NCBI GenBank assembly: GCA_009761415.1
Contig: QUOL01000002.1
Span: forward strand, 1,736,001 to 1,800,000
Length of the DNA stretch: 64,000 bases
Direction: 5' to 3'
Origin: Sarcomyxa edulis
Taxonomy: Eukaryota > Basidiomycota > Agaricomycetes > Agaricales > Mycenaceae
The notes beneath the pieces were generated by a model. That model had not been told where the DNA came from. It made no database searches and saw only the letters and a program-made list of their open reading frames with translations. The position numbers and the translations under genes are program-made. This document shows positions 1 to 64,000 of the stretch, in pieces (position 1 is the stretch's first letter; every line of letters starts with the position of its first letter).

Positions 1-821
1 AAATAGATGGTGAGTGCGGCGAATGTGTACGAGAGTCAAGATTGACTACCACAGGGTGATGTTTTGTCTGAATCAGCAACATAAGCAGGTCGGATGAGAC
101 ATGACATACCTGTTCTCTCACTTTCCAAACTTTGCTAGTCAAACCCGCCTCCCTTAGAAACCGTTCGAATATCATGATAGGTGTCTCTGGAGCTCTAGGG
201 TCTCTTGCTTTTGAGCCTCCAGAGCCTGTTCCTGTTCCTCCTGAACGATACGCGAGTCCACCAAGAACGACAAGAGTTTCGCGTGCTTTGACCTGAGCCT
301 TTTCTTTGTCGCCCAAACGGTCTATTACGCCACCAGCCGGCAGAAAAGCTGTCAATACTTGTCGAAGAGTGACAGCATCTATGATTGAAGAGGGTGCAAG
401 AGAGGATGTAGAAGAGGACGCAGAGGGAGGTATGCCACCTTGCACATTAGATTGAAGAGGGTTCAGAGAATGTGCAATGAGAAGAGGGAGGAGAGTAGGC
501 AGAGCGGACAAAGTTGCGGTCGACAAATGTTGGTTCGATGAGCGAAGACATGTCTTGAAAACATTGATGAGTCCGTCTGGGTCGTTGATCTGGTCATAAG
601 AAAGATTATAGCGAGTTTCTCGCTGGCAATATCGAAACACTACTCACTTCTATACCGTTCTCAAACTCAGCTTGGAGTTTGGTGACTGCATCCACTTTAA
701 CATCAACATCTGTAGTATTGCTCAGTGTTGGATACCATGGAAATTTCAGTCAACCACGAGGCAACGTACCGTTGCTTTTGCATTGATTTATGAGTCTTTC
801 GAGTCGGGAGTCGTCGTCCAT
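1..821 (-). CDS. STU1: CLASP/Stu1-type microtubule plus-end protein, N-terminal part (runs off the window)
   Basis: Four exons join in frame on the minus strand: 821-770, 709-648, 589-110 and 45 to beyond base 1, all with GT-AG introns. The start ATG at 821 opens with MDDDSRLERL. The translation resembles a CLASP N-terminal TOG domain: helical repeats with a VIDRLGDKEKAQVKARETL segment, then TSKVWKVREQ and SILTLVHIRR. CLASP proteins use TOG domains to bind tubulin and rescue microtubules in the spindle and cell cortex. Only about 215 residues are present; the family is usually over 1,000 residues, so the rest lies left of the window. The family call comes from recognition of these conserved segments, not a search. 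A different TOG/HEAT protein is the main alternative. Confidence 0.82.
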
Positions 822-1234
822 GCTTGAAAGGACGAACGAGATGTGGTGGCAAGAGACAACGCCAGTAAAGGATCGCAAAAGTTGGGAACGGAACTCTTGA
901 GATGAAATCACAAGTGATCGAATCGACGCGACCAAAGTTCGACGTCGACGCGAACCGCCACCAATCATATATTTCAAATTCGAGAACATTTTGTACCATT
1001 CAGCGCAACTGGGCTCGCAATGATATGTATGAATATTCGTATGCATCTACAATGGATCCACCAGGACACTTCCCCGCCGGAGTCGTGGTCCAATCCCAAC
1101 AGAGGATGACACCGTCCAGCACATAGCATACGGCAAAGGGGAGCACCGGAGACGTTCTAGTATCCATCTAGATGTATTATCATTCTCCATACAAGGTACA
1201 CAGTATACTTTCTCCCGCTCAAGAAGAGTGGAGT
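822..1234. other. Intergenic stretch between two minus-strand genes
   Basis: This 413-base stretch holds the presumed CLASP promoter and the 3' end of the Rdx gene. A 74-codon plus-strand frame at 902-1126 has no recognisable features and no supporting splice sites, so I do not call it. I see nothing else. Confidence 0.5.
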
Positions 1235-1882
1235 TTAATGCTTCTTATCCGAATGCCCCAACGACTTTTCTGGTTGTACGTGGTCACGAATGCGTTGTTT
1301 CTAAGAACCCGGGGTATCAGTACAGGAGACTGAGTTATGAAGGAGACGCTTCAGAACTTACAAGGACCTTCAGTTCAGGAAAACCACCCTCTAATTTCCT
1401 GTCCCAAATCAAAATATGCGACGATGGCAGCTCAGAGTCATCGCTGTTCATAGCTAACCATACTCGGAAACGACCAGCCGTTTCGTCGGCATTGAGAGGC
1501 AGTATAGTGATAGCTTTCAAGAGAGGCGGAGGAAAGGTCAGCAGGAGCTCAGTCTGCACCCAAGTTGCTCGGTGAAGCCTGATAAACTGCGTTGAGAGTG
1601 TACTGATGGATGACGAAAGTAATAATGCTCACCATCGACACTAATACCGCAATACCACGGACAAGTAAGCCACAAATCAGTGAAGGTCGCAGTCGAACTC
1701 ACTCGGTCGCAAAATTCTACGATGATCCTTGGGTTCGGTAGTTGATTAGGAGGGGTAAATGCAGAGGGATCGAGAGCATTTGAAGGCGTCTTTGGGGCAT
1801 CTGAGGGACTGGTATGGACATCCGTCGATGCAACTGATGCAGAATTACACGGCTCACAATCTCCACTGGTAGTTGTCGACAT
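1235..1882 (-). CDS. Rdx-family (SelW/SelT-like) thioredoxin-fold protein
   Basis: Exons at 1882-1656, 1578-1362 and 1300-1235 give a protein with a Ser/Thr/Pro-rich N-terminus, then PRIIVEFCDR, LHRATWVQTELL, ETAGRFRVWL, LIWDRKLEGGFPELKVL and a tail ending HSDKKH. This is the fungal Rdx pattern: a small thioredoxin-like fold with a redox CxxC or CxxU near the first strand, physiological role poorly known. The oddity is at the active site. The family motif would be CDRC, but 39 in-frame bases (about 1695-1657, VSSTATFTDLWLT) separate CDR from the next CPW. They begin with a good donor (GTGAGT) yet do not end in AG. This is either a non-canonical intron, a sequence error, or a real 13-residue insertion that breaks the motif. 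Start and ends are otherwise well supported. Confidence 0.78.
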
Positions 1883-2149
1883 GGCCGCTGAGTGTAGCAG
1901 GAGTGTCAAACATCGCGTCAACACCGAGCTCCGAGTTCGCCGGCGTGCCTCGCTTGCTCCCCTCGGATCTCAAGATCTCAATATTCAATATTCGATATAC
2001 AATTGCTTATAAGGAGCTCAAGAGGAAACCATCGAACCAGGTAATAAAACTCGATTGCCTCCAGCGATCTCTCATATTCCAACAAAGAAGGACCTCCATG
2101 TATCTGTACCCCAAGCGTGACGGAATTATATACGATTGCCCTCTCTCTT

Positions 2150-3417
2150 TCAAAGTGTTGCATATTCGAGGACTTTGATGACAGTTCCAGTACCAACTGT
2201 GAGAGATATTAGCGCTTAGGGCTGCCACAAGTAAACACGAGATCGATGAATTACCTGTCTTGCCTCCCTCAAGCATCTTGAAGCTGCAGTCCACAAATGT
2301 AGGATAGACGAAACGACGACTGGATGGAACGACTCACCGAGTACCCGGCTCTGCAGCGACATCCTCCAACAGCTCGATGACTAGCTCGACATTGTCACCA
2401 GGCATAATCTGAAGCGCAATTACCGACAGAGAACTAGATGCACGCTCCCGTCGACTCACCATTCTACTATCGGAGTCTGGAGTATCGTCAGGGAATGTCA
2501 GGGAACTGGCGACCTCAGCGGTTTGGATGAGAATTTGAGGTCGGTAGCCGGACATGAAAGGAGTCTGACGACCACCTAGAATTCTATAAGACAAAGTGGC
2601 ACGAGTCATACAAGCAGACCATTACCTTCGTCTTTGGTCAAGACCTAATGTAGGTTTTAGGAACAGTGTTGACGAATCTAACGGCACCTCACTTACATAG
2701 ACTCGAGAAAGGAATTTCTTGACCGACTTCATGGAACCAGGTGCAACAATGACCTGACCACGCTTGATCTGTTCACGGTTGAGACCCTTGAATAAACAGC
2801 CGAAGTTGTCGCCAGCTTCGCCCTGGAAGAATGGGTTAGACTGACGTTATGTCTGGTGTCATGAAACATACTCTGTCAAGCTCTTTGCGGAACATCTCTG
2901 TATCTGAATCATCGGCAAGTATCAGTCGGAACCAACATTGACCTGCGTACCAATGCCGGTGATGACTGCTTTGAGACTGCTTCCAAGACCGATGATCTCA
3001 ACCTCTGCACCCTTGATGGCAATTCCACGTTCACACTATAGCAAGGTCAGGGGAAAAGAGACGGTCTTGAAGATTGCTCACTCTACCGGCGGCCACAGCT
3101 CCACGACCAGAGATGGAGAAAACCTCTAGGATTGTATAAAATGAAAGACAGGCAAATGCGAACCAGACCAGAGTGAGTTCACCTTCTACGGGGAGAAGAA
3201 GTGGTTTATCGATATCACCTGTCAATGAGACGGATTAGACATCGACTAGGATGAGTGCAGGATACCTACGAGAAATTCCTGACCAGTCGTCGCAAGCTTT
3301 GCTGGATTCAGTCACTTTTGTGGTCTCGAGATCCCGTCCATCAAGAGTCGCAAGAGCAGAATCCATGATATGAGCGTATTCTCTCCGTCGAAATTGTAGA
3401 TAGGCAACATGTTGTCA
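2150..3417 (-). pseudogene. TUF1: Degenerate mitochondrial elongation factor Tu (domains II and III readable, G domain lost)
   Basis: Minus-strand pieces match EF-Tu in order: YNFDGENT (about 3400), MDSALATLDGRD, DIDKPLLLPVEG, FSISGRGAVAAGR, ERGIAIKGAEVEIIG, MFRKELDRGEAGDNFG, REQIKRGQVIVAPGS, KDEGGRQTPFMSGYRPQ, MPGDNVELVIELLEDVA, FKMLEGGKTVGTG, ending EYATL and TGA at 2150. GT-AG introns are still present, so this is not a reverse-transcribed copy. YNFDGENTLI and MDSAL lie in different frames one base apart, and no P-loop GTPase region precedes them as coding sequence. EF-Tu delivers aminoacyl-tRNA to mitochondrial ribosomes and needs the G domain, so this copy should be inactive as a translation factor. 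Domains II-III remain open, so a truncated product from the ATG at 3365 cannot be excluded. Confidence 0.68.
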
Positions 3418-4465
3418 ACTTCCACCGATAATCATTCGTCCACGAACAACGCACGTGGCAGATGCCAGTGAGTTGGCTTCAATCATCGTGTCAAGTCAAG
3501 CGAAGCAAGGCAATGTCAAGCAAGGCAACTCGGTGCTCATATCTAGTCAAACGAACGTCGATTCATCTGAGATTGTTTGAACGAGACGTTTCTCGGATAA
3601 GTAACTGGCATCTCACTAGTTACTGAAGACCTTGGACGACAAGAGTACAAGATGATGAACGCGACTGTGTACGCGTTGTTTGGTTACCTAGTTCGACGAT
3701 GATACAACGCATCGGACTCGTCCTGATGGGACCTTTCCAGATCATTGGCATTGTCCCTTGTGAGCTATTTTTGGTGGTCCTGGGATCGTAGTCCCACAAC
3801 TAGAACAACGAGGCGGATAGTGCACAAGTGTAGTATATAAGACCAGCAGCATCATTCCGTAAGACCGTGTAAAGCTTGGAGGTCTAGATGAGTTTCGCAT
3901 ACCTCACATGTAAAGGTCCATCTTCTATCCTTTCATTTCAGAAAGGATCCTGGTGCGAGAGATTCGAGGAGGTTTTTGAGTCGTTTCTACGCACGAAAAA
4001 ACGCACTTTCTCTCACCGGAGATGTCAGCAGACGTCTCATGACAGGAGGACCGAAGTACGGTAGATGCGAAGGAGCGGCAGTAGACGGCCAGTCAAGTAA
4101 GATTATAGCTGGATCAGAATATGCCGCAGTCAGTAGTGGTAACCAAGGTCAAAGACTGCAAGTAATCATGGCATCTGCTATAGACAGAATCTCGCTGAAA
4201 GTCAGACAAGATTCTGTATAGCGACGTAGCCTCGGGTATGAGCGCGCAGTTGTGGGATTGACAGTGGCAAAGATCAGTTTCGCCGTCCTGATGCGCTCGA
4301 CGGAGAGAAAACTGAGACCGAAGGCTGTTGGAAGTTGACAACGTTTGGAGCCGCGATAAGTTTGGATCCTTACTCGGCCAACCACGCAACCACTCAAAGT
4401 GGCAAATTCAGATGTCCGTCTCACTGCCTCCGTTATAATCCCTTCAAATCTTTCTCCTGGACAGA
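3418..4465. other. One-kilobase gap; short repeats and possible EF-Tu relic
   Basis: No convincing gene is seen. Around 3490-3535 there is a run of short degenerate direct repeats built on AAGCAAGGCAA and TCAAG. Overlapping frames of 80-107 codons occupy 3976-4472 on both strands without clear gene features. The right part is the presumed promoter of the gene at 4466 and also carries faint EF-Tu G-domain similarity on the minus strand, listed separately. Confidence 0.4.
4117..4296 (-). pseudogene. Faint relic of an EF-Tu G domain
   Basis: Upstream of the degenerate EF-Tu and on the same strand, one frame reads AHQDGETD then SHNC. This recalls the conserved G-domain stretch with A-H, E-T-D, S-H and C before the G3 motif. 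A neighbouring frame gives ADAMIT (compare KNMIT), and the first frame ends LVTTTDCG (compare VVxATDG). The order and strand fit a decayed 5' part of the same gene, but the matches are short and need frame changes. Treat as a hint only. Confidence 0.28.
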
Positions 4466-7400
4466 ATGGCATCCCCTAAGTTATCCTCTGGGTATACACC
4501 CAGTGCCAGTTCAAGTGCGTAATATTTACTTTTTTTTATTACGCCCGACTGATCGAACCATCATAGCGTCCTTCGCTCCGACAAGTGGCAGAGCACACGC
4601 TCGTCCAAAGTTGGACAGACAAGATACCGAAAGGCTATTGTCTTACTACGAGTCCCCCTTAGCAGACGGCGAACCTTACCTAGGTCCCTTGAGTCCAGAT
4701 AGCACAGACGACTCACACGTCCGACCGCCATTTCGCAGACAGTCCTCTGCGGGGTCCACATCTTCTTCTGATTACTCTTCCGAGTCTGCTGCCAGTCAAT
4801 TTACGGGAAAACGGACAAGGAAGGAGGCACAGACAACTCGTCAACGTCCAATAATTTCCACAGAAGGTGGTACAGACAGACGAAGGATGGCTGTGGTTCA
4901 AGTCGAACACCGTCCTGCACTGACAAAGATCTCTTCGGGGAGTGTACTAGAAACTCTCCACTCATCTTCCGACAACCTGCGTTCGCGACGAGGGATCGAA
5001 GGTCGAATGGGCGACATTGCATTGGTAGCGCCCCCCGACGCCGATGCTAAGTCTTATACCTACATTACTCCTCCTTCGACTGCTCCTATCGTTACCGACA
5101 AATCCAGGCGTCCTCTGGTTGACGACGCGTCAAATGGGCATCAGCGATCTGCATCAGAGGCTGGAGGCAAGAAGGGAGGCAACACACTCCAACACAAGTC
5201 GTCGCGGGATGTGGGAATAGTAGGAGCTGGGACAGGTCGATCTTCCATGAATGTACGCTCGCAATTCTCCAGTGACGCCCTTCATCCTCCCATATTTCAG
5301 ACACCACATTCTCGAGCTCCAAGTCCTGGCGTTGCGGGCGCAGACTCTGCCTCGTCGCATCATTCTTTAGCCGTGTCCAACACGTCCCTGATTCTCACCC
5401 CGGATATAGGACAAGAGAAGGACATCCATGACCGCGTAGCTGCACCAGTCATGGTCGACCTATCTGGTTCAGGCTATCCGTTTCATACCATGCCGACTAA
5501 TCAAGCTATTGTCCCACCAATTGTTTTCCAGCCAACATCGTCGCAAATGCCTTCGCCTCCGTTCTCTCCGGTTGACAACTCTGCGTATCTTCACTATCAG
5601 CCAGGTAACACAGTTCAATCATGTTCCACGAGTCCTCTATTGATTGTCTCTTTCAAGGTATTCATGCTACTGCCGGACCATTGCCTCCGCCTCCAAGAAC
5701 TGCTTTCGATGCAGAAAGTCATTCTCCACCTCCTCCACGGCCACCAAGATTGCATTCACCTCCACCGACCAAACGTCGAGGAGACATGGATGCGGTCAGG
5801 CAAGCACTACAACTTCCTCCCTTCGTAGCAGCAGCATTGGCTTCTAGATCTTCTTCTGGAAATCTATCAAAATTGAAGGATAGGACTTCGTCGCGTAACT
5901 CATCCTGGGTGGATCTTGGCAGTGCAAGTCAGAATACCAGCGAAACAGAAGAACAGACAGCTGAGTATGTTCCAAATATAGTTTTCATGTATTTGTTCAA
6001 ATATTCATGTACATTTTGCTTGACTTTACTAGTTCTACCTCCGGTTCCCAACATCATGCTTCAAAGTCTGTTCACGTACGCGAAGGGGCCTTCCCTCCCT
6101 CTGTCTTACTCTCTCCAGGAATGACTTTCAATTCGGAGGCTAATTCTCGTCGACGACTGTCGCCCAGCAGCCTTGATAAATCAATGGAAGATCTGATGTC
6201 AGACGTAGGGGACGCCATTACCGCAGATAAGCTCGACCAGATGGTGTCCTCTCAGGTTGATATCCTTGTTCCTCCCCCTCCTACTGTAGTAGTAGAACCT
6301 CTGCGTCCTCAAAGACCTGCTTTTGAAAGTCTTCGGGACGATAGCTTCATGAGCCCCGAGCTCCCGCGCGGAGTCAGCCCAACCCCTCCGGACCACACAA
6401 GACGCGTATCTTGGGAAGCTCTTCCCCGCACTTCACTTACTCGATCTTCAACGCGTTCAGGCTCCGATCACGGGCACACTGGAAACACTCCTAGTCCACC
6501 TCCAAAGAGTGTGAGACACAGCTTGACCAACAACCTGAAGCGCTTTTCTGCGTTACCGCGCACTCCTTCTCGTCGGTCAGCGACTTCGGTCGACCACAGT
6601 CATTTCTCACCATCACCTTCTCCGCCCCCATCATCTATGTCTACTCCTCGTCCTCAGCCCCGACGTCACAGGATAAAGGATAAATCACCTTCGGCCATGT
6701 ATTTTTCAGATGTGTTGACGCATAAAAGTGCCCTGGAACGATGTGCGGGATATGCGCGGAAAATCAATGAATTGTTTAATTACGATTGTGGTCTAGCTGA
6801 TTGGATGGTCGAAGTCCGCTCCGGAGGTATGTTTCGCGTCTCAGATGTATTTATTCTTTTGATCCACTCATCAACTATAACAAAACTAGGCAACGCGCAA
6901 AGTCCAAAGAAGAGATCATCATTAATGCCTACTACGAATATCACGCCCCAGAGACGCCATACTTCACGTTCTTCGATGATGTCTGAGGTCACATTTCCGA
7001 GAAGAGCTGACGCCACCGTGGCAACTGATCTCACCTTCAGAGCCCTCGCGGATGCCACACCGCTTCCTACTGGTCCACCACCTCTTCCTTACCCTTCCTT
7101 GTTGCCGAACGCTCGTTCTGGTGCTTTCAGTCCTTCGTCTATGCGCCACTTGGCCCCAGTATCGGTGGTTAAATCCGGCGGTTTCTTCGCTTCTCTTGGT
7201 AGAAAGGCGAGTCTGAACAAGAAATCAGGACCTTCTTCTCCCACATCGTCATCAAGAGTTTTAACCAAGAATCCTCCGACACATCCTCGTGCAGTCAACA
7301 TTCCTGCAAACGTTTCGCCATCTGTTCCAGGTGGACCACGTGCTCCTCCTAATCATCGTTTACTTCGCTCGCAAACGATCATGATATCCCCTCCTTTTGC

Positions 7401-7662
7401 ATCTGCCTCTACTTCAGCGACATCTGAAGATGTCGTCACCCGAAGACCGTCCCTTTTCGCGCTCTCCTCAACTGACGCCGTCCCCGTCCTCGACATACAT
7501 GCCGATCCAGAATTTGTGCGTCAGGTCGATAAACTTGCTGATCTGCTACCTCAAGCAGACAGAGATGTGTTAGCCGGATATCTTCGACGGGCTGGTCAGG
7601 ATATCTTGGCCATTGGACAATATTTAGAAGATGAAAAGAACGGGACAATTCGGTCATACTGA
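4466..7662 (+). CDS. Ser/Pro-rich fungal protein with a C-terminal CUE-like domain
   Basis: Five exons join in frame: 4466-4514, 4567-5604, 5658-5964, 6033-6826 and 6890-7662. The start is the ATG at 4466; the first exon (MASPKLSSGYTPS) splices in phase to TSFAPTSG. Most of the ~985 residues are low-complexity Ser/Pro/Arg with many SPxP-like motifs, typical of disordered signalling or cytoskeletal scaffolds. A folded segment near 6690-6830 reads SDVLTHKSALERCAGYARKI. The last 50 residues (QVDKLADLLPQADRDVLAGY, then DILAIGQYLED) have the length and hydrophobic spacing of a CUE ubiquitin-binding helix bundle. That is inferred from pattern only. The exact cellular role is unknown. Its 3' end converges on HEI10. 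Confidence 0.75.
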
Positions 7663-7939
7663 ACGTTATTTTCTGTACTTTTTCAGGGACAATCATTTTC
7701 TACCCACCCGTTCGTTCTTTTATAATTGCACATTATTTTATCTATTCCATTCGATGTTGCTACTATGCTAGTTCTGCATTTTGTATACACACCCCTGCAT
7801 CTACATCGAACACGAATCCCACCATGTATGCGTACAGAAGTAATTAACACGTATAATAACAATCACTGACACATCACAAAATAGAAATGAATACAACCGA
7901 GATGTTCAAGACCCAATCATCAATTGCTTGTAAGGGGAT

Positions 7940-9842
7940 TTATCTAGAGCCTCCAGTGCCTCCAGCGGGTCGGAATCCCATCGATGTTCGCTTGGTCACA
8001 GAAGGTGCTGAGGCGAATACTGGGTATGATGTCAGTGACAAGTGTACAGACAATCGATTTAGTGACTGAGTTACCCTTGGAACGTGTCCTCAGTGGGGCA
8101 GCTTGGGCCCATCCACCATGGGTGTTGATCGGTCGACTCGTTTGATTGTTCACTCCGGTGAGCAGATTTTCGACCTCATTAGCACTTTCGGAACGATCGG
8201 AGCCTGAGCGATACGACCGGTCTTGCTGGCCGAAGGGTTGACGCTGAGACTTGTTTCTTGCCTGAATTTGCCCTTGCCCTTGCCCTTGATGAGATTGTTG
8301 ATGCGACCAGCCGTTGTTGCTCTGAGGGAATATAGGTCCTCCCATAGTCCTGTTGACGATGGGAGTTCTTTGTATCTAAATAATTATATTGTCAACGATC
8401 AATCACGTCAGGAAAAGGTGAAGAGTTGCGCACCCCATTCGCTTCCATACCTCCCACGATGTTTCCCAAGTTTACAGAGTTTCCCAAGTTCGTTGCAAAC
8501 GGTCTAGTCTTGTTTTGGGGTTCATCTTGAGCCTGGCGGTCGATCACGGAATTCAGAGGTCCTCCAAACCCACGAGGACCATCAGCTGCATTGGGATTGG
8601 GGGCGAGAAGTGCCTTGCGTTTGATTTTATCGTACTGAACCTGCTATGAATAAGTGGAGAGCGTTTTCTTTTCTGGATGAGATAAACTGACTCGGAGTTT
8701 CTGATATTCCTTATCTCTTTCCCTTGATGCATCTTGTAAGTCGCGGACTTTCCGACGTTCAAGCTCAAGATCTCGTTCAAGTTCTAACCAAGAACGATGA
8801 ACGATGAACGACGAGAAGCACTCCGAACAGTAGATTGAACGAGATACACGTACGAGATACTTTGTTGCTCAAGATATTGATCTCTCCATTTGCTACGCCG
8901 CACATGATTACATGGTGAGGCATGGAATACATAGAAGCGAGCATACCTTCTCTCACAACATTTTCTAGCTGTTTTTGTAATTGCATGTTCTTGTCGTTCG
9001 CATTCCGCACTACAGCTTGTTGGAAAGAGCTTTACTGGGTCATGGTTTGATTCGGAAGGGCATTCATCGGGCTTACTTCTCCTGATGAATTTGGTATTGC
9101 CAAAACGAAATTGCACTGTCATGGAATGAAATCCTATCTCAATAGGCAGAGTGGCCCAGATAACGTACCGGCTGCATATTTCCAAGATGGTCGATGGGCT
9201 CAACCCGGACATAACGGACTAAATCAGAGGTCAGGGCGGTAAGACGGTCTGTATATGCGCCGATAACTTGCCGTTTTATAGTCATTGGACGGGTGTAGAG
9301 AGCAAACCTGGCTTTTGGATCAAAATGCATACCTATCGTGCACCCAGAATCACTCACGACGACGTCATCTCTGCACATTTTCCACGGCTATTGTAAATTC
9401 ATGGACTCGATGGTGTGTTCACTCACGGTTCCGAAAGCGAAGTCTCGCATGCTTTCAGATCGTTTAGTTGGCATCTGGCAAGGAGATGTGATCTGTAACA
9501 CTCACCTGGGCAAAGCCGTGCAGAATTGAACAACTCGTTCGCACAGTCAACTAGAAAGATATCAGACGAGAAGATATAGTAAGAGCCTATAAGATAAGTT
9601 ACGAACCACAGAAAATGTGAGAGCCTAATCATGTAGCAGTCCGATAATTTCAATGGCGACTCTATTGAGCGCGCATGCTCAGCGAGGTAGCAATCGATGC
9701 TTACATGTGGTCTACAGAATTCGTCATCAAGTAGTGCCGATATTACAAGGTCTTTAGGAAGCGTAGTAAGACTCACAACAACAGCCTTGTCCGTGAGCGC
9801 TCGACGGCATGTGAGTCGATTACATTTCAAATCGGTGTCCAT
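7940..9842 (-). CDS. HEI10: HEI10-like meiotic RING E3 ligase
   Basis: Starting at the ATG at 9842, very short exons join to give MDTDLKCNRLTCRRALTDKA, then VVTTCSHIFCVDCANELFN and SARLCPACETSLSEP. This is an N-terminal C3HC4-type RING (Cys7, Cys12, Cys25, His27, Cys30, Cys33, Cys44, Cys47). One exon is only 7 bases (ACCACAT, near 9705). Further exons give DDVVV, VLSGLSPSTILEICSRA, a coiled coil (NMQLQKQLENVVREANGEI, SELERDLELERRKVRDLQ) and a Gln/Asn/Ser-rich tail ending GGTGGSR, with TAA at 7940. This layout matches HEI10/Zip3-group proteins, which act on the synaptonemal complex to select crossover sites by ubiquitin- or SUMO-ligase activity. Two ACGCGT boxes lie within 180 bases upstream of the start. 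Confidence 0.85.
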
Positions 9843-9979
9843 CGACTTGGTCCATTCACAAACGCAAAACTCGAAGAAAAAACTGAGAGAAACTGAGTCG
9901 TCAGAGCAGAGGGTTGGTAAGGAGCGGGATGCAGATGATGGAACGAATAAGTTATGGATCAAGGCTGATCAAGCGAAAG

Positions 9980-10022
9980 ACGCGTCACGCGAATTTTGAG
10001 GTGTCACGGGGACGTAACGCGT
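9980..10022. promoter_or_regulatory. Paired ACGCGT (MCB-type) boxes upstream of HEI10
   Basis: Perfect ACGCGT hexamers occur at 9980-9985 and 10017-10022, within a local run of GCGTC repeats, 138-180 bases before the HEI10 start. In other fungi ACGCGT is bound by MBF-type factors at G1/S and premeiotic S. That role here is inferred. The rest of 9843-10324 is the HEI10 promoter and the 3' end of the next gene; I see nothing else there. Confidence 0.45.
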
Positions 10023-10324
10023 CGCGTCGCGTCCAAGACGATGAGATACTTAGCCTAAAATACTTGGCGTGGCAGGAAATATCATTGGAATGAATATAGA
10101 AATTTAGGGGATAGGTATAACTTGAAGTACATGTATCCAATAATAGAGACAGACGTACAAGTTGGTGAGATTATATGATGCAGAAATTCACTATGTAGTA
10201 TGTATGGTGCGTAAGAAACAGGAAAATAAATACACAGCGAATCGACATTTGAAGCAATGCAAAGTTCGGGAGCCAAATTTAAAGAGCAGATCTAGGCGAG
10301 CATACAGAGCGAGGACAACGGAGA

Positions 10325-13300
10325 CTAGGGCTTCCAGACGGAAGTACGGCTTGGTGTATGCGGAATTGTGTGTGGTGGGGTATTTCGAGGTTGCAGACCA
10401 GTGGATTTGGAAGGTGTTAACGGTCGAAGTATTGAAGAAGGCGTGACCGGTCGGAGCAAAGAGCTATTCATATCGGCCTCAGCATCGGCGCGTCGGAGGA
10501 ACTGGAGAGGCGTCAAGGGAGATCCTTTGGCGGATGTACTGGATTTCATAGACTGGGGGCTGCCGCCTGGAGTCAGCAAAGAGAAAGAAGGAGTGCCCTT
10601 GGGCTCTGGGGTACGAGGAGGAACCATCGTGATTTCCGGGGCTTCGAGCAAAGTTGTCGAGCTGATCCATTTTTCTTCTTGAGTCGAATTGCGGGGCGGA
10701 GAGTCCGGGAGGAGGCGGAATGCGTCCGCAAAATGATCTTTGATAAATCTGAGATATTTACTCAGTCAATGCACGATAAGAAAGAATGATGAGTCCCTCA
10801 CCTCGAAAGCTCGGACCACCCGCCTCCGACGCGAACCATCACGGTCTGCGAGCGTAATATTCTACAAAAACATAGTTTCGGTTCCGAATCACCTATCCAG
10901 TACTTGCCACTCTGGTCTTTCCAAGTCTCTGCTACGACCTCGACATTGATGTTCACGGGGAGCTTGTTAACGACATCACCGACAGCGACGTCAAGTTTAT
11001 TTTTAGGATTGGGGACATACGTCTTCTTTGGTTTCACTACGGCCTTCCGGTGAGGCGTTACAGTCCTAGGCGGCGCTGCTGACATAGGTATCGTCGACAA
11101 GGAATGTCGTGGGGCACGACTCCAACTGGATGAAGGCGTAGCAGAAGATACAGAACGACTAGCAAAAGAATGCGAATACGAGGAAGTGTCTGACGGAGTT
11201 GGAGAGCTGATTCTCTTGGTCTGTCCTGTTAGTGCCCGAGCACGCACAGGTGTAGCAAGTGAGGGTTTCTTCTGAGTAGGTGTAATCGTCGCGGTACTTA
11301 AACTTGTTGTCCGTTGACGCGAAGCGAATGTGGAGCCATATAGACTGTGGTTCAAGGGGCCTGACACTGAGCGATTGGAAGACAAAGTTGACATCTGACT
11401 AGAAGGACGGCTCTGAGGACGTGCTGATCCCGATACTACACGCCTTGTGGGTTGTGACGGAGGAAGAAGTCGACCCCGGCCCCGCCCTCGAGAAGCGGGT
11501 TGGACAGAAAGATTCGAATATCTGCTGGAGGGTCGTTTGATACCAGCAGAGCCATGTACACCGGAGGCACTGCTGTTTCGGCCAGAGCTATTCTTGCTAG
11601 AGCTCAAGACACTGCCAGGGCGTGACTTCCTACCACCGATACGATCATTGCTCATATCTTCGAGCTCGTTCCAGGTTTGAAGGACGCGTTCTCGTTCGGC
11701 TGCTGCTCGTGAATCGTCTGATACCGTAGAGTATAGGACGGACATAGCGTCGATGGCCGATTTGGTGAACGATACTCGAGCTGAGAGCTGTTCCTCTGGA
11801 GGCAGATTTACCGGGGTGACATACGATGACGATAATGAACCCAGTGGCGAAGCTGGGAAGCTATCGATATGCTCCAAGAGATCGCTAAGAGCTGCGTCGC
11901 AAAGAAAAATTGCATTCGCTAGATTTGCCAGGCTTTGCACACGCTGCATCAGCGGAGCTGATGCCTCTATTTCGGATCTCAATGACCGTAATTCCATATC
12001 CACTAAGGTGGGTTGTGTGAGGGAAGAAAGTCGGGCGACTTCTTTTACGACAATTCCGTACTCTGCGGCCATCCTCTTGGCTTGTACTTGTGTTGGAAGA
12101 TTGGAAGATGAAGCGGATGTGGGCGGTCTTGCTATCTCGTTGATATTGATGGAACGCAGTCGCTTCCTAAGAGTCATAATGTTGCCTTTCAAGTCAATCA
12201 CTGCCTTTGATTCGACAGGCCGAGACGATGCGATAGGCCAACCAAAGATATCTGCGACGGAATCAGTTTCTAAAGTTCGAGGTAACTCAGAAGACTGACC
12301 GTCTAATTCCCTGGGGATTTGCTCAAGGCTCGAGCGTGGTGTGACGTCGTGATCATTGTTCCCTATCTTTTCGTCAAATATGAGAGGACGTTCTTCTAGA
12401 TGTTGGAGCCGATCCTCCTCTAGTTTTGCCTTTGCCTCCTCGGCTATACGCTCTTGATCAAACCTCTCTTGTTCCAGTCTCATCATCGTGGCTTCTTGTG
12501 CAGCTTTACGTTCAGCTTCTGCCTTGGACCGAAGCTCCTCCTCTACACGTATCTGCACCATCTGCTCGAGCCGCTCGTGTTCAAGTCTGGCCTTTTCAGC
12601 ATCTTCTGCTAGTTTACGCTCCCGCTCTGCTTGTAAACGGAGCTCTTCAGCTACGCGGGCAAGTTCCAGTCGTTCTTGTTCCAGTTTGGCTCTTTCGGCT
12701 TGTTCTGCAGCTGCCTTTTGAGCTTGCAACCGCAACTCCTCAGCTATGCGTTCCTGATCGAGTCTCTCTTGCTCCAATCTGGCCTTTTCAGCTGCTTCAG
12801 CTGCTTTGCGCTCACTCTCCGCTTTTGACCTGAGCTCTTGCGCTACACGCGCCTGCACCAACTGCTCTAACCGCTCTTCTTCCAATCTAGTCTTTTCTGC
12901 TTCTTCTGCAGCTTTACGTTCCGTTTCTGCTCGAACACGTAGTTGCTCAGCTAGACGCTCCTCCTGAAGACGTTTCTCCTCTAATTTCGCCCGTTCATAT
13001 TCCTCCAAGGCTCTACGTTCTGCTTCTGCCTGTAAGCGCGCTTCCTCAGCTAGTCGCTCCTCCTCCCGTTGTTTTTCCTCTAGCCTGGCTTTTTCGGCTT
13101 CTGCGGCTTTCCGTTCAGCTTCTAGACGCAGTATTTCAGTTGCGCGTTCCTCGTCCAAACGAATTTGTTCTAGTCGAGTATTTTCAGCCTCTTCCGCAGC
13201 CAGACGATCCATTTCTTCTTTCACTCGAATTTGTTCGGCCATGCGTTCTTGCTCCTTCCGCTCCTGCTCTAACCGCACTTTTTTGGCCGCTTCTGCAGCA

Positions 13301-16300
13301 ATCCTGTCCTTCTCCTCCCGAACACGGCGTTCCTCGTCAAGGCGCGCCTGCTCCAATCTTTGCGCCTCAAGGTGTGCAGCTTGAGCCACTAGTTCTCTGA
13401 AAGTTGCCACATCCTCGTTCCAAGCATTCAATCTCAACTCAGCATCATCCACAGCCCGGGTTCGAGCCATATATACGGTCTGGTGCACAGCGGGATGATG
13501 AATACCTGGTGTAGACTCCATTCGATGTAGAAGGCCGCGAACGGGAGAAAACGACCGGGCTATGCGCGTGCGGTCTTCTTGGGAAATGATCTCGATGGAT
13601 TTGGACATACTGTGCAAGGAATCCAGAAGGTTGTTCTCGCCATTGTCTGCAAGGGATGACATCGATTGTTTCAGAGCTGATAACTCTTGGGTGACCCTGT
13701 TGATGTCGTTTGAGATAGAAAGAAGCGCGACATCTACTTCCTTGGCCATGCAAGCCAAAAGGAAATGGTTGCCTTTCTCCTCGATAATCTCTAATTCTCC
13801 GCCGAGTCTCATGGCATACGAATTCGAATCGACACGGACAGCATCATCAAGAGACGCTAGTTCGAAAGGTAGTTCAATAGATGCCTTTTGCCTTTGAGCA
13901 CCGAGTTTGAGGTCTCCTGACGAGAATCGCCGTTTTACAAACGTCGTCTCGTCATGATGAGCCGGAGAACTATGGTTGGCAACAAACGGCACTCTATGAG
14001 ACAATTTGTCGATGAACGCCTGGACATCGTTCCGTACGGCCTTCGAACCAGTCGCCAGATTGATGCATGTCTGGCGTAAAACATCATCCGCAACCTCGTC
14101 AGTAAGCGCGTCTCGAAAGCTGGAGTCTGACTGTCGTTTGAAATCTTCAATCCGTATCTGGAGGTCATTGAACTCTTCTCGAATAGTGCCCATGGTAGTA
14201 GCCTGCTGATGTATAGACTCCATGAGATTAGCCATTTGTTTCACACTCTCTAGCAGGGATTTCAAGCCATCCGCACTCCGCAGAAGCCATTCATTGAGAG
14301 GAGCTTCTATAGTCTGCGAGAGCATTTCCAACGGCAGGTCGACGTCTTGCGACAATCGTCGTCCAAAGTCGTCAAGTTGATGCGTGATATCTGCATGAGA
14401 AGTCATTGCGGAAGGTAGAGTTGCCGAAGGACTTTCAGGAGTTGGAGGTGTTCCACCGCGAATTGAGTGAGGCTTCCACCTCTCCCCCTCCATTATATCT
14501 CCGACTTGTCGCTGAATATCTTCCAACTTCTTCAGATCGCCGCCCATGACAGCCCAAATTTTCCTGGCTTCTCGGAGACGACCAACACGAGCGATAACGT
14601 CATCCCCTGCAACTTGGGCTTGATCACGCAGAGTTGACAGGTTGAGAATTTCCGAAGCAGCATTTGTCTTGAAAGAAGGATCGATGTTAGGGAAGTCCAA
14701 CCGTAAGAGAGCTGCCTGAGATGTCCGAAGGATCTGGGTAGCAGCGGCATTTGCTTTTTCACGTTCGTCCAAAATTGAAGGGAGTAGTGCGAGGAAGACG
14801 GAGTGACGGGCAACTTCGAGGCAAGTCTCAGACATGAGGTTGGGGGGTGACCCATCACCTTCGCTGGTTGGGATACCGTTTTCGAGGCGCTCGATGATCG
14901 TAACAAAGGTGGTCGAGATATCGTTAGCAGCTTGAGTGAACGTCTCAACGGATCTGACTGCTTCGTAACATGTGCGATATTCTTTGGCCATGGCATCGAC
15001 TTTTCCACCTAGATTTGTAGCCGTAGCGATATCTGATGATAGCGCCACAGCAAGAGACTCGTTTGATGCAGGTTGGTCAGGGAAGAGTGGATGAGTAGGA
15101 CGAGGGAAGGTGCTTGTGGGCGCCGCAGGGTTACCTCTCAGAGAGAGCCTTTTCATCAGTGCATCCGCACGAGTGATAAACGCGGTACTCTGACGTGCAG
15201 TAGGGTGCTGGGACATAGCAGTCTCGATTTCATCGAAGAGATTCTGCGCAGCAGATTGATCCTTCATTGTTTCGACATAGATTTCATCAGCCCTGCAACT
15301 AACGCTTTAGTGACTTGTGGGTGTCAAAAGATAGATAGAATTACTTTCTCCATTGCATAATGACGTTCATAACAAACTTCCCTATATGTTCAAGGTCGGT
15401 AATTCCTTTCTCCTCTAACCTGTCTTGCTCGTCTAATAATTCATCAGGGACAGGCTTGCGGCTATGTTCGATGAGTTTGTCGAGTGCTTTCCCGGCTGGG
15501 GCAATCTTGCCATGCCTGAGCGTTGACACCCTTGCAGCAAAATGCGCAGCATCTCGAGAGAGTAGCTCTGCAAGCTTGAATCGCGCACTGCGAGAGAACG
15601 CTGCAGATGAGACGGACGTGTCCGACGCGACAGAAACCATAGAAGCTATAGAGCCTCTGCGGTTCAGAATCGGAGAGTCCTCAGGCCGGGGGGCCGATTC
15701 ATATACGTCTGGGGACCAACGCGCACGACTGTCCAGGAAAGCTTTGAGGTCGGCAATGATGGTACGTCGCTCTATCCAAGCTGAGGTTCTGTATTCCTCC
15801 CAAGTCAACCTCACGCCCAACAAGTCCAGATTCTCGGAACGATCCCGTAGGAGATGGAGTAACTTATCCAATTGATAAATTGTCGTCAGAGTCAGTTCGA
15901 TCAAATCAGTGTCCTCGGGAGACAGGTTCCGTTGTGTCGCAGCTTGTACATGTCAGAACGTGTATATGTGTGTACGAAACATAGGTAATGTATCTAACAC
16001 ACCTTTAGTGAACATCTTCAATTGCTTGAGTTCACCTGAGTCAAATATCTCAGTTTCCTTTTCGATAATATCATGCTCAGAAAGCCATTGTTGCAATTCT
16101 GCGCGCGTCGGCAATCCGGGAACCTCTTCTGCAGAAGAACGGACTGAGTCCAAACCGACGAAGACCTCAATGGGGGGCATTTTCTCCAAGAACTATGAGA
16201 GCGTGTCATTGCGCGTAAGTCCAGCAATAGGGGAATAAACGAACCTTGATTTTGTTTTCTATCCAAGCCTTCCGCTCACTAAACGCCTGCAGTTCGATAA

Positions 16301-16403
16301 CTCGGTTGGAATCCAGCGCTTGTTCCTGTCCATCATTTGACGATGACGGACAGGGTGCATGAGGGGTGGGCTGAGGATTTGAAGAGACATTATCATCCCG
16401 CAT
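10325..16403 (-). CDS. Giant coiled-coil cytoskeletal protein with a GAS2-related (GAR) domain
   Basis: Exons 16403-16245, 16192-16003, 15942-15345, 15292-10802 and 10748-10325 join in phase into about 1,953 residues. The N-terminal ~900 residues are mainly helical and spectrin-like. Residues ~945-1285 are an almost unbroken charged coiled coil with recurring RLEEERL/AEELR/AERKAAE units. A basic Ser/Arg/Pro-rich region follows, then at ~1730-1830 a domain reading NKLDVAVGDVVNKLPVNI, SGKYWIGD, PKLCFCRIL, VMVRVGGGWSELSRFI. This is the GAR domain that binds microtubules in GAS2 and spectraplakins. A C-terminal TP-rich tail resembles phosphosite clusters. I infer a microtubule-associated crosslinker. 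The start could lie further upstream, since the frame stays open before 16403. No calponin-homology domain is visible, unlike spectraplakins. Confidence 0.83.
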
Positions 16404-16875
16404 GTTGAGTGTGCCAGACGACTCAGAAGGGTTACCAGGAGCCAGAGGGGCCTGATCCAGGGGTATGCAAGCCAGGTTATTTTTCGAGATTTTGAGCAAA
16501 ATAGAGGGTGTTGGATAGAGATAATCAAGAAAGCAGGTCTGTCGGCATGATAAGGAGGTGTGAAGGTGGCAAGAATGATCTCCTAACAAGCATGAGACAT
16601 GCCTGTGCAATGAGGTCGACTGAATTACGTGGTCACAACTCGTCACAAAAAGTTTTGCACGTCGATCGCGACGACGAGCTCGGCCTCAAGCAACGACGTC
16701 GAGCCTCAACTTGAGGCAAGAACATTCCGTCATGCTTCTACAATCAACAGACTAACTTTCTCTGGGCTTCGTACGTTCAGATACTACTTTAGCTATCTGT
16801 CGTTGCACACTGGGCTTCAATTACACCAACATATCATTTCTCGTTCTCCCGCTTTTTCTTGTTACCTTGAGCAAG
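16404..16875. other. Intergenic: promoter of the GAR-domain gene
   Basis: No coding sequence is supported on either strand. Overlapping frames at 16508-16904 lack initiation context and similarity. Presumed promoter of the gene starting at 16403 and 3' end of the gene ending at 16876. Confidence 0.4.
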
Positions 16876-17538
16876 TCATTCGACAGTTCCATGACAAGCT
16901 CTAAATCTATACATACCTTGTTTAGCAGGTAAGATTTCTGCCTTCTGTGCGCTAAAGTTCTCATTCAGGTTGTTCTTCGCTCCTCCAGCACTGATCTTTG
17001 CCGACAGATCGACCACGGGCTTCCTCAATGATCCAAGCATGCTGTCCAGGTCCAGAGAGATATGTTCAATTTGTTGGGAGACGTTGCATACGCAAATTAG
17101 ACGTTACCGTGGTTGCAGAGTCTCGTTTCGAAGCTTTTGCAAATGGCTCATCTGTGTCTTGTGCCTTTCTTCCATCGCTATACGCAGCCCATCTACTTCT
17201 TGTTTCAAGCTCATACTATGCAGCAAGGCTTTATCCGACCGGTCCTCGCCCTTTAGCCTCGCTGTTTCTGACCAAACGCTCTTTGCTTCTCGCTGAATCG
17301 CAACGGTGGTTGCTCTGATTTCTTCGATTTGCTTGCGTAGCACGGTCAAATGGCGTCTCATTGCCAGGTAAGGTACAAGAGCGATAGGAAGGACGATAGC
17401 AGTCAATACAGCCAAATGGGTTATGATCGATGTTTTACGGCGAGCAGGGAGGCGGCCCTCATTCTCCATAGGTGAGGGGACCGATTCCGAGACAATTGGT
17501 GTACGGGATGGGATAGTTGCTGGTACCGACGTTGCCAT
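16876..17538 (-). CDS. Small membrane-anchored coiled-coil protein, tandem copy 1
   Basis: Exon 17538-17108 joins exon 17041-16876 in phase, giving about 198 residues. After a Pro/Ser-rich N-terminus, a hydrophobic segment (residues ~38-60, HLAVLTAIVLPIALVPYLAM) is followed by RRHLTVLRKQIEEI and a long helical, charged region with the motif VWSETARLKGEDRS. The layout suggests a single-pass membrane protein with a coiled-coil tail. The neighbour at 18026-18726 has the same order, a matching VWSETVRVRGEDRS and an intron at the equivalent phase, so the two are tandem duplicates. I do not recognise the family. The last exon's end is less certain, since a further donor-like GTATGT lies near its 3' end. 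Confidence 0.66.
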
Positions 17539-18025
17539 TTTCTGGCACTGACCAGATTGATCAGCGCTCAGGCCTCAGGAAGCTGTCCAGGAGCAATCCA
17601 GGAGCTGTCACTAGTGCTAGTGAGGGTAAAGAACGTGCGAAATCAAGGTTGAACTTCTCGCAACGTTTCTTTACGATTTCTTTACTAAATTTGATTTCCA
17701 CATCTCTCAACAGGTATCGAGTACAGGATTCTCTGGCAACTACTGGCAGGTAACATTCCAATACTATCCCCGAACAACGAAATGCTCACATAGCTATTTG
17801 CAGAGCAAGATCTTCTGCCATCGTTACTTCAAAATCTAACTTGACAATCTACTCGGTGGACAGCATTCTACACTAGATCCATATCCATACTGTACAATTA
17901 CAGGCATGCAGGTCGCATCTTGAACCAATATGACTTGACTCCTTGTCCTTCCAACGCGTAGACTCCCCTGCTCAAATCAGAGCTTGTGATACTTAGCTTA
18001 GGCTAACACTCGTCTACTACAAACT
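17539..18025. other. Spacer between tandem membrane-protein copies
   Basis: No supported gene. It holds the promoter of copy 1 and the 3' end of copy 2. The region is AT-richer than its neighbours and shows no clear remnant of a third copy. Confidence 0.4.
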
Positions 18026-18726
18026 CTACAAGTCAACTCGACTAGTATGAAAGCATAGATGACCTTTACTCGCCTTGTTCGGCGGGATATTCTGCATTTT
18101 GAGCGCCAGTTGTCTCAACCGTTCTACGCCCCGCTGATCCTTGCCCTGATTCTCAAGACCCTGCTCAAGCTCAACCTCGTGTATGAACGCAGCTATATCA
18201 GCCAGAGATGTTCCCAAAGATCGAAGCATAATGGCCTGTTGACTGTTTAACTCGTTAGTTTGTTGACGGACTTGCGTATGATAAACTATTACCGTGCATT
18301 CTGGCTCTCATTCAAGAGCTTCTGTAGATCGCTGCGCACGATATTATCGGTCGATAATCGTGCATTGTATCGCTCTTCCATCACGGAACGTAGATCTTCT
18401 ATTTCCCGCTTCATACTGTGCAGTGCAGCCCTTGTCGACCGGTCCTCTCCTCTTACTCTCACCGTCTCTGACCATACCCCTTTGGTATTATACTGGACAG
18501 CATCTGTGACTCCCTTCAGCTCCTCGAGCTGTGTACGCAGCACAGCCAGCTGGCGTCTCGTTACCAGGTAGGGAAGAAGACCGATAGGAAGGACGAAAGC
18601 AGTCAAAACGGCAAAGTTCTTGATAGCTGATATCGGACGGCGAGGAGGTATAGAAACTTCGGTTTCGGTATCCAAAGAGACTGGCTCAGGCGAATTCGTC
18701 GTATTGCCTTGAATCGACGTGGCCAT
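18026..18726 (-). CDS. Small membrane-anchored coiled-coil protein, tandem copy 2
   Basis: Exon 18726-18293 joins exon 18242-18026 through an acceptor TTAAACAG, giving about 216 residues. It carries a hydrophobic segment FAVLTAFVLPIGLLPYLV at residues ~36-54, then RRQLAVLRTQLEEL, VWSETVRVRGEDRS and a helical tail (MLRSLGTSLADIAAFIHEVE). It parallels copy 1 along most of its length; the C-terminal exon is more diverged and longer. Function unknown; membrane anchoring and coiled-coil pairing are inferred from composition. Confidence 0.7.
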
Positions 18727-18993
18727 GATGAGTCTGCAACAGAGGTCGTATCACTAATACAAAGGCTCTCAGGGGCTAACATGAAGGCACGTGCTCGTCG
18801 CGTAATTTGAATCCGTCCAATTCAAAGGACGCGTCGTGTCCCCCTCGAGAACAATGCACATTTTAAACACGGTATATCTAGAGTTTACATCCAAGTACAA
18901 GATAGAAAATAACACAAAGCATACAGAAATAATAGTACAGAAAGCATCGAATAACATTTTGGCTTACAACTCTCTTTTTCGACCCAGTATCCC

Positions 18994-21033
18994 TTAGAAT
19001 CCCATGAGTCCCCACCATTTGCGTTTCTTCTTTTTTTCCGTCGGTAGTTCTTTAGACTGCGTCAAAACTGGGTAACGATTACCAGCAGCCCGACCACCGG
19101 CCTCCGGTACTCTACATAAATGATCAATAAAATTGATTGCAATTTCAAAGCTCAGAAATACATACTCATCGAGATGGACAACATAGTCCTTTTCCTTCCT
19201 TAGACCCGCGTATGCGAGAGTAATCTCGGCTTGGAGCATCAGTCTGATATTGTTAGGGACATTTATTTTTCGCCGCCAGATCGCCATGCTATTTCCGCTT
19301 TCCGACAACAGAAAAACGAAGACGATGACTTGCACAGCGGGATCGTAGAACGCTACAGATTCTTGTAGAGTCCTGTCCATGGTCTTCTGTACTTGATCGA
19401 AGGTGAGCCAATCAAATGCAGGTTCGCTCGGATTATTATTTGGTCGGTAAGCTGCGTTCGTGAAGAGAGCACCCCGTTCACGGCTCTGTAGAAACTTGTG
19501 TAGCTACAAAAAAAAATGCCATTAGTCACAGACGTGCAACAATGCAAGACAGGGGCCTTACTCCATAGGATCCCAAGCCATACGAGAGCGTCTGGATCCA
19601 CCCCAATAGGGAAGCAACCCGTTCATCTTTTTCGGGTGAAAACAGCCAATGGAATCTGTCTCTCGCAAGCCTTCCTTTTCCAAAGAGCGCCCGAGCAGCA
19701 GGTTCAAGCGCTTTGCCCTTTGAATCGATGAATTTCACGTCGGCGTAATTATTGATCTGATTTTGTGGTATGCCGGTGTTTATGACGGTTGTAGTTCCTT
19801 CATAAGCATGGGCGAGTGTTTTAGAGGGCATAGTGTACGCAGCCTGCTGGTTCGGACTTTGTCGATATGCATTCGCGGCGGGTGGGGAGAAGTGGACTCG
19901 ACGGCCGTCGTCTCGGGGATCGTATCCGTACTCCTCCTCTTCTGCGATATCACCCCAACCATCTTCTGCCCAGCCTTCGTACTGCTCTTGATGATGACCA
20001 TGGCGGCCCCAGTCTTCTTCCTGTTGTTGTTGCTGCTGCTGCTGCTGCTTCTTGTTCTTCTTGTTCTTCTTACCGCCTTTTTGCGACTGCTGAGGCTCTT
20101 GTTGGGACTGTTGATGATATGGGTCTTCTTGTGGATAGTTTCGGAACATTTCTCGCTGTAGATGTTGTTGCTGCTGCTGCTGCTGTGGATACATTTGTTG
20201 TATCGTCGGCATCTGCTTTGGCGGTGGCGGTGGTTTAGTCGGATTATACTGGGCCTGATGTCCACCCTTAGCTAACGCAGCAGCATGCTGCTGCATATCA
20301 CGACTCTGCATCGGCTGATTCAGCAACGAATTCAGGATCTGAGAGCGCTGCTGAGGAGACAAGATTGCCCTTGCCCCAACAGAGCCAGAGGCAGCAGGAG
20401 TCACCTTGGGTAACCGACGACCCTCTTCACCCCAGGTTGTCCAACCACTCACTGGAGTGGGCGCTTGCTGAGGTGCCGGACGTGCATCCCAAACACTTCC
20501 ACCCGATGCCGCTCCCCATGTAGATTCTTCGTTGTTGCCCCATGCACTATCTGGATTATCCCACGTAGGAGTAGCGCCGCCCCAGTTGTCACCGCCACCA
20601 CTATCCTGGCCCCATGTTCCTTTACTGGCACCAGAAGCCTTTTTATTCTTCTTGTCTCCCCCTCGGTTTCCGGCGGCGGCGGCGGCAGCAGCAGCAGCCG
20701 CAGCAATAAGTCCATGACCGCCCTGGTTGGGATAAGGGTTTGATTTGGGTTTGGGATAAGGATTTGAGTTGGGATACGGGTTCGAGTTCTGATAAGGGCC
20801 CGAGTTTGGGTTTGCCCAATCCTTTCCAGGAGTTGAACCCCATTGCTCGTCAAGAGCAGACTCATCTACATTCCAGTTCTCTTCGAGGATATCTGGGATA
20901 AGCGAACAGCCTTGAGCAGCCGCAACGGATTCCCCAAGGGTTAAGACATCGACGAATACGCACCGAAACCAACAGATTCGTCGGATTCGTCATCTTCGAT
21001 CTGAACCTGCCTTTGTTTTCCCTTTTGCGCCAT
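18994..21033 (-). CDS. PolyQ/Asn/Gly-rich protein with a conserved helical C-terminal domain
   Basis: The ATG at 21033 opens MAQKGKQRQVQIEDDESDES. Exons 21033-20964, 20892-19562 and 19503 onward join in frame, with a last intron before VPEAGGRAAGN, ending GLMGF at 18994. The N-terminal half is disordered: SNPYP repeats, an 11-alanine run (about 20680-20710), Trp-Gly repeats, PQQQQQQQ and KKNKKQQQQQ tracts. The C-terminal ~230 residues look folded: FGKGRLARDRFHWLFSPEKD, ASLLGWIQTLSYGLGSYG, VFVFLLSESGNSMAIWRRK, LQAEITLAYAGLRKEKDY, and a very basic KKKKRKWW tail. I do not recognise the domain. The polyQ and polyA tracts are trinucleotide runs and likely vary in length between strains. Confidence 0.72.
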
Positions 21034-21633
21034 GAAACGAGGGCGGTGTAGAGTGATATCGAGAGCAGTAACCGGTAATCAGTTCGTGCCAGGAGCCTGT
21101 CGCGCTGGTATTGAGAGCCGCTGTCAACACTGAGAGTTCCAAGACAGTCGTGGGATATGAGATGATAAGATACGAAGTTCTTTACGATTTTACGAGCGCC
21201 AGAATCGCTGAGCGACACGAGGCATTGTTTCTATATTTCAGCCATGGAAGTGGGAACGCGAACTGGAAGCGTGCGATATATAGACGCCAGCCACCACTTG
21301 TCTTCTCAGGCTATCCTCAGCGGCTTCAGTGGCACTGGCAGCATGCAGGGAGTCTCTAGCAAAGCACTGACTCGGAGGTTTCCCCCAGTATTATCTCCAA
21401 TTGATCCGAAGCATAGCTATGTCGCTGCAACGGACATTCATACTGGCTGTATCATGGACGCCACTTGCCATCTTGATAGTCATTCAATTGAACGACCATC
21501 ACCGTCGCCTCCTCGGTGACCGGTCCACGAATAGCTCGTTCTTACATACATGCGGCCTCTCGTCAACGATATGCTTACTCTCCAGCTTCAACAGCGACGT
21601 TGGGCTAGCTGAGTACTGCTGAGTGTCCTTGTC
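21034..21633. other. Divergent promoter region
   Basis: This 600-base region lies between divergently transcribed genes (starts at 21033 minus and 21634 plus), so it probably holds both promoters. A 91-codon frame at 21244-21519 has ordinary composition but no splice path into the downstream gene that I could find. I do not call it. Confidence 0.4.
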
Positions 21634-23604
21634 ATGTTGTTCAAGCTCAACAGCTGGTTCTGTGTTTTCTTCTTGTTGCTGGCTCAACCTGGGTTCAGCC
21701 GGGCTGCCCAATTTATTTCTTCTCGCGACGCCGGCAGCCAGCTTCCGTTTTCTACAGAGCAAAGTCCTTGTAGGATCAGAGTGGGAGAAAAGATCGTGTC
21801 GACAGCTTGGGCTCATGACTCCTCAGGTCCATATACGTTCCGATTGACTTTCAAAGGTGTGTGTGTGGATTTTATTGCTTTTATTTGTTGCGCTGAAGAA
21901 TTATTACAGGGAACTATGTCCATGCTACATGTACTTCGGACGTCCAATTTGCTATTGACGGAGTGCCGCCTGAGACGAATGTCTCTATAAATCCACATGA
22001 CTTGTACGTTCGAACGTATCGAAATGACTCTCTCTCTGAAGGCGAGCATGTTCTCTCGATCTACTCGCACGTCCGGATGACCGTGACCACCATACTGGAT
22101 CGGCATGCGACTAGCAGGTAACGTCCCTTACACTTCTTTGACGCTCATTGGCATTGATGATTTGCGTCTCATACTTTCTAGACGCATGACCATGATTAAT
22201 GCTAGATCAAACCCGCTTTCCCAACCAAAGATCCTAGGGCCCATCCTTGCTGCAATTTTTGCCCTGGTTTCACTCGTTTCTGGTGTTCTCATATATTTCA
22301 TGCTCAATCAACGCCGGCGGTCGAGGAGGAAGGACGGTCTCGAATTTGGAATAAAACATACTCAACATCCCGTTCGATCTCACTTTCTGCATCGTAAAAA
22401 AGGAAAAACGTCCGACGAGAAGCGCCGTAGATCATCATCAACTCAATCTAGCAGATCTATCGTAGCTATGTATCGCTCCTCGCGTTCGAGTCGGAATGCT
22501 TGGAAAGCAAGATTAACGCCATCCGCACCCACCTCCCCAATAAATTCATCGCGTGAAGATAATTTGATGACCCGAACGCCCATGACCAACGCTGACAGAG
22601 TCATGATACCTCGTCCTCCCAGCCCTGTTGCCCGCTCAACACTTCGTACACGTCGACAAACCACTCGACGAGCTGCCATCATGGCACTCCCTCCCAGACC
22701 CAGTCCAACTGGGTACGTAGATCGTCCCTTACCGTCAGCACCTCCAAGCGCTCGTCGACATTCCTCACCATCCACTCCTGCATTCCGTCCAGATCAGCCA
22801 CCAATCACTTTGAAGTCAACGATGCCAATCTCTCGTAACACGGAGACCCCTTCTCGACCTAGTCAAACCGCTATACAACATTCGCTCCAATCCGTTCCTC
22901 CTGTCACTCGTCGACATTCGTCACCATCTACTCCCACCTTTCATGCAAGCCCACAGATGGCTTCAAAAACATCAGAGCCAATTATCTCCATTTTGGAGAC
23001 CCCTTCCCAGCCTAGATCGGTCTCACAAGCACTGCACACCATGTTCTCCAGTGTTGGAATGGAGACCGTCTCACCTAATATAAACACGCCGCATGGACCA
23101 CTTGCAGAGTTCTTGAACATCAAGTCTCTCCCAACACCTTCACTTCGATCAGTTGCATCTACGGATATATCGTCTTCCCATCCCTCCGTTCCTGGTCTAG
23201 CCCTCCGAAAGAGGCGCGACAGCACCATCTCCAATCTTCGTGGCGGACAGCAATCCATCCGTTATATGACCCCAGACGATATTGCCCGTCGCACTCTAGA
23301 GCTTAAGCACGAGCTTGCCCAACTCGAGGCGCGACAAAGGTCTCCGTCTAGAAGTGTTTCTCGTGCTCGTTCGCGATCCAATGTATCGGAGCCCTCAGAT
23401 GCATTCCTGCCCTCATCGAATGCTGCACCCGCAATAAGACGCCCATCCGGCGATGATCGGTTGCAGTTGGAGATCAATGCTATCAAGAAGGATATGGAGA
23501 AACTGCAGAATTTTTCTGCCGCTGGGAAGGCTCGTTGGGTCGTACCTCAGACTCCTCGTGGACTCCCTGCAACTCCGAGACTTCCGCCTCCGGATCGTTT
23601 GTAG
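21634..23604 (+). CDS. Type I membrane protein with Ser/Pro-rich cytoplasmic tail
   Basis: Exons 21634-21856, 21910-22117 and 22182-23604 join in phase, giving about 617 residues. The N-terminus (MLFKLNSWFCVFFLLLAQPG, then FSRA) is a good secretion signal. The ectodomain of ~130 residues has two sequons (NVS, NDS). A transmembrane segment (ILGPILAAIFALVSLVSGVL) is followed by RRRSRRK, so the rest is cytoplasmic. The tail is Ser/Pro/Arg-rich with many RHSSPSTP-type repeats, then a short coiled coil (LELKHELAQLEAR). This architecture is common in basidiomycete surface sensors or adhesins, but no named domain is visible. Confidence 0.78.
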
Positions 23605-24000
23605 ATCATCCTTCGTTTGAATCTCGAGTTGAGTACTACATATAATTATTATATTTGATGGCAACGGACCACTACATACCGTTTATTTGAATGTTTTACG
23701 GAACAAGTACGAATTGAACGTACAATTGGGATTTGTCTGCGACGTGGCTTCTAAACTAGGCCAAATAGTCTGGAAGTTCAAGCTCTAAGCTCGGTTATCA
23801 CAGAAAGTAAGGTACCGTACAACAACTTGCTGGCTCTATACACCACCGATCAATAAGTATTTGCTGGTTTTAAATCGAAACATATAGCTCTGAATGCGTG
23901 ACAACTACTGTTCCAGTTCCTTTTCCTATCCTTTTCCTATGTGCTCCTTTTTACTCCTGGATCACCGTTAGTAGACTTTCTACGCACAAGTATTTTACAT
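23605..24000. other. Convergent 3' region
   Basis: This 396-base stretch lies between two converging genes and would hold both 3' UTRs. It is AT-rich, contains a direct repeat of TCCTTTTCCTA near 23920-23940, and has no supported gene. Confidence 0.45.
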
Positions 24001-25652
<1,652 letters not shown>

Positions 25653-25810
25653 TGTGTTGGTAGAACGAAGGATTGTCCTGCACCGAATGGGTGAGCTGAT
25701 CATGAAGGACGAAAGAAATTTAGAGTTGTCAAAGTCTAGACCAAATCCGAGTAAGCCGAGACATGATGTGACGTGACGACCCGTGACAGTAAGTGACATT
25801 AGTGTGACAG

Positions 25811-25816
25811 ACGCGT
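25811..25816. promoter_or_regulatory. ACGCGT box in the shared LYS12/CDT2 promoter
   Basis: A perfect ACGCGT lies 46 bases before the CDT2 start, followed directly by a second ACGCG. CDT2 is cell-cycle regulated in other fungi, so an MBF-type role is plausible but inferred. Confidence 0.4.
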
Positions 25817-25861
25817 ACGCGATGAATCAACGACTTTCAAATTTCAACCAGCGTTACTGCC

Positions 25862-27688
25862 ATGCTACCCAGCCCGTCCTGCTCTCCTCGTCCTGCTCTC
25901 GAGAACCGCACAAACCAATATCTTAATGCCACCACTACTCCTCAACATAAATCGTGGTTCTCGTTACCGACACCTTCTACAGGCAAACGACCATTGACAG
26001 CTGGCGCGGATGACCATGATGTCGGACCCGCGAAACGCCTCAAGTTCACCCTTGACGAAGACGACACGGATTACTCGAGCTCTGAAGACAATGATAGTGA
26101 TATAGACGCGGAAGACGTGCTGGCGTTGAATCGGGCTAGAGCACGTAAACAGACTGTTTTTCATATTATGAACAACGCTGCTATGGCTTGGCCATCTGCG
26201 AGATATAGACTGCCACAGGGTGCGCTCTTCATGGGATTTTTATTGCTATCTCGACTAAAATTGGTCTTCTAGTATCCTCGCGACCAATACTACAGTCGTT
26301 CGTATCATCCAATAAATCAGATCTGTTCAAATGTCAGTCTACTGCTGCTGGGTACGATCTAACGCCTCCTTACTCGTGTTCGTATAGTCATGGTATGTTT
26401 TTGTCATTTGTCAATACTTGATTCCATGTTCATCGAGCAATATAGCTGCAAAGAGTGGGGGCACACCTTTGCTAGCTGTGGCAACCGAGGAAGGATCTGT
26501 TCATATTTTAAATACGTCTAAACGGCTGGATTGGGATCCCGGTGAGCGCTTCATCGGAACCCTCTACATTTGTCTATTTCTGACTTCATTCCAGAGCCAC
26601 CTCGGATCACTTTACAGCCACACAGAAATGGGATATTTGATGTCAAATGGAACGCGTTCGATACGCTTTTGGCCACATGTTCAGGTGACCTATCGACGCG
26701 TATATCGTGTCCTACGAAAGGCATAACCATCGCCGTTCTACGCGGACACACAAGTACCGTCAAATGTGTTTCCTGGGACCCGAGTCATCAAGATTTACTA
26801 AGTACGGGGGGTAGAGATGGCAAGATATGTCTGTGGGATTTGAGAGTGAGTGGTGGATATAGAGCGGGCGTATTGAGTCCGGTCATGTCCATTCAAGACG
26901 CACATGAGGAATCTGGTAAGTCCAAAGGGAAGGGACGGAAAAAAGCCGTGCCGTTGGCGAAAAGCGTGACAAATTTGTTGTACCACCGTACACGGCCTGA
27001 TGAACTGATCAGTAGCGGTTCATTCGATGGGTACGTGACTGCTTGCAGACGGGAAGAGACAAAGTACTGATTATCTCGTAGTATCTTGCATTCATGGGAC
27101 CTCCGCCTGCCGACAAAAACAAAGAAGTCGGCGAAACCAAAACGACCAATTCCTCTCTACTCTTCCCCTCTAGATCCTACGGCATTGAATGCCTCACGTC
27201 GTCCTCGTGGAATCACAAGTCTCGCAAGTGGGTCAGGACCGACCGCTGACTTGATCTTCGGGCTCGGAGCCGACTCGCGGATACATACATATTCGCTACC
27301 ATATCTCGCTGCGCAATCGAGTGGTGGATATACGCACGAACATATGCAGACCAATTCATTCTACGTACGGATAGCTGCCTCACCTTGTGGACGATGGTTG
27401 GCTAGCGGAAGTACTGGAGTGGGAGCGAACGGCAATATATTCTTGTATGATGTCAGTGAGGCTGGACGTCCATCGCTGAAGGGTAGAGTCCATCGAACGG
27501 TGCCCGGTGCGGTTGAATTGAAGGGCCAGGATGGGGAGGTTGGAGCTCTAGATTGGGCAGAGGGGATGCTGGCTACCTGCGCGGATGACGGAAGTATCCG
27601 AGTTTGGAGACCAGATGTAGAGACGTACAAGAGCTGTGTTGAACAGCCAGAGGAGAAGAAGTGGGAATGGAGTTGGTCAAGAGACTGA
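25862..27688 (+). CDS. CDT2: WD40 protein CDT2/DTL, substrate receptor of CRL4 ubiquitin ligase
   Basis: Starts MLPSPSCSPRPALENRTNQY with a disordered, acidic N-terminus (DEDDTDYSSSEDNDSDID). Exons then give YDLTPPYSCSYSH, AAKSGGTPLLAVATEEG, VHILNTSKRLDWDP, ITLQPHRNGIFDVKWNAFD, LLATCSGDLSTRI, VLRGHTSTVKCVSWDPS, LLSTGGRDGKICLWDLRV and more blades up to GMLATCADDGSIRVWRPD. Several GH/WD repeats indicate a seven-blade propeller, and the conserved order matches Cdt2 rather than a generic WD protein. Cdt2 recruits PCNA-bound substrates such as the licensing factor Cdt1 for degradation in S phase. A linker rich in Lys (SKGKGRKKAVPLAKS) sits between blades. It ends at 27688 facing ARL1. Confidence 0.86.
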
Positions 27689-27925
27689 TACCGTGTTATT
27701 TGTATGACGATCATATATATCTTGGACAATGCTGCGGCCGATGCTTTGAGTGACGAGGATGCACAACTCGTACATAGAATTAAAGAGGTTAACAGATTAC
27801 AGTTGGGTATCCCGGGATGGTTGATAGCAAGATGTGAGGAGCATGTATCAGTGTAGAGTAGCTAGATGATATGCAGGAACAGGAAGAAAGGTCCAATGTG
27901 GAGGATAAATATGCGAAAAGACGTG

Positions 27926-28822
27926 TTATTTCTTTTGTATCGCGTTTACCAACCTGCGCGTGTGTTCGATTAGTGGATCGTTTGAAGATATATGGGACAG
28001 GACATACCAGTCCAGTCCATCCTCTAGACCTTCTCCTTTTATTGCACAGCTTCCCCGTACACTCCAAGGTCGCGACTTTTCTCCACCGGCTAGCCCCAAC
28101 TGCTCGCTGATATCCTCCGGCTTCAGCGCACCCTCCATGTCTTGCTTATTACAAAAGACCAGCAAAGGCACGCCCTTCAGCTCTTCTTCGGACAACATTG
28201 TCAGTAGCTCGGTACGAGCTGTTGTTAGACGGTCATGATCAGACGAGTCGATGACGTATATTATTGCAGATGTATTGGGGAAATAACATCTCCAATATGG
28301 CCTACAGAGCAATAAGCTTGGTGAATGGACACCAAGAATGAGTATTAGAATGGTCGCACCGAATACTTGTCTGACCACCCAGATCCCATACTTGAAATTT
28401 CACGCTTTTATACTGTAGCCATCCAAGGTCAGTACGAACCAGTTTCAGGGATGATATGGTGACAAACCTGAACAGTTTCTACATTGAATCCGATGGCTGC
28501 AGAGAATTCCATGTCAACGGTACTCAGGAACGACTTCAGCACGCGACCGACGCACTTGGTATTGTAGAAACGACTTCGCCAATCTGCGACTGAATGAGGA
28601 CAGCACGAAGGTCTCACTGGTGAGACGTACTGACCTGTAACCGGTACAGTATTGTTGTCTACAGAAAGATAGTTCAGTATTCGTAATCCTGACACTGAAG
28701 TTTGAAGCAGAGACCTTTCCGGCTGAGTCTAGACCGAGCATGAGGATGCGAACATCCTGGTCTTTGCTCCAATGTACCAGCGACGTTAACGACGAGAAGA
28801 GTGTTGATATAGAGAGGCCCAT
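27926..28822 (-). CDS. ARL1: Arf-like small GTPase ARL1
   Basis: The ATG at 28822 gives MGLSISTLF, with Gly2 available for myristoylation. Joined exons show the P-loop GLDSAGK (split by an intron), GFNVETVQ, switch II VKFQVWDLGGQTS, RPYWRCYFPNTSAIIYVIDS, the NKQD guanine-specificity motif, and a C-terminus reading DGLDW then LVNAIQKK with TAA at 27926. Length (~185 residues) and the RPYWRCY segment match ARL1 rather than ARF1. ARL1 acts at the trans-Golgi, recruiting GRIP-domain golgins and Arf exchange factors. At least five introns interrupt this short gene. Confidence 0.88.
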
Positions 28823-28968
28823 GGAGGATGTAGTGGTTGGTAAGAAACAGGGAATTCGGAAATGTTTGGTGACACCTCTCCCGTTACAGGTACACGTGCT
28901 ATTTTTAGGCTTGTCCTCGAACTCTTCGTCAAAAGTACTCGCTCAATCTCTACGGGATTACTATCGCT

Positions 28969-30111
28969 ATGTCGGTCTCGGATGCTCCTCAAGAATCTCC
29001 AAAACCCATCAAACGTTCCAAAAAATCATCCAAGTCTCATTCCTCCGATGTAGGTCCTTCGAACACTTCGCCCGCATCAGATTCAGAAAGTAGCAAGCGG
29101 AAGGAGGCTTCCACGGAAGGCGAGGTCAGTAAAGAGTTGCGGAAAAAAGAGAAGAAAAAGAAAGAACGTTTGGAACCCGTACAAGACTCTGGTGAGGAAC
29201 AGAGTACACCTTCTCGACCCGAGGACGATGATGCGAAAAAGGCAAGAAAGGAAAAGCGGAGGAAAGAACGTGCTTTGGAAGCTGTTGCGACTCCAGAGGA
29301 CAAAACAGAAGAACAGGATGCGGTGAGCCCTTCCGAGGTAATTCTCGAACGGAAGAAAGTCGCAAAACCCAAAAGGACTTTGACGAATTTGGAGAACGGA
29401 GAGGATGTAGCTGTGGAAAAGGGGGAGAAGAAACGGAAACGCAAGAAGGACAGAGCGGATGGCGACAAGGAGGCTCACGACCATGCACCACAACCCAAGA
29501 AAAAGAAACGCAAGAATGATACTGGGCTTCCAGATCCTACCGAAGATGCTGCTTTATCTGAACAGGCTCGCAAAGGTGGAGTTCTTGTTTCTCTCATACC
29601 TACTTCTCCTGGGCTTACCTTCGATCTCAATACAGCTTTAGCTTATGCCCATGACCAATTTAACGATCCAGGTAGTTGGAAGTTCAACAAAGCTCGTCAA
29701 AATTGGCTTATCCGAAATCTATGGTCCAGCGAGGCAGTAAGCATAACTTCTATCTGTCGTGGATACTGTTGCATAGCGCTGATTATATTTTTCCAGATAC
29801 CAGATACACACCTACCCCTCCTGACACGATACTTGGCAAATGTACAAGGAGGCGTACGCGAAGTAAGTGGTTAACCCGTTCAAAACCAGACATATGCTCA
29901 TGCGCATGACTTTTAGGCCCTAATAAAAGCTTGCAAGACTGCCCTCGCACCTCCAGAAGCAGAGGTTGCAGAGCCAACGACTACAACACCAGCTGCTGAA
30001 GGCGAGATCATAGCTCCACCCAAAGTCACATTTGCTGTTGAGGTCGATCATGCAGCAATAGTCAAGCAGGCTCGTGCGCGTGCTATCCTGGATGTACTTT
30101 CCTCCGAGTAA
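28969..30111 (+). CDS. WKF-domain nuclear/nucleolar protein (C7orf50-like)
   Basis: Exons 28969-29736, 29797-29862 and 29917-30111 total 1,029 bases (342 residues). The first ~170 residues are Lys/Glu/Arg-rich with nuclear-localisation-like clusters (KKEKKKKERL, EKKRKRKKDR, PKKKKRK). A WKF domain follows: DPGSWKFNKARQNWLIRNLW, then DTHLPLLTRYLANVQGGVRE. The WKF domain is known from human C7orf50 and relatives, which associate with the nucleolus and ribosome biogenesis; molecular role unclear. The stop TAA is at 30109. It is head-to-head with ARL1, starts 146 bases apart. Confidence 0.84.
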
Positions 30112-30448
30112 CGAGTTCGTTCACTGGTTGGCATGCAGTCATGAGCATCCTCATCATTGCTGATCCTGCGCTGAGTAAATCTATGGGTACGCGCTGTTAA
30201 GATGGTATTCATCAGCCATAAAATAGTAGATTCGACCGATAGGAATTGTAAGTGCGGTACTACACGACTCAGTAGCAGGTTGACAGACCATCTAAATATG
30301 AGGGTGATAAGGCGAGATGAACCCAAGTCCGTAAAACCTGAGCAATTATCTCCGCGTAACTTTTCAGTCGCGTACCGCGCAGTCAACCCATCAGACTCGA
30401 GCTTATATACATCTTGGGCAGGCTCTCCTCCTCCTTGGTACTCTGGCT
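30112..30448. other. Intergenic, promoter of IME4
   Basis: No gene is supported in these 337 bases. A minus-strand 112-codon frame at 30048-30386 overlaps the previous gene's end and has no features. Confidence 0.4.
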
Positions 30449-32368
30449 ATGGCTGACCATGATGAAGGACTGAAGCTAGTCGCATCCCATACCCTCTACA
30501 CCCTATTCGACTCTGGTAGAGTTTCGACTCCAATCGCCTCTATGGACCTCCTCACGAGGGTAATTGCTTCCAAACCTCCAACCGGCCTCTTCCCAACTTC
30601 ATCAACTCCTCCTAGGTTTCGATTGACTGACCTGGCACGTTTTGAATCCATACTGGAGGCCCTCTCGCAATCTTGGGATCGTGGGGCTATAACGCTTTCG
30701 CGCGATGACGGAGAACTCTCGGTACTAGACGTTACACTAGGTGCTAGCGCTGTACCAAAGCCAACTGGACTTGAGGGACTATTACCACGCAAGAGAAAAA
30801 GAGTGGTAGACGAGGATGCAGACTCGGCAGCAGGGGACGATGACGGAGACGAACAATCATTCGAAGATGTTCCTCCTCGCAGTGCTTCGACTCTTGCTAG
30901 TCTGAGCAAGGAACTCAAGGAAGTATACGCAATATTGCAGAAAAGTACTGCAAAAGGTCGTCTGCTAGCTGAGCAGGTATTTCTCAACGTTCCATTCTAG
31001 TCGTGTCCCTCTAATGATTTGCGGTAGTATCACTCGGCGGAAGAGCATTTCGAGCCTATATGCCCCCACATCACCAAAGACGAGTGTTCAAAGGCCCGAA
31101 ACCTCAAACTATCTGAATCTACACCATCCACTTCTACTGCAGCACCAGCCGGCATCTGCGATCTCATACATTTCCGCCCCCTGCTTCGACCACACACAGA
31201 CCCTTCTCTCGGGCATTGTTCCTACCTCAATACATGTTATTCTGAACCGACATATGCTCAATCTCCGTCGATTCCACCATTCCCAGGTTCCGTTCACAGT
31301 CACGGACAGGCTCCTCCAAATTCTCGGGGTCCCGTATCTTTACCCTCTGGTCTTGGTGCAGGCGGCAGAGGCAAAGAGAAGGCTCCTTGTAGATATCTCC
31401 ATTACGAGGTCGACTGGGATGGTGGAGATGGAGATCGGACGCGCCCGAATGGCAAGGGAAGAGATCTCGGCAAAAAATCCAAGACTTACAAGTTGGGTAT
31501 AGGAATGGGGCCGGATGGGAAGAACATGCAAGTCGTAAGATAGTCCTGATTTACCCCATCTTTCGCTCAATCCTGATCACCTACATAGCTACCTCCACAA
31601 TGGATAAACTGTGATCTACGAAGGTTCGATTACTCTGTCTTGGGTAAATTCCATGTCATCATGGCCGACCCACCATGGGATATCCACATGAGTGTACGTA
31701 TTCTCCTGACCTCTCCAGCCTATAACTTACATTCGTAAACTAGCTTCCATACGGCACGATGACCGATGACGAAATGCGTGCCATGCCCATCCCCACTCTC
31801 CAAGACGAAGGGATGCTCTTCCTTTGGGTCACTGGTCGAGCCATGGAAGTTGGTCGCGAATGCCTACGTGTATGGGGATACACACGCGTGGACGAAGTCG
31901 TCTGGGTCAAAACGAACCAACTTCAACGCGTCATTCGAACAGGAAGGACCGGGCATTGGCTGAATCATACCAAAGAGCATATGCTCGTTGGTGTCAAGAC
32001 CGTCACAGACGGTCCGGGGGGTGCTCTGAAGTTCCCTTCGTGGGCTAATCGAGGATTAGATACGGATGTTATCGTTTCCGAGGTGAGGGAGACTAGTAGG
32101 AAGCCTGATGAGGTTTATGGGATGATCGAGCGGATGTGTCCTGGTGGTAGGAAGATTGAGATTTTCGGAAGGAAACATAATACGCGACCGGGATGGTTGA
32201 CGCTCGGAAATCAACTGGGACCTGATCAAATTTATGAGGAGGACTTGAAGGAACGGATCAAAGCGAGGTGAGCCCTACATACTCTCCATGTTCTTCTTTG
32301 TATACTGACCATCATGTAGGTATCCTGAACGTACTATCAACACACCTGCAAGTGGAAGCCATCCCTGA
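30449..32368 (+). CDS. IME4: METTL3/IME4-type mRNA N6-adenosine methyltransferase (MT-A70)
   Basis: The ATG at 30449 opens exon 1 (to 30976), which joins at 31028; further introns lie near 31540-31589, 31695-31742 and 32270-32318. The N-terminal third is helical with a LLPRKRKR nuclear signal. A middle Cys/His region ([25 protein letters not shown]) resembles the paired CCCH zinc fingers of METTL3. The catalytic domain contains [20 protein letters not shown], then the SAM-binding DPPW motif (~residue 372), [49 protein letters not shown] and [19 protein letters not shown]. This is METTL3, not METTL14 or METTL4, because DPPW and the gate-loop residues are intact. It writes m6A in mRNA; in yeast the Ime4 enzyme promotes meiosis. 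End: GSHP, TGA at 32366. Confidence 0.9.
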
Positions 32369-32615
32369 GTGGCTTCCTTCGATGTATTGTATATATTTTG
32401 TAACTCTTCCTGTACAGTAGTATTCGGACAGGCTTTCATTTCTAGCAATCGATATCATTCCCCTGTAATTAAATAGTGTACAGATCTATACGTCCAATAT
32501 ATATGGAAGAGAAAAAGCCAATCTACATTTGCAAAACAACACAACAGCCATAACATGCGAAAAAGTCCCTCAACAGAAGTCCAGAGGAGCTCTATTGTAT
32601 ACAACATGGACATTA

Positions 32616-34226
32616 TCAGGAACGCCCTCTATCCAACTCCTTCACCACTAAATCGTTTACCGCTTTCGGGTTATCCAAGTAGACTGTGACGGAAACTAAT
32701 TAGTGTGAGGATACAAGAGGCAACGACATGAAGAACATACCATGATGCCCAGCATTGTTGATGATATACATCATGCCACCTCCGTTCCCGGCCTGGCGGA
32801 GTCTCTCGACAGAGTCCTTACCTCCTTCTGGGTCCATCCAATCATGGTCGCCATCTATGAGAAATAACGAATGTTACAAGAACATAAGATGAATGGATGA
32901 GATAAATACGAACAAACGAAAGTGACAGGAATCTTGAGTTCAGATATCCGATCTACGAGAGGGAGACGAGCGTAAGCTCCAGGTGCCAGTATGTGGGCTA
33001 TATGTCAATGTTAGTGGGATACTAAAGAATAGAAGGAATCAGCACTCACATATGCAATATTCTCCAGAACCCTTGGCCAAGGTGATGTTGAGGATGTAAT
33101 CGTGCATGTCTCTGGTATCTTCCTCGCTCAAACCGCTGAATCTCCGGGAAGAATACTGATCAACCAAGTCAATGGGTGTTGACGTGTCGAAGCGACGGAT
33201 TGTAACACACCTTTCCAACAAGCATCGGTCCCCAGAAGAGAGTAGCTCTGACGGCCTGGAATGGACTCCACCCTTCCTCCCATAAATAAGTGAACAGCTT
33301 CCTAGTCCTGCTTTCCTGTCTCTTTTCCGTCTGTTGGACTTTCCTGATATCATCAACCTTCCCCTGAGTCGCCTCTTGCGCAGCACCAGTTCCACTCGCC
33401 TCTTGATCAGTCACCTCTCTCGATGGTAAGCTCAAATCATCCGGGCCTCGAGGAACGCCAGCAGGTGAAAGCAGAATCAACCTATCGACCCTCCCAGGGT
33501 ACTTCAATGCATAAACCACGCTTAGATACGCTCCAAGCGAATGTCCGACGAGCGACATCTTCTCTAATCCCATCTTGACTCTCCACTCTTCTAGGGAATC
33601 AACAAAGAAATTCTCTGCTTCGTGGACACGGCCTGGGATATCTTCGCGTTTGGATTTGATGGTGAATGGTACACGTGCGGACCGACCCATTCCAAGCCAA
33701 TCAAGGGCGTACACAGAGGTGTTACGTCGACCTGCCCATCGGGCGAGAGATGGGAAATTTCGAAAGAAGAATCCGAGTCCAGCGCCATATCCGTGGAGAA
33801 TGACAGCTGGAGGGGGTGATGCGGCTGTAGGCGGTGAAGTGGGTGTTATTGAAAGGGTATTAATATAATGTTTCGGGGTAGAAAGGTCGACACGGGAACT
33901 GTGGGCAATTACTGGACTATCAGAGGAGTCGGGTGGCGACGAGAGGTTTTCTGGACGGAAGAACGGCAGACGTCTGAATGATACCGTTTAGTACATGTCT
34001 CGAGTACGGCTTAGGGGCCTGCCTACCTGAGAAGTCGTTCCTCACTTGCTGCGCTCTGCTTCTCGCCTGCTGACCACCTGAAATAAAACATTGGATACGC
34101 AGCTATTGATTCGTATACATCCTACACGTACCAACTTCGAAGACTAGCAGTGAAAGTGGAGGGTATCTCGCGGGCTGGAGGTAATGGTAACAAGGTACTA
34201 CTGGCAGATGGTTCACTGGCGGGCAT
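32616..34226 (-). CDS. Alpha/beta hydrolase of the ABHD4/ABHD5 (CGI-58, Cld1/Ict1) type
   Basis: The ATG at 34226 gives MPASEPSASSTLLPLP. Exons then show PAVILHGYGAGLGFFFRNF (oxyanion-hole HGYGAG), YALDWLGMGRSARVPF, the nucleophile elbow SLVGHSLGAYLSVVYAL, LILLSPAGVP, a cap region with FTYLWEEGWSPFQ, IPVTFVYGDHDWMDP (acid) and NNAGHHVYLDNP (catalytic His), ending DRGRS at 32616. All three catalytic residues are present, so this should be an active lipase, phospholipase or acyltransferase. Relatives act on cardiolipin or lysophospholipids at mitochondria or lipid droplets. The acidic/basic insert around QEATQGKVDDIRKVQQTEKR is longer than usual. Confidence 0.85.
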
Positions 34227-34622
34227 GCTGAAGTGTGGGGCGATCCTGCGCAGGTTCCAGATGAGAGATTGAGCTCTAGACGTCGTGGTGGGTATCAGGA
34301 GAAGGATAGAAAGGGAACAGGAGGACTCGGGATGAGATTTATAAAGAGGACACGCCGCCTTGCCGAAGCAGCGGCGATGCTCAGGGATCAATGCCGCAAA
34401 CAGACGTCACCAAACTCCGACTGTTACTCCGCCTCGTTCAAACTCCGTGACTCTTCCCCGCGTCCTCCTTTGACGGGAGCAAATGCAACTTCAATATTCA
34501 TGCGAGGCTATTCGAGGAAACTGCAATTGACTCCTCAAAATTTGGTGATGGAGATGAGTTTGTAGCCATGTATCACATACAATTATTACTCTTAAGTTTG
34601 AGGTGATTGGTCATGTGCCATC
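34227..34622. other. Divergent promoter between ABHD-like gene and COA8
   Basis: No coding sequence supported. A 110-codon frame at 34233-34565 has no features and lies in the region expected to hold both promoters. Confidence 0.4.
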
Positions 34623-35226
34623 ATGCTGCTACCATTCCGACCTCCACTCGTTTTCCGCTCAGTCCGTCTCCTTCACTCTTCTCTTGTACGACGCGACCTT
34701 ATTGGTCCTCCAGACCCAATATCTCACATTCGACCCGTCATATACGACGACGCTCCTGAGCGTCCTCGCACTACCAGGTCGTCGATCGCGAAGTTGAACC
34801 ATCCGTACTCCTTGACCGAATTCGAGGACTACCCTATCGATGAATCGTTGAGCGACATGGAATTTCAGTGGAAGCTAAAGAAACAGGATCTAGATATCTT
34901 TCACCAAAACTTTTGGACCGATGTGAGTCAAATCGTCAGTCTCAGAACTGCTCATTCATGAACACGGTACATAAAGCAACACGCGCTTCGAAGCGGCAAA
35001 GCAGAGCGTACTTGCAGGCTTACCAGAGTCCTCCACTGCAGTGGATAAAGAAAATGCACTCTTGGAGTTTTACAAGAAATGGGTCATGCAGGAGAAGGAT
35101 CGGACGGATGCTTATATGAAGGAATGGAGGAAACGCAATGTTTCCGAGATAGTCTTGGCAGCCCGTGTACACTATAGCAGATTCATCTGCCATATCTCGC
35201 GTCTCTTCACCTTCACGAAGACATGA
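34623..35226 (+). CDS. COA8: COA8/APOPT1-like cytochrome c oxidase assembly factor
   Basis: The start MLLPFRPPLVFRSVRLLHSS is an Arg/Ser/Leu mitochondrial presequence. Then RRDLIGPPDPISHIRPVIYD aligns with the IGPPDxxSNxRPV hallmark of COA8, and later LEFYKKWVMQEKDRTDAYMK, EWRKRNVSEIVLAAR match the family's FYKxFL and WYKRNF segments. COA8 protects and assembles cytochrome c oxidase in the mitochondrial matrix. One intron starts at 34923 (GTGAGT). The acceptor is uncertain: homology favours resuming at NTRFEAAKQ (~34978), but that AG is in the wrong phase, and the in-phase AG at 35003-35004 skips nine residues. Confidence 0.76.
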
Positions 35227-35381
35227 TGCTACTACAGTACAGTAAGCCCTGATGATTCGTCCCTCACGCTTTGCTAATTACAATGCATGCAGATACGAAC
35301 TTATATCTTGTGCCTCTCGTTAGGGGCCGGCGTATCTTGGTTCTTGTCTTGCAGATCATTCCTTGTTCCAGGCTCAAATTT

Positions 35382-35976
35382 TCAGTCCAGACAAAGGTTC
35401 TTATTCCGGGTCCAGACAGCAGCAGATATCCCACCAACTCTGTTAATCTATGAGTATTTGTTACGAAGACAAGAAAGGTCTGGTTTACCTTTCCCTCCTC
35501 TTGTCTGTTGTCCAGCTGGTGTGTTAGTTCCTCTTCTCCTAGAGTCTTTGCCACGCTTTCGAGTAAAGCATTGAAGGCTCTTCGTATGAGCGATTCGTGT
35601 TTCTTGGGAACCGCTGGAGCTAAAAATTACATCCTCGTTGACGGTTGCGGTGGTACAATAATCTGGAGGGAACGTACCCATTACTGGTCCCGCTGGAGGT
35701 TGCGTTATCTGCACGTAATTATGGTGGGACATCTTCCTCAGATAGTTCTCTGCAGCGAGCGATACCTGACTGACACGAAACGAGAGTCACAGTAATATGG
35801 GCGGCATAAGAGCTGTCATGTTATTTAAGTGAGCACAGAGGTTCTAAAAGTATATGATATACTCACATGTCTGCTTGACTGGACGTATCGTGTGTTAGGA
35901 TGTCAAGCGTGCACTTTATAGCTATGATTTCATCGAATGATACATCGATAGGATCTGATATGTACCCCATGTTCAT
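35382..35976 (-). CDS. Unrecognised four-exon, 132-residue protein
   Basis: Exons 35976-35867, 35769-35678, 35619-35489 and 35447-35382 sum to exactly 399 bases and are open from ATG to TGA, with GT-AG sites at every join. The protein begins MNMGYISDPIDVSFDEIIAI, continues SLAAENYLRKMSHHNYVQIT, PPAGPVMGAPAVPKKHESLI, RRAFNALLESVAKTLGEEEL and ends WTRNKNLCLD. It looks mainly helical and soluble, with no signal peptide or membrane span. No exon exceeds 131 bases, so open-frame scans miss it. I do not recognise it; the helical pattern would suit a small subunit of a larger complex. It converges on COA8, 155 bases away. Confidence 0.6.
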
Positions 35977-36304
35977 CTAGAATACCTCAGCAAGAGGTAC
36001 CGAGAAAATCATGATGCGTGTTCTTGTTCGACAGTGATTTCGAGGATGATGCATTGATGAACAACGCTGCGTTCAAGTTGTTGCACCTTAGGCTTTGGCT
36101 CGAATGTTTCATCAACCCTTGTCATGACGTGTATCTCATCAGCATTGAACCAAAGTCGTTGGGAAGCTTTGAACGACGAAAGAGAAAAAAGCAAGCACCC
36201 CATATCCATTAAATAACACGCACATAAGGTTACCTTCAACTACATAATTTAGTCAATATTTATCATTTCTTCCTTCGTTAAATCGTGTGTATGGACCAGT
36301 CTGG
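35977..36304. other. Short gap upstream of the 132-residue gene
   Basis: Presumed promoter of the gene at 35976 and 3' end of the secreted-protein gene. A 76-codon minus-strand frame (36009-36239) has no features. Confidence 0.4.
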
Positions 36305-37507
36305 TTAAGCACCAGTGATTCCACCAGTCGCACCAGTGTTCGCAATGCGCGACGTGGCATCCGCCGCAGTAGAGCAAGTGATCGACTGCACACGAATATG
36401 ATCAGTATGGTGGTCAAGCATAGAAAGATGCTGAGTTGCACTCACTGTTCCAGCCGAGTTGACCAAAGGCAAGGCGAAGCATTGAGTGCCACCCGCGCAT
36501 CCAGTGACGACGAAGCTTGAACCAACGCATTGTGCGAATTGTCCGTTGATGCAGGCATTCTCACCGGCAGTGCAAGAAGAGCTGGTCGTGAGAGTGGCGA
36601 ATTTGGCGTTCAGGGCTTGTGCGTCCTTGCCGTTTTCTGTTTGGAAACAGTGTTAGCTTTGTAGAAGGACATGGAGAGATGAAGACTTACGGAGAGCAAA
36701 CGATGAGGTAGATACAACGACGGGAGGGGCAGCAGCAGCAGTTGTTACAGCCGGGGGAGCTGCTGCAGCAGTGGTAGTTACGGATCCAACATTGTTAACG
36801 GCTGCAGGCGGTGCAGAAGCCGCGGTACTCGCGCCACTGAACCCATTAAGAAGTGATCAATATACGAGAAACCCCTTTCAGCTGGAATACACTCACCCAA
36901 CAACGCCGGGGCTGCTGACCAGTGTGTTCAATTGAACACCATCTGGAACTGGACCATCGGTCTTCGCAGGACACGAACCCGGTGGGCTAACGGCAGTAAG
37001 TCCAAGAGGGACGTTACCGGTTTGGTCACCAGAGAATTTCGCGAAATTCGAGGAGGCAAATTGACAATGGAACAAGCCGTTGAGCTCCGCGTTCTTCGGT
37101 GCAGTCTGGCAGTAAGGCACTTGGAGGGAGTCGGGTGCGTTACGGGGTTGCTGGACGAAGAGCTGGGTGAGGCGGATCATCTCAGGGTCCGACTTGAGTG
37201 TTTTGGCAAGGTCGATCATCTGGTCGGCGGCGTTTTGTTGGTCGCAGTTACCACCGGCTGCTAAGAGGGAACCGAAGGCTATTTGGGAGATGGGGTTGCA
37301 TTGCTGGGCTCCGCCTGCTGCAAGCTGTGTCGAATCAATGAGCATGTATAATAAATGTCGGCGTTATTGAGAGTAACTTACACAAGCCTGTTCCCAATCA
37401 GCCGTCGCGTCGGCAATGACTTGAGCTATCCTCTTTTGAACAGGCATAGCAGAAGCGAGACCACTGAGAACAGCAGAGGCGGCAAAGAGAGTGCTGATTT
37501 GGACCAT
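36305..37507 (-). CDS. Secreted protein with a CBM19-like cysteine domain
   Basis: The ATG at 37507 gives a signal peptide (MVQISTLFAASAVLSGLASA) and a KR site (MPVQKR) that could be a propeptide cleavage. Exons then encode a Cys-poor helical region (NPISQIAFGSLLAAGGNCDQ, DLAKTLKSDPEMIRL), an Ala/Pro/Val/Thr-rich linker (TTTAAAAPPAVTTAAAAPPV) and a C-terminal module CTAGENACINGQFAQCVGSS followed by CAGGTQCFALPLVNSAG and ITC. The Cys spacing with FALPLVNxxGTSITC resembles chitin-binding CBM19 modules. I infer an extracellular or wall-associated protein, possibly chitin binding. It ends GGITGA, TAA at 36305. Confidence 0.76.
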
Positions 37508-38671
37508 TGTGAAAACGATTTTTGAAAAGAAAAGAACAAATAAAAGATGTGTTGAAGTGAAAGTTGAGTGCGATGAAAAGGACTGAAGGGAGCACCTGGC
37601 TCGAAGAAAGAAAGGATGGAGGGGAAGAAAGAGAATGATGAAAGAGAGCCACAAGTGGAGGATTTTATAACCATTCATCTGTGGCTAGGTCATCGGAAGC
37701 GAGCAGATCGTTTTTGATGGGGATCATGCGGCATCAAGGCCGGGGCAGCAAAATGTGGTATTCTCGGCGTTTCATATGATGTTGGAGCAGTAACGATGCT
37801 GCCCTTGTTCCGAGTCGTCCTGGTGCAAGAGCAACTAGGGCAAAATGGGCCGCGTAGATGGAGGTCTGGCCGCGGAGACGATATCCATCATATCACATGA
37901 TCAATGTACTCATGATGGTCAATTGAGAAAATCAATCCGTTGCACAGGGCACTGCTGTTGCCGCAAACGCACTGATGTCTCGAACATCGCCTTGTCGCGA
38001 TGTTTATACGCGCACATGGGCCAGACGAGAGATTGTCGAACAGTGTTGAACATGGCTGTCCACTTGAGTTCGTGTGCCGTTGTTCGCAGTTGAGCTGACT
38101 CGAAGCTACGGCGCAGTATCACGTAGTTGAGTGAGAGAGAAGTCATAGATACGGTCGGTCGTATGTTGGGCAGACGATTGTATGGGAATTTCCCGATCTG
38201 TGAGACTTTGCGCAACTCTTGATCCTAGCATCTTTTCTCTTCGGTATTTACGCAGAGCGTGTCGATGTCCTAATCGTTCCCAGCAATGCAATAACCCGAG
38301 GCTCCAGTACTTCTGGACGTCCTGGGTTGATCATTGTAATCAGATTCGAGCGTGATCAGAGCACAGCGATAGACTTGGATGGGAAAACTATAGGGAGTCT
38401 TCATGCGGTACCTAAAAACAGTTCAGTGATACCAGGTGAAAGCGTGAACAGATCCTGAGCCTTGCAATTGTCTGATCCATGGGTCCCCGCGGGTCCAACG
38501 TTGTCGAGGTTGTGAGCAAGTCGAGTCGTCCAATGTCCACTGGCAGAAATTTGAGACTCGAGGCGGCAGTGACAGAGAGCTTGGCAAGGGTTCTCAAAAT
38601 AAACAGCGTTTCCAACTCCGCCTCCACTTCAACTTCTAGTTTCTGCAAGTCATCGTCTGTATCATCAAGCC
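37508..38671. other. 1.16 kb gap with one unresolved coding-like stretch
   Basis: The left part is the promoter of the secreted-protein gene. Around 38420-38670 the minus strand is open and reads like protein (LDDTDDDLQKLEVEVEAELE, LAKLSVTAASSLKFLPVDIG, RGPMDQTIA), but I cannot find an in-frame ATG or a clean splice, and it abuts the CWC21 start. Nothing else is supported. Confidence 0.35.
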
Positions 38672-40076
38672 ATGTACAACGGCATTGGTCTCACCACTCC
38701 TCGTGGAAGGTACCTACTTGTTTCCGTGTTATCTAGTGGATTACTCAGAGCTAACCATCTTCGTTCTTTGCTCTTTTCAGTGGAACAAATGGCTACGTAA
38801 TCCGCAACTTATCAACCCTTCGCAATTTCGATACTGCACAAGACCGCGCAAGTGCTTGGGACAGCGGTCCTCCGAAACACAGAGAACCAGATGAGGGCAT
38901 CCTAGAACATGAGCGGAAACGTAAAGTCGAAGTGAAGTGTTTAGAGCTGCAGCTCGAGTTGGAAGATAAAGGGTAAGTGACGATCAAAGGATATTGTCAC
39001 TCTTCTTTTTGTAGTTCGCTCATTCGTTTCTTGATAGGGTCGAAGAGGATGAGATTGAAGTGCAAGTCAGTGCTCTGCGTGCAAAATTACTGGAGAACCT
39101 TGCAGCTCTAGCTCCTTCAGTGAAAAGTCTCAAAGCTTCCGATACACATGGTCTTGCTGCTGCGAAGAAGGAGGAGCTAAGCAAAATGGCGCGTGCTTTT
39201 GGGACGCGCAGTGATTACGTCGAAGGAGAGTCCTTTGATAAGGAGAAACAAGAGGAGTTGAGAATGAAGAGAATGATGGAGAGGGGAGAACGGGAAAAGA
39301 GGAAGGAAGAAGAGAGGGCGAAGATGTTGGAGCAGAAAGCGAAGTGGGAAGCTGATAGAAAGGAGAGGGACAGGTTGAGAAGACGGGAAGAGGATAGGGT
39401 CAGGAAGGAGAGAGAGGCAGGTGGGGGTGGTGCTGGCCCGGAGACCGATCTCAAAAGGAAAAGGGAAGAGAGGGAGAGGGGACCCATGGCTCCTCCTCCT
39501 GCCCCTCCCCCTCGCGATAAAGACTATCGTCAGCCATACAGAGGACCGGACAGGGACAGAGATAGACGAGGTGGAAGTCGAAGTCGAAGCCCACCTCGAC
39601 GTGGCCCTCCTCCTAGTCGACGCGGACCTCCCTCACCCTCCTCACGATCCCCTTCTCCTCCACCCAAAGGCCGTAGAAGGTTTGATACCCGTTCTCCGTC
39701 TCGATCACGCTCTCGTTCCAGATCACCATCCCGTTCACGATCACCACCTCGTCGTCGTCGCCGTTCGGGTAGTCCTGGACCTCCTTCCAGACGAGACCGT
39801 TCGCCACCTCCTACACCTCCTCATCGATCTAATTCACCCATTTTGCGTCGTGCTGCTTCCCCCATTCCACGTTCGCCGCTTCACCGTTCTCCACCTCGAC
39901 GTGCCCGTTCTCCCTTACCATACCGCGACAGGGAGAGGGTGCCTCCTCCTCGTGATGGAGGGAGACGAAGAAGTGCCTCACCTCCTCCTCGCAGAAGGGG
40001 ACGATCAACTTCGTCAGATTCCTCGATGAGCGTCAGTACTAGGTCTGGCAGGAGCAAAAGCCGGAGCCGAGACTAG
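38672..40076 (+). CDS. CWC21: Splicing factor CWC21/SRRM2-like SR protein
   Basis: A short first exon encodes [12 protein letters not shown] and splices in phase to [12 protein letters not shown], the invariant N-terminus of CWC21, Cwf21 and SRRM2. The cwf21 domain follows ([43 protein letters not shown]). A charged coiled coil and a long RS/SPRR-rich tail make up the last ~200 residues. CWC21 sits in the spliceosome near Prp8 and the exon-binding region of activated B complexes. The RS tail is far longer than in yeast Cwc21 and closer to animal SRRM2. Two introns, both in the first 370 bases. Stop at 40074. Confidence 0.9.
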
Positions 40077-40445
40077 GAACTGGAACGATACGTTCTTACA
40101 GATCTCTTTCCCTCCCAACATCGTTTGGATCTCTCAAAAGCTGTACCCGTATGTACGTTTCCAAAATGCTATCTTCTTTCTTTTATCCTCGTCACACGGG
40201 CGGCGTTTCTTTGTATAAACTACGCCTTTGGTTACTGAATCTATCTTGATACTGATGATCATTCACTGAAAGTACCTGAAAAGGTGCTTTATATCACCCT
40301 TAGCACCGCTGTCTCGTGGTTCATTCATTCGTATGTGAGTCTGTGATGACGGGAACTCACCGTGGATTCACCGCCTCGATATTTAAACAGCCCACGGGCA
40401 AAAACAAACTTACTTTAGACCCAACAGTTAACGAAGACAACCATA
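40077..40445. other. 3' region of CWC21 and promoter of small secreted protein
   Basis: No gene supported. A TATA-like ATATTTAAA lies near 40380, about 65 bases before the next start. Confidence 0.4.
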
Positions 40446-40757
40446 ATGTTTCCAAGATCAATTATCTACGCTCTGACTCTTAGCTTCATAGCTCGGGCAG
40501 CATCAGCTTCCGCGGTGAGTCCTCTCAAATCCCTTATCCCTTGAGCGAAACCCCGGTCACGGTCCTTACTCACTTGCAACTATGCATGCTAGATCGACAA
40601 ACGAACCCCGACTGCTACCATCACATGGACAGAGACATGTACCGTTCCGGGCACGGTACCCCCAGTGTTCTCTTCAACGGAGACCGTTACGCATACCATC
40701 ACGCTTGACCCCGCGAAACCGGAAACGAGTACTACTCGAGCACCGTGTCAGATTTGA
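40446..40757 (+). CDS. Small secreted protein, 77 residues
   Basis: Exon 40446-40514 ends exactly at the predicted signal-peptide boundary (MFPRSIIYALTLSFIARAAS, then ASA) and joins exon 40593-40757. After a KR dibasic site (IDKRTP), the mature part is Thr-rich (TATITWTETCTVPGTVPP, TVTHTITLDPAKPETSTTRA) with two cysteines and ends CQI. It resembles the short, Thr-rich secreted or wall-linked proteins abundant in basidiomycetes. No GPI signal is visible. The function is unknown. Confidence 0.66.
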
Positions 40758-40937
40758 GGCCTGAGGGGCAATAGTATTATGACATGTTTCTTGAGGATTC
40801 CAAAGTACGTTCATATTATCTGAAGTTTCTTTCGAAAGAGCACGACACTCACGTATGGCACAACATAGGAATTTATGTGATGTGTCTTTGTGATTGATAG
40901 AATGGCGATTGACCGTCGGTGAAATCGAAAGAGCGAG

Positions 40938-41288
40938 ATGAAAGAAGACCAACGGATCCGAGCAAAACCCGCAAGACGTGTGTCGTAAGTCTGTGGGATT
41001 CTGGGATTCTGGGAGTGATCTTTCAAGTGTAAGCATCCACTTCGTGAGGATATCATCGTGCTTATGTTTTGGCTATGAGCATGAGTCGATAATCAGCTGT
41101 CCTGCCCTCGTAGAGCGATCATTCTTCCTGTCATCGGGGTAGTGTTAGCGCTACGAAGCTTTTTCTTCGGGCCTCGACTTCGTTTGGGAGTGAGATGGGA
41201 TGACATGCAAGTGGAATTGGGTGAGTACCGTGTATCAATTTGACTTGCCACCACAGGCATACTTATGTGCACAAGTCTGGACGCGTGA
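40938..41288 (+). CDS. Possible 61-residue single-pass membrane protein
   Basis: Three small exons (40938-40984, 41114-41220, 41257-41288) join in phase through GT-AG introns with good donors (GTAAGT, GTGAGT). The product starts MKEDQRIRAKPARRVS, has one hydrophobic span (AIILPVIGVVLALRSFFF) and continues GPRLRLGVRWDDMQVELG. A basic N-terminus before one span is common in small mitochondrial inner-membrane proteins, but I do not recognise this one. Support is frame continuity and splice sites only. Confidence 0.4.
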
Positions 41289-41442
41289 TATATGTAGGCC
41301 ACCTCTGCAGACCAGAAGTGATTGGACAAAAGGACTCTTCTGAAAGACTCGAGGGATATATAGCACTACCATACTTGCTGCAGTCGCCACCCACTACTAC
41401 TAATGAGAGAACGGGAAATCGCGTTCTCACGTGCTGCGAGTC

Positions 41443-41448
41443 ACGCGT
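41443..41448. promoter_or_regulatory. ACGCGT box upstream of the gene at 41506
   Basis: A perfect ACGCGT inside TCACGCGTCGCGTCACGC lies 58 bases before the next start codon. It resembles the cluster upstream of HEI10. Function inferred. Confidence 0.35.
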
Positions 41449-41505
41449 CGCGTCACGCCGAATTGCTTCCGGCTGTTCAAAAAGTCACGTTCAACTATCC
41501 CTTCA

Positions 41506-42107
41506 ATGTCTACCGACCTTCTAGAACTGAACAAAGCCTCCTTAATCTTCTTTCCATCTCCAAAGACCGGCGCAGACTTCGACTTGTCGTCGTCACCAGC
41601 ATTCCCAAGTCCAGGTCTCGTGGTCCAAGTTATGATCCAGACTCCCAAACACGCGTACGCGACGCCACCAACGTTTTTTGCTCAACCGTCTGGATATACT
41701 GAGAGGTTCTCTCGTACTTCAGAAGTCCTGCAATAAACGAAATCGCGTCTTTCTTCCTCGCGCAGCGGGACATCACCGTTCGTGAATCGTGATCCTTCGT
41801 TTCTGTCTCTCCATTGACGCGTCGATCATCTCAGGAAACCGTCGAGAACGTTTTATTAGCGCATATATTGACTCCATTACCCAAGAAAATCGGTTTGAAA
41901 GGCGATGGATATATATTGCACGGAAGTGAGTGCCACATGCATCGATTACACTCGTCCTGACACGGAAACGAAATGACAGGGAGACAAGAGTGGAAGTACG
42001 GCAAACGGATAAGCCTTGGGTGGGGTGGTGATTTGGTTCATAATGCAGAAGAGAAGTGGGTGTTTGTGTTTGAGGTTGATGGCGTCGACGCCAGTGAGAA
42101 GCAGTGA
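41506..42107 (+). CDS. Unrecognised conserved-looking protein, with a frame break or odd intron
   Basis: The ATG at 41506 opens MSTDLLELNKASLIFFPSPK, continues FPSPGLVVQVMIQTPKHAYA to about 41736. Later exons read INEIASFFLAQRDIT, then (after an intron with GTTCGT donor and CTCAG) ETVENVLLAHILTPLPKKIG, LKGDGYILHG, and (after a second intron) RQEWKYGKRISLGWGGDLVH, KWVFVFEVDGVDAS, ending KQ and TGA at 42105. The first and second parts are one base out of frame near 41735. A 35-base GT-AG segment (41692-41726) would restore the frame but is shorter than other introns here. It may be a frameshifted gene, a sequence error or a very short intron. Function unknown. Confidence 0.55.
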
Positions 42108-42557
42108 GAGATTTTTCCTCGGTGTGTTATAGTGTTTTGGTGTTTCGGCTCGAGAAGGATTTGTGGCGTATGGATACGGATGAAAATAATTGGGGATGAA
42201 GAAATAAGCCATACTTGATGCATTGATGTTTTGAGGTGATCACAGATAGAGGAGACCGATGCTAGAGCACATCGACCGCACCCTTTCCCCAGCGAAGTGG
42301 CCTGCGAAGCGTTCGAAGTGACGGTTGAACGTCTAGTCATGGGGGATCAAAAACGAGGGACTTGGAGAGCAGGCGCCACTAGAGAATACCATCCGAAGGA
42401 TTCAATCGCCCATGGCCAGGATGCAAAGCAGAATAGGAAGTGATCGATCTCGGTGGCCCAACCTAGTCGCTTGGACCGTTGGTCTGCGCTTTGTCCAAAC
42501 GGTCCAAACGGCCAACGTCGGATCTAAGACTGCAAAGCGACACTATGACCATGCAGA

Positions 42558-42960
42558 ACAAAGGGCCAAAGCGCTACACAGACGCGCAGGTCATATATAT
42601 TCCCGCCTGTATTTCATATCTCGGGCGGATGGAATAGCTGTCCGGGTAGATCTCGCGCCAGGATGCAGGATTTAAATCATTCATACATACAAGACAAGAC
42701 AAGTTCCTCGATCGCCGCTGTCCTTTCCTTTCCTTTTGTCGACGGGACGTCTCGTGCCACTTTACTTCAAATGGAAAGTCCGAACGCTTTCTCCACGCGG
42801 CAAATGTGGACGTTTGGAAAGCGTCAGATGGGACGTCCCGATCGCTTTCCGAGTCCCGTCCCCGCTTTACAGCTGTGCATTGGCCACCAGGGACCAAGCC
42901 CAAGCCCAAGCTGGACGGGTCGTAGAACAAAGCGGTGGCATACCAGGAGGGGTATAAATA
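42558..42960 (+). promoter_or_regulatory. Pheromone-gene promoter: ACAAAG motifs and TATA box
   Basis: ACAAAGGG occurs at 42558-42565 and a second ACAAAG at 42927-42932. TATAAATA lies at 42953-42960, about 140 bases before the pheromone start. In Ustilago, pheromone genes carry ACAAAGGGA response elements bound by the HMG-box factor Prf1; the match here is to the core only. The remainder of 42108-43101 has no supported gene. It has several GGGACG/CGTCCC half-sites around 42740-42850. Confidence 0.45.
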
Positions 42961-43101
42961 TGAGGGCAACCTGAGACATAATTCTTCAGTTTCCAACCCC
43001 CACTTCGTCTTCGTCTTCATATCTGCTCACTCACCTAAAGCTACATCCTCCCTGCCTTACCTCTTTAAACCAAACCAAACCAACCTCAATCAGAATCACA
43101 G

Positions 43102-43242
43102 ATGGACGCTTTTACTACCATCGACATCACTATCGTCTCCTCCGCCGCTACTGCTGATGTGGAGAAAGGCGTCACGAGCACCATCCCAGTCAACGCAGAG
43201 AATGGTGGATCCGGTAGTAACGCCTACTGTGTCGTTGCGTGA
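43102..43242 (+). CDS. Lipopeptide mating pheromone precursor
   Basis: A single-exon 46-residue frame begins MDAFTTIDITIVSS and ends NGGSGSNAYCVVA. The C-terminal CVVA is a CaaX box (Cys, two aliphatics, Ala), the signal for farnesylation, trimming and carboxymethylation. Length, MDxF start, lack of a signal peptide and a small Gly/Ser/Asn segment before the Cys match basidiomycete B-locus pheromone precursors. Those are cut internally, usually after a charged pair; here the charged residue ahead of the tail is the Glu in AEN. The mature peptide would be about 10 residues. It should be exported by a Ste6-type transporter and sensed by a Ste3-type receptor, neither of which is in the window. 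Receptor-unlinked pheromone genes also exist. Confidence 0.86.
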   Translation: MDAFTTIDITIVSSAATADVEKGVTSTIPVNAENGGSGSNAYCVVA

Positions 43243-43512
43243 GCTACAAGATGCACTTGCTTTTATGAAATAATCGTTATACGTGAGTGGTCATTATCCT
43301 CACCTTGTCTCTCTGTACTAACGTGAGACCTACAGGATTCCATGCCATGCCATGATATTTATGATTCTTTTTTTTCGTTCGTTTCAGCCAACAATTGGAG
43401 GCATTTGATGTGGAAGTTTTGGGGTTTATAGTTTCTTTGTGTGGTGTTTCTTTACTTTTGAATGCTTTATGAACTTTATGATTTAGTATTGCGATCTTTG
43501 AGAGAGATGATC

Positions 43513-43554
43513 CACCGGGGGCAAAGTGATCCGCACCTGGGTGGAATGCACCCA
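43513..43554. repeat. Left terminal inverted repeat
   Basis: Begins CACCGGGGGCAAAG and ends TGGAATGCACCCA. Pairs with 49406-49447 on the other strand with mismatches at positions 14 and 20. It is followed to about 43615 by five further GCACCC units in 10-12 base spacing, probably transposase-binding sites. Confidence 0.82.
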
Positions 43555-43952
43555 GCCGCGCACCCAATATGCACCCAGCTATGCACCCAACCGCGCACCC
43601 GGCCACGCACCCACCATGCTGTCGGATCGGATTTCGGAACATTTTTTTTGGGTGCGCTCGCCAGCGCTTCTCTCGAGCTCTTCGTCATGTTGCTTGAACT
43701 CCTTACCACAGAGTCTATGTATTACTCGAAGAACAACACACCTGGTAGTACTTAGTGAGTTTTCTATCTGTATTTTACTGCCACAAACCGATGTTCACAC
43801 ATGATGAAGGCATATTACTTAGAAAATTAATATCAGTTTTTCACGAGATCACCTCGCGTCGTGTTGCGTCAATCCGAGAACAAAGAACAAAGAACATATA
43901 TTTCTCATTCAGTCCCCCCTCGAAGCTCATACCCCTCCCACCTTTAGCTGCT

Positions 43953-45442
43953 ATGAGCTCTGAACAGCCCGAAACTTCTATAACTGACCCGAATGATGCA
44001 GGTCCATCTGCCAGATCCACAGGCAAGAAACGCGGTCGAAACGACCGCTCACCGACACCCGAGGGCGATGCCGAGACCAGGAAGAAAGCGCGCGAGCATG
44101 ATCCTCTCGTAGACGAACCTGGTGGAGCTCAAGCGCTGAAGCTGAAGTCCAAGGACATACCGAGAGAGGCTTTGGGTACAAAGGTGCGTTCTTTGTCGTT
44201 CATGTCGTTGTTCCTGTGGCTGAACGAGATATTCTCAATACTAGAATGCCTTACAGATCCATCTTCGTATCCTTGCCAATAATTTCAGCTCTCTGACCCC
44301 TCCATCGCCACCGACCGAAGCAGCCAAAAACCAATTCCATTCCCGCTTTCGACGATACGAAGACCTTGAGAAAGTCCGTAAGGGTGCACCCCGGGCACAG
44401 GTCCAGGTATCGGAGGCCATCCGACAGCTTCGTTCCGAGATATCGCGCAGCCATATCGCAAAAGAGGCGAGTCGCATCACAGACACAATCCTCGGCCACA
44501 TCTTTTCCTTGCTTCCTCGTTATGGTCTCTTGGTGTGGCGCCCGGACCTTGACGAGCCTCCTGACTCCCTCTGGAACCGTGCCCATCGTCTGATCGCTAT
44601 TGACTCGTTTCGTGATGCGTTTCATGCCTTCGGATACATCGCATGTAAACCCCGACTGGAGTATGTCGAGTCTACTTCGACACTTACAGAATTCTATAAC
44701 AACTACGTCTTCTTCTACTGGCGTGTCCAACTTGCTTCGGAGAGGGAAAAACCAGGAAGTGTTCTTGCTAAGCGTGAGCAGAGTAAGATGTACAGGCGTC
44801 GGAAGCAGGTGGGTAGACTTTGTCTTGTTTCATTCTTTGTTATCTATGAGTCTAACTTTGAGTCGACAGCTTGCTGAAAGAAGGGGAAAGTACCTTGAAG
44901 CCCAAGGATACCCTTATACCGCAGTTGCACTTGTTTCGAGTATAGCGGGCACGTCGGATGATGAACTCGATCCTGTGACAAAGTCTTACGTTGTCAAGGA
45001 GAAGGAGGGTCGTAGCAAACGGATTGCACAGCTCGTTTGCAGGATTGACGAGAAGCGGACAATGGTGGATCGTTTCCTAAGTGCTCGCAATAAATCCGTG
45101 CAACGTGTCCGACCGGAAACTCCACAGAAGTCAGCGCAGCTCACACTTCCCAAAGATGTTCCCTTGGATTGGTTTGAACCCGACTTTTTCAATGATTTAC
45201 CTCTATCGCTGCGAGCTAATTACAACCCTATCATTGGGTTTCCTGGAGATGATGGTTTGCTCTTGAATAGCACTCCTTCAGACTGGGTGGGATTGACCAA
45301 GGATGCATTCATGGAGAAGTATGGTGCAGAGGTATTGAAGAAATACAAACTACCAACCGAGGAGGAGCTACAACGGATGACAGGTGAAGAGTTTGATGAC
45401 AAGGAGGACAAGGAGGACGAAGGCCCTATGGACTTGAACTAG
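43953..45442 (+). CDS. Transposon-borne protein of unknown function
   Basis: Exons 43953-44183, 44245-44808 and 44870-45442 total 1,368 bases (455 residues), all in phase. The N-terminus is acidic/basic and disordered with a GKKRGRNDR nuclear-type signal. The middle is helical (RFRRYEDLEKVRKGAPR, VSEAIRQLRSEISRSH) and contains IFSLLPRYGLLVW and FYNNYVFFYWRVQLAS. The C-terminal part reads DWFEPDFFNDLPLSLRANY and ends with an acidic tail. It lies wholly between the inverted repeats, divergent in product but convergent in direction with the transposase. In plant CACTA elements a second protein (TnpA-like) helps bind the ends, so a similar role is possible. It could instead be captured host sequence. 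Confidence 0.68.
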
Positions 45443-45586
45443 GGATTATGATATTGACAATCATTGGTTGATTATGTAGTTTCTGACTTTTTGATTTGTA
45501 TCATGGTTCCAAAAATCTATACTATGCTGAATATAACATCATATCATTGTATCAATTCTTGATTTTGTTAAACTGGTAAGGAATAT

Positions 45587-48500
45587 CTACTTTCTTCCAC
45601 GGTTTAGTGCCCAATTGATAACCAAAAACTCCTGCCCAATTCCATAAGTTCCTGCTGGACGCCGGTAAACAGCAAGATGTGTTACTATATCTGCCAATTC
45701 TACTACTTGTAGTAGATCTGATGGAGCTGTTTCTACAAGTTGGATTTGTAACCTAGCCAAAGTCTTGTATGGTCCTTTATACGCTTGGGCCAAAGGTTTG
45801 TGGGGGTGGATTAGAATGAAAGATCGAAGCACTCCTTCGAGAGGGACTTGGAGAATTGAGTTGATATATCCAGTATGAAGAGTAGACTGATGGTTATGTG
45901 TTATGGAAAATTGAATAGCACTGTTCCCCTGATGAGATCGGAAACAGCTATATGTGTGCCGATTGAAAACCAATTGAGTTGGGGTAAGAGCACATGGTGG
46001 AAGAACCAAAGCACCAGGAGGATGAGGGAGATTTTCATAATGACGCCACAAAGGATTTTTGGACTGTAGATAACGAAGTAAAACGGTGTACTGAATAGGG
46101 TCCAGATCAGTTCCCTTAGCAAGAATATTGGTGACTTCAGTTGTTGTAAGCCGTGGATTGAATGGAGTGTTCTGATATATATCGGGAGGGTGAATAACCT
46201 TTATCAGGTCATCCATAGCAGTGGAAGTGTCTTTCCGATCACGAAGTTGTGCATCCAATCGAGCTTTCCGGCACATTTGCTGGAACATAGTGAGATCAAT
46301 CTCATCTATATCAATAAATTCAATCAACAAGTGTAGGAAACCAAGTGAAAGATACCCATACTCATATGTTTATTAGTACTGATTTTCTGGAACATGCCAT
46401 TGACCCCTTCACCAGGAAACTCACTCAAAGCAGCAAGTGGACCCCATCGTTTTAGTAGTTCCCCGTTGTGCATAGCATAATGGTGGTTGGGAAGTGAGTG
46501 GGCATTTCCAAAAAGGTTTGGAATTGCACGACGGTAGCTGAGATAATGAAAAGTATAGGCATCTGCCTCGTCATTGGAAGTAGAGAATGAGGAGATGATA
46601 TTGGTTGCAGCCACCAGATGGTACAGATTCTCGAATAATTCCTGATTCCGAGTGGATCTGTGAGTTTCAGAATACCAGAACTCTGGAAGGATAATGGGAA
46701 AAATGATGGAGAACAGAATAAGCTGTTCATTAGCTTTGAGTTTTCCATGAGATGACTCTCCAAGATTTGTTGGAGGACGATTGACATGTGTAGGAAGCTG
46801 AATATTCTCGATACAAGTATGAATAGCGGCTAGTTGCTCTTTGTTGAATTCGAATAGAGGTGGTGTGGAACCAGAGTTGCCAGCTGCAGGATTATCTCCA
46901 CTGCTCGATGATTCATGCCCAGACCCAATATCACTGTCCATTTCTACATCTGTGATAGGGGGGGAGTCTCCAGATTGTGATTGTGGTGTGGGAGTGACTG
47001 TACGGCTGGATGATCCCCAACGAAATCGATTGTGGTATTCGGATTTGCTCCACTCGCTTTCTGAAGTGTCAGATACATCTCTGAAGATATCTGCAGATAA
47101 TGATTCTGCATCTGAACCATTGCCACTATGTTCAGGCTGATCATCCTCCACCTCTACACCTTTTTCTATCTTTCTCCCAAGTCCCAGAAACCGGCGTAGA
47201 TGTGTTTGAAGTACACCTTCCAACCAATTGTGCATAAAACCAAGAATGAGGGAGTCTACAGGTTCCCAGTAGGGTAGATCATGCAAAGGAGTCCATCGTA
47301 CACCGGTGGTGGTTGCCAGTTTATTTTGACCAGTAATGGTATGAGTATGTTTCCATTCTCTGGCTTGGACTCGAACTTCAGCATTACTCCGCTTGGTCCA
47401 GGATGCAATATCCAGGACACCTACTCTGTCTTTTGTACAATCACAAAAAGAACAGAATTTCATCGCACTTGTGCCTAAGAATCCAGCAGTCTTCCGTATG
47501 GCCTCCAGATCTGCAATCAGAAGGAGGAGAAGAACTTGGATAAGAATTCCCTGTGCATATCGATGAGTCGGAAGGGTTTTTCCCAAGTGGAACTCCCGAA
47601 GCATATGGATGAGTGGTAGAAGAATGTTGCAAATGGTATAGATGTCTGGAGCCTTGGGACCAGGAATAACACCAACGAAAAATAGGTTCTCGGGTAAGAA
47701 CCGAACCTCGTACGGGAGACTTAAACAATATAGAAATATTGCTCCACAGGAAATAACTTTCCCTATATGAATAGATTGATTAGAATAGTAGTGAACAAAT
47801 CAAAAAGAAACTCTATACCTGCAATTTTATTTGTCAATGGATTGAACCAGTCAATATAGATTCCAAAAACCAATTTCCCCCGTGTATGCCGGAAATCTCC
47901 AAGAGATCGCCATACAGGACTATCCCAAGTACTGTGCATTGTACCATGAGATGGAATATAGGTATAGCACTGATCCAGAAGATTTTCAATGTCCGGGCGT
48001 CCAAGAAAATATCGAAGCCAATTTTCGAATGATTGTGTGCGGTATAAACGAGCTGGAACCCGTTTAGGCCCATGACGGGTATTCCGGTTAGTCCATAGAT
48101 TTGTGCCACATACTCGAGTTCGCTGATTTTTTTTGGCAGTGCACCGTTCTGGAATATTGTTTCCTGCATATAATGCAAAACATTTTGGACAGCAAACAGT
48201 ACGGATGATCTCTGGAGTTAAATTCTGGCGGTGATATGCGGTTCGAACATCATGTGGGATGTTGAGAGAAGGAATTATAATGGAAATGCCAGTGAGAGTC
48301 AAGATCATTCCAAAAAGTTGGAAAGCAACACCAAGGATGATTGCGAGGGATTGGAGGACAATATTAGCAGTTGTACGGCTGGTTCGGCCATGGAGAGTAA
48401 GCCAAACTGCAAGGATCCGGCACATTTCTTCAATTTGAGCGATAGCTCTATTGATATCTGAAAATCAGGTCAGTCTATCTTCTGGTTTGATATAATTTTG

Positions 48501-48735
48501 AAAATTAAATCATACGTGTTTGAATCTGATTTTCCTTCTCTGAATCAAGCACCAGCTGTGGATTATGTCCAGATCCAGACGCCTGGTTTTGTTCTCTATC
48601 CTTTGCTTCATGCTTGTCACGGGTGGTGTATGAGACCTCACGGCCAGGGATACGAAGATTTTGACCATGTGGAATAAATGACTGTTTACAGCACTCTGAG
48701 CACACACATATGGTGCGCCGAGAGCGTGTAGACAT
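45587..48735 (-). CDS. Tnp2-like transposase of a CACTA/EnSpm element
   Basis: The ATG at 48735 starts a cysteine-containing N-terminus (RTICVCSECCKQSFIPHGQN), then exon 2 (INRAIAQIEEMCRILAVWL). The core shows TVCCPKCFALYAG, FENWLRYFLGRPDIENLLD, LVFGIYIDWFNPLTNKIAG, KVISCGAIFLYCLSLPYEVR, PENLFFVGVIPGPKAPD, FHLGKTLPTHRY, AIRKTAGFLGTSAMKFCSFC and LILGFMHNWLEGVLQ. The DWFNP, CG.IFLYCLSLP and CSxC segments are the usual landmarks of basidiomycete Tnp2-family transposases. An acidic linker and a C-terminal domain follow, ending LNRGRK at 45587. Introns sit near 48510-48440, 47822-47765 and 46373-46313. No stop or frameshift interrupts it. Confidence 0.83.
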
Positions 48736-49405
48736 CTTGAGTCTTTGAATCTAACACTTCAGTGCTGAGAATAGAGATGCAATACAGATCAAAAAGATCA
48801 TAGAGCTTATACCTGTTATCAACTCTGATTGTGGTATGATCTACACCTCAACAGCCTAATAGATTATTTGATTCAGTGAATCAAGGTAGTGGATGTAAAG
48901 ACCTTTGAGATCTTACAATGGATTTCGTGTTTTGTTGATCAGACGATAGCCTTCTGCTCTTTAGGACTATTATGCCGTAGATTGTTGTAAGTGCAAGATT
49001 GGTAAAGGTTGCTAACTTCAGTAGAGCACAAGAGTAAGGAAATGCCAGCGAGGATGTGGTGTGAACACAGATGCGAAGATGCGATACGGCGACTCGGAGT
49101 TCTCTATGTGACATGTCACTTGGTGTGACTGTCACTACGCCCAGTACCGAGTCACCCGGGTGAAGAACATGAGATCAACTAAGTCTGTCTACGATAGATT
49201 TGAGAATCAACTATTGATATAAACAGGGAGCTACTACTGTGAACTGTTCAAGTCCAAGTCTAAGTACTGCCCGTCGCCCGGCGAGACAACAAAAGGTCAA
49301 GGAATGTCGGTCGCCGGTTGCGGATTTGCCGGTGGCCGCGTGTTGGCCGCGTGGCGTTGAGGTGCTTGGCTGGGTGTGCTGTTGGGTGCGACAAAGGTGC
49401 GCTGG
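48736..49405. other. Right subterminal region of the DNA transposon
   Basis: No gene. It holds the transposase promoter and, nearer the end, GGGTGC-type repeats (49370-49415) mirroring those at the left end. A perfect 12-base palindrome GTGACATGTCAC lies at 49108-49119. Confidence 0.45.
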
Positions 49406-49447
49406 TGGGTGCATTCCACCCAGGTGCCGATCATTTTGCCCCCGGTG
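49406..49447. repeat. Right terminal inverted repeat
   Basis: Reverse complement begins CACCGGGGGCAAAATGATC. It matches the left end over 42 bases with two differences. The TSD of the adjacent retrotransposon starts two bases after it. Confidence 0.82.
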
Positions 49448-49454
49448 TCATGAG

Positions 49455-49880
49455 TGTCAGGGCAACACCAATCTATACAAGACCAGCGGGCCACTGGAGC
49501 GTCACGAGCGAAAGGCGAGAACAGAGAAAGAGGAGGAGAGGAGATACAAAGGGAAAGAGAGAGGAAGCGATAGAAGATACTACAGGAGTTATATGACTTA
49601 GGTTCCCACTAGATTAGCGGTAATCCTGAGAGATCGAACTGAGGATCCCCAGGGTGCATAGCGCCCTTTATATATCTACCTACATTACATGATTGGTAAG
49701 CTATAGAATCCTATGGAACATAATGGAACACCGTTAGTAAGATGATGATGCAACTCCGCAGCACCTTAGTAATCGCATCAGTCAGCGGCAGGAATAAAGG
49801 TATCCCAAGGAATAACTATAGCCCCCTGATAAGATAAGATAAGATCAAAGATAAAGTCCAAAATGAGTCGTTTCCTGACA
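49455..49880 (-). repeat. 3' LTR of the chromovirus
   Basis: Starts TGTCAGGGCAACACC and ends GTTTCCTGACA, with TGTCAGG/CCTGACA as short inverted ends. Left flank ATGAG. Confidence 0.95.
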
Positions 49881-49894
49881 TCACCCCCCTTCTA
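49881..49894 (-). promoter_or_regulatory. Polypurine tract
   Basis: On the element's sense strand AGAAGGGGGGTGA sits directly before the 3' LTR, the expected plus-strand primer site. Confidence 0.75.
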
Positions 49895-51142
49895 GGTCGA
49901 ATCGTCCTCGATATGACTACGATTAAGTGGTATCGACCAAGTCGGGATGTGTTTTGTCCTTTCCTTCTCCAAGACTGAGATTGTGGCATCAGTGTAGGTT
50001 TCGAGAGGTCTAAACGGCAGTTGAGTGAAGAGTGCAGCGTTAATCCGTCGCGGTGCATTGGGGTGCAACTGATGGAACTGTCGAACCAATCTTTTTGCAC
50101 GATCAACGTTATCCTCCGGTTCCCAGGTGTTGTGTTCGTCGGTGTACCCCTTCCACTTGATCAAATAGTACAGCTTGCCTCGTTCCAACTTAGAGTTCAA
50201 GATTTCTTCAACTTCGTATCGGGGTTCACCTTCGACCCGGATTGGAGGGGGAGGATCGGATCTTTGGCCTTCGATCTGGGGTGGAACGTAGCGTCGCAGT
50301 TTGGAGACATTGAATACGGGGTGTAGCTTGTTGTAACGCTTTGGCAACTTGAGTTTATACGCGTTGGGCGACACAACTTTAGTGATTTCGAATGGTCCGT
50401 CCCGCTTGTGACTTAGCTTTTTGGAGGGGCGGTCTGTCTTGATGTCGCTCAAGTCAAGGTACACCTTGTCTCCAACCTTGTACTGTGGGGTTTCGATCCG
50501 ACCTTGATCTGCAAATCTCTTCATCTCATCCGCCGCCTTATTTAGAGCCGCCTCTACTTCCTCATGGACCTTTTTCATGCGTAGTGCAAAGTCCTCAGCA
50601 GCTTCTGACTTGACATTTCTTTTCGGCTCGACCCCCATCCTTGGATGTCTTCCAGTGTTGGCGTAGAAGGGGGAGACTTGAGTCGACGACGAAACTCGGT
50701 TGTTAAGCGCAAACTCGGCGATGGCTAGCCAATCAGCCCAATCATTTTGCCTATGATTGATGAACAAGCGAAGATATTGTTCAATTTCCTGGTTGGTTCT
50801 TTCCGTTTGTCCATCACTTTGAGGGTGGTAGGCTGTTGACAGTTTGCGTTTGACACCGAGTAGCGTGTGAAGGTCTTTCATGAGCTGCGAGGCAAATTGC
50901 GGTCCGCGGTCCGAGATGACTGAGTCCGGGAGACCGTGGTACCTCCAGACGTGATCTCTGTAAAGCGCGGCTAGTCCAAGGGACGACAATTCTTCGGAGC
51001 ATGGGATGATGTGGGTCATTTTGGTGAATCTGTCAACGACCACGAGAATTGCATCGTTCCCTTGGCTATCTGGCAGTCCAGTGATCAAATCTACGGAGAT
51101 ATCTGTCCACGGCGCCGAAGGGGTGCGGTTAGGCATGAGCTT
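49892..51142 (-). CDS. Chromovirus Pol, integrase core and chromodomain (after the in-frame stop)
   Basis: This frame continues the upstream pol frame directly after a TGA. It contains the integrase catalytic residues: VDLITGLPDSQGNDAILVV (first Asp), SDRGPQFASQLM (second Asp) and DGQTERTNQEIEQYL (Glu). A GPY/F-like region (HKRDGPFEITKVVSPNAYKL) and a chromodomain (YEVEEILNSKLERGKLYYLI, then KWKGYTDEHNTWEPEDNV) follow. Chromodomains steer integration toward marked chromatin. If the stop is real, this part is made only by readthrough. Confidence 0.9.
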   Translation of the reverse strand, partial: KLMPNRTPSAPWTDISVDLITGLPDSQGNDAILVVVDRFTKMTHIIPCSEELSSLGLAALYRDHVWRYHGLPDSVISDRGPQFASQLMKDLHTLLGVKRKLSTAYHPQSDGQTERTNQEIEQYLRLFINHRQNDWADWLAIAEFALNNRVSSSTQVSPFYANTGRHPRMGVEPKRNVKSEAAEDFALRMKKVHEEVEAALNKAADEMKRFADQGRIETPQYKVGDKVYLDLSDIKTDRPSKKLSHKRDGPFEITKVVSPNAYKLKLPKRYNKLHPVFNVSKLRRYVPPQIEGQRSDPPPPIRVEGEPRYEVEEILNSKLERGKLYYLIKWKGYTDEHNTWEPEDNVDRAKRLVRQFHQLHPNAPRRINAALFTQLPFRPLETYTDATISVLEKERTKHIPTWSIPLNRSHIEDDST

Positions 51143-53757
51143 TCATATTGGTGGGGCAGGGAATGTCTTTGTTCGATTACATTTGTCGCAACCTTCGATG
51201 TACTGGGTTACGAATTTAGTCATTCCTGGCCACCAGTAGTTCCTGCTCATAAGCTCTAGGGTCTTCCACTTTCCAGGGTGTCCCACGACTGCAGAATCGT
51301 GATGTAATTCCACAATCTTTCGCCGTAGTTCTTCCTTCTTAGGGACGTAGACTTTTCCCCGGAATAGTATCAACCCTTGCTCTTCTGACCACTCTTCTTC
51401 TCTGAGACGTCTGACAGGGGAATGTTTGAGTTCTTCAACAGCTTTGACCACCGACTCATCATAGTCTTTGCACTTTCTGATGTCTGATAAAATGCTAGAC
51501 TCGTTGTTTTCGATCAAAACGTGGCCCTGTTGAAGCGCTCGGATTCGGAAAAACTCTGGTTTAAGAAGGATTTGGTTCTGGTTATCCTCTTCCCCCTTGT
51601 CATGATCTGCTCGTCTCGAGAGATAATCTGGTTTGGCCGATGCAGACCCTGGTCGGTGTTTCAGCACGAAATCAAATCGCGATAGGTAAAGTGCCCATCT
51701 CGCTTGTCGTCGATTCAAGTTCCGTGCTGTTTTGAAGTATTCCAGGTTCTTATGGTCGCTCCAGATTACCACCGGGTGGTCAGCCCCTTCGAGGTAGTGT
51801 CGCCATTCTTCCAAACATCGAATGATGGCTAGCATTTCTTTATCGTGTATATCATAGTTGCGTTGCACATCATTCAATCCTTTGGAGAGATAGGCGCACG
51901 GTCTCCATTTACCATCATCACAGAGCATGCTTAGAATACCCCCAGTCGCATGACCTGAGGAGTCGGCCTCAATCTTCATCTGCTTTGTCGGGTCAGGATA
52001 TACGAGGACAGGCTCGGAGGAGAATCTTCTCTTTAACTCGTCGAATGCCTTTTGTTGTTCCTCCGTCCATTTCCATGGTGCATCCTTCCGAGTGAGCTGA
52101 TGAAGGGGTTTTGCCACTTTAGAGAATCCCTCTATGAAGCGCCGGTAGAAGTTAGCAAAGCCGAGAAAGGCTTGCAGCTCCTTGACTTTTGTTGGTACCG
52201 GCCACTTCATGACTGCTTCGACTTTCTTGGGATCCATTCTAATGTGGTCACCCGAGATGATGAGACCGAGGTATTCCAGCTCTGTTTTCTCAAACTCACA
52301 TTTTTCGGGTTTAAGGAATAGATCATTGTCTCGTAGGATTTCAAGAACTTGTTTGACTATTTTCCTGTGTTCTTCCAGTGTCTTGGTGAAGATCAGGATG
52401 TCGTCCATGTAAACAATGACTACTCCTTTATCGATCAGCGGTTTGAGAATGTGGTTCATCATGGTCTGGAAGGAAGCCGGCGAATTCATCAGTCCAAAGA
52501 ACATAACGGTTGGTTCGAACATCCCTCTGTTGGTTTTGAAGGCTGCTTTCCACTCATCCCCTTCCTTGATGCGCAAATTGTTGTATCCCCACCGTAGGTC
52601 TAATTTGGTGAAGATCTTTGCGTTTTTAAGTTTATCAACAAGTTCGGGGATTAGGGGTAGTGGGTAAGCGTTCTTGACTGTGTGGGAGTTCAGATGCCGA
52701 TAGTCTTGAACCGGGCGATTCGTACCGTCTTTCTTCTTCACGAAGAAGAAGGGAGCCGCTTGGGGAGACTTCGAGGGTCGGATATATCCTTTGCGTAGGT
52801 TCTCGTCGATGAATTCGTCGAGTTCCTTTTGTTCTTTTGGTGACAGAGGGTACAGTTTAGGGTTTTGAGGGATAAAGGTGTCTTTCAGATCTATGGGATG
52901 GTCCCAAGGTCGTCGTTCAGGGAGTCGTTCCGACGCCTTCTTTTCGAACAGTTCTAAGAATTCATGATACTGTTCGGGGACTATGGTTTCGGGTTTAGGT
53001 TTAGATTGAAAGACCCCTGCGTCACCAGCAAAGAATATCCGTTCCGTTGGAATTTCTTCATACTCGTCGTCTTCTTTATGAGCCCAAGGATCATACCACG
53101 TGTGGTAGATGGCTTCTTCGTCTTCACCTTCTTCATCTTCGTTGACCATGGTGGGGAATGGGGTCTTAGCTTTGGCTTTTGCCTTGCGGCGTACCTTAGC
53201 GTCGTACCCACATTCTTTTGGACACCTAGTCATCTCCACTTCACCCTTTTCCCAGTCTATTTCCGGGTTGTGTTTCTTCAACCAGGAGTGTCCGATAATA
53301 ACCGCCATCTTTCCAAGGTTGGTGATCGCAAAAGTAGCACGTTCCTTATGCCCCTTATAGTTCAGGATCATGTCTACTTCTTCTGTGATCGACCCTCCTT
53401 CGTTCAGGGTTCCATCTACATTGTATACTTGAATGGGTCTTTTCAGTCGTCGGGTTGCTAGCCCATTGCCTTTTGCAAATTCTTTATCCATAAACAATGT
53501 AGTGGCCCCTGAATCCAGCAACGCATCAATGTTGATCGCACGATGAGTGTCAAGAGTTCTAAGACCAACGTTCATAGAAACGTGTGTCTTAAGGTTGAGG
53601 GTTCTGACATAATGTTTTTCCACAGGGGGTTTCGATTCGTGAGCGGGGGAAACAACTTTATTTTCTTCAAAATGTACATGTTTTTCTATTCTAGAATCGG
53701 AACCCTTGGTAGCGGCAATCGAGTTTGTGGAAGTTACTGATTGCCGTTTTGAAAACC
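51143..53757 (-). CDS. Chromovirus Pol: protease, reverse transcriptase, RNase H, integrase zinc finger
   Basis: The frame is open from the gag end at 53757 down to a TGA at 51143-51145, in the -1 frame relative to gag. It shows the protease site ALLDSGATTLFM, RT motifs (RPVQDYRHLN, KLDLRWGYNNLRIK, FGLMNSPASFQ, IVYMDDILIF, EYLGLIIS), RNase H (KIEADSSGHATGG, IHDKEMLAI, SDHKNLEYF) and the integrase HHCC finger (LHHDSAVVGHPG to CDKCNRTK). All catalytic signatures are intact. Expression is probably by -1 frameshifting from gag. A highly acidic linker (NEDEEGEDEE) follows the protease. Confidence 0.94.
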
Positions 53758-54723
53758 CTCTTCCTTTCGGAAGTACTCTCTCAACTCGTCAAACGTCATG
53801 CTTCTGATGTCGGCATAGGTACAGTTACGAGCGATGTGTCCTAGCCGTTGGCAACGGAAGCATTTGATAGGTGGACGTTTGCCGGCGCGATCCACATCCA
53901 TGGCGTCTGGGTCCCTTTGCCTTGGCGCGTCGGGCTGACGTTGAGGTGGTACAACTGGGGCTGGAGGCGGAGCTACTGGTTTGTCTCGACGAGGTTGTGT
54001 TCTGGATGTGTCGTTCCAGACGTTCTTGGCTTTCTCGTTGTAGCGAATGCGTTGATTGTCCAGCTTTAGCACCCATTCGTACCAGCCAGCCAGGGTGTTT
54101 GGCATAGCAGGTAATGCGTAGACGCGTTCTCGAAGCCGATGGTTTAGACCCGTTTCGAACTTTTCAATCAACGCTACCTCATTGTACCCAGTACGTGGGG
54201 CGATCGATGCAAAAGCCCGGACGTACTCGTCGGCGGTCTGGCTGCCCTGGAACAACTTGCTCATGTCAGTCTGAGCCGTATCTTGGGGATTGGGATCGGC
54301 AAAAGACTTTCTGAACTTTTGGATAAAGTCATTCCAGCTGGTGAAGGGAGCCTGTCGCCGGAGAGAGGTCATAGGATCTATTGTTCCAACCTGACTGATA
54401 GCCGTTAACGCCAAATCCACAAAGGTTTGTGCGGTTCCCCCCTGGATGTATGAGAGCGCAAACGAGATTTTGGTATCATCGTTTGGGAACTCAATGGCTC
54501 GACCGTTCATATAGTTGATGTTTTCGTTGATGAACGCGTCAGCCTGGGCTTTGTCTCCAGAGAAAATACGAGGGGGATTGATTTTAGGAAGTCGGGGATG
54601 AGGGGCAGGAAGTGGTTGCGGCATGGGTTGTGGCTGGGGTTGGGCAAGCTGTTGGTTCAGCAGGTTGGTGAGGGCGGCGATTTGGGTTTCGAGTTGCGTA
54701 ATGCGGTCATCAGGGTCCTCCAT
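53734..54723 (-). CDS. Chromovirus Gag
   Basis: The ATG at 54723 starts MEDPDDRITQLETQIAALTN, a short coiled coil. A Pro/Gln-rich stretch and a capsid-like region follow (FSGDKAQADAFINENINYM, FALSYIQGGTAQTFVDLAL, TSWNDFIQKFRKSFADPNPQ). It ends with one zinc knuckle, CFRCQRLGHIARNC, that would bind the RNA. About 329 residues, uninterrupted. It forms the virus-like particle in which reverse transcription takes place. Confidence 0.94.
   Translation of the reverse strand: MEDPDDRITQLETQIAALTNLLNQQLAQPQPQPMPQPLPAPHPRLPKINPPRIFSGDKAQADAFINENINYMNGRAIEFPNDDTKISFALSYIQGGTAQTFVDLALTAISQVGTIDPMTSLRRQAPFTSWNDFIQKFRKSFADPNPQDTAQTDMSKLFQGSQTADEYVRAFASIAPRTGYNEVALIEKFETGLNHRLRERVYALPAMPNTLAGWYEWVLKLDNQRIRYNEKAKNVWNDTSRTQPRRDKPVAPPPAPVVPPQRQPDAPRQRDPDAMDVDRAGKRPPIKCFRCQRLGHIARNCTYADIRSMTFDELREYFRKEEGFQNGNQ
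53752..53758 (-). promoter_or_regulatory. Candidate -1 ribosomal frameshift heptamer
   Basis: Near the gag end the sense strand reads GGGTTTT, in register as G GGT TTT of the gag frame, fitting X XXY YYZ. Slipping back one base here enters the open pol frame before the gag stop at 53734. Confidence 0.5.
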
Positions 54724-55154
54724 GGTAGTAGCAAGAGGAGATGCGAGGTGGGAAGGAGTTATGGAAAGGTGGGGAGGTTACTACAGACACGATCGAATGC
54801 GTGATACTAAACAGGTCCCCGTTGGTTAGACGGATCAACCCAACCGGATAGTATGCACGAGCGAAAACAATATGAGTGTAGCGCGGTATGCGTAAGGCGA
54901 GGTGCCGTTAGCTTGTGTTCTGTTGCTACTCAGACAATATCCTTCTTCTCTTCCAAAAGGACTATTGCGCGGTTAAGCCTTGGCGACTACTGCAGATCTG
55001 AAGTCGGGCTCAACGTTACTTCAGATTATGCTTGTCAGCTGAGTTGAGTGGAACACAAGTTCTTGATGGCGAGGTAAAAGGTAGTTAGTAATGTGAATGG
55101 AAAGAGGGAATGGAGGGGCGCAGCGTGTATTTCAGGATTAGGGCGTCGTAGGGT

Positions 55155-55167
55155 GAGTTCGATCTTC
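55155..55167 (-). promoter_or_regulatory. Primer-binding region, possibly self-priming
   Basis: Right after the 5' LTR the sense strand reads GAAGATCGAACTC. It lacks the TGG of ordinary tRNA-primed sites. AGATCGAACT is the exact complement of AGTTCGATCT inside the LTR (about 55343-55352), as in Tf1/sushi self-primed elements. AGTTCGAT also resembles a tRNA T-arm, so a tRNA fragment is an alternative. Confidence 0.4.
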
Positions 55168-55593
55168 TGTCAGGGCAACACCAATCTATACAAGACCAGC
55201 GGGCCACTGGAGCGTCACGAGCGAAAGGCGAGAACAGAGAAAGAGGAGGAGAGGAGATACAAAGGGAAAGAGAGAGGAAGCGATAGAAGATACTACAGGA
55301 GTTATATGACTTAGGTTCCCACTAGATTAGCGGTAATCCTGAGAGATCGAACTGAGGATCCCCAGGGTGCATAGCGCCCTTTATATATCTACCTACATTA
55401 CATGATTGGTAAGCTATAGAATCCTATGGAACATAATGGAACACCGTTAGTAAGATGATGATGCAACTCCGCAGCACCTTAGTAATCGCATCAGTCAGCG
55501 GCAGGAATAAAGGTATCCCAAGGAATAACTATAGCCCCCTGATAAGATAAGATAAGATCAAAGATAAAGTCCAAAATGAGTCGTTTCCTGACA
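55168..55593 (-). repeat. 5' LTR of the chromovirus
   Basis: Same 426 bases as the other LTR, TG...CA bounded. Followed by the second ATGAG copy. A TTATATATC box at about 55381 may be the element's promoter core. Confidence 0.95.
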
Positions 55594-56137
55594 ATGAGCC
55601 TCTCACCGATGAGCTACAACTTGTCGAATGCTGATCATGTTAACGCACCTGATGATTTGCAAGGCAAGTAATGTCTCTTTAGTATAATAATGGCTCAGAA
55701 AGATGAGAGGTTACATTCACTCCATCTCAGACAGTGAGGACGACACTTTGAAGAGACTTTCCGGTGAGCAACAAGTTGAAACAAAACAAGAGGACGCGGC
55801 GGGACGCGTCTGCACGTGGCGCATTTCGGACGATATCTCCGAGGATCATCCGATCGATCACATTTTTTATCTGGCAGAACATACAGCTTTCGGCCACAGC
55901 AGTCTTGCAGCAGTCCCGAGTCTCCCCAGGTCTGTCCATCGTACGATCCTTGCGCGTCTTTTGCTACTGCTTCATCTTGGCTTCATCTATTCGGAATATA
56001 TACAGCCCTTCATCGTCGCTGTCTAGACACAAAGCTTGCTACTTTTATATTTCCGGGTGACTCGACAAATTATAACTCTGACTCGACCCTCATACCAAAA
56101 GACAACGGACGGACACACTTGGCACTAGTACTACGAC
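55594..56137. other. Gap between retrotransposon and ARG8
   Basis: Starts with the ATGAG target duplication. The rest is presumed ARG8 promoter. Two 98-119 codon plus-strand frames overlap here without features, and neither joins ARG8 in frame. Confidence 0.4.
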
Positions 56138-57883
56138 ATGAAGAACATCCAGCACATCTCTCGAGGCGTAACTAGGTCTCTCAAAGCCACCCAAACCCGA
56201 CTAGCCTCCACATCAACCCTCCCAACCTCCCCCTCCACAGCCTACAAAACCCCAACGCACCTCCCACCTCCCACACCCTCCCCCGAGACCTCGAAACTCC
56301 TATCCAAAGGATCGAAATACCTGTTACCGGTGTACGATCGACCACCCTTCGTGTTGTCGCATGGGAAGGGCTCGTACGTGTGGGATACGGAGGGGAAGAA
56401 GTATCTGGATTTCAGTGCGGGTATTGCGGTGAATGCGTTGGGGCATGCGGATGAGGGTGTTGTTGAGGTGTGTTTTCTTCTTGCGAACGTGCTTTTCGGT
56501 TTGGATAGTTTATTTTGAGAGGGATATCATTGCAAAGGGCCTGCATGACTCGCTTCATACGACGAGGCTCCTATTGGATGCATAAACCTGTTCTCTCTAT
56601 CCCTCATGCTCACTCTATATTTACGAGAAAGGATTCCACGCTGACGCTTATTTCATTGTATCCGCTTACAGGCACTGACCCAACAAGCCGGAAAGATCGT
56701 CCACACAAGTAACGTATACCACAACGAATGGGCAGGCCCTCTCGCAGAGCTATTGGTCACCACGACCCAGCGAGACGGTGGACTAGGCTACGCTCCTGGA
56801 GCAACCACTGAAACAGGCGCAAAAGTATTCTTCGCAAATTCAGGAACAGAAGCAAACGAAGGCGCCCTCAAAATAGCTCGTAAAGTGGGTAAAGACCGTT
56901 GGGCAGCGATCGATCCCTCTACGCGTTCGTGGGATTCAGAGGCGTGTACGAAGACGCGAATCGTGTGTTTTGAAAATTCGTTCCATGGGAGAAGCATGGG
57001 TGCGTTGAGTGTGACGAGTAATCCGAAATATCAAAAACCGTTCGCGCCGTTGATCCCCGGGGTAGACGTGGGGAAGTTGAATGTGTATGAGGGGTTGGAG
57101 AGCCTTGTGGGTGAAGATACGTGTGCGGTTATTTTGGAACCTATACAGGGTGAAGGAGGTATTCATATCGCGGAGACGGAATGGTTGGCTGCGTTGAGGA
57201 AGCGGTGTGATGAGGTAGGAGCGGTTTTGATATTTGATGAAATTCAGGTGAGGCGCCTGTTGGTTCTCTTCACTGGAGTATAATCTAAAGATGGATATAG
57301 TGCGGGTTGTATAGATCTGGGGCACTTTGGGCGCACTCTGAGCTTCCGGTGGAGTGTCATCCTGACATAGTGACGATGGCCAAACCACTCGCGAATGGAT
57401 ATCCCATCGGGGCGGTCTTACTCAGAGACAACATCTCAGCTACAATGACGGCAGGCAAGTCAGCCCATCTGATTCACTGAGATTCCTATACTTATCATTC
57501 CTGCAGGTACCCATGGAACGACATTCGGAGGGTCACCTCTAGCATGCGCCGTAGGACACCACGTCCTAACCCGCCTATCAGCACCAGACACCGTAGCACA
57601 AGTCAAAGCCACAAGCGCCTACCTAAAGAGCCGATTAGAGCTCCTACCAGGCTGGTTCCCGAAGACACTTCAATCGCGTATCCGGGGCCGGGGAATGATC
57701 CTTGGGCTCGGGTTCAATGATGTGAAAGACCCGGGGCGGGTAGTGAGTATGGCGAGAGAACGAGGGGTGTTTGTGTTGACCGCGGGAAAAGACGCTGTGA
57801 GAATTGTTCCGAGTCTGAATGTGGGTAAGGAGGAGGTTGATTTGGCTGTTGATGTGTTGGAGAGTTGTCTAGGAGGGCTGTAG
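56138..57883 (+). CDS. ARG8: Acetylornithine aminotransferase, mitochondrial
   Basis: Exons 56138-56467, 56672-57247, 57301-57454 and 57507-57883 total 1,437 bases (478 residues). The N-terminus MKNIQHISRGVTRSLKATQT is a mitochondrial presequence. Class III aminotransferase landmarks follow: YLDFSAGIAVNALGH, VFFANSGTEANEGALKIAR, CFENSFHGRSMGALS, EPIQGEGGI, LIFDEIQCGLYRSG, TMAKPLANGYPIGAV (PLP lysine) and GTHGTTFGGSPLACAVG. It makes N-acetylornithine from N-acetylglutamate semialdehyde in arginine synthesis. The third intron begins GCAAGT, a GC-AG intron, because only that site keeps TAGTHGTTFGG in frame. The first intron is about 200 bases, unusually long here. Confidence 0.92.
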
Positions 57884-58165
57884 ACGGTGGTAGGCTATGT
57901 GTCTAGGGGCGCAAGGGATACAATGGATATATACGATGTGTATACGATGTATGTATACTTGATGTACTGCATGCTGCACACGATAGATGGACAGGCACCG
58001 AGTAGAGATCTATGGATGGAATCTGCGAGTGGCACAAGATTGATGCGGTGTCGGGCATTTACGCCAGCCAATGATAAATGGCGCATTACATAACACGCTA
58101 ATTCCTCTTAAATATTCCATCTGCCATCGAATTTCACTCATCTCTCTTTCCCCTCCGACTCGAGA

Positions 58166-60539
58166 ATGGACAAACTCTCCTCCTTGACTCGCTTCAAAGC
58201 ATCTTGCCCTTTCCTCGGAAGGACAAAGACCTCAACTCTTCGTACTCTATGCACATCTGCATCTCCTCGCTTCCCTTCTCTCTCAGTACTCACCGAACGC
58301 GCTACTAAATGTCCCGTCATGGGTCCTGCTCTCGCAGTTCGCTCCAGTCAGATTGCGGCTGGTTATGCTAGCGTCGCTGGTAGCTCGGACTATCACAAAA
58401 TCCATCAAGAGAAGGGGATCTTCCCCACAGACGGTGCTGGCGTCGAGATGTGTCCCCATGCTTCGGCTGCTCGTAATGCTGCTCGTGTCGCAGAGGACGT
58501 TGCAACAGCCGCAACCGCAACTGCAAAGGAGGCTCCCGTCGCATCCACGTCAAAGGCCCCTGCAGCCGGTTGTCCTTACCACCAGGCTGCCGCTGCCGAG
58601 TCGTCCACCACCACCAAAGCGACTACCTCTACCTCGTCCAGCTCCACCTCCACCTCCACTGGGGGCTTCGCCTACGAACAATTTTACATCGACCAGCTCG
58701 AGAAGAAGCACCAGGACAACTCCTACCGCTACTTCAACAACATCAATCGTCTAGCGAAAAAGTTCCCTATCGCTCACACCGCAGACGTACGAGACGAAGT
58801 CCAAGTATGGTGTGCCAACGATTACCTGGGGATGGGAAACAATCCTGTAGTCCTCGAAACTATGCAGTACGTAGCAACGGAATTTTTTTCTGCTTATTTG
58901 AAATCCGTATCCGTATTCGTATTCTGATGCCTGGAATTTTCTCAGTCGAACTCTCGATAAATACGGCCACGGTGCCGGCGGTACCCGCAATATCGCAGGT
59001 AACGGTGCCATGCATCTAGGTCTCGAACGCGAGCTTGCAGCGTTACATCGCAAACCAGCCGCTCTCGTCTTCTCATCATGCTACGTAGCGAACGACGCCA
59101 CCCTATCCACTCTAGGGTCCAAACTCCCCGGATGCGTCTTTTTCTCAGACACGATGAATCATGCATCCATGATTCAAGGCATGCGCCATTCCGGTGCGAA
59201 GAGGGTTTTATTCAAACATAATGATTTGGAGGATTTGGAGACAAAGTTGAAGATGTACCCGAAGGAGACGCCAAAGATTATTGCTTTTGAGAGCGTTTAT
59301 TCCATGTGCGGGAGTATCGGGCCTATCAAGGAAATTTGTGATTTGGCCGAGCAATACGGAGCTTTGACTTTCTTGGACGAGGTGCGTTCAATTGAACTGC
59401 TTGTAGAATTGAATTGACGTTGACATTGACGTGGGTAGGTACATGCTGTGGGTCTGTACGGACCTCGGGGTGCTGGTGTCGCCGAACATTTGGATTACGA
59501 TGTACACAAGGCTGCCGGTCAAAGTCCTGAACCGATCAAGGGGACGGTCATGGACCGTGTCGATATTATTACTGGTGGGACTCCATCATTCTTTTACCTG
59601 TCAATTTTCCCTAACATATCATATCCAGGTACTCTCGCAAAGGCTTACGGCGCTGTCGGTGGTTACATCGCTGGTTCCGACGATTTTGTCGACATGGTCA
59701 GGTCTTACGCTCCCGGTTTCATCTTCACGACTTCTCTACCCCCCGCAACGGTCGCTGGCGCTCATGCTAGCGTGGTATACCAGGAAGAATACGTCGGTGA
59801 TCGTCAGCTCAAACAGGTCAATGTTCGTGAGGTCAAGAGACGATTCGCCGAGATCGATATTCCCGTTGTGTACGTTGGTCTGCGTCTTTTCCTAGCTTAA
59901 CATCCACTAATCAATATTTTCTTCTTCAAAAGTCCCGGACCCTCTCACATCATCCCAGTCCTCGTCGGTGACGCCGCTCTCGCCAAAGCCGCCTCAGACA
60001 AACTCCTCTCAGAACACAACATCTACGTCCAATCCATCAACTACCCCACGGTCGCCGTCGGCGAAGAACGTCTCAGGATAACAGTCACCCCCCGCCACAC
60101 CGTCGAACAAATGAACAAACTCATCTCCGCCGTCGATCAGATCTTCACCGAGCTTAACATCAACCGTCTACGGGACTGGAAAGAACTCGGTGGTCGTGCC
60201 GGTGTTGGCCTCTCCAAGGATTCTGACCCTGTCGTTGAACATATCTGGAACGACGAACAGGTTGGGTTACTCGATGGGACGACGCCGAAGACGCTTAGGG
60301 ATGGTGAGCAGCCTGTTGTGGATGCGAAGGCTGTGAAGAGTGCGAGGGAGAGGTTCAGTTATCTTTTGGGTCCGATGGTTGGGAAGCTTCAGCCTACGCG
60401 TATCGTCGTTTCCGAAACCACCACCACTACCAACGCGGTCAAGGCATTACCTATGCTGAAGACGGGTGGTCGTACGACGACCATTGGTACTGAACAGGTC
60501 CATATCCCTGTGCCTGTGGCCGTTTCTGCTTCTGCTTGA
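58166..60539 (+). CDS. HEM1: 5-aminolevulinate synthase, mitochondrial
   Basis: The first step of haem synthesis: glycine plus succinyl-CoA to ALA in the mitochondrial matrix. The ~175-residue N-terminal extension carries four Cys-Pro motifs (Cys14, 49, 96, 136), the form of haem regulatory motifs, plus Ala/Thr/Ser-rich spacers. The catalytic core reads [105 protein letters not shown] (PLP lysine in AKAYG) and [15 protein letters not shown]. Four introns lie near 58869-58945, 59380-59437, 59570-59629 and 59873-59932. The C-terminal extension (about 110 residues) after [12 protein letters not shown] is Thr-rich. Start at the ATG at 58166. Confidence 0.94.
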
Positions 60540-61367
60540 TCAATCGCGTCTTTTTCGATTTCTGTACCACCCCACTTGCTTTATACGCTCTTTTTTTCTC
60601 TGACGTCCATCGGAGTGCTTTTGTTTATTCGTTATTACTGGTTCTGCTGAGGTGACTTATGTAGGTAGAACTTGTTCATTGGTCAATTGTATTTCGTGGG
60701 TGGAGATGGAGATGAATGTCTTCAAAATCATCGGTGTGAAATGCTGAACTCAAGAGACACGGTCTGCTAACATTGGATTGATGACATGAATGAGCTCAAG
60801 TATACGCGCAATTCAAGAGACAAAAAGAACATCCAGAATGTGTCGGTACTAGCGAAACGACTATGGTACAAAAAGGTAATCCCAGAGCATTGAAAGGTAT
60901 ACAAGTCGAAAACAGCCTTGCACAGTCACAAGATGTCCAAAAAGAAAAAGCAATTATAAACTCAGGACAAGCCGAGTGCTGAAAAATTGGTAACAGAGCA
61001 TTGTATTGAGAAACTCCCACGGTATCCCCTAGTAAAAGGCGAGGGGATAGTCTGCTTGAGAGTTTCCCTGCTCCTGAAAGGATGTAAGGAAATTCAGACG
61101 GCATCACAGCAGTTTTGCATTTTGTTCGAGCCACGGGGCAACGTTGCTTGGCTCCATCAGTTTGGCCACGCTTCCGGGTCTCGGCTATACACGGCTGCCG
61201 TCCGATATCTGATCATGATCGGCATCTGATCGGCATCTCTGATCTGTACGTCCAGCTGACGGACTGACGGACATCCACCATCGATATCATGATGTCTCAA
61301 CACTACAAATATCCCACCTGCACCGTGAGTACTGGACACGCATCCACCTCTCTTCAGTCTCACCACC
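60540..61367. other. Gap between HEM1 and the F-box gene
   Basis: An 828-base stretch. The left part is HEM1 3' UTR, the right part the F-box promoter. A 112-codon minus-strand frame at 60796-61134 is Cys/Leu/Phe-rich with no recognisable motif. I do not call it. Confidence 0.4.
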
Positions 61368-62901
61368 ATGCATAAAGTTGTTGCCACTCCCCCAGTCCTC
61401 CGGGGACGACAGGGCTCAGGACCTCAGGCTGTGCCACTCCCTGGGAGCAGAACATTTGTGTACAAGCTCCCAGTCGAGCTTCTTTCCGAGATATTTCTAT
61501 TGTCTTCCACAACGCTCGAGCTTCCCTGCTCTGCAGGTAAGACTTGGATGATACCTCAGGTCGCGTCTAGCCAAGTCTGTTCGCATTGGCGACACGTAGC
61601 TTTGGGAACGGCAAAACTATGGGCAGATGTGTCTTTCGATTTTTCTGAGACACGAAACCATCTTCGTATGCTGGAACTAGCCAGTGCAATCCTCCGACGT
61701 AGTGGGCTCGCACCGCTTTCTCTCGTCATCGTCACCGATCGTACTCGCCCAAACCCTGTCCCGATTCTAGTCCTCCCCCACCTCCCCCACACTCGGAATC
61801 TCGAGTTAAAGATTCCAGCACCGTATTTTGGACCCTTCTATGCCCTGCCTCCGGGCTTGACGGATGTACTAGAATCCATAGAGTTCCAGTTTATCGAGTT
61901 TGTCCTCAATGAAGGCCCGTATCCGTCTATGCCTCCCACCGTATTGAGCATCGCTCCCCGTCTCGAGACAGTCTCTTTGCAGGCTCTCTATGATCTTTAC
62001 AATGAAGACAAACCAGAAAGTCCGCTGGCGTACCGCGCGTCGGACGGACTCGCTTTCACTGAAAACGTATTTTACATTATGACTGCCGGCCTCAACTTTG
62101 CTCAATTAACCACTCTCCTTCTTTCCACCACATGCCTGTCCGCCGCCTCTTGTCACACCCTCCTGAAGCGATGCCCGAACCTCGTGGGATGCGAATTCGA
62201 CATCACAGAGGCAGAGGATCCGATCGACGAGACGCCGTTCGTGATGCCTATGTTGCGATTCTTAAAAATAGAGAAGTACATGGAACGAGTAGGAATGTTG
62301 GAAGCATTCTTCACCCCATTGGTTCTACCTTCTCTCGAGGATTTTATATGCCATACCTACGGCCCCGACGACGATGACTTCCCTGGCGAGGCTTTCGTAT
62401 ATCTCCTGGAGCGCTCCCAATGCCAGTTGAAAGTGTTCGATGTCTCCTGGCAGAACATATACGAAGATCATATCCTCCCAATACTTCGCTTGATGCCCTC
62501 TCTAACAAAGCTTGGTATCGCCCAATCAGAGTCTGTATTCGAGCTATTCTTCGATACCCTTGCTACTGAGGGGGACCATTTGATTCCGAACTTGGAATCT
62601 ATCGAGTTGAGGGTGGATGGAGAATGGCCTGCCGCGGATGAATTGGGCGATTTATACGCGCGCTGCCCTGCAGCTATTGTTCGTATGTTGCAAGCGCGGT
62701 GGGCATCCCCGTTATCCAAATTGAAGACTGTGGATTTATGCTTCTGGGAATTTTATCCCGACTTGATACTGACTCTGGAAGATCTCATAAGCCAAGGCTT
62801 TGATATTAGGATGTTGTAAGCGATACTTTTCATGCTTTAGTCTTGTATTGGAACGTCTACTGACTTCTGTTCTTTCGCATAGACATTTATGGGCACTCTA
62901 G
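61368..62901 (+). CDS. F-box protein with leucine-rich C-terminal region
   Basis: After a short N-terminus, residues ~30-85 form an F-box: VYKLPVELLSEIFLLSS then SQVCSHWRHVALGTAKLW. The remainder has irregular leucine-rich repeats (LPHLPHTRNLELKIPAP, LETVSLQALYDLYN, LSKLKTVDLCFWEFYPDL). This fits the large, fast-evolving basidiomycete F-box families that act as SCF substrate receptors through Skp1. A single long exon runs to 62815. Either it reads on to TAA at 62819, or it splices (GTAAGC to CGCATAG) to a six-codon exon ending at 62901; both are in frame. The substrate is unknown. Confidence 0.82.
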
Positions 62902-62946
62902 TCTCGCTAAACTGTACTCATATACAAGGTATCGAGGATCTTCCAA

Positions 62947-63720
62947 TTACCAAGGCACTCTCTTACCTGCCCAATCCCACACTTGCCCTCTTTGCTTCAC
63001 ATCGAGGCCTCCCACCACCCCAGCCAATTTCTCAGCAGCTTCCTCTGGTTCTAATACATTCTTCGTGCTCTCCCAAAACCCCTTGCTCAAGTCAGTCTTC
63101 ATAGTCCCAGGATGAACGGCGACGCAGATAGCGGGGCTCTTCTTCATCTGCAGGTGCAAGTCGAACGTCTTGACAGCCTGGTTCAGAGCCGCTTTGGAAG
63201 CGCGGTAGGAGTACCATCCACCGCGCTTGTTATCTTCGATGGAACCGACTCGCGCTGAAACGTGCACCCATTTGGCTGGGGTAGTCAAGTCATGGTCGGA
63301 GGGGGATAGAGGGAGGAATTGGGAGAAGTGTTTGATGAGAAGGAGATGCGATATGACGTTGATTTGGAAGGTGGCATCGATGTCGTCGAGGTTAAGGTCG
63401 GCGGGTTGTTTCTCGGGGTGGAGGACACCGCCAGTAAGAAATGCAGTGTGAATGTACGATCCTTCTGGTAGGATTTTAGAAAGTGTATTGGCGGCTTCGG
63501 AAATGCTCTTCTCTGAAGTCAAATCGAGCGACAGAAGTCTGAGCCTGCTTTCGTCGATATCTTTGAGAGGGGAAAGGATGTGTTCTTTGACTTCTTTCTC
63601 CGAGTTTGAACGGTGGGTTGCGAATACGGGCAAGTCTGTGGTGCGAAGATAATGGCGGGTAAGAGCTAGAGATAAACCTCTAGTGGCGGGAGTCACCAGG
63701 ATGAAAGGATTGGGAGGCAT
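62947..63720 (-). CDS. Short-chain dehydrogenase/reductase
   Basis: One exon of 257 residues, ATG at 63720. A classical SDR would start with TGxxxGIG; here the loop is LVTPATRGLSLALTRHYLR, a looser form seen in some fungal SDRs. The rest is typical: LLSLDLTSEKSISEA, TFQINVISHLLLIKHF, KWVHVSARVGSIEDN (catalytic Ser), GWYSYRASKAALNQAVKTFD (YxxxK) and CVAVHPGTMKTDLSKGF. Catalytic Ser, Tyr and Lys are present, so it is probably active with NAD(P)H; the substrate is unknown. Its C-terminus (WDWAGKRVPW) matches C-factor-like SDRs. It converges on the F-box gene. Confidence 0.88.
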   Translation of the reverse strand: MPPNPFILVTPATRGLSLALTRHYLRTTDLPVFATHRSNSEKEVKEHILSPLKDIDESRLRLLSLDLTSEKSISEAANTLSKILPEGSYIHTAFLTGGVLHPEKQPADLNLDDIDATFQINVISHLLLIKHFSQFLPLSPSDHDLTTPAKWVHVSARVGSIEDNKRGGWYSYRASKAALNQAVKTFDLHLQMKKSPAICVAVHPGTMKTDLSKGFWESTKNVLEPEEAAEKLAGVVGGLDVKQRGQVWDWAGKRVPW

Positions 63721-64000
63721 GATGGTGGTTCAAGTCTAGGTGATCAAAATCGGGACTGGATCGACTTCTACTGTTCATGCTTTCTAGCCTAAGTCACTCA
63801 GAGTACTCACCTGCTAGTATGCTGTCTATTTATTATCTGCCATTCAAAACTCTCAAAGTTCGAATGTCTTGCTGGTCCTAGTACGACGCGACGCACTATA
63901 CTTGGTAGACGCGTATGTACACGTGCTGTGATTTTCTGATTTTCAAATTTCAGCACGAGGTTCACCACTTTCCATCCTTCTCATAATTGCCCAGTACTAT
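63721..64000. other. SDR promoter at the window edge
   Basis: About 280 bases without a gene. It includes GACGCGACGCAC and ACGCGT (63909-63914) motifs. Confidence 0.4.

What the first reader, a model, noticed from the sequence alone, without database searches (positions are those of the whole stretch)
43102..43242. Mating pheromone precursor with CVVA CaaX box
Seen directly: a 46-codon frame starting MDAF and ending in a CaaX box after a Gly/Ser/Asn-rich tail. Established: this is the layout of basidiomycete B-mating-type lipopeptide pheromones. Such genes are usually missed by annotation. No receptor is in the window, so it may be a receptor-unlinked pheromone or the edge of a larger cluster.
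Basis: partly seen in the sequence, partly recalled or inferred. Interest (0 to 1): 0.85.

Follow-up and report, generated by a model that had tools for sequence, protein, structure and literature searches.

The report
Stray mushroom pheromone gene, non-mating-type kind
This tiny gene of a mushroom-type fungus very probably makes a fatty peptide signal of a known but little-studied class that lies outside the mating-type locus; its family shows two features that deserve tests: precursors that carry the signal twice, and a conserved motif after the gene's stop that would be completed by splicing.

Summary
The 46-codon frame 43102-43242 (+) ends in CVVA, passes the Pfam fungal pheromone cut-off when scanned alone (23.7 vs 22 bits), and has two conserved paralogues on other contigs and many relatives in mushroom-forming fungi. 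It is not a chance frame.

The genome has a separate B-mating-type-like cluster on contig C37: four receptors and four other CaaX frames. The window gene is on C12, where the STE3 search found nothing. [quoted passage not shown] So: a new member of a known kind, probably not deciding mating type. Its receptor is unknown; STE3-like loci without a pheromone neighbour are candidates.

Two additions. (1) All three paralogues have a predicted 3'UTR intron; its exon flanks, once joined, read AATCGTTWTACGATT, a 6-bp stem. The donor-side motif was found only at these three genes. (2) By a motif count, 88 of 145 retrieved relatives carry the core twice and none three times (sampling biased). My paper searches listed no account of this in mushrooms.

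The parts
43102..43242 (+). Open reading frame of the pheromone-type precursor, 46 aa plus stop
   Evidence: PF08015 23.7 bits, cut-off 22
43204..43230 (+). Codons 35-43, GGSGSNAYC: likely core of the mature peptide (true N-terminus unknown)
   Evidence: Most conserved part of the family; processing inferred from the class
43228..43239 (+). CVVA CaaX box
   Evidence: 79 of 85 relatives end in CVVA and 5 in CVIA
42953..42958 (+). TATAAA, 149 bases upstream of the ATG
   Evidence: also TATAAA at -119 in the C39 paralogue; the C10 paralogue has no exact match. Consensus match only
43272..43282 (+). 3'UTR exon element AATCGTTATAC before the predicted splice donor
   Evidence: Same in C39, one base different in C10; pattern AATCGTTNTACGTGAGT with one mismatch allowed found at these 3 genes only
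43283..43335 (+). Predicted 53-base 3'UTR intron (GTGAGT...CTAAC...CAG)
   Evidence: prediction only. 3'UTR introns are reported by EST for Agaricus bisporus genes of this class (PMC8305134). A second possible acceptor lies at 43387
43336..43339 (+). GATT after the predicted acceptor; joined to the donor exon it completes the inverted repeat AATCGT-TAT-ACGATT
   Evidence: GATT in all three paralogues; 3 of 209 candidate introns show such a junction stem, these three

Best explanation
The window carries one of three dispersed genes for a non-mating-type pheromone-like lipopeptide in a basidiomycete genome. Shown: the frame, its homology to PF08015 precursors, two paralogues on other contigs, no STE3 match on its contig, and a separate B-locus-like cluster with different pheromone frames. 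Inferred from the class: the precursor is cut near the acidic AEN site, farnesylated on the CVVA cysteine, trimmed, methylated and exported as a peptide of about 9-12 residues ending GGSGSNAYC. Most likely function, not shown (I give this step alone about 0.45): a conserved signal independent of mating type, read by STE3-like receptors outside the mating-type set (candidates C37:424-428 kb and C23:1.05 Mb) or setting a basal tone of the pheromone pathway. The confidence below is for the identity as a gene of this class.
For: PF08015 above cut-off for the window frame, both paralogues and P0001. Paralogues 75% and 52% identical; dN 0.20 and dS 0.75 for window vs C39 over 40 codons. 85 relatives by profile at E <= 10, 84 of them with Cys fourth from the end. 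All 26 STE3 matches on C37 and C23; four receptors interleaved with four CaaX frames on C37, those pheromones only 23-31% identical to the window's. The window core resembles the published non-mating-type consensus GGGSGNGAYC (C. cinerea) and GGGSGNNAYC (L. bicolor), and the Agaricus genes of the class are scattered and have 3'UTR introns (PMC8305134 section 3.5), as predicted for all three genes here. Pleurotus relatives P0068 (PC15) and P0074 (tag PC9H, taken from recall as strain PC9) have the same last 19 residues, although PC9 and PC15 are mating-compatible (PMC13108863 passages). ICMT and prenyltransferase domains are present in the genome.
Against: No expression, peptide or receptor data. 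The charged pair reported for processing is 'EN' here, with only one charged residue. The six-frame score was below cut-off (19.6). Allelic constancy could not be tested in this species, and I could not tell whether the Pleurotus genes lie inside matB. The C. cinerea relative P0081 has only E = 0.65, and P0068 and P0074 have 1.5e-3 and 1.1e-2. TATA boxes and candidate 3'UTR introns are not special to this class: B2 and B3 have the former, B3 and B4 the latter. The ICMT family also rings in prokaryote controls.
Confidence: 0.85

Rival explanations
1. A B-mating-type pheromone that left the locus and still decides compatibility.
For: Same precursor layout; CVVA also ends two C37 pheromone frames.
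Against: No STE3 match on C12; core unlike the C37 pheromones; near-identical class present in many species and published as non-mating-type. Three unlinked copies would make a poor compatibility switch (inference).
Confidence: 0.05
2. A decoy or attenuator: the peptide is made and competes for, or desensitises, pheromone receptors rather than activating one of its own.
For: Receptor unlinked and core conserved. PMC8305134 passages note that a non-mating-type receptor in Cryptococcus competes for signalling.
Against: No direct evidence either way.
Confidence: 0.06
3. A farnesylated small protein with a role that is not intercellular signalling.
For: Nothing here shows export.
Against: Match to PF08015, conserved acidic residue before the Gly-rich core and conserved MD[SA]F start as in pheromone precursors.
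Confidence: 0.035
4. A chance open reading frame.
For: Loose CaaX frames are common by chance: 2.45 expected, 4 seen.
Against: Paralogues, dN below dS, family profile and conserved 3'UTR element.
Confidence: 0.005

Closest known systems
[quoted passage not shown]
   Same: Short precursor, MD[SA]F start, Gly-rich core ending in YC, CaaX box, dispersed copies, 3'UTR intron (by EST in Agaricus, predicted here).
   Different: Core is GGSGSNAYC rather than GGGSGN[GN]AYC; three copies found here. The conserved splice-junction element is described here for this genome only.
B-mating-type lipopeptide pheromones (C37 cluster of this genome; Rhizopogon, Flammulina, Hypsizygus papers, passages)
   Same: Precursor layout and CaaX box.
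   Different: Not linked to a receptor; core 23-31% precursor identity to the four C37 frames.
Repeat-bearing CaaX precursors: Trichoderma HPP1 (PMC3068285, abstract and outline seen); Rhodosporidium rhodotorucine A precursors (recalled)
   Same: Internal copies of a CaaX-like core, as in the two-core relatives found here.
   Different: The window gene has one core. Its two-core relatives have two, lie in mushroom-forming fungi where named, and were not tested for Kex2 processing.

Membership tests
Fungal lipopeptide pheromone precursor (PF08015) | Match to the curated profile | tested here: met
   23.7 bits, cut-off 22, for the frame alone; 19.6 in the six-frame genome scan
Fungal lipopeptide pheromone precursor (PF08015) | C-terminal CaaX box, 40-100 aa, MD[SA]F-like start | tested here: met
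   CVVA, 46 aa, MDAF; length range from PMC5100862 passages, start motif from PMC8305134 section 3.5
Fungal lipopeptide pheromone precursor (PF08015) | Charged dipeptide 10-15 residues before the C-terminus | tested here: inconclusive
   Window has EN, C39 ED, C10 EES; published examples are ER, ED, EH, EE, DE and others
Fungal lipopeptide pheromone precursor (PF08015) | Farnesylation, export and receptor activation | not testable with these tools
   Only presence of ICMT and prenyltransferase domains in the genome was checked
[quoted passage not shown]
   All 26 STE3 matches on C37 and C23; the gene is at least 1.1 Mb from either end of C12
[quoted passage not shown]
   GGSGSNAYC, GGSGSNTYC, SGSGSNTYC on three contigs; published consensus
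[quoted passage not shown]
   Only one genome of this species held; Pleurotus P0068 and P0074 are an indirect hint
B-mating-type pheromone | Linkage to STE3 receptor genes | tested here: not met
   No STE3 match on C12
B-mating-type pheromone | Allelic specificity tied to B type | not testable with these tools
   One haplotype held

The most novel reading that the evidence does not exclude
The family is a deeply conserved lipopeptide signal of mushroom-forming fungi, independent of mating type, read by the STE3-like receptors that lack a neighbouring pheromone. Its output is controlled in two unrecognised ways: precursors that have doubled the peptide, so that an internal YCVV-x core must be cut out before it can be farnesylated, and a 3'UTR stem-loop that exists only after the 3'UTR intron has been removed.
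Probability: 0.25. Interest if true: 0.72.

Novelty: new member of a known kind. Interest (0 to 1): 0.4.

Why it matters
[quoted passage not shown] This gene, its two paralogues and the 145 relatives retrieved give defined candidate ligands with a conserved core, so the question can be tested with a few synthetic lipopeptides. If the two-core precursors are processed at both cores, that would need excision of an internal CaaX core, a step I know only from a few other fungi.

Tried and rejected
Chance frame: rejected by homology, not by the CaaX box. Edge of a receptor cluster: rejected. More paralogues: the exact pattern for Y-C-V-V-A-stop gave six places (one match in the backward control): three are this family, one is the C37 pheromone at 386725, and two (C1, C17) have a stop directly before the motif. 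The PF08015 scan at E <= 10 gave four places, the same three plus C37:386725. Duplication of a whole segment: among about 20 kb around each copy, window and C39 share the gene and its 3' side only, window and C10 only an unrelated 26-base match, C39 and C10 nothing at DNA level.

Pheromone-response motif: ACAAAG or its complement occurs upstream of the window gene and of C10 but not within 700 bases of C39, so I draw nothing from it. The joined string AATCGTTNTACGATT occurs unspliced at two other places in the genome. The donor-side pattern gave three matches and its backward control one. Folding of the joined UTRs gave z-scores 0.51, -0.41 and -1.73, so the UTRs as a whole are not unusually stable; the stem bases do not vary among the three, so covariation is silent. 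Rfam: no match in 42600-43700. DNA of relatives was not obtained: scans of viral and prokaryote contigs confirmed none, so the 3'UTR element is untested outside this genome. The species was not identified, and the STE3 loci were not placed in a tree for want of references.

Full report
WHAT IS THERE. The 46-codon frame at 43102-43242 (+) is as described. The window is G000:C12:1736001-1800000 of a 35.65 Mb genome in 40 contigs. That it is a basidiomycete, probably a mushroom-forming one, is inferred from its receptor and pheromone genes; the species was not identified. CaaX endings alone are weak evidence: 60 random sequences with the same dinucleotide content averaged 2.45 loose and 0.15 strict CaaX frames per window against 4 and 1 seen, and none of the 60 had a strict one with an MD[AST]F start.

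HOMOLOGY. Scanned alone, the frame scores 23.7 bits against PF08015 (cut-off 22); the six-frame genome scan gave it 19.6. Two paralogues lie on other contigs: C39:185171-185293 (-), 40 aa, and C10:124601-124729 (+), 42 aa. A single-sequence search found one relative, P0001. A profile of these four found 85 at E <= 10. A profile of 22 two-core relatives found 132 at E <= 1, with only the 7983 best candidates scored and 120 listed. Together 145 distinct proteins were retrieved. In the first set 84 of 85 have Cys fourth from the end, 79 as CVVA and 5 as CVIA. Names given in the two tables include Hebeloma, Hypholoma, Laccaria, Sphagnurus, Pleurotus, Coprinopsis, Crassisporium, Serpula, and Dendrothele, Stygiomarasmius, Tricholomella, Tricholoma, Collybia, Pholiota, Gymnopilus, Hypsizygus and Dentipellis. 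That Serpula is in Boletales and Dentipellis in Russulales is recalled; the Dentipellis protein runs on past the core and does not end in a CaaX box. Window against C39 gives dN 0.20 and dS 0.75 (40 codons), C39 against C10 dN 0.32 and dS 1.86 (39 codons), window against C10 dN 0.49 with dS beyond estimation (42 codons). So the copies are old and constrained; the values are rough at this length.

WHERE THE RECEPTORS ARE. PF02076 gives 26 exon-level matches, all on C37 and C23. On C37 four receptor loci (377-389 kb) interleave with four CaaX frames (379124, 382574, 386725, 390015), the layout of a B mating-type locus. Two more loci lie at 424-428 kb, the second without a match to the C-terminal part of the profile, and one at C23:1.05 Mb. 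Among the CaaX frames in C37 366-436 kb and C23 1042-1062 kb, none near these three starts MD.F. The window gene lies at least 1.1 Mb from either end of C12. The C37 pheromone frames are 23-31% identical to it and score 16.7, 16.0, 14.4 and nothing against PF08015, all below the cut-off.

WHAT IS KNOWN. PMC8305134 (section 3.5 read whole; [quoted passage not shown] cinerea (GGGSGNGAYC) and L. bicolor (GGGSGNNAYC), and at least three expressed with an intron in the 3'UTR by EST. It says that the function of non-mating-type STE3-like receptors is unknown. PMC4101180 (passages) reports four similar precursors in Pycnoporus cinnabarinus. The relatives P0081 (C. cinerea, E = 0.65) and P0048 (L. bicolor, E = 8e-7) differ from those strings by one residue each. 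The window gene therefore falls in a published class.

3'UTR ELEMENT. After the stop all three paralogues share AATCGTTWTAC before GTGAGT, and GATT after the likely acceptor CAG. Predicted introns are 53, 69 and 59 bases; other acceptors are possible. The donor-side pattern, one mismatch allowed, was found at these three places only, with one match for the backward control. Joined, the junction reads AATCGTTWTACGATT, a 6-bp inverted repeat with a 3-base loop whose centre is the only variable base; the stem appears in the predicted fold of all three. Of 209 candidate introns in the 194 kb examined (window and the C37, C23, C39 and C10 tiles), three have such a stem in that register: these three, against a naive expectation of 0.05. 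The three are related genes, so this is one event, not three. Against a functional stem: z-scores of the joined UTRs are 0.51, -0.41 and -1.73, stem bases do not vary, and the conservation could serve a linear protein site or splicing. The intron is predicted, not observed.

TWO-CORE PRECURSORS. Counting C[VIA][VIA]x, 88 of 145 relatives have two cores and 57 one; none has three. The second profile was built from two-core proteins, so the share is biased upward; in the first set a slightly different count gave 44 of 85. There the two 9-residue cores agree at 7.95 positions on average, 22 of 44 pairs perfectly, and the residue after the internal box is His 21, Gln 9, Ala 5, Arg 4, Lys 3, Asn 1, Val 1. 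Some entries are truncated, extended or odd (P0067, P0092, P0129, P0130, P0137, P0140) and stayed in the counts. Named two-core owners include Hebeloma, Hypholoma, Sphagnurus, Dendrothele, Stygiomarasmius, Pholiota, Tricholomella, Tricholoma, Collybia and Coprinopsis marcescibilis. Ten paper searches listed no paper on this in mushrooms by title or abstract start; supplements were not readable, and the published precursors of up to 54 aa (Agaricus) and 65 aa (Pycnoporus) may include such forms. Trichoderma HPP1 has three copies of a CaaX-like motif (PMC3068285, abstract).

VERDICT. [quoted passage not shown] Its role as a mating-type-independent signal, and its receptor, are inference (about 0.45). 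The two-core relatives and the splice-junction element are the parts most worth following.

Noticed in passing
P0002-P0145: Many relatives carry two near-identical peptide cores in one precursor, each with YCVV-x; none of 145 has three by the motif count.
   Followed up: partly
window 43272-43339; C39:185104-185120; C10:124780-124796: Conserved exon bases around a predicted 3'UTR intron form a 6-bp inverted repeat only when joined.
   Followed up: partly
window 36305-37679 and C37:374362-375742: A 1.4 kb stretch, 76% identical, lies both about 5.4 kb before the window pheromone gene and just beside the C37 receptor cluster; order and orientation relative to the pheromones differ. Its two frames tested have no Pfam match.
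   Followed up: partly
window 43513-43599 and 49361-49447: Inverted 87-base arms, 79% complementary, starting about 270 bases after the pheromone stop; related sequence occurs at nine other reported places, in pairs of opposite strand about 0.5 kb apart on C2, C7, C8 and C9, like a short inverted-repeat transposon.
   Followed up: partly
window 49892-54777 (-): Long frames of a retroelement; the frame 51143-53788 has reverse transcriptase, RNase H and integrase zinc-binding matches. Only listed.
   Followed up: no
window 45587-48464 (-): Three long frames inside the inverted arms with no Pfam match at E <= 1.
   Followed up: no
window 31744-32271 (+): MT-A70 methyltransferase domain, 170.9 bits.
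   Followed up: no
C10:124601-124729 and P0008: The C10 paralogue aligns best with the Serpula lacrymans peptide P0008, while the window and C39 copies align best with P0001, hinting at two old subfamilies.
   Followed up: no
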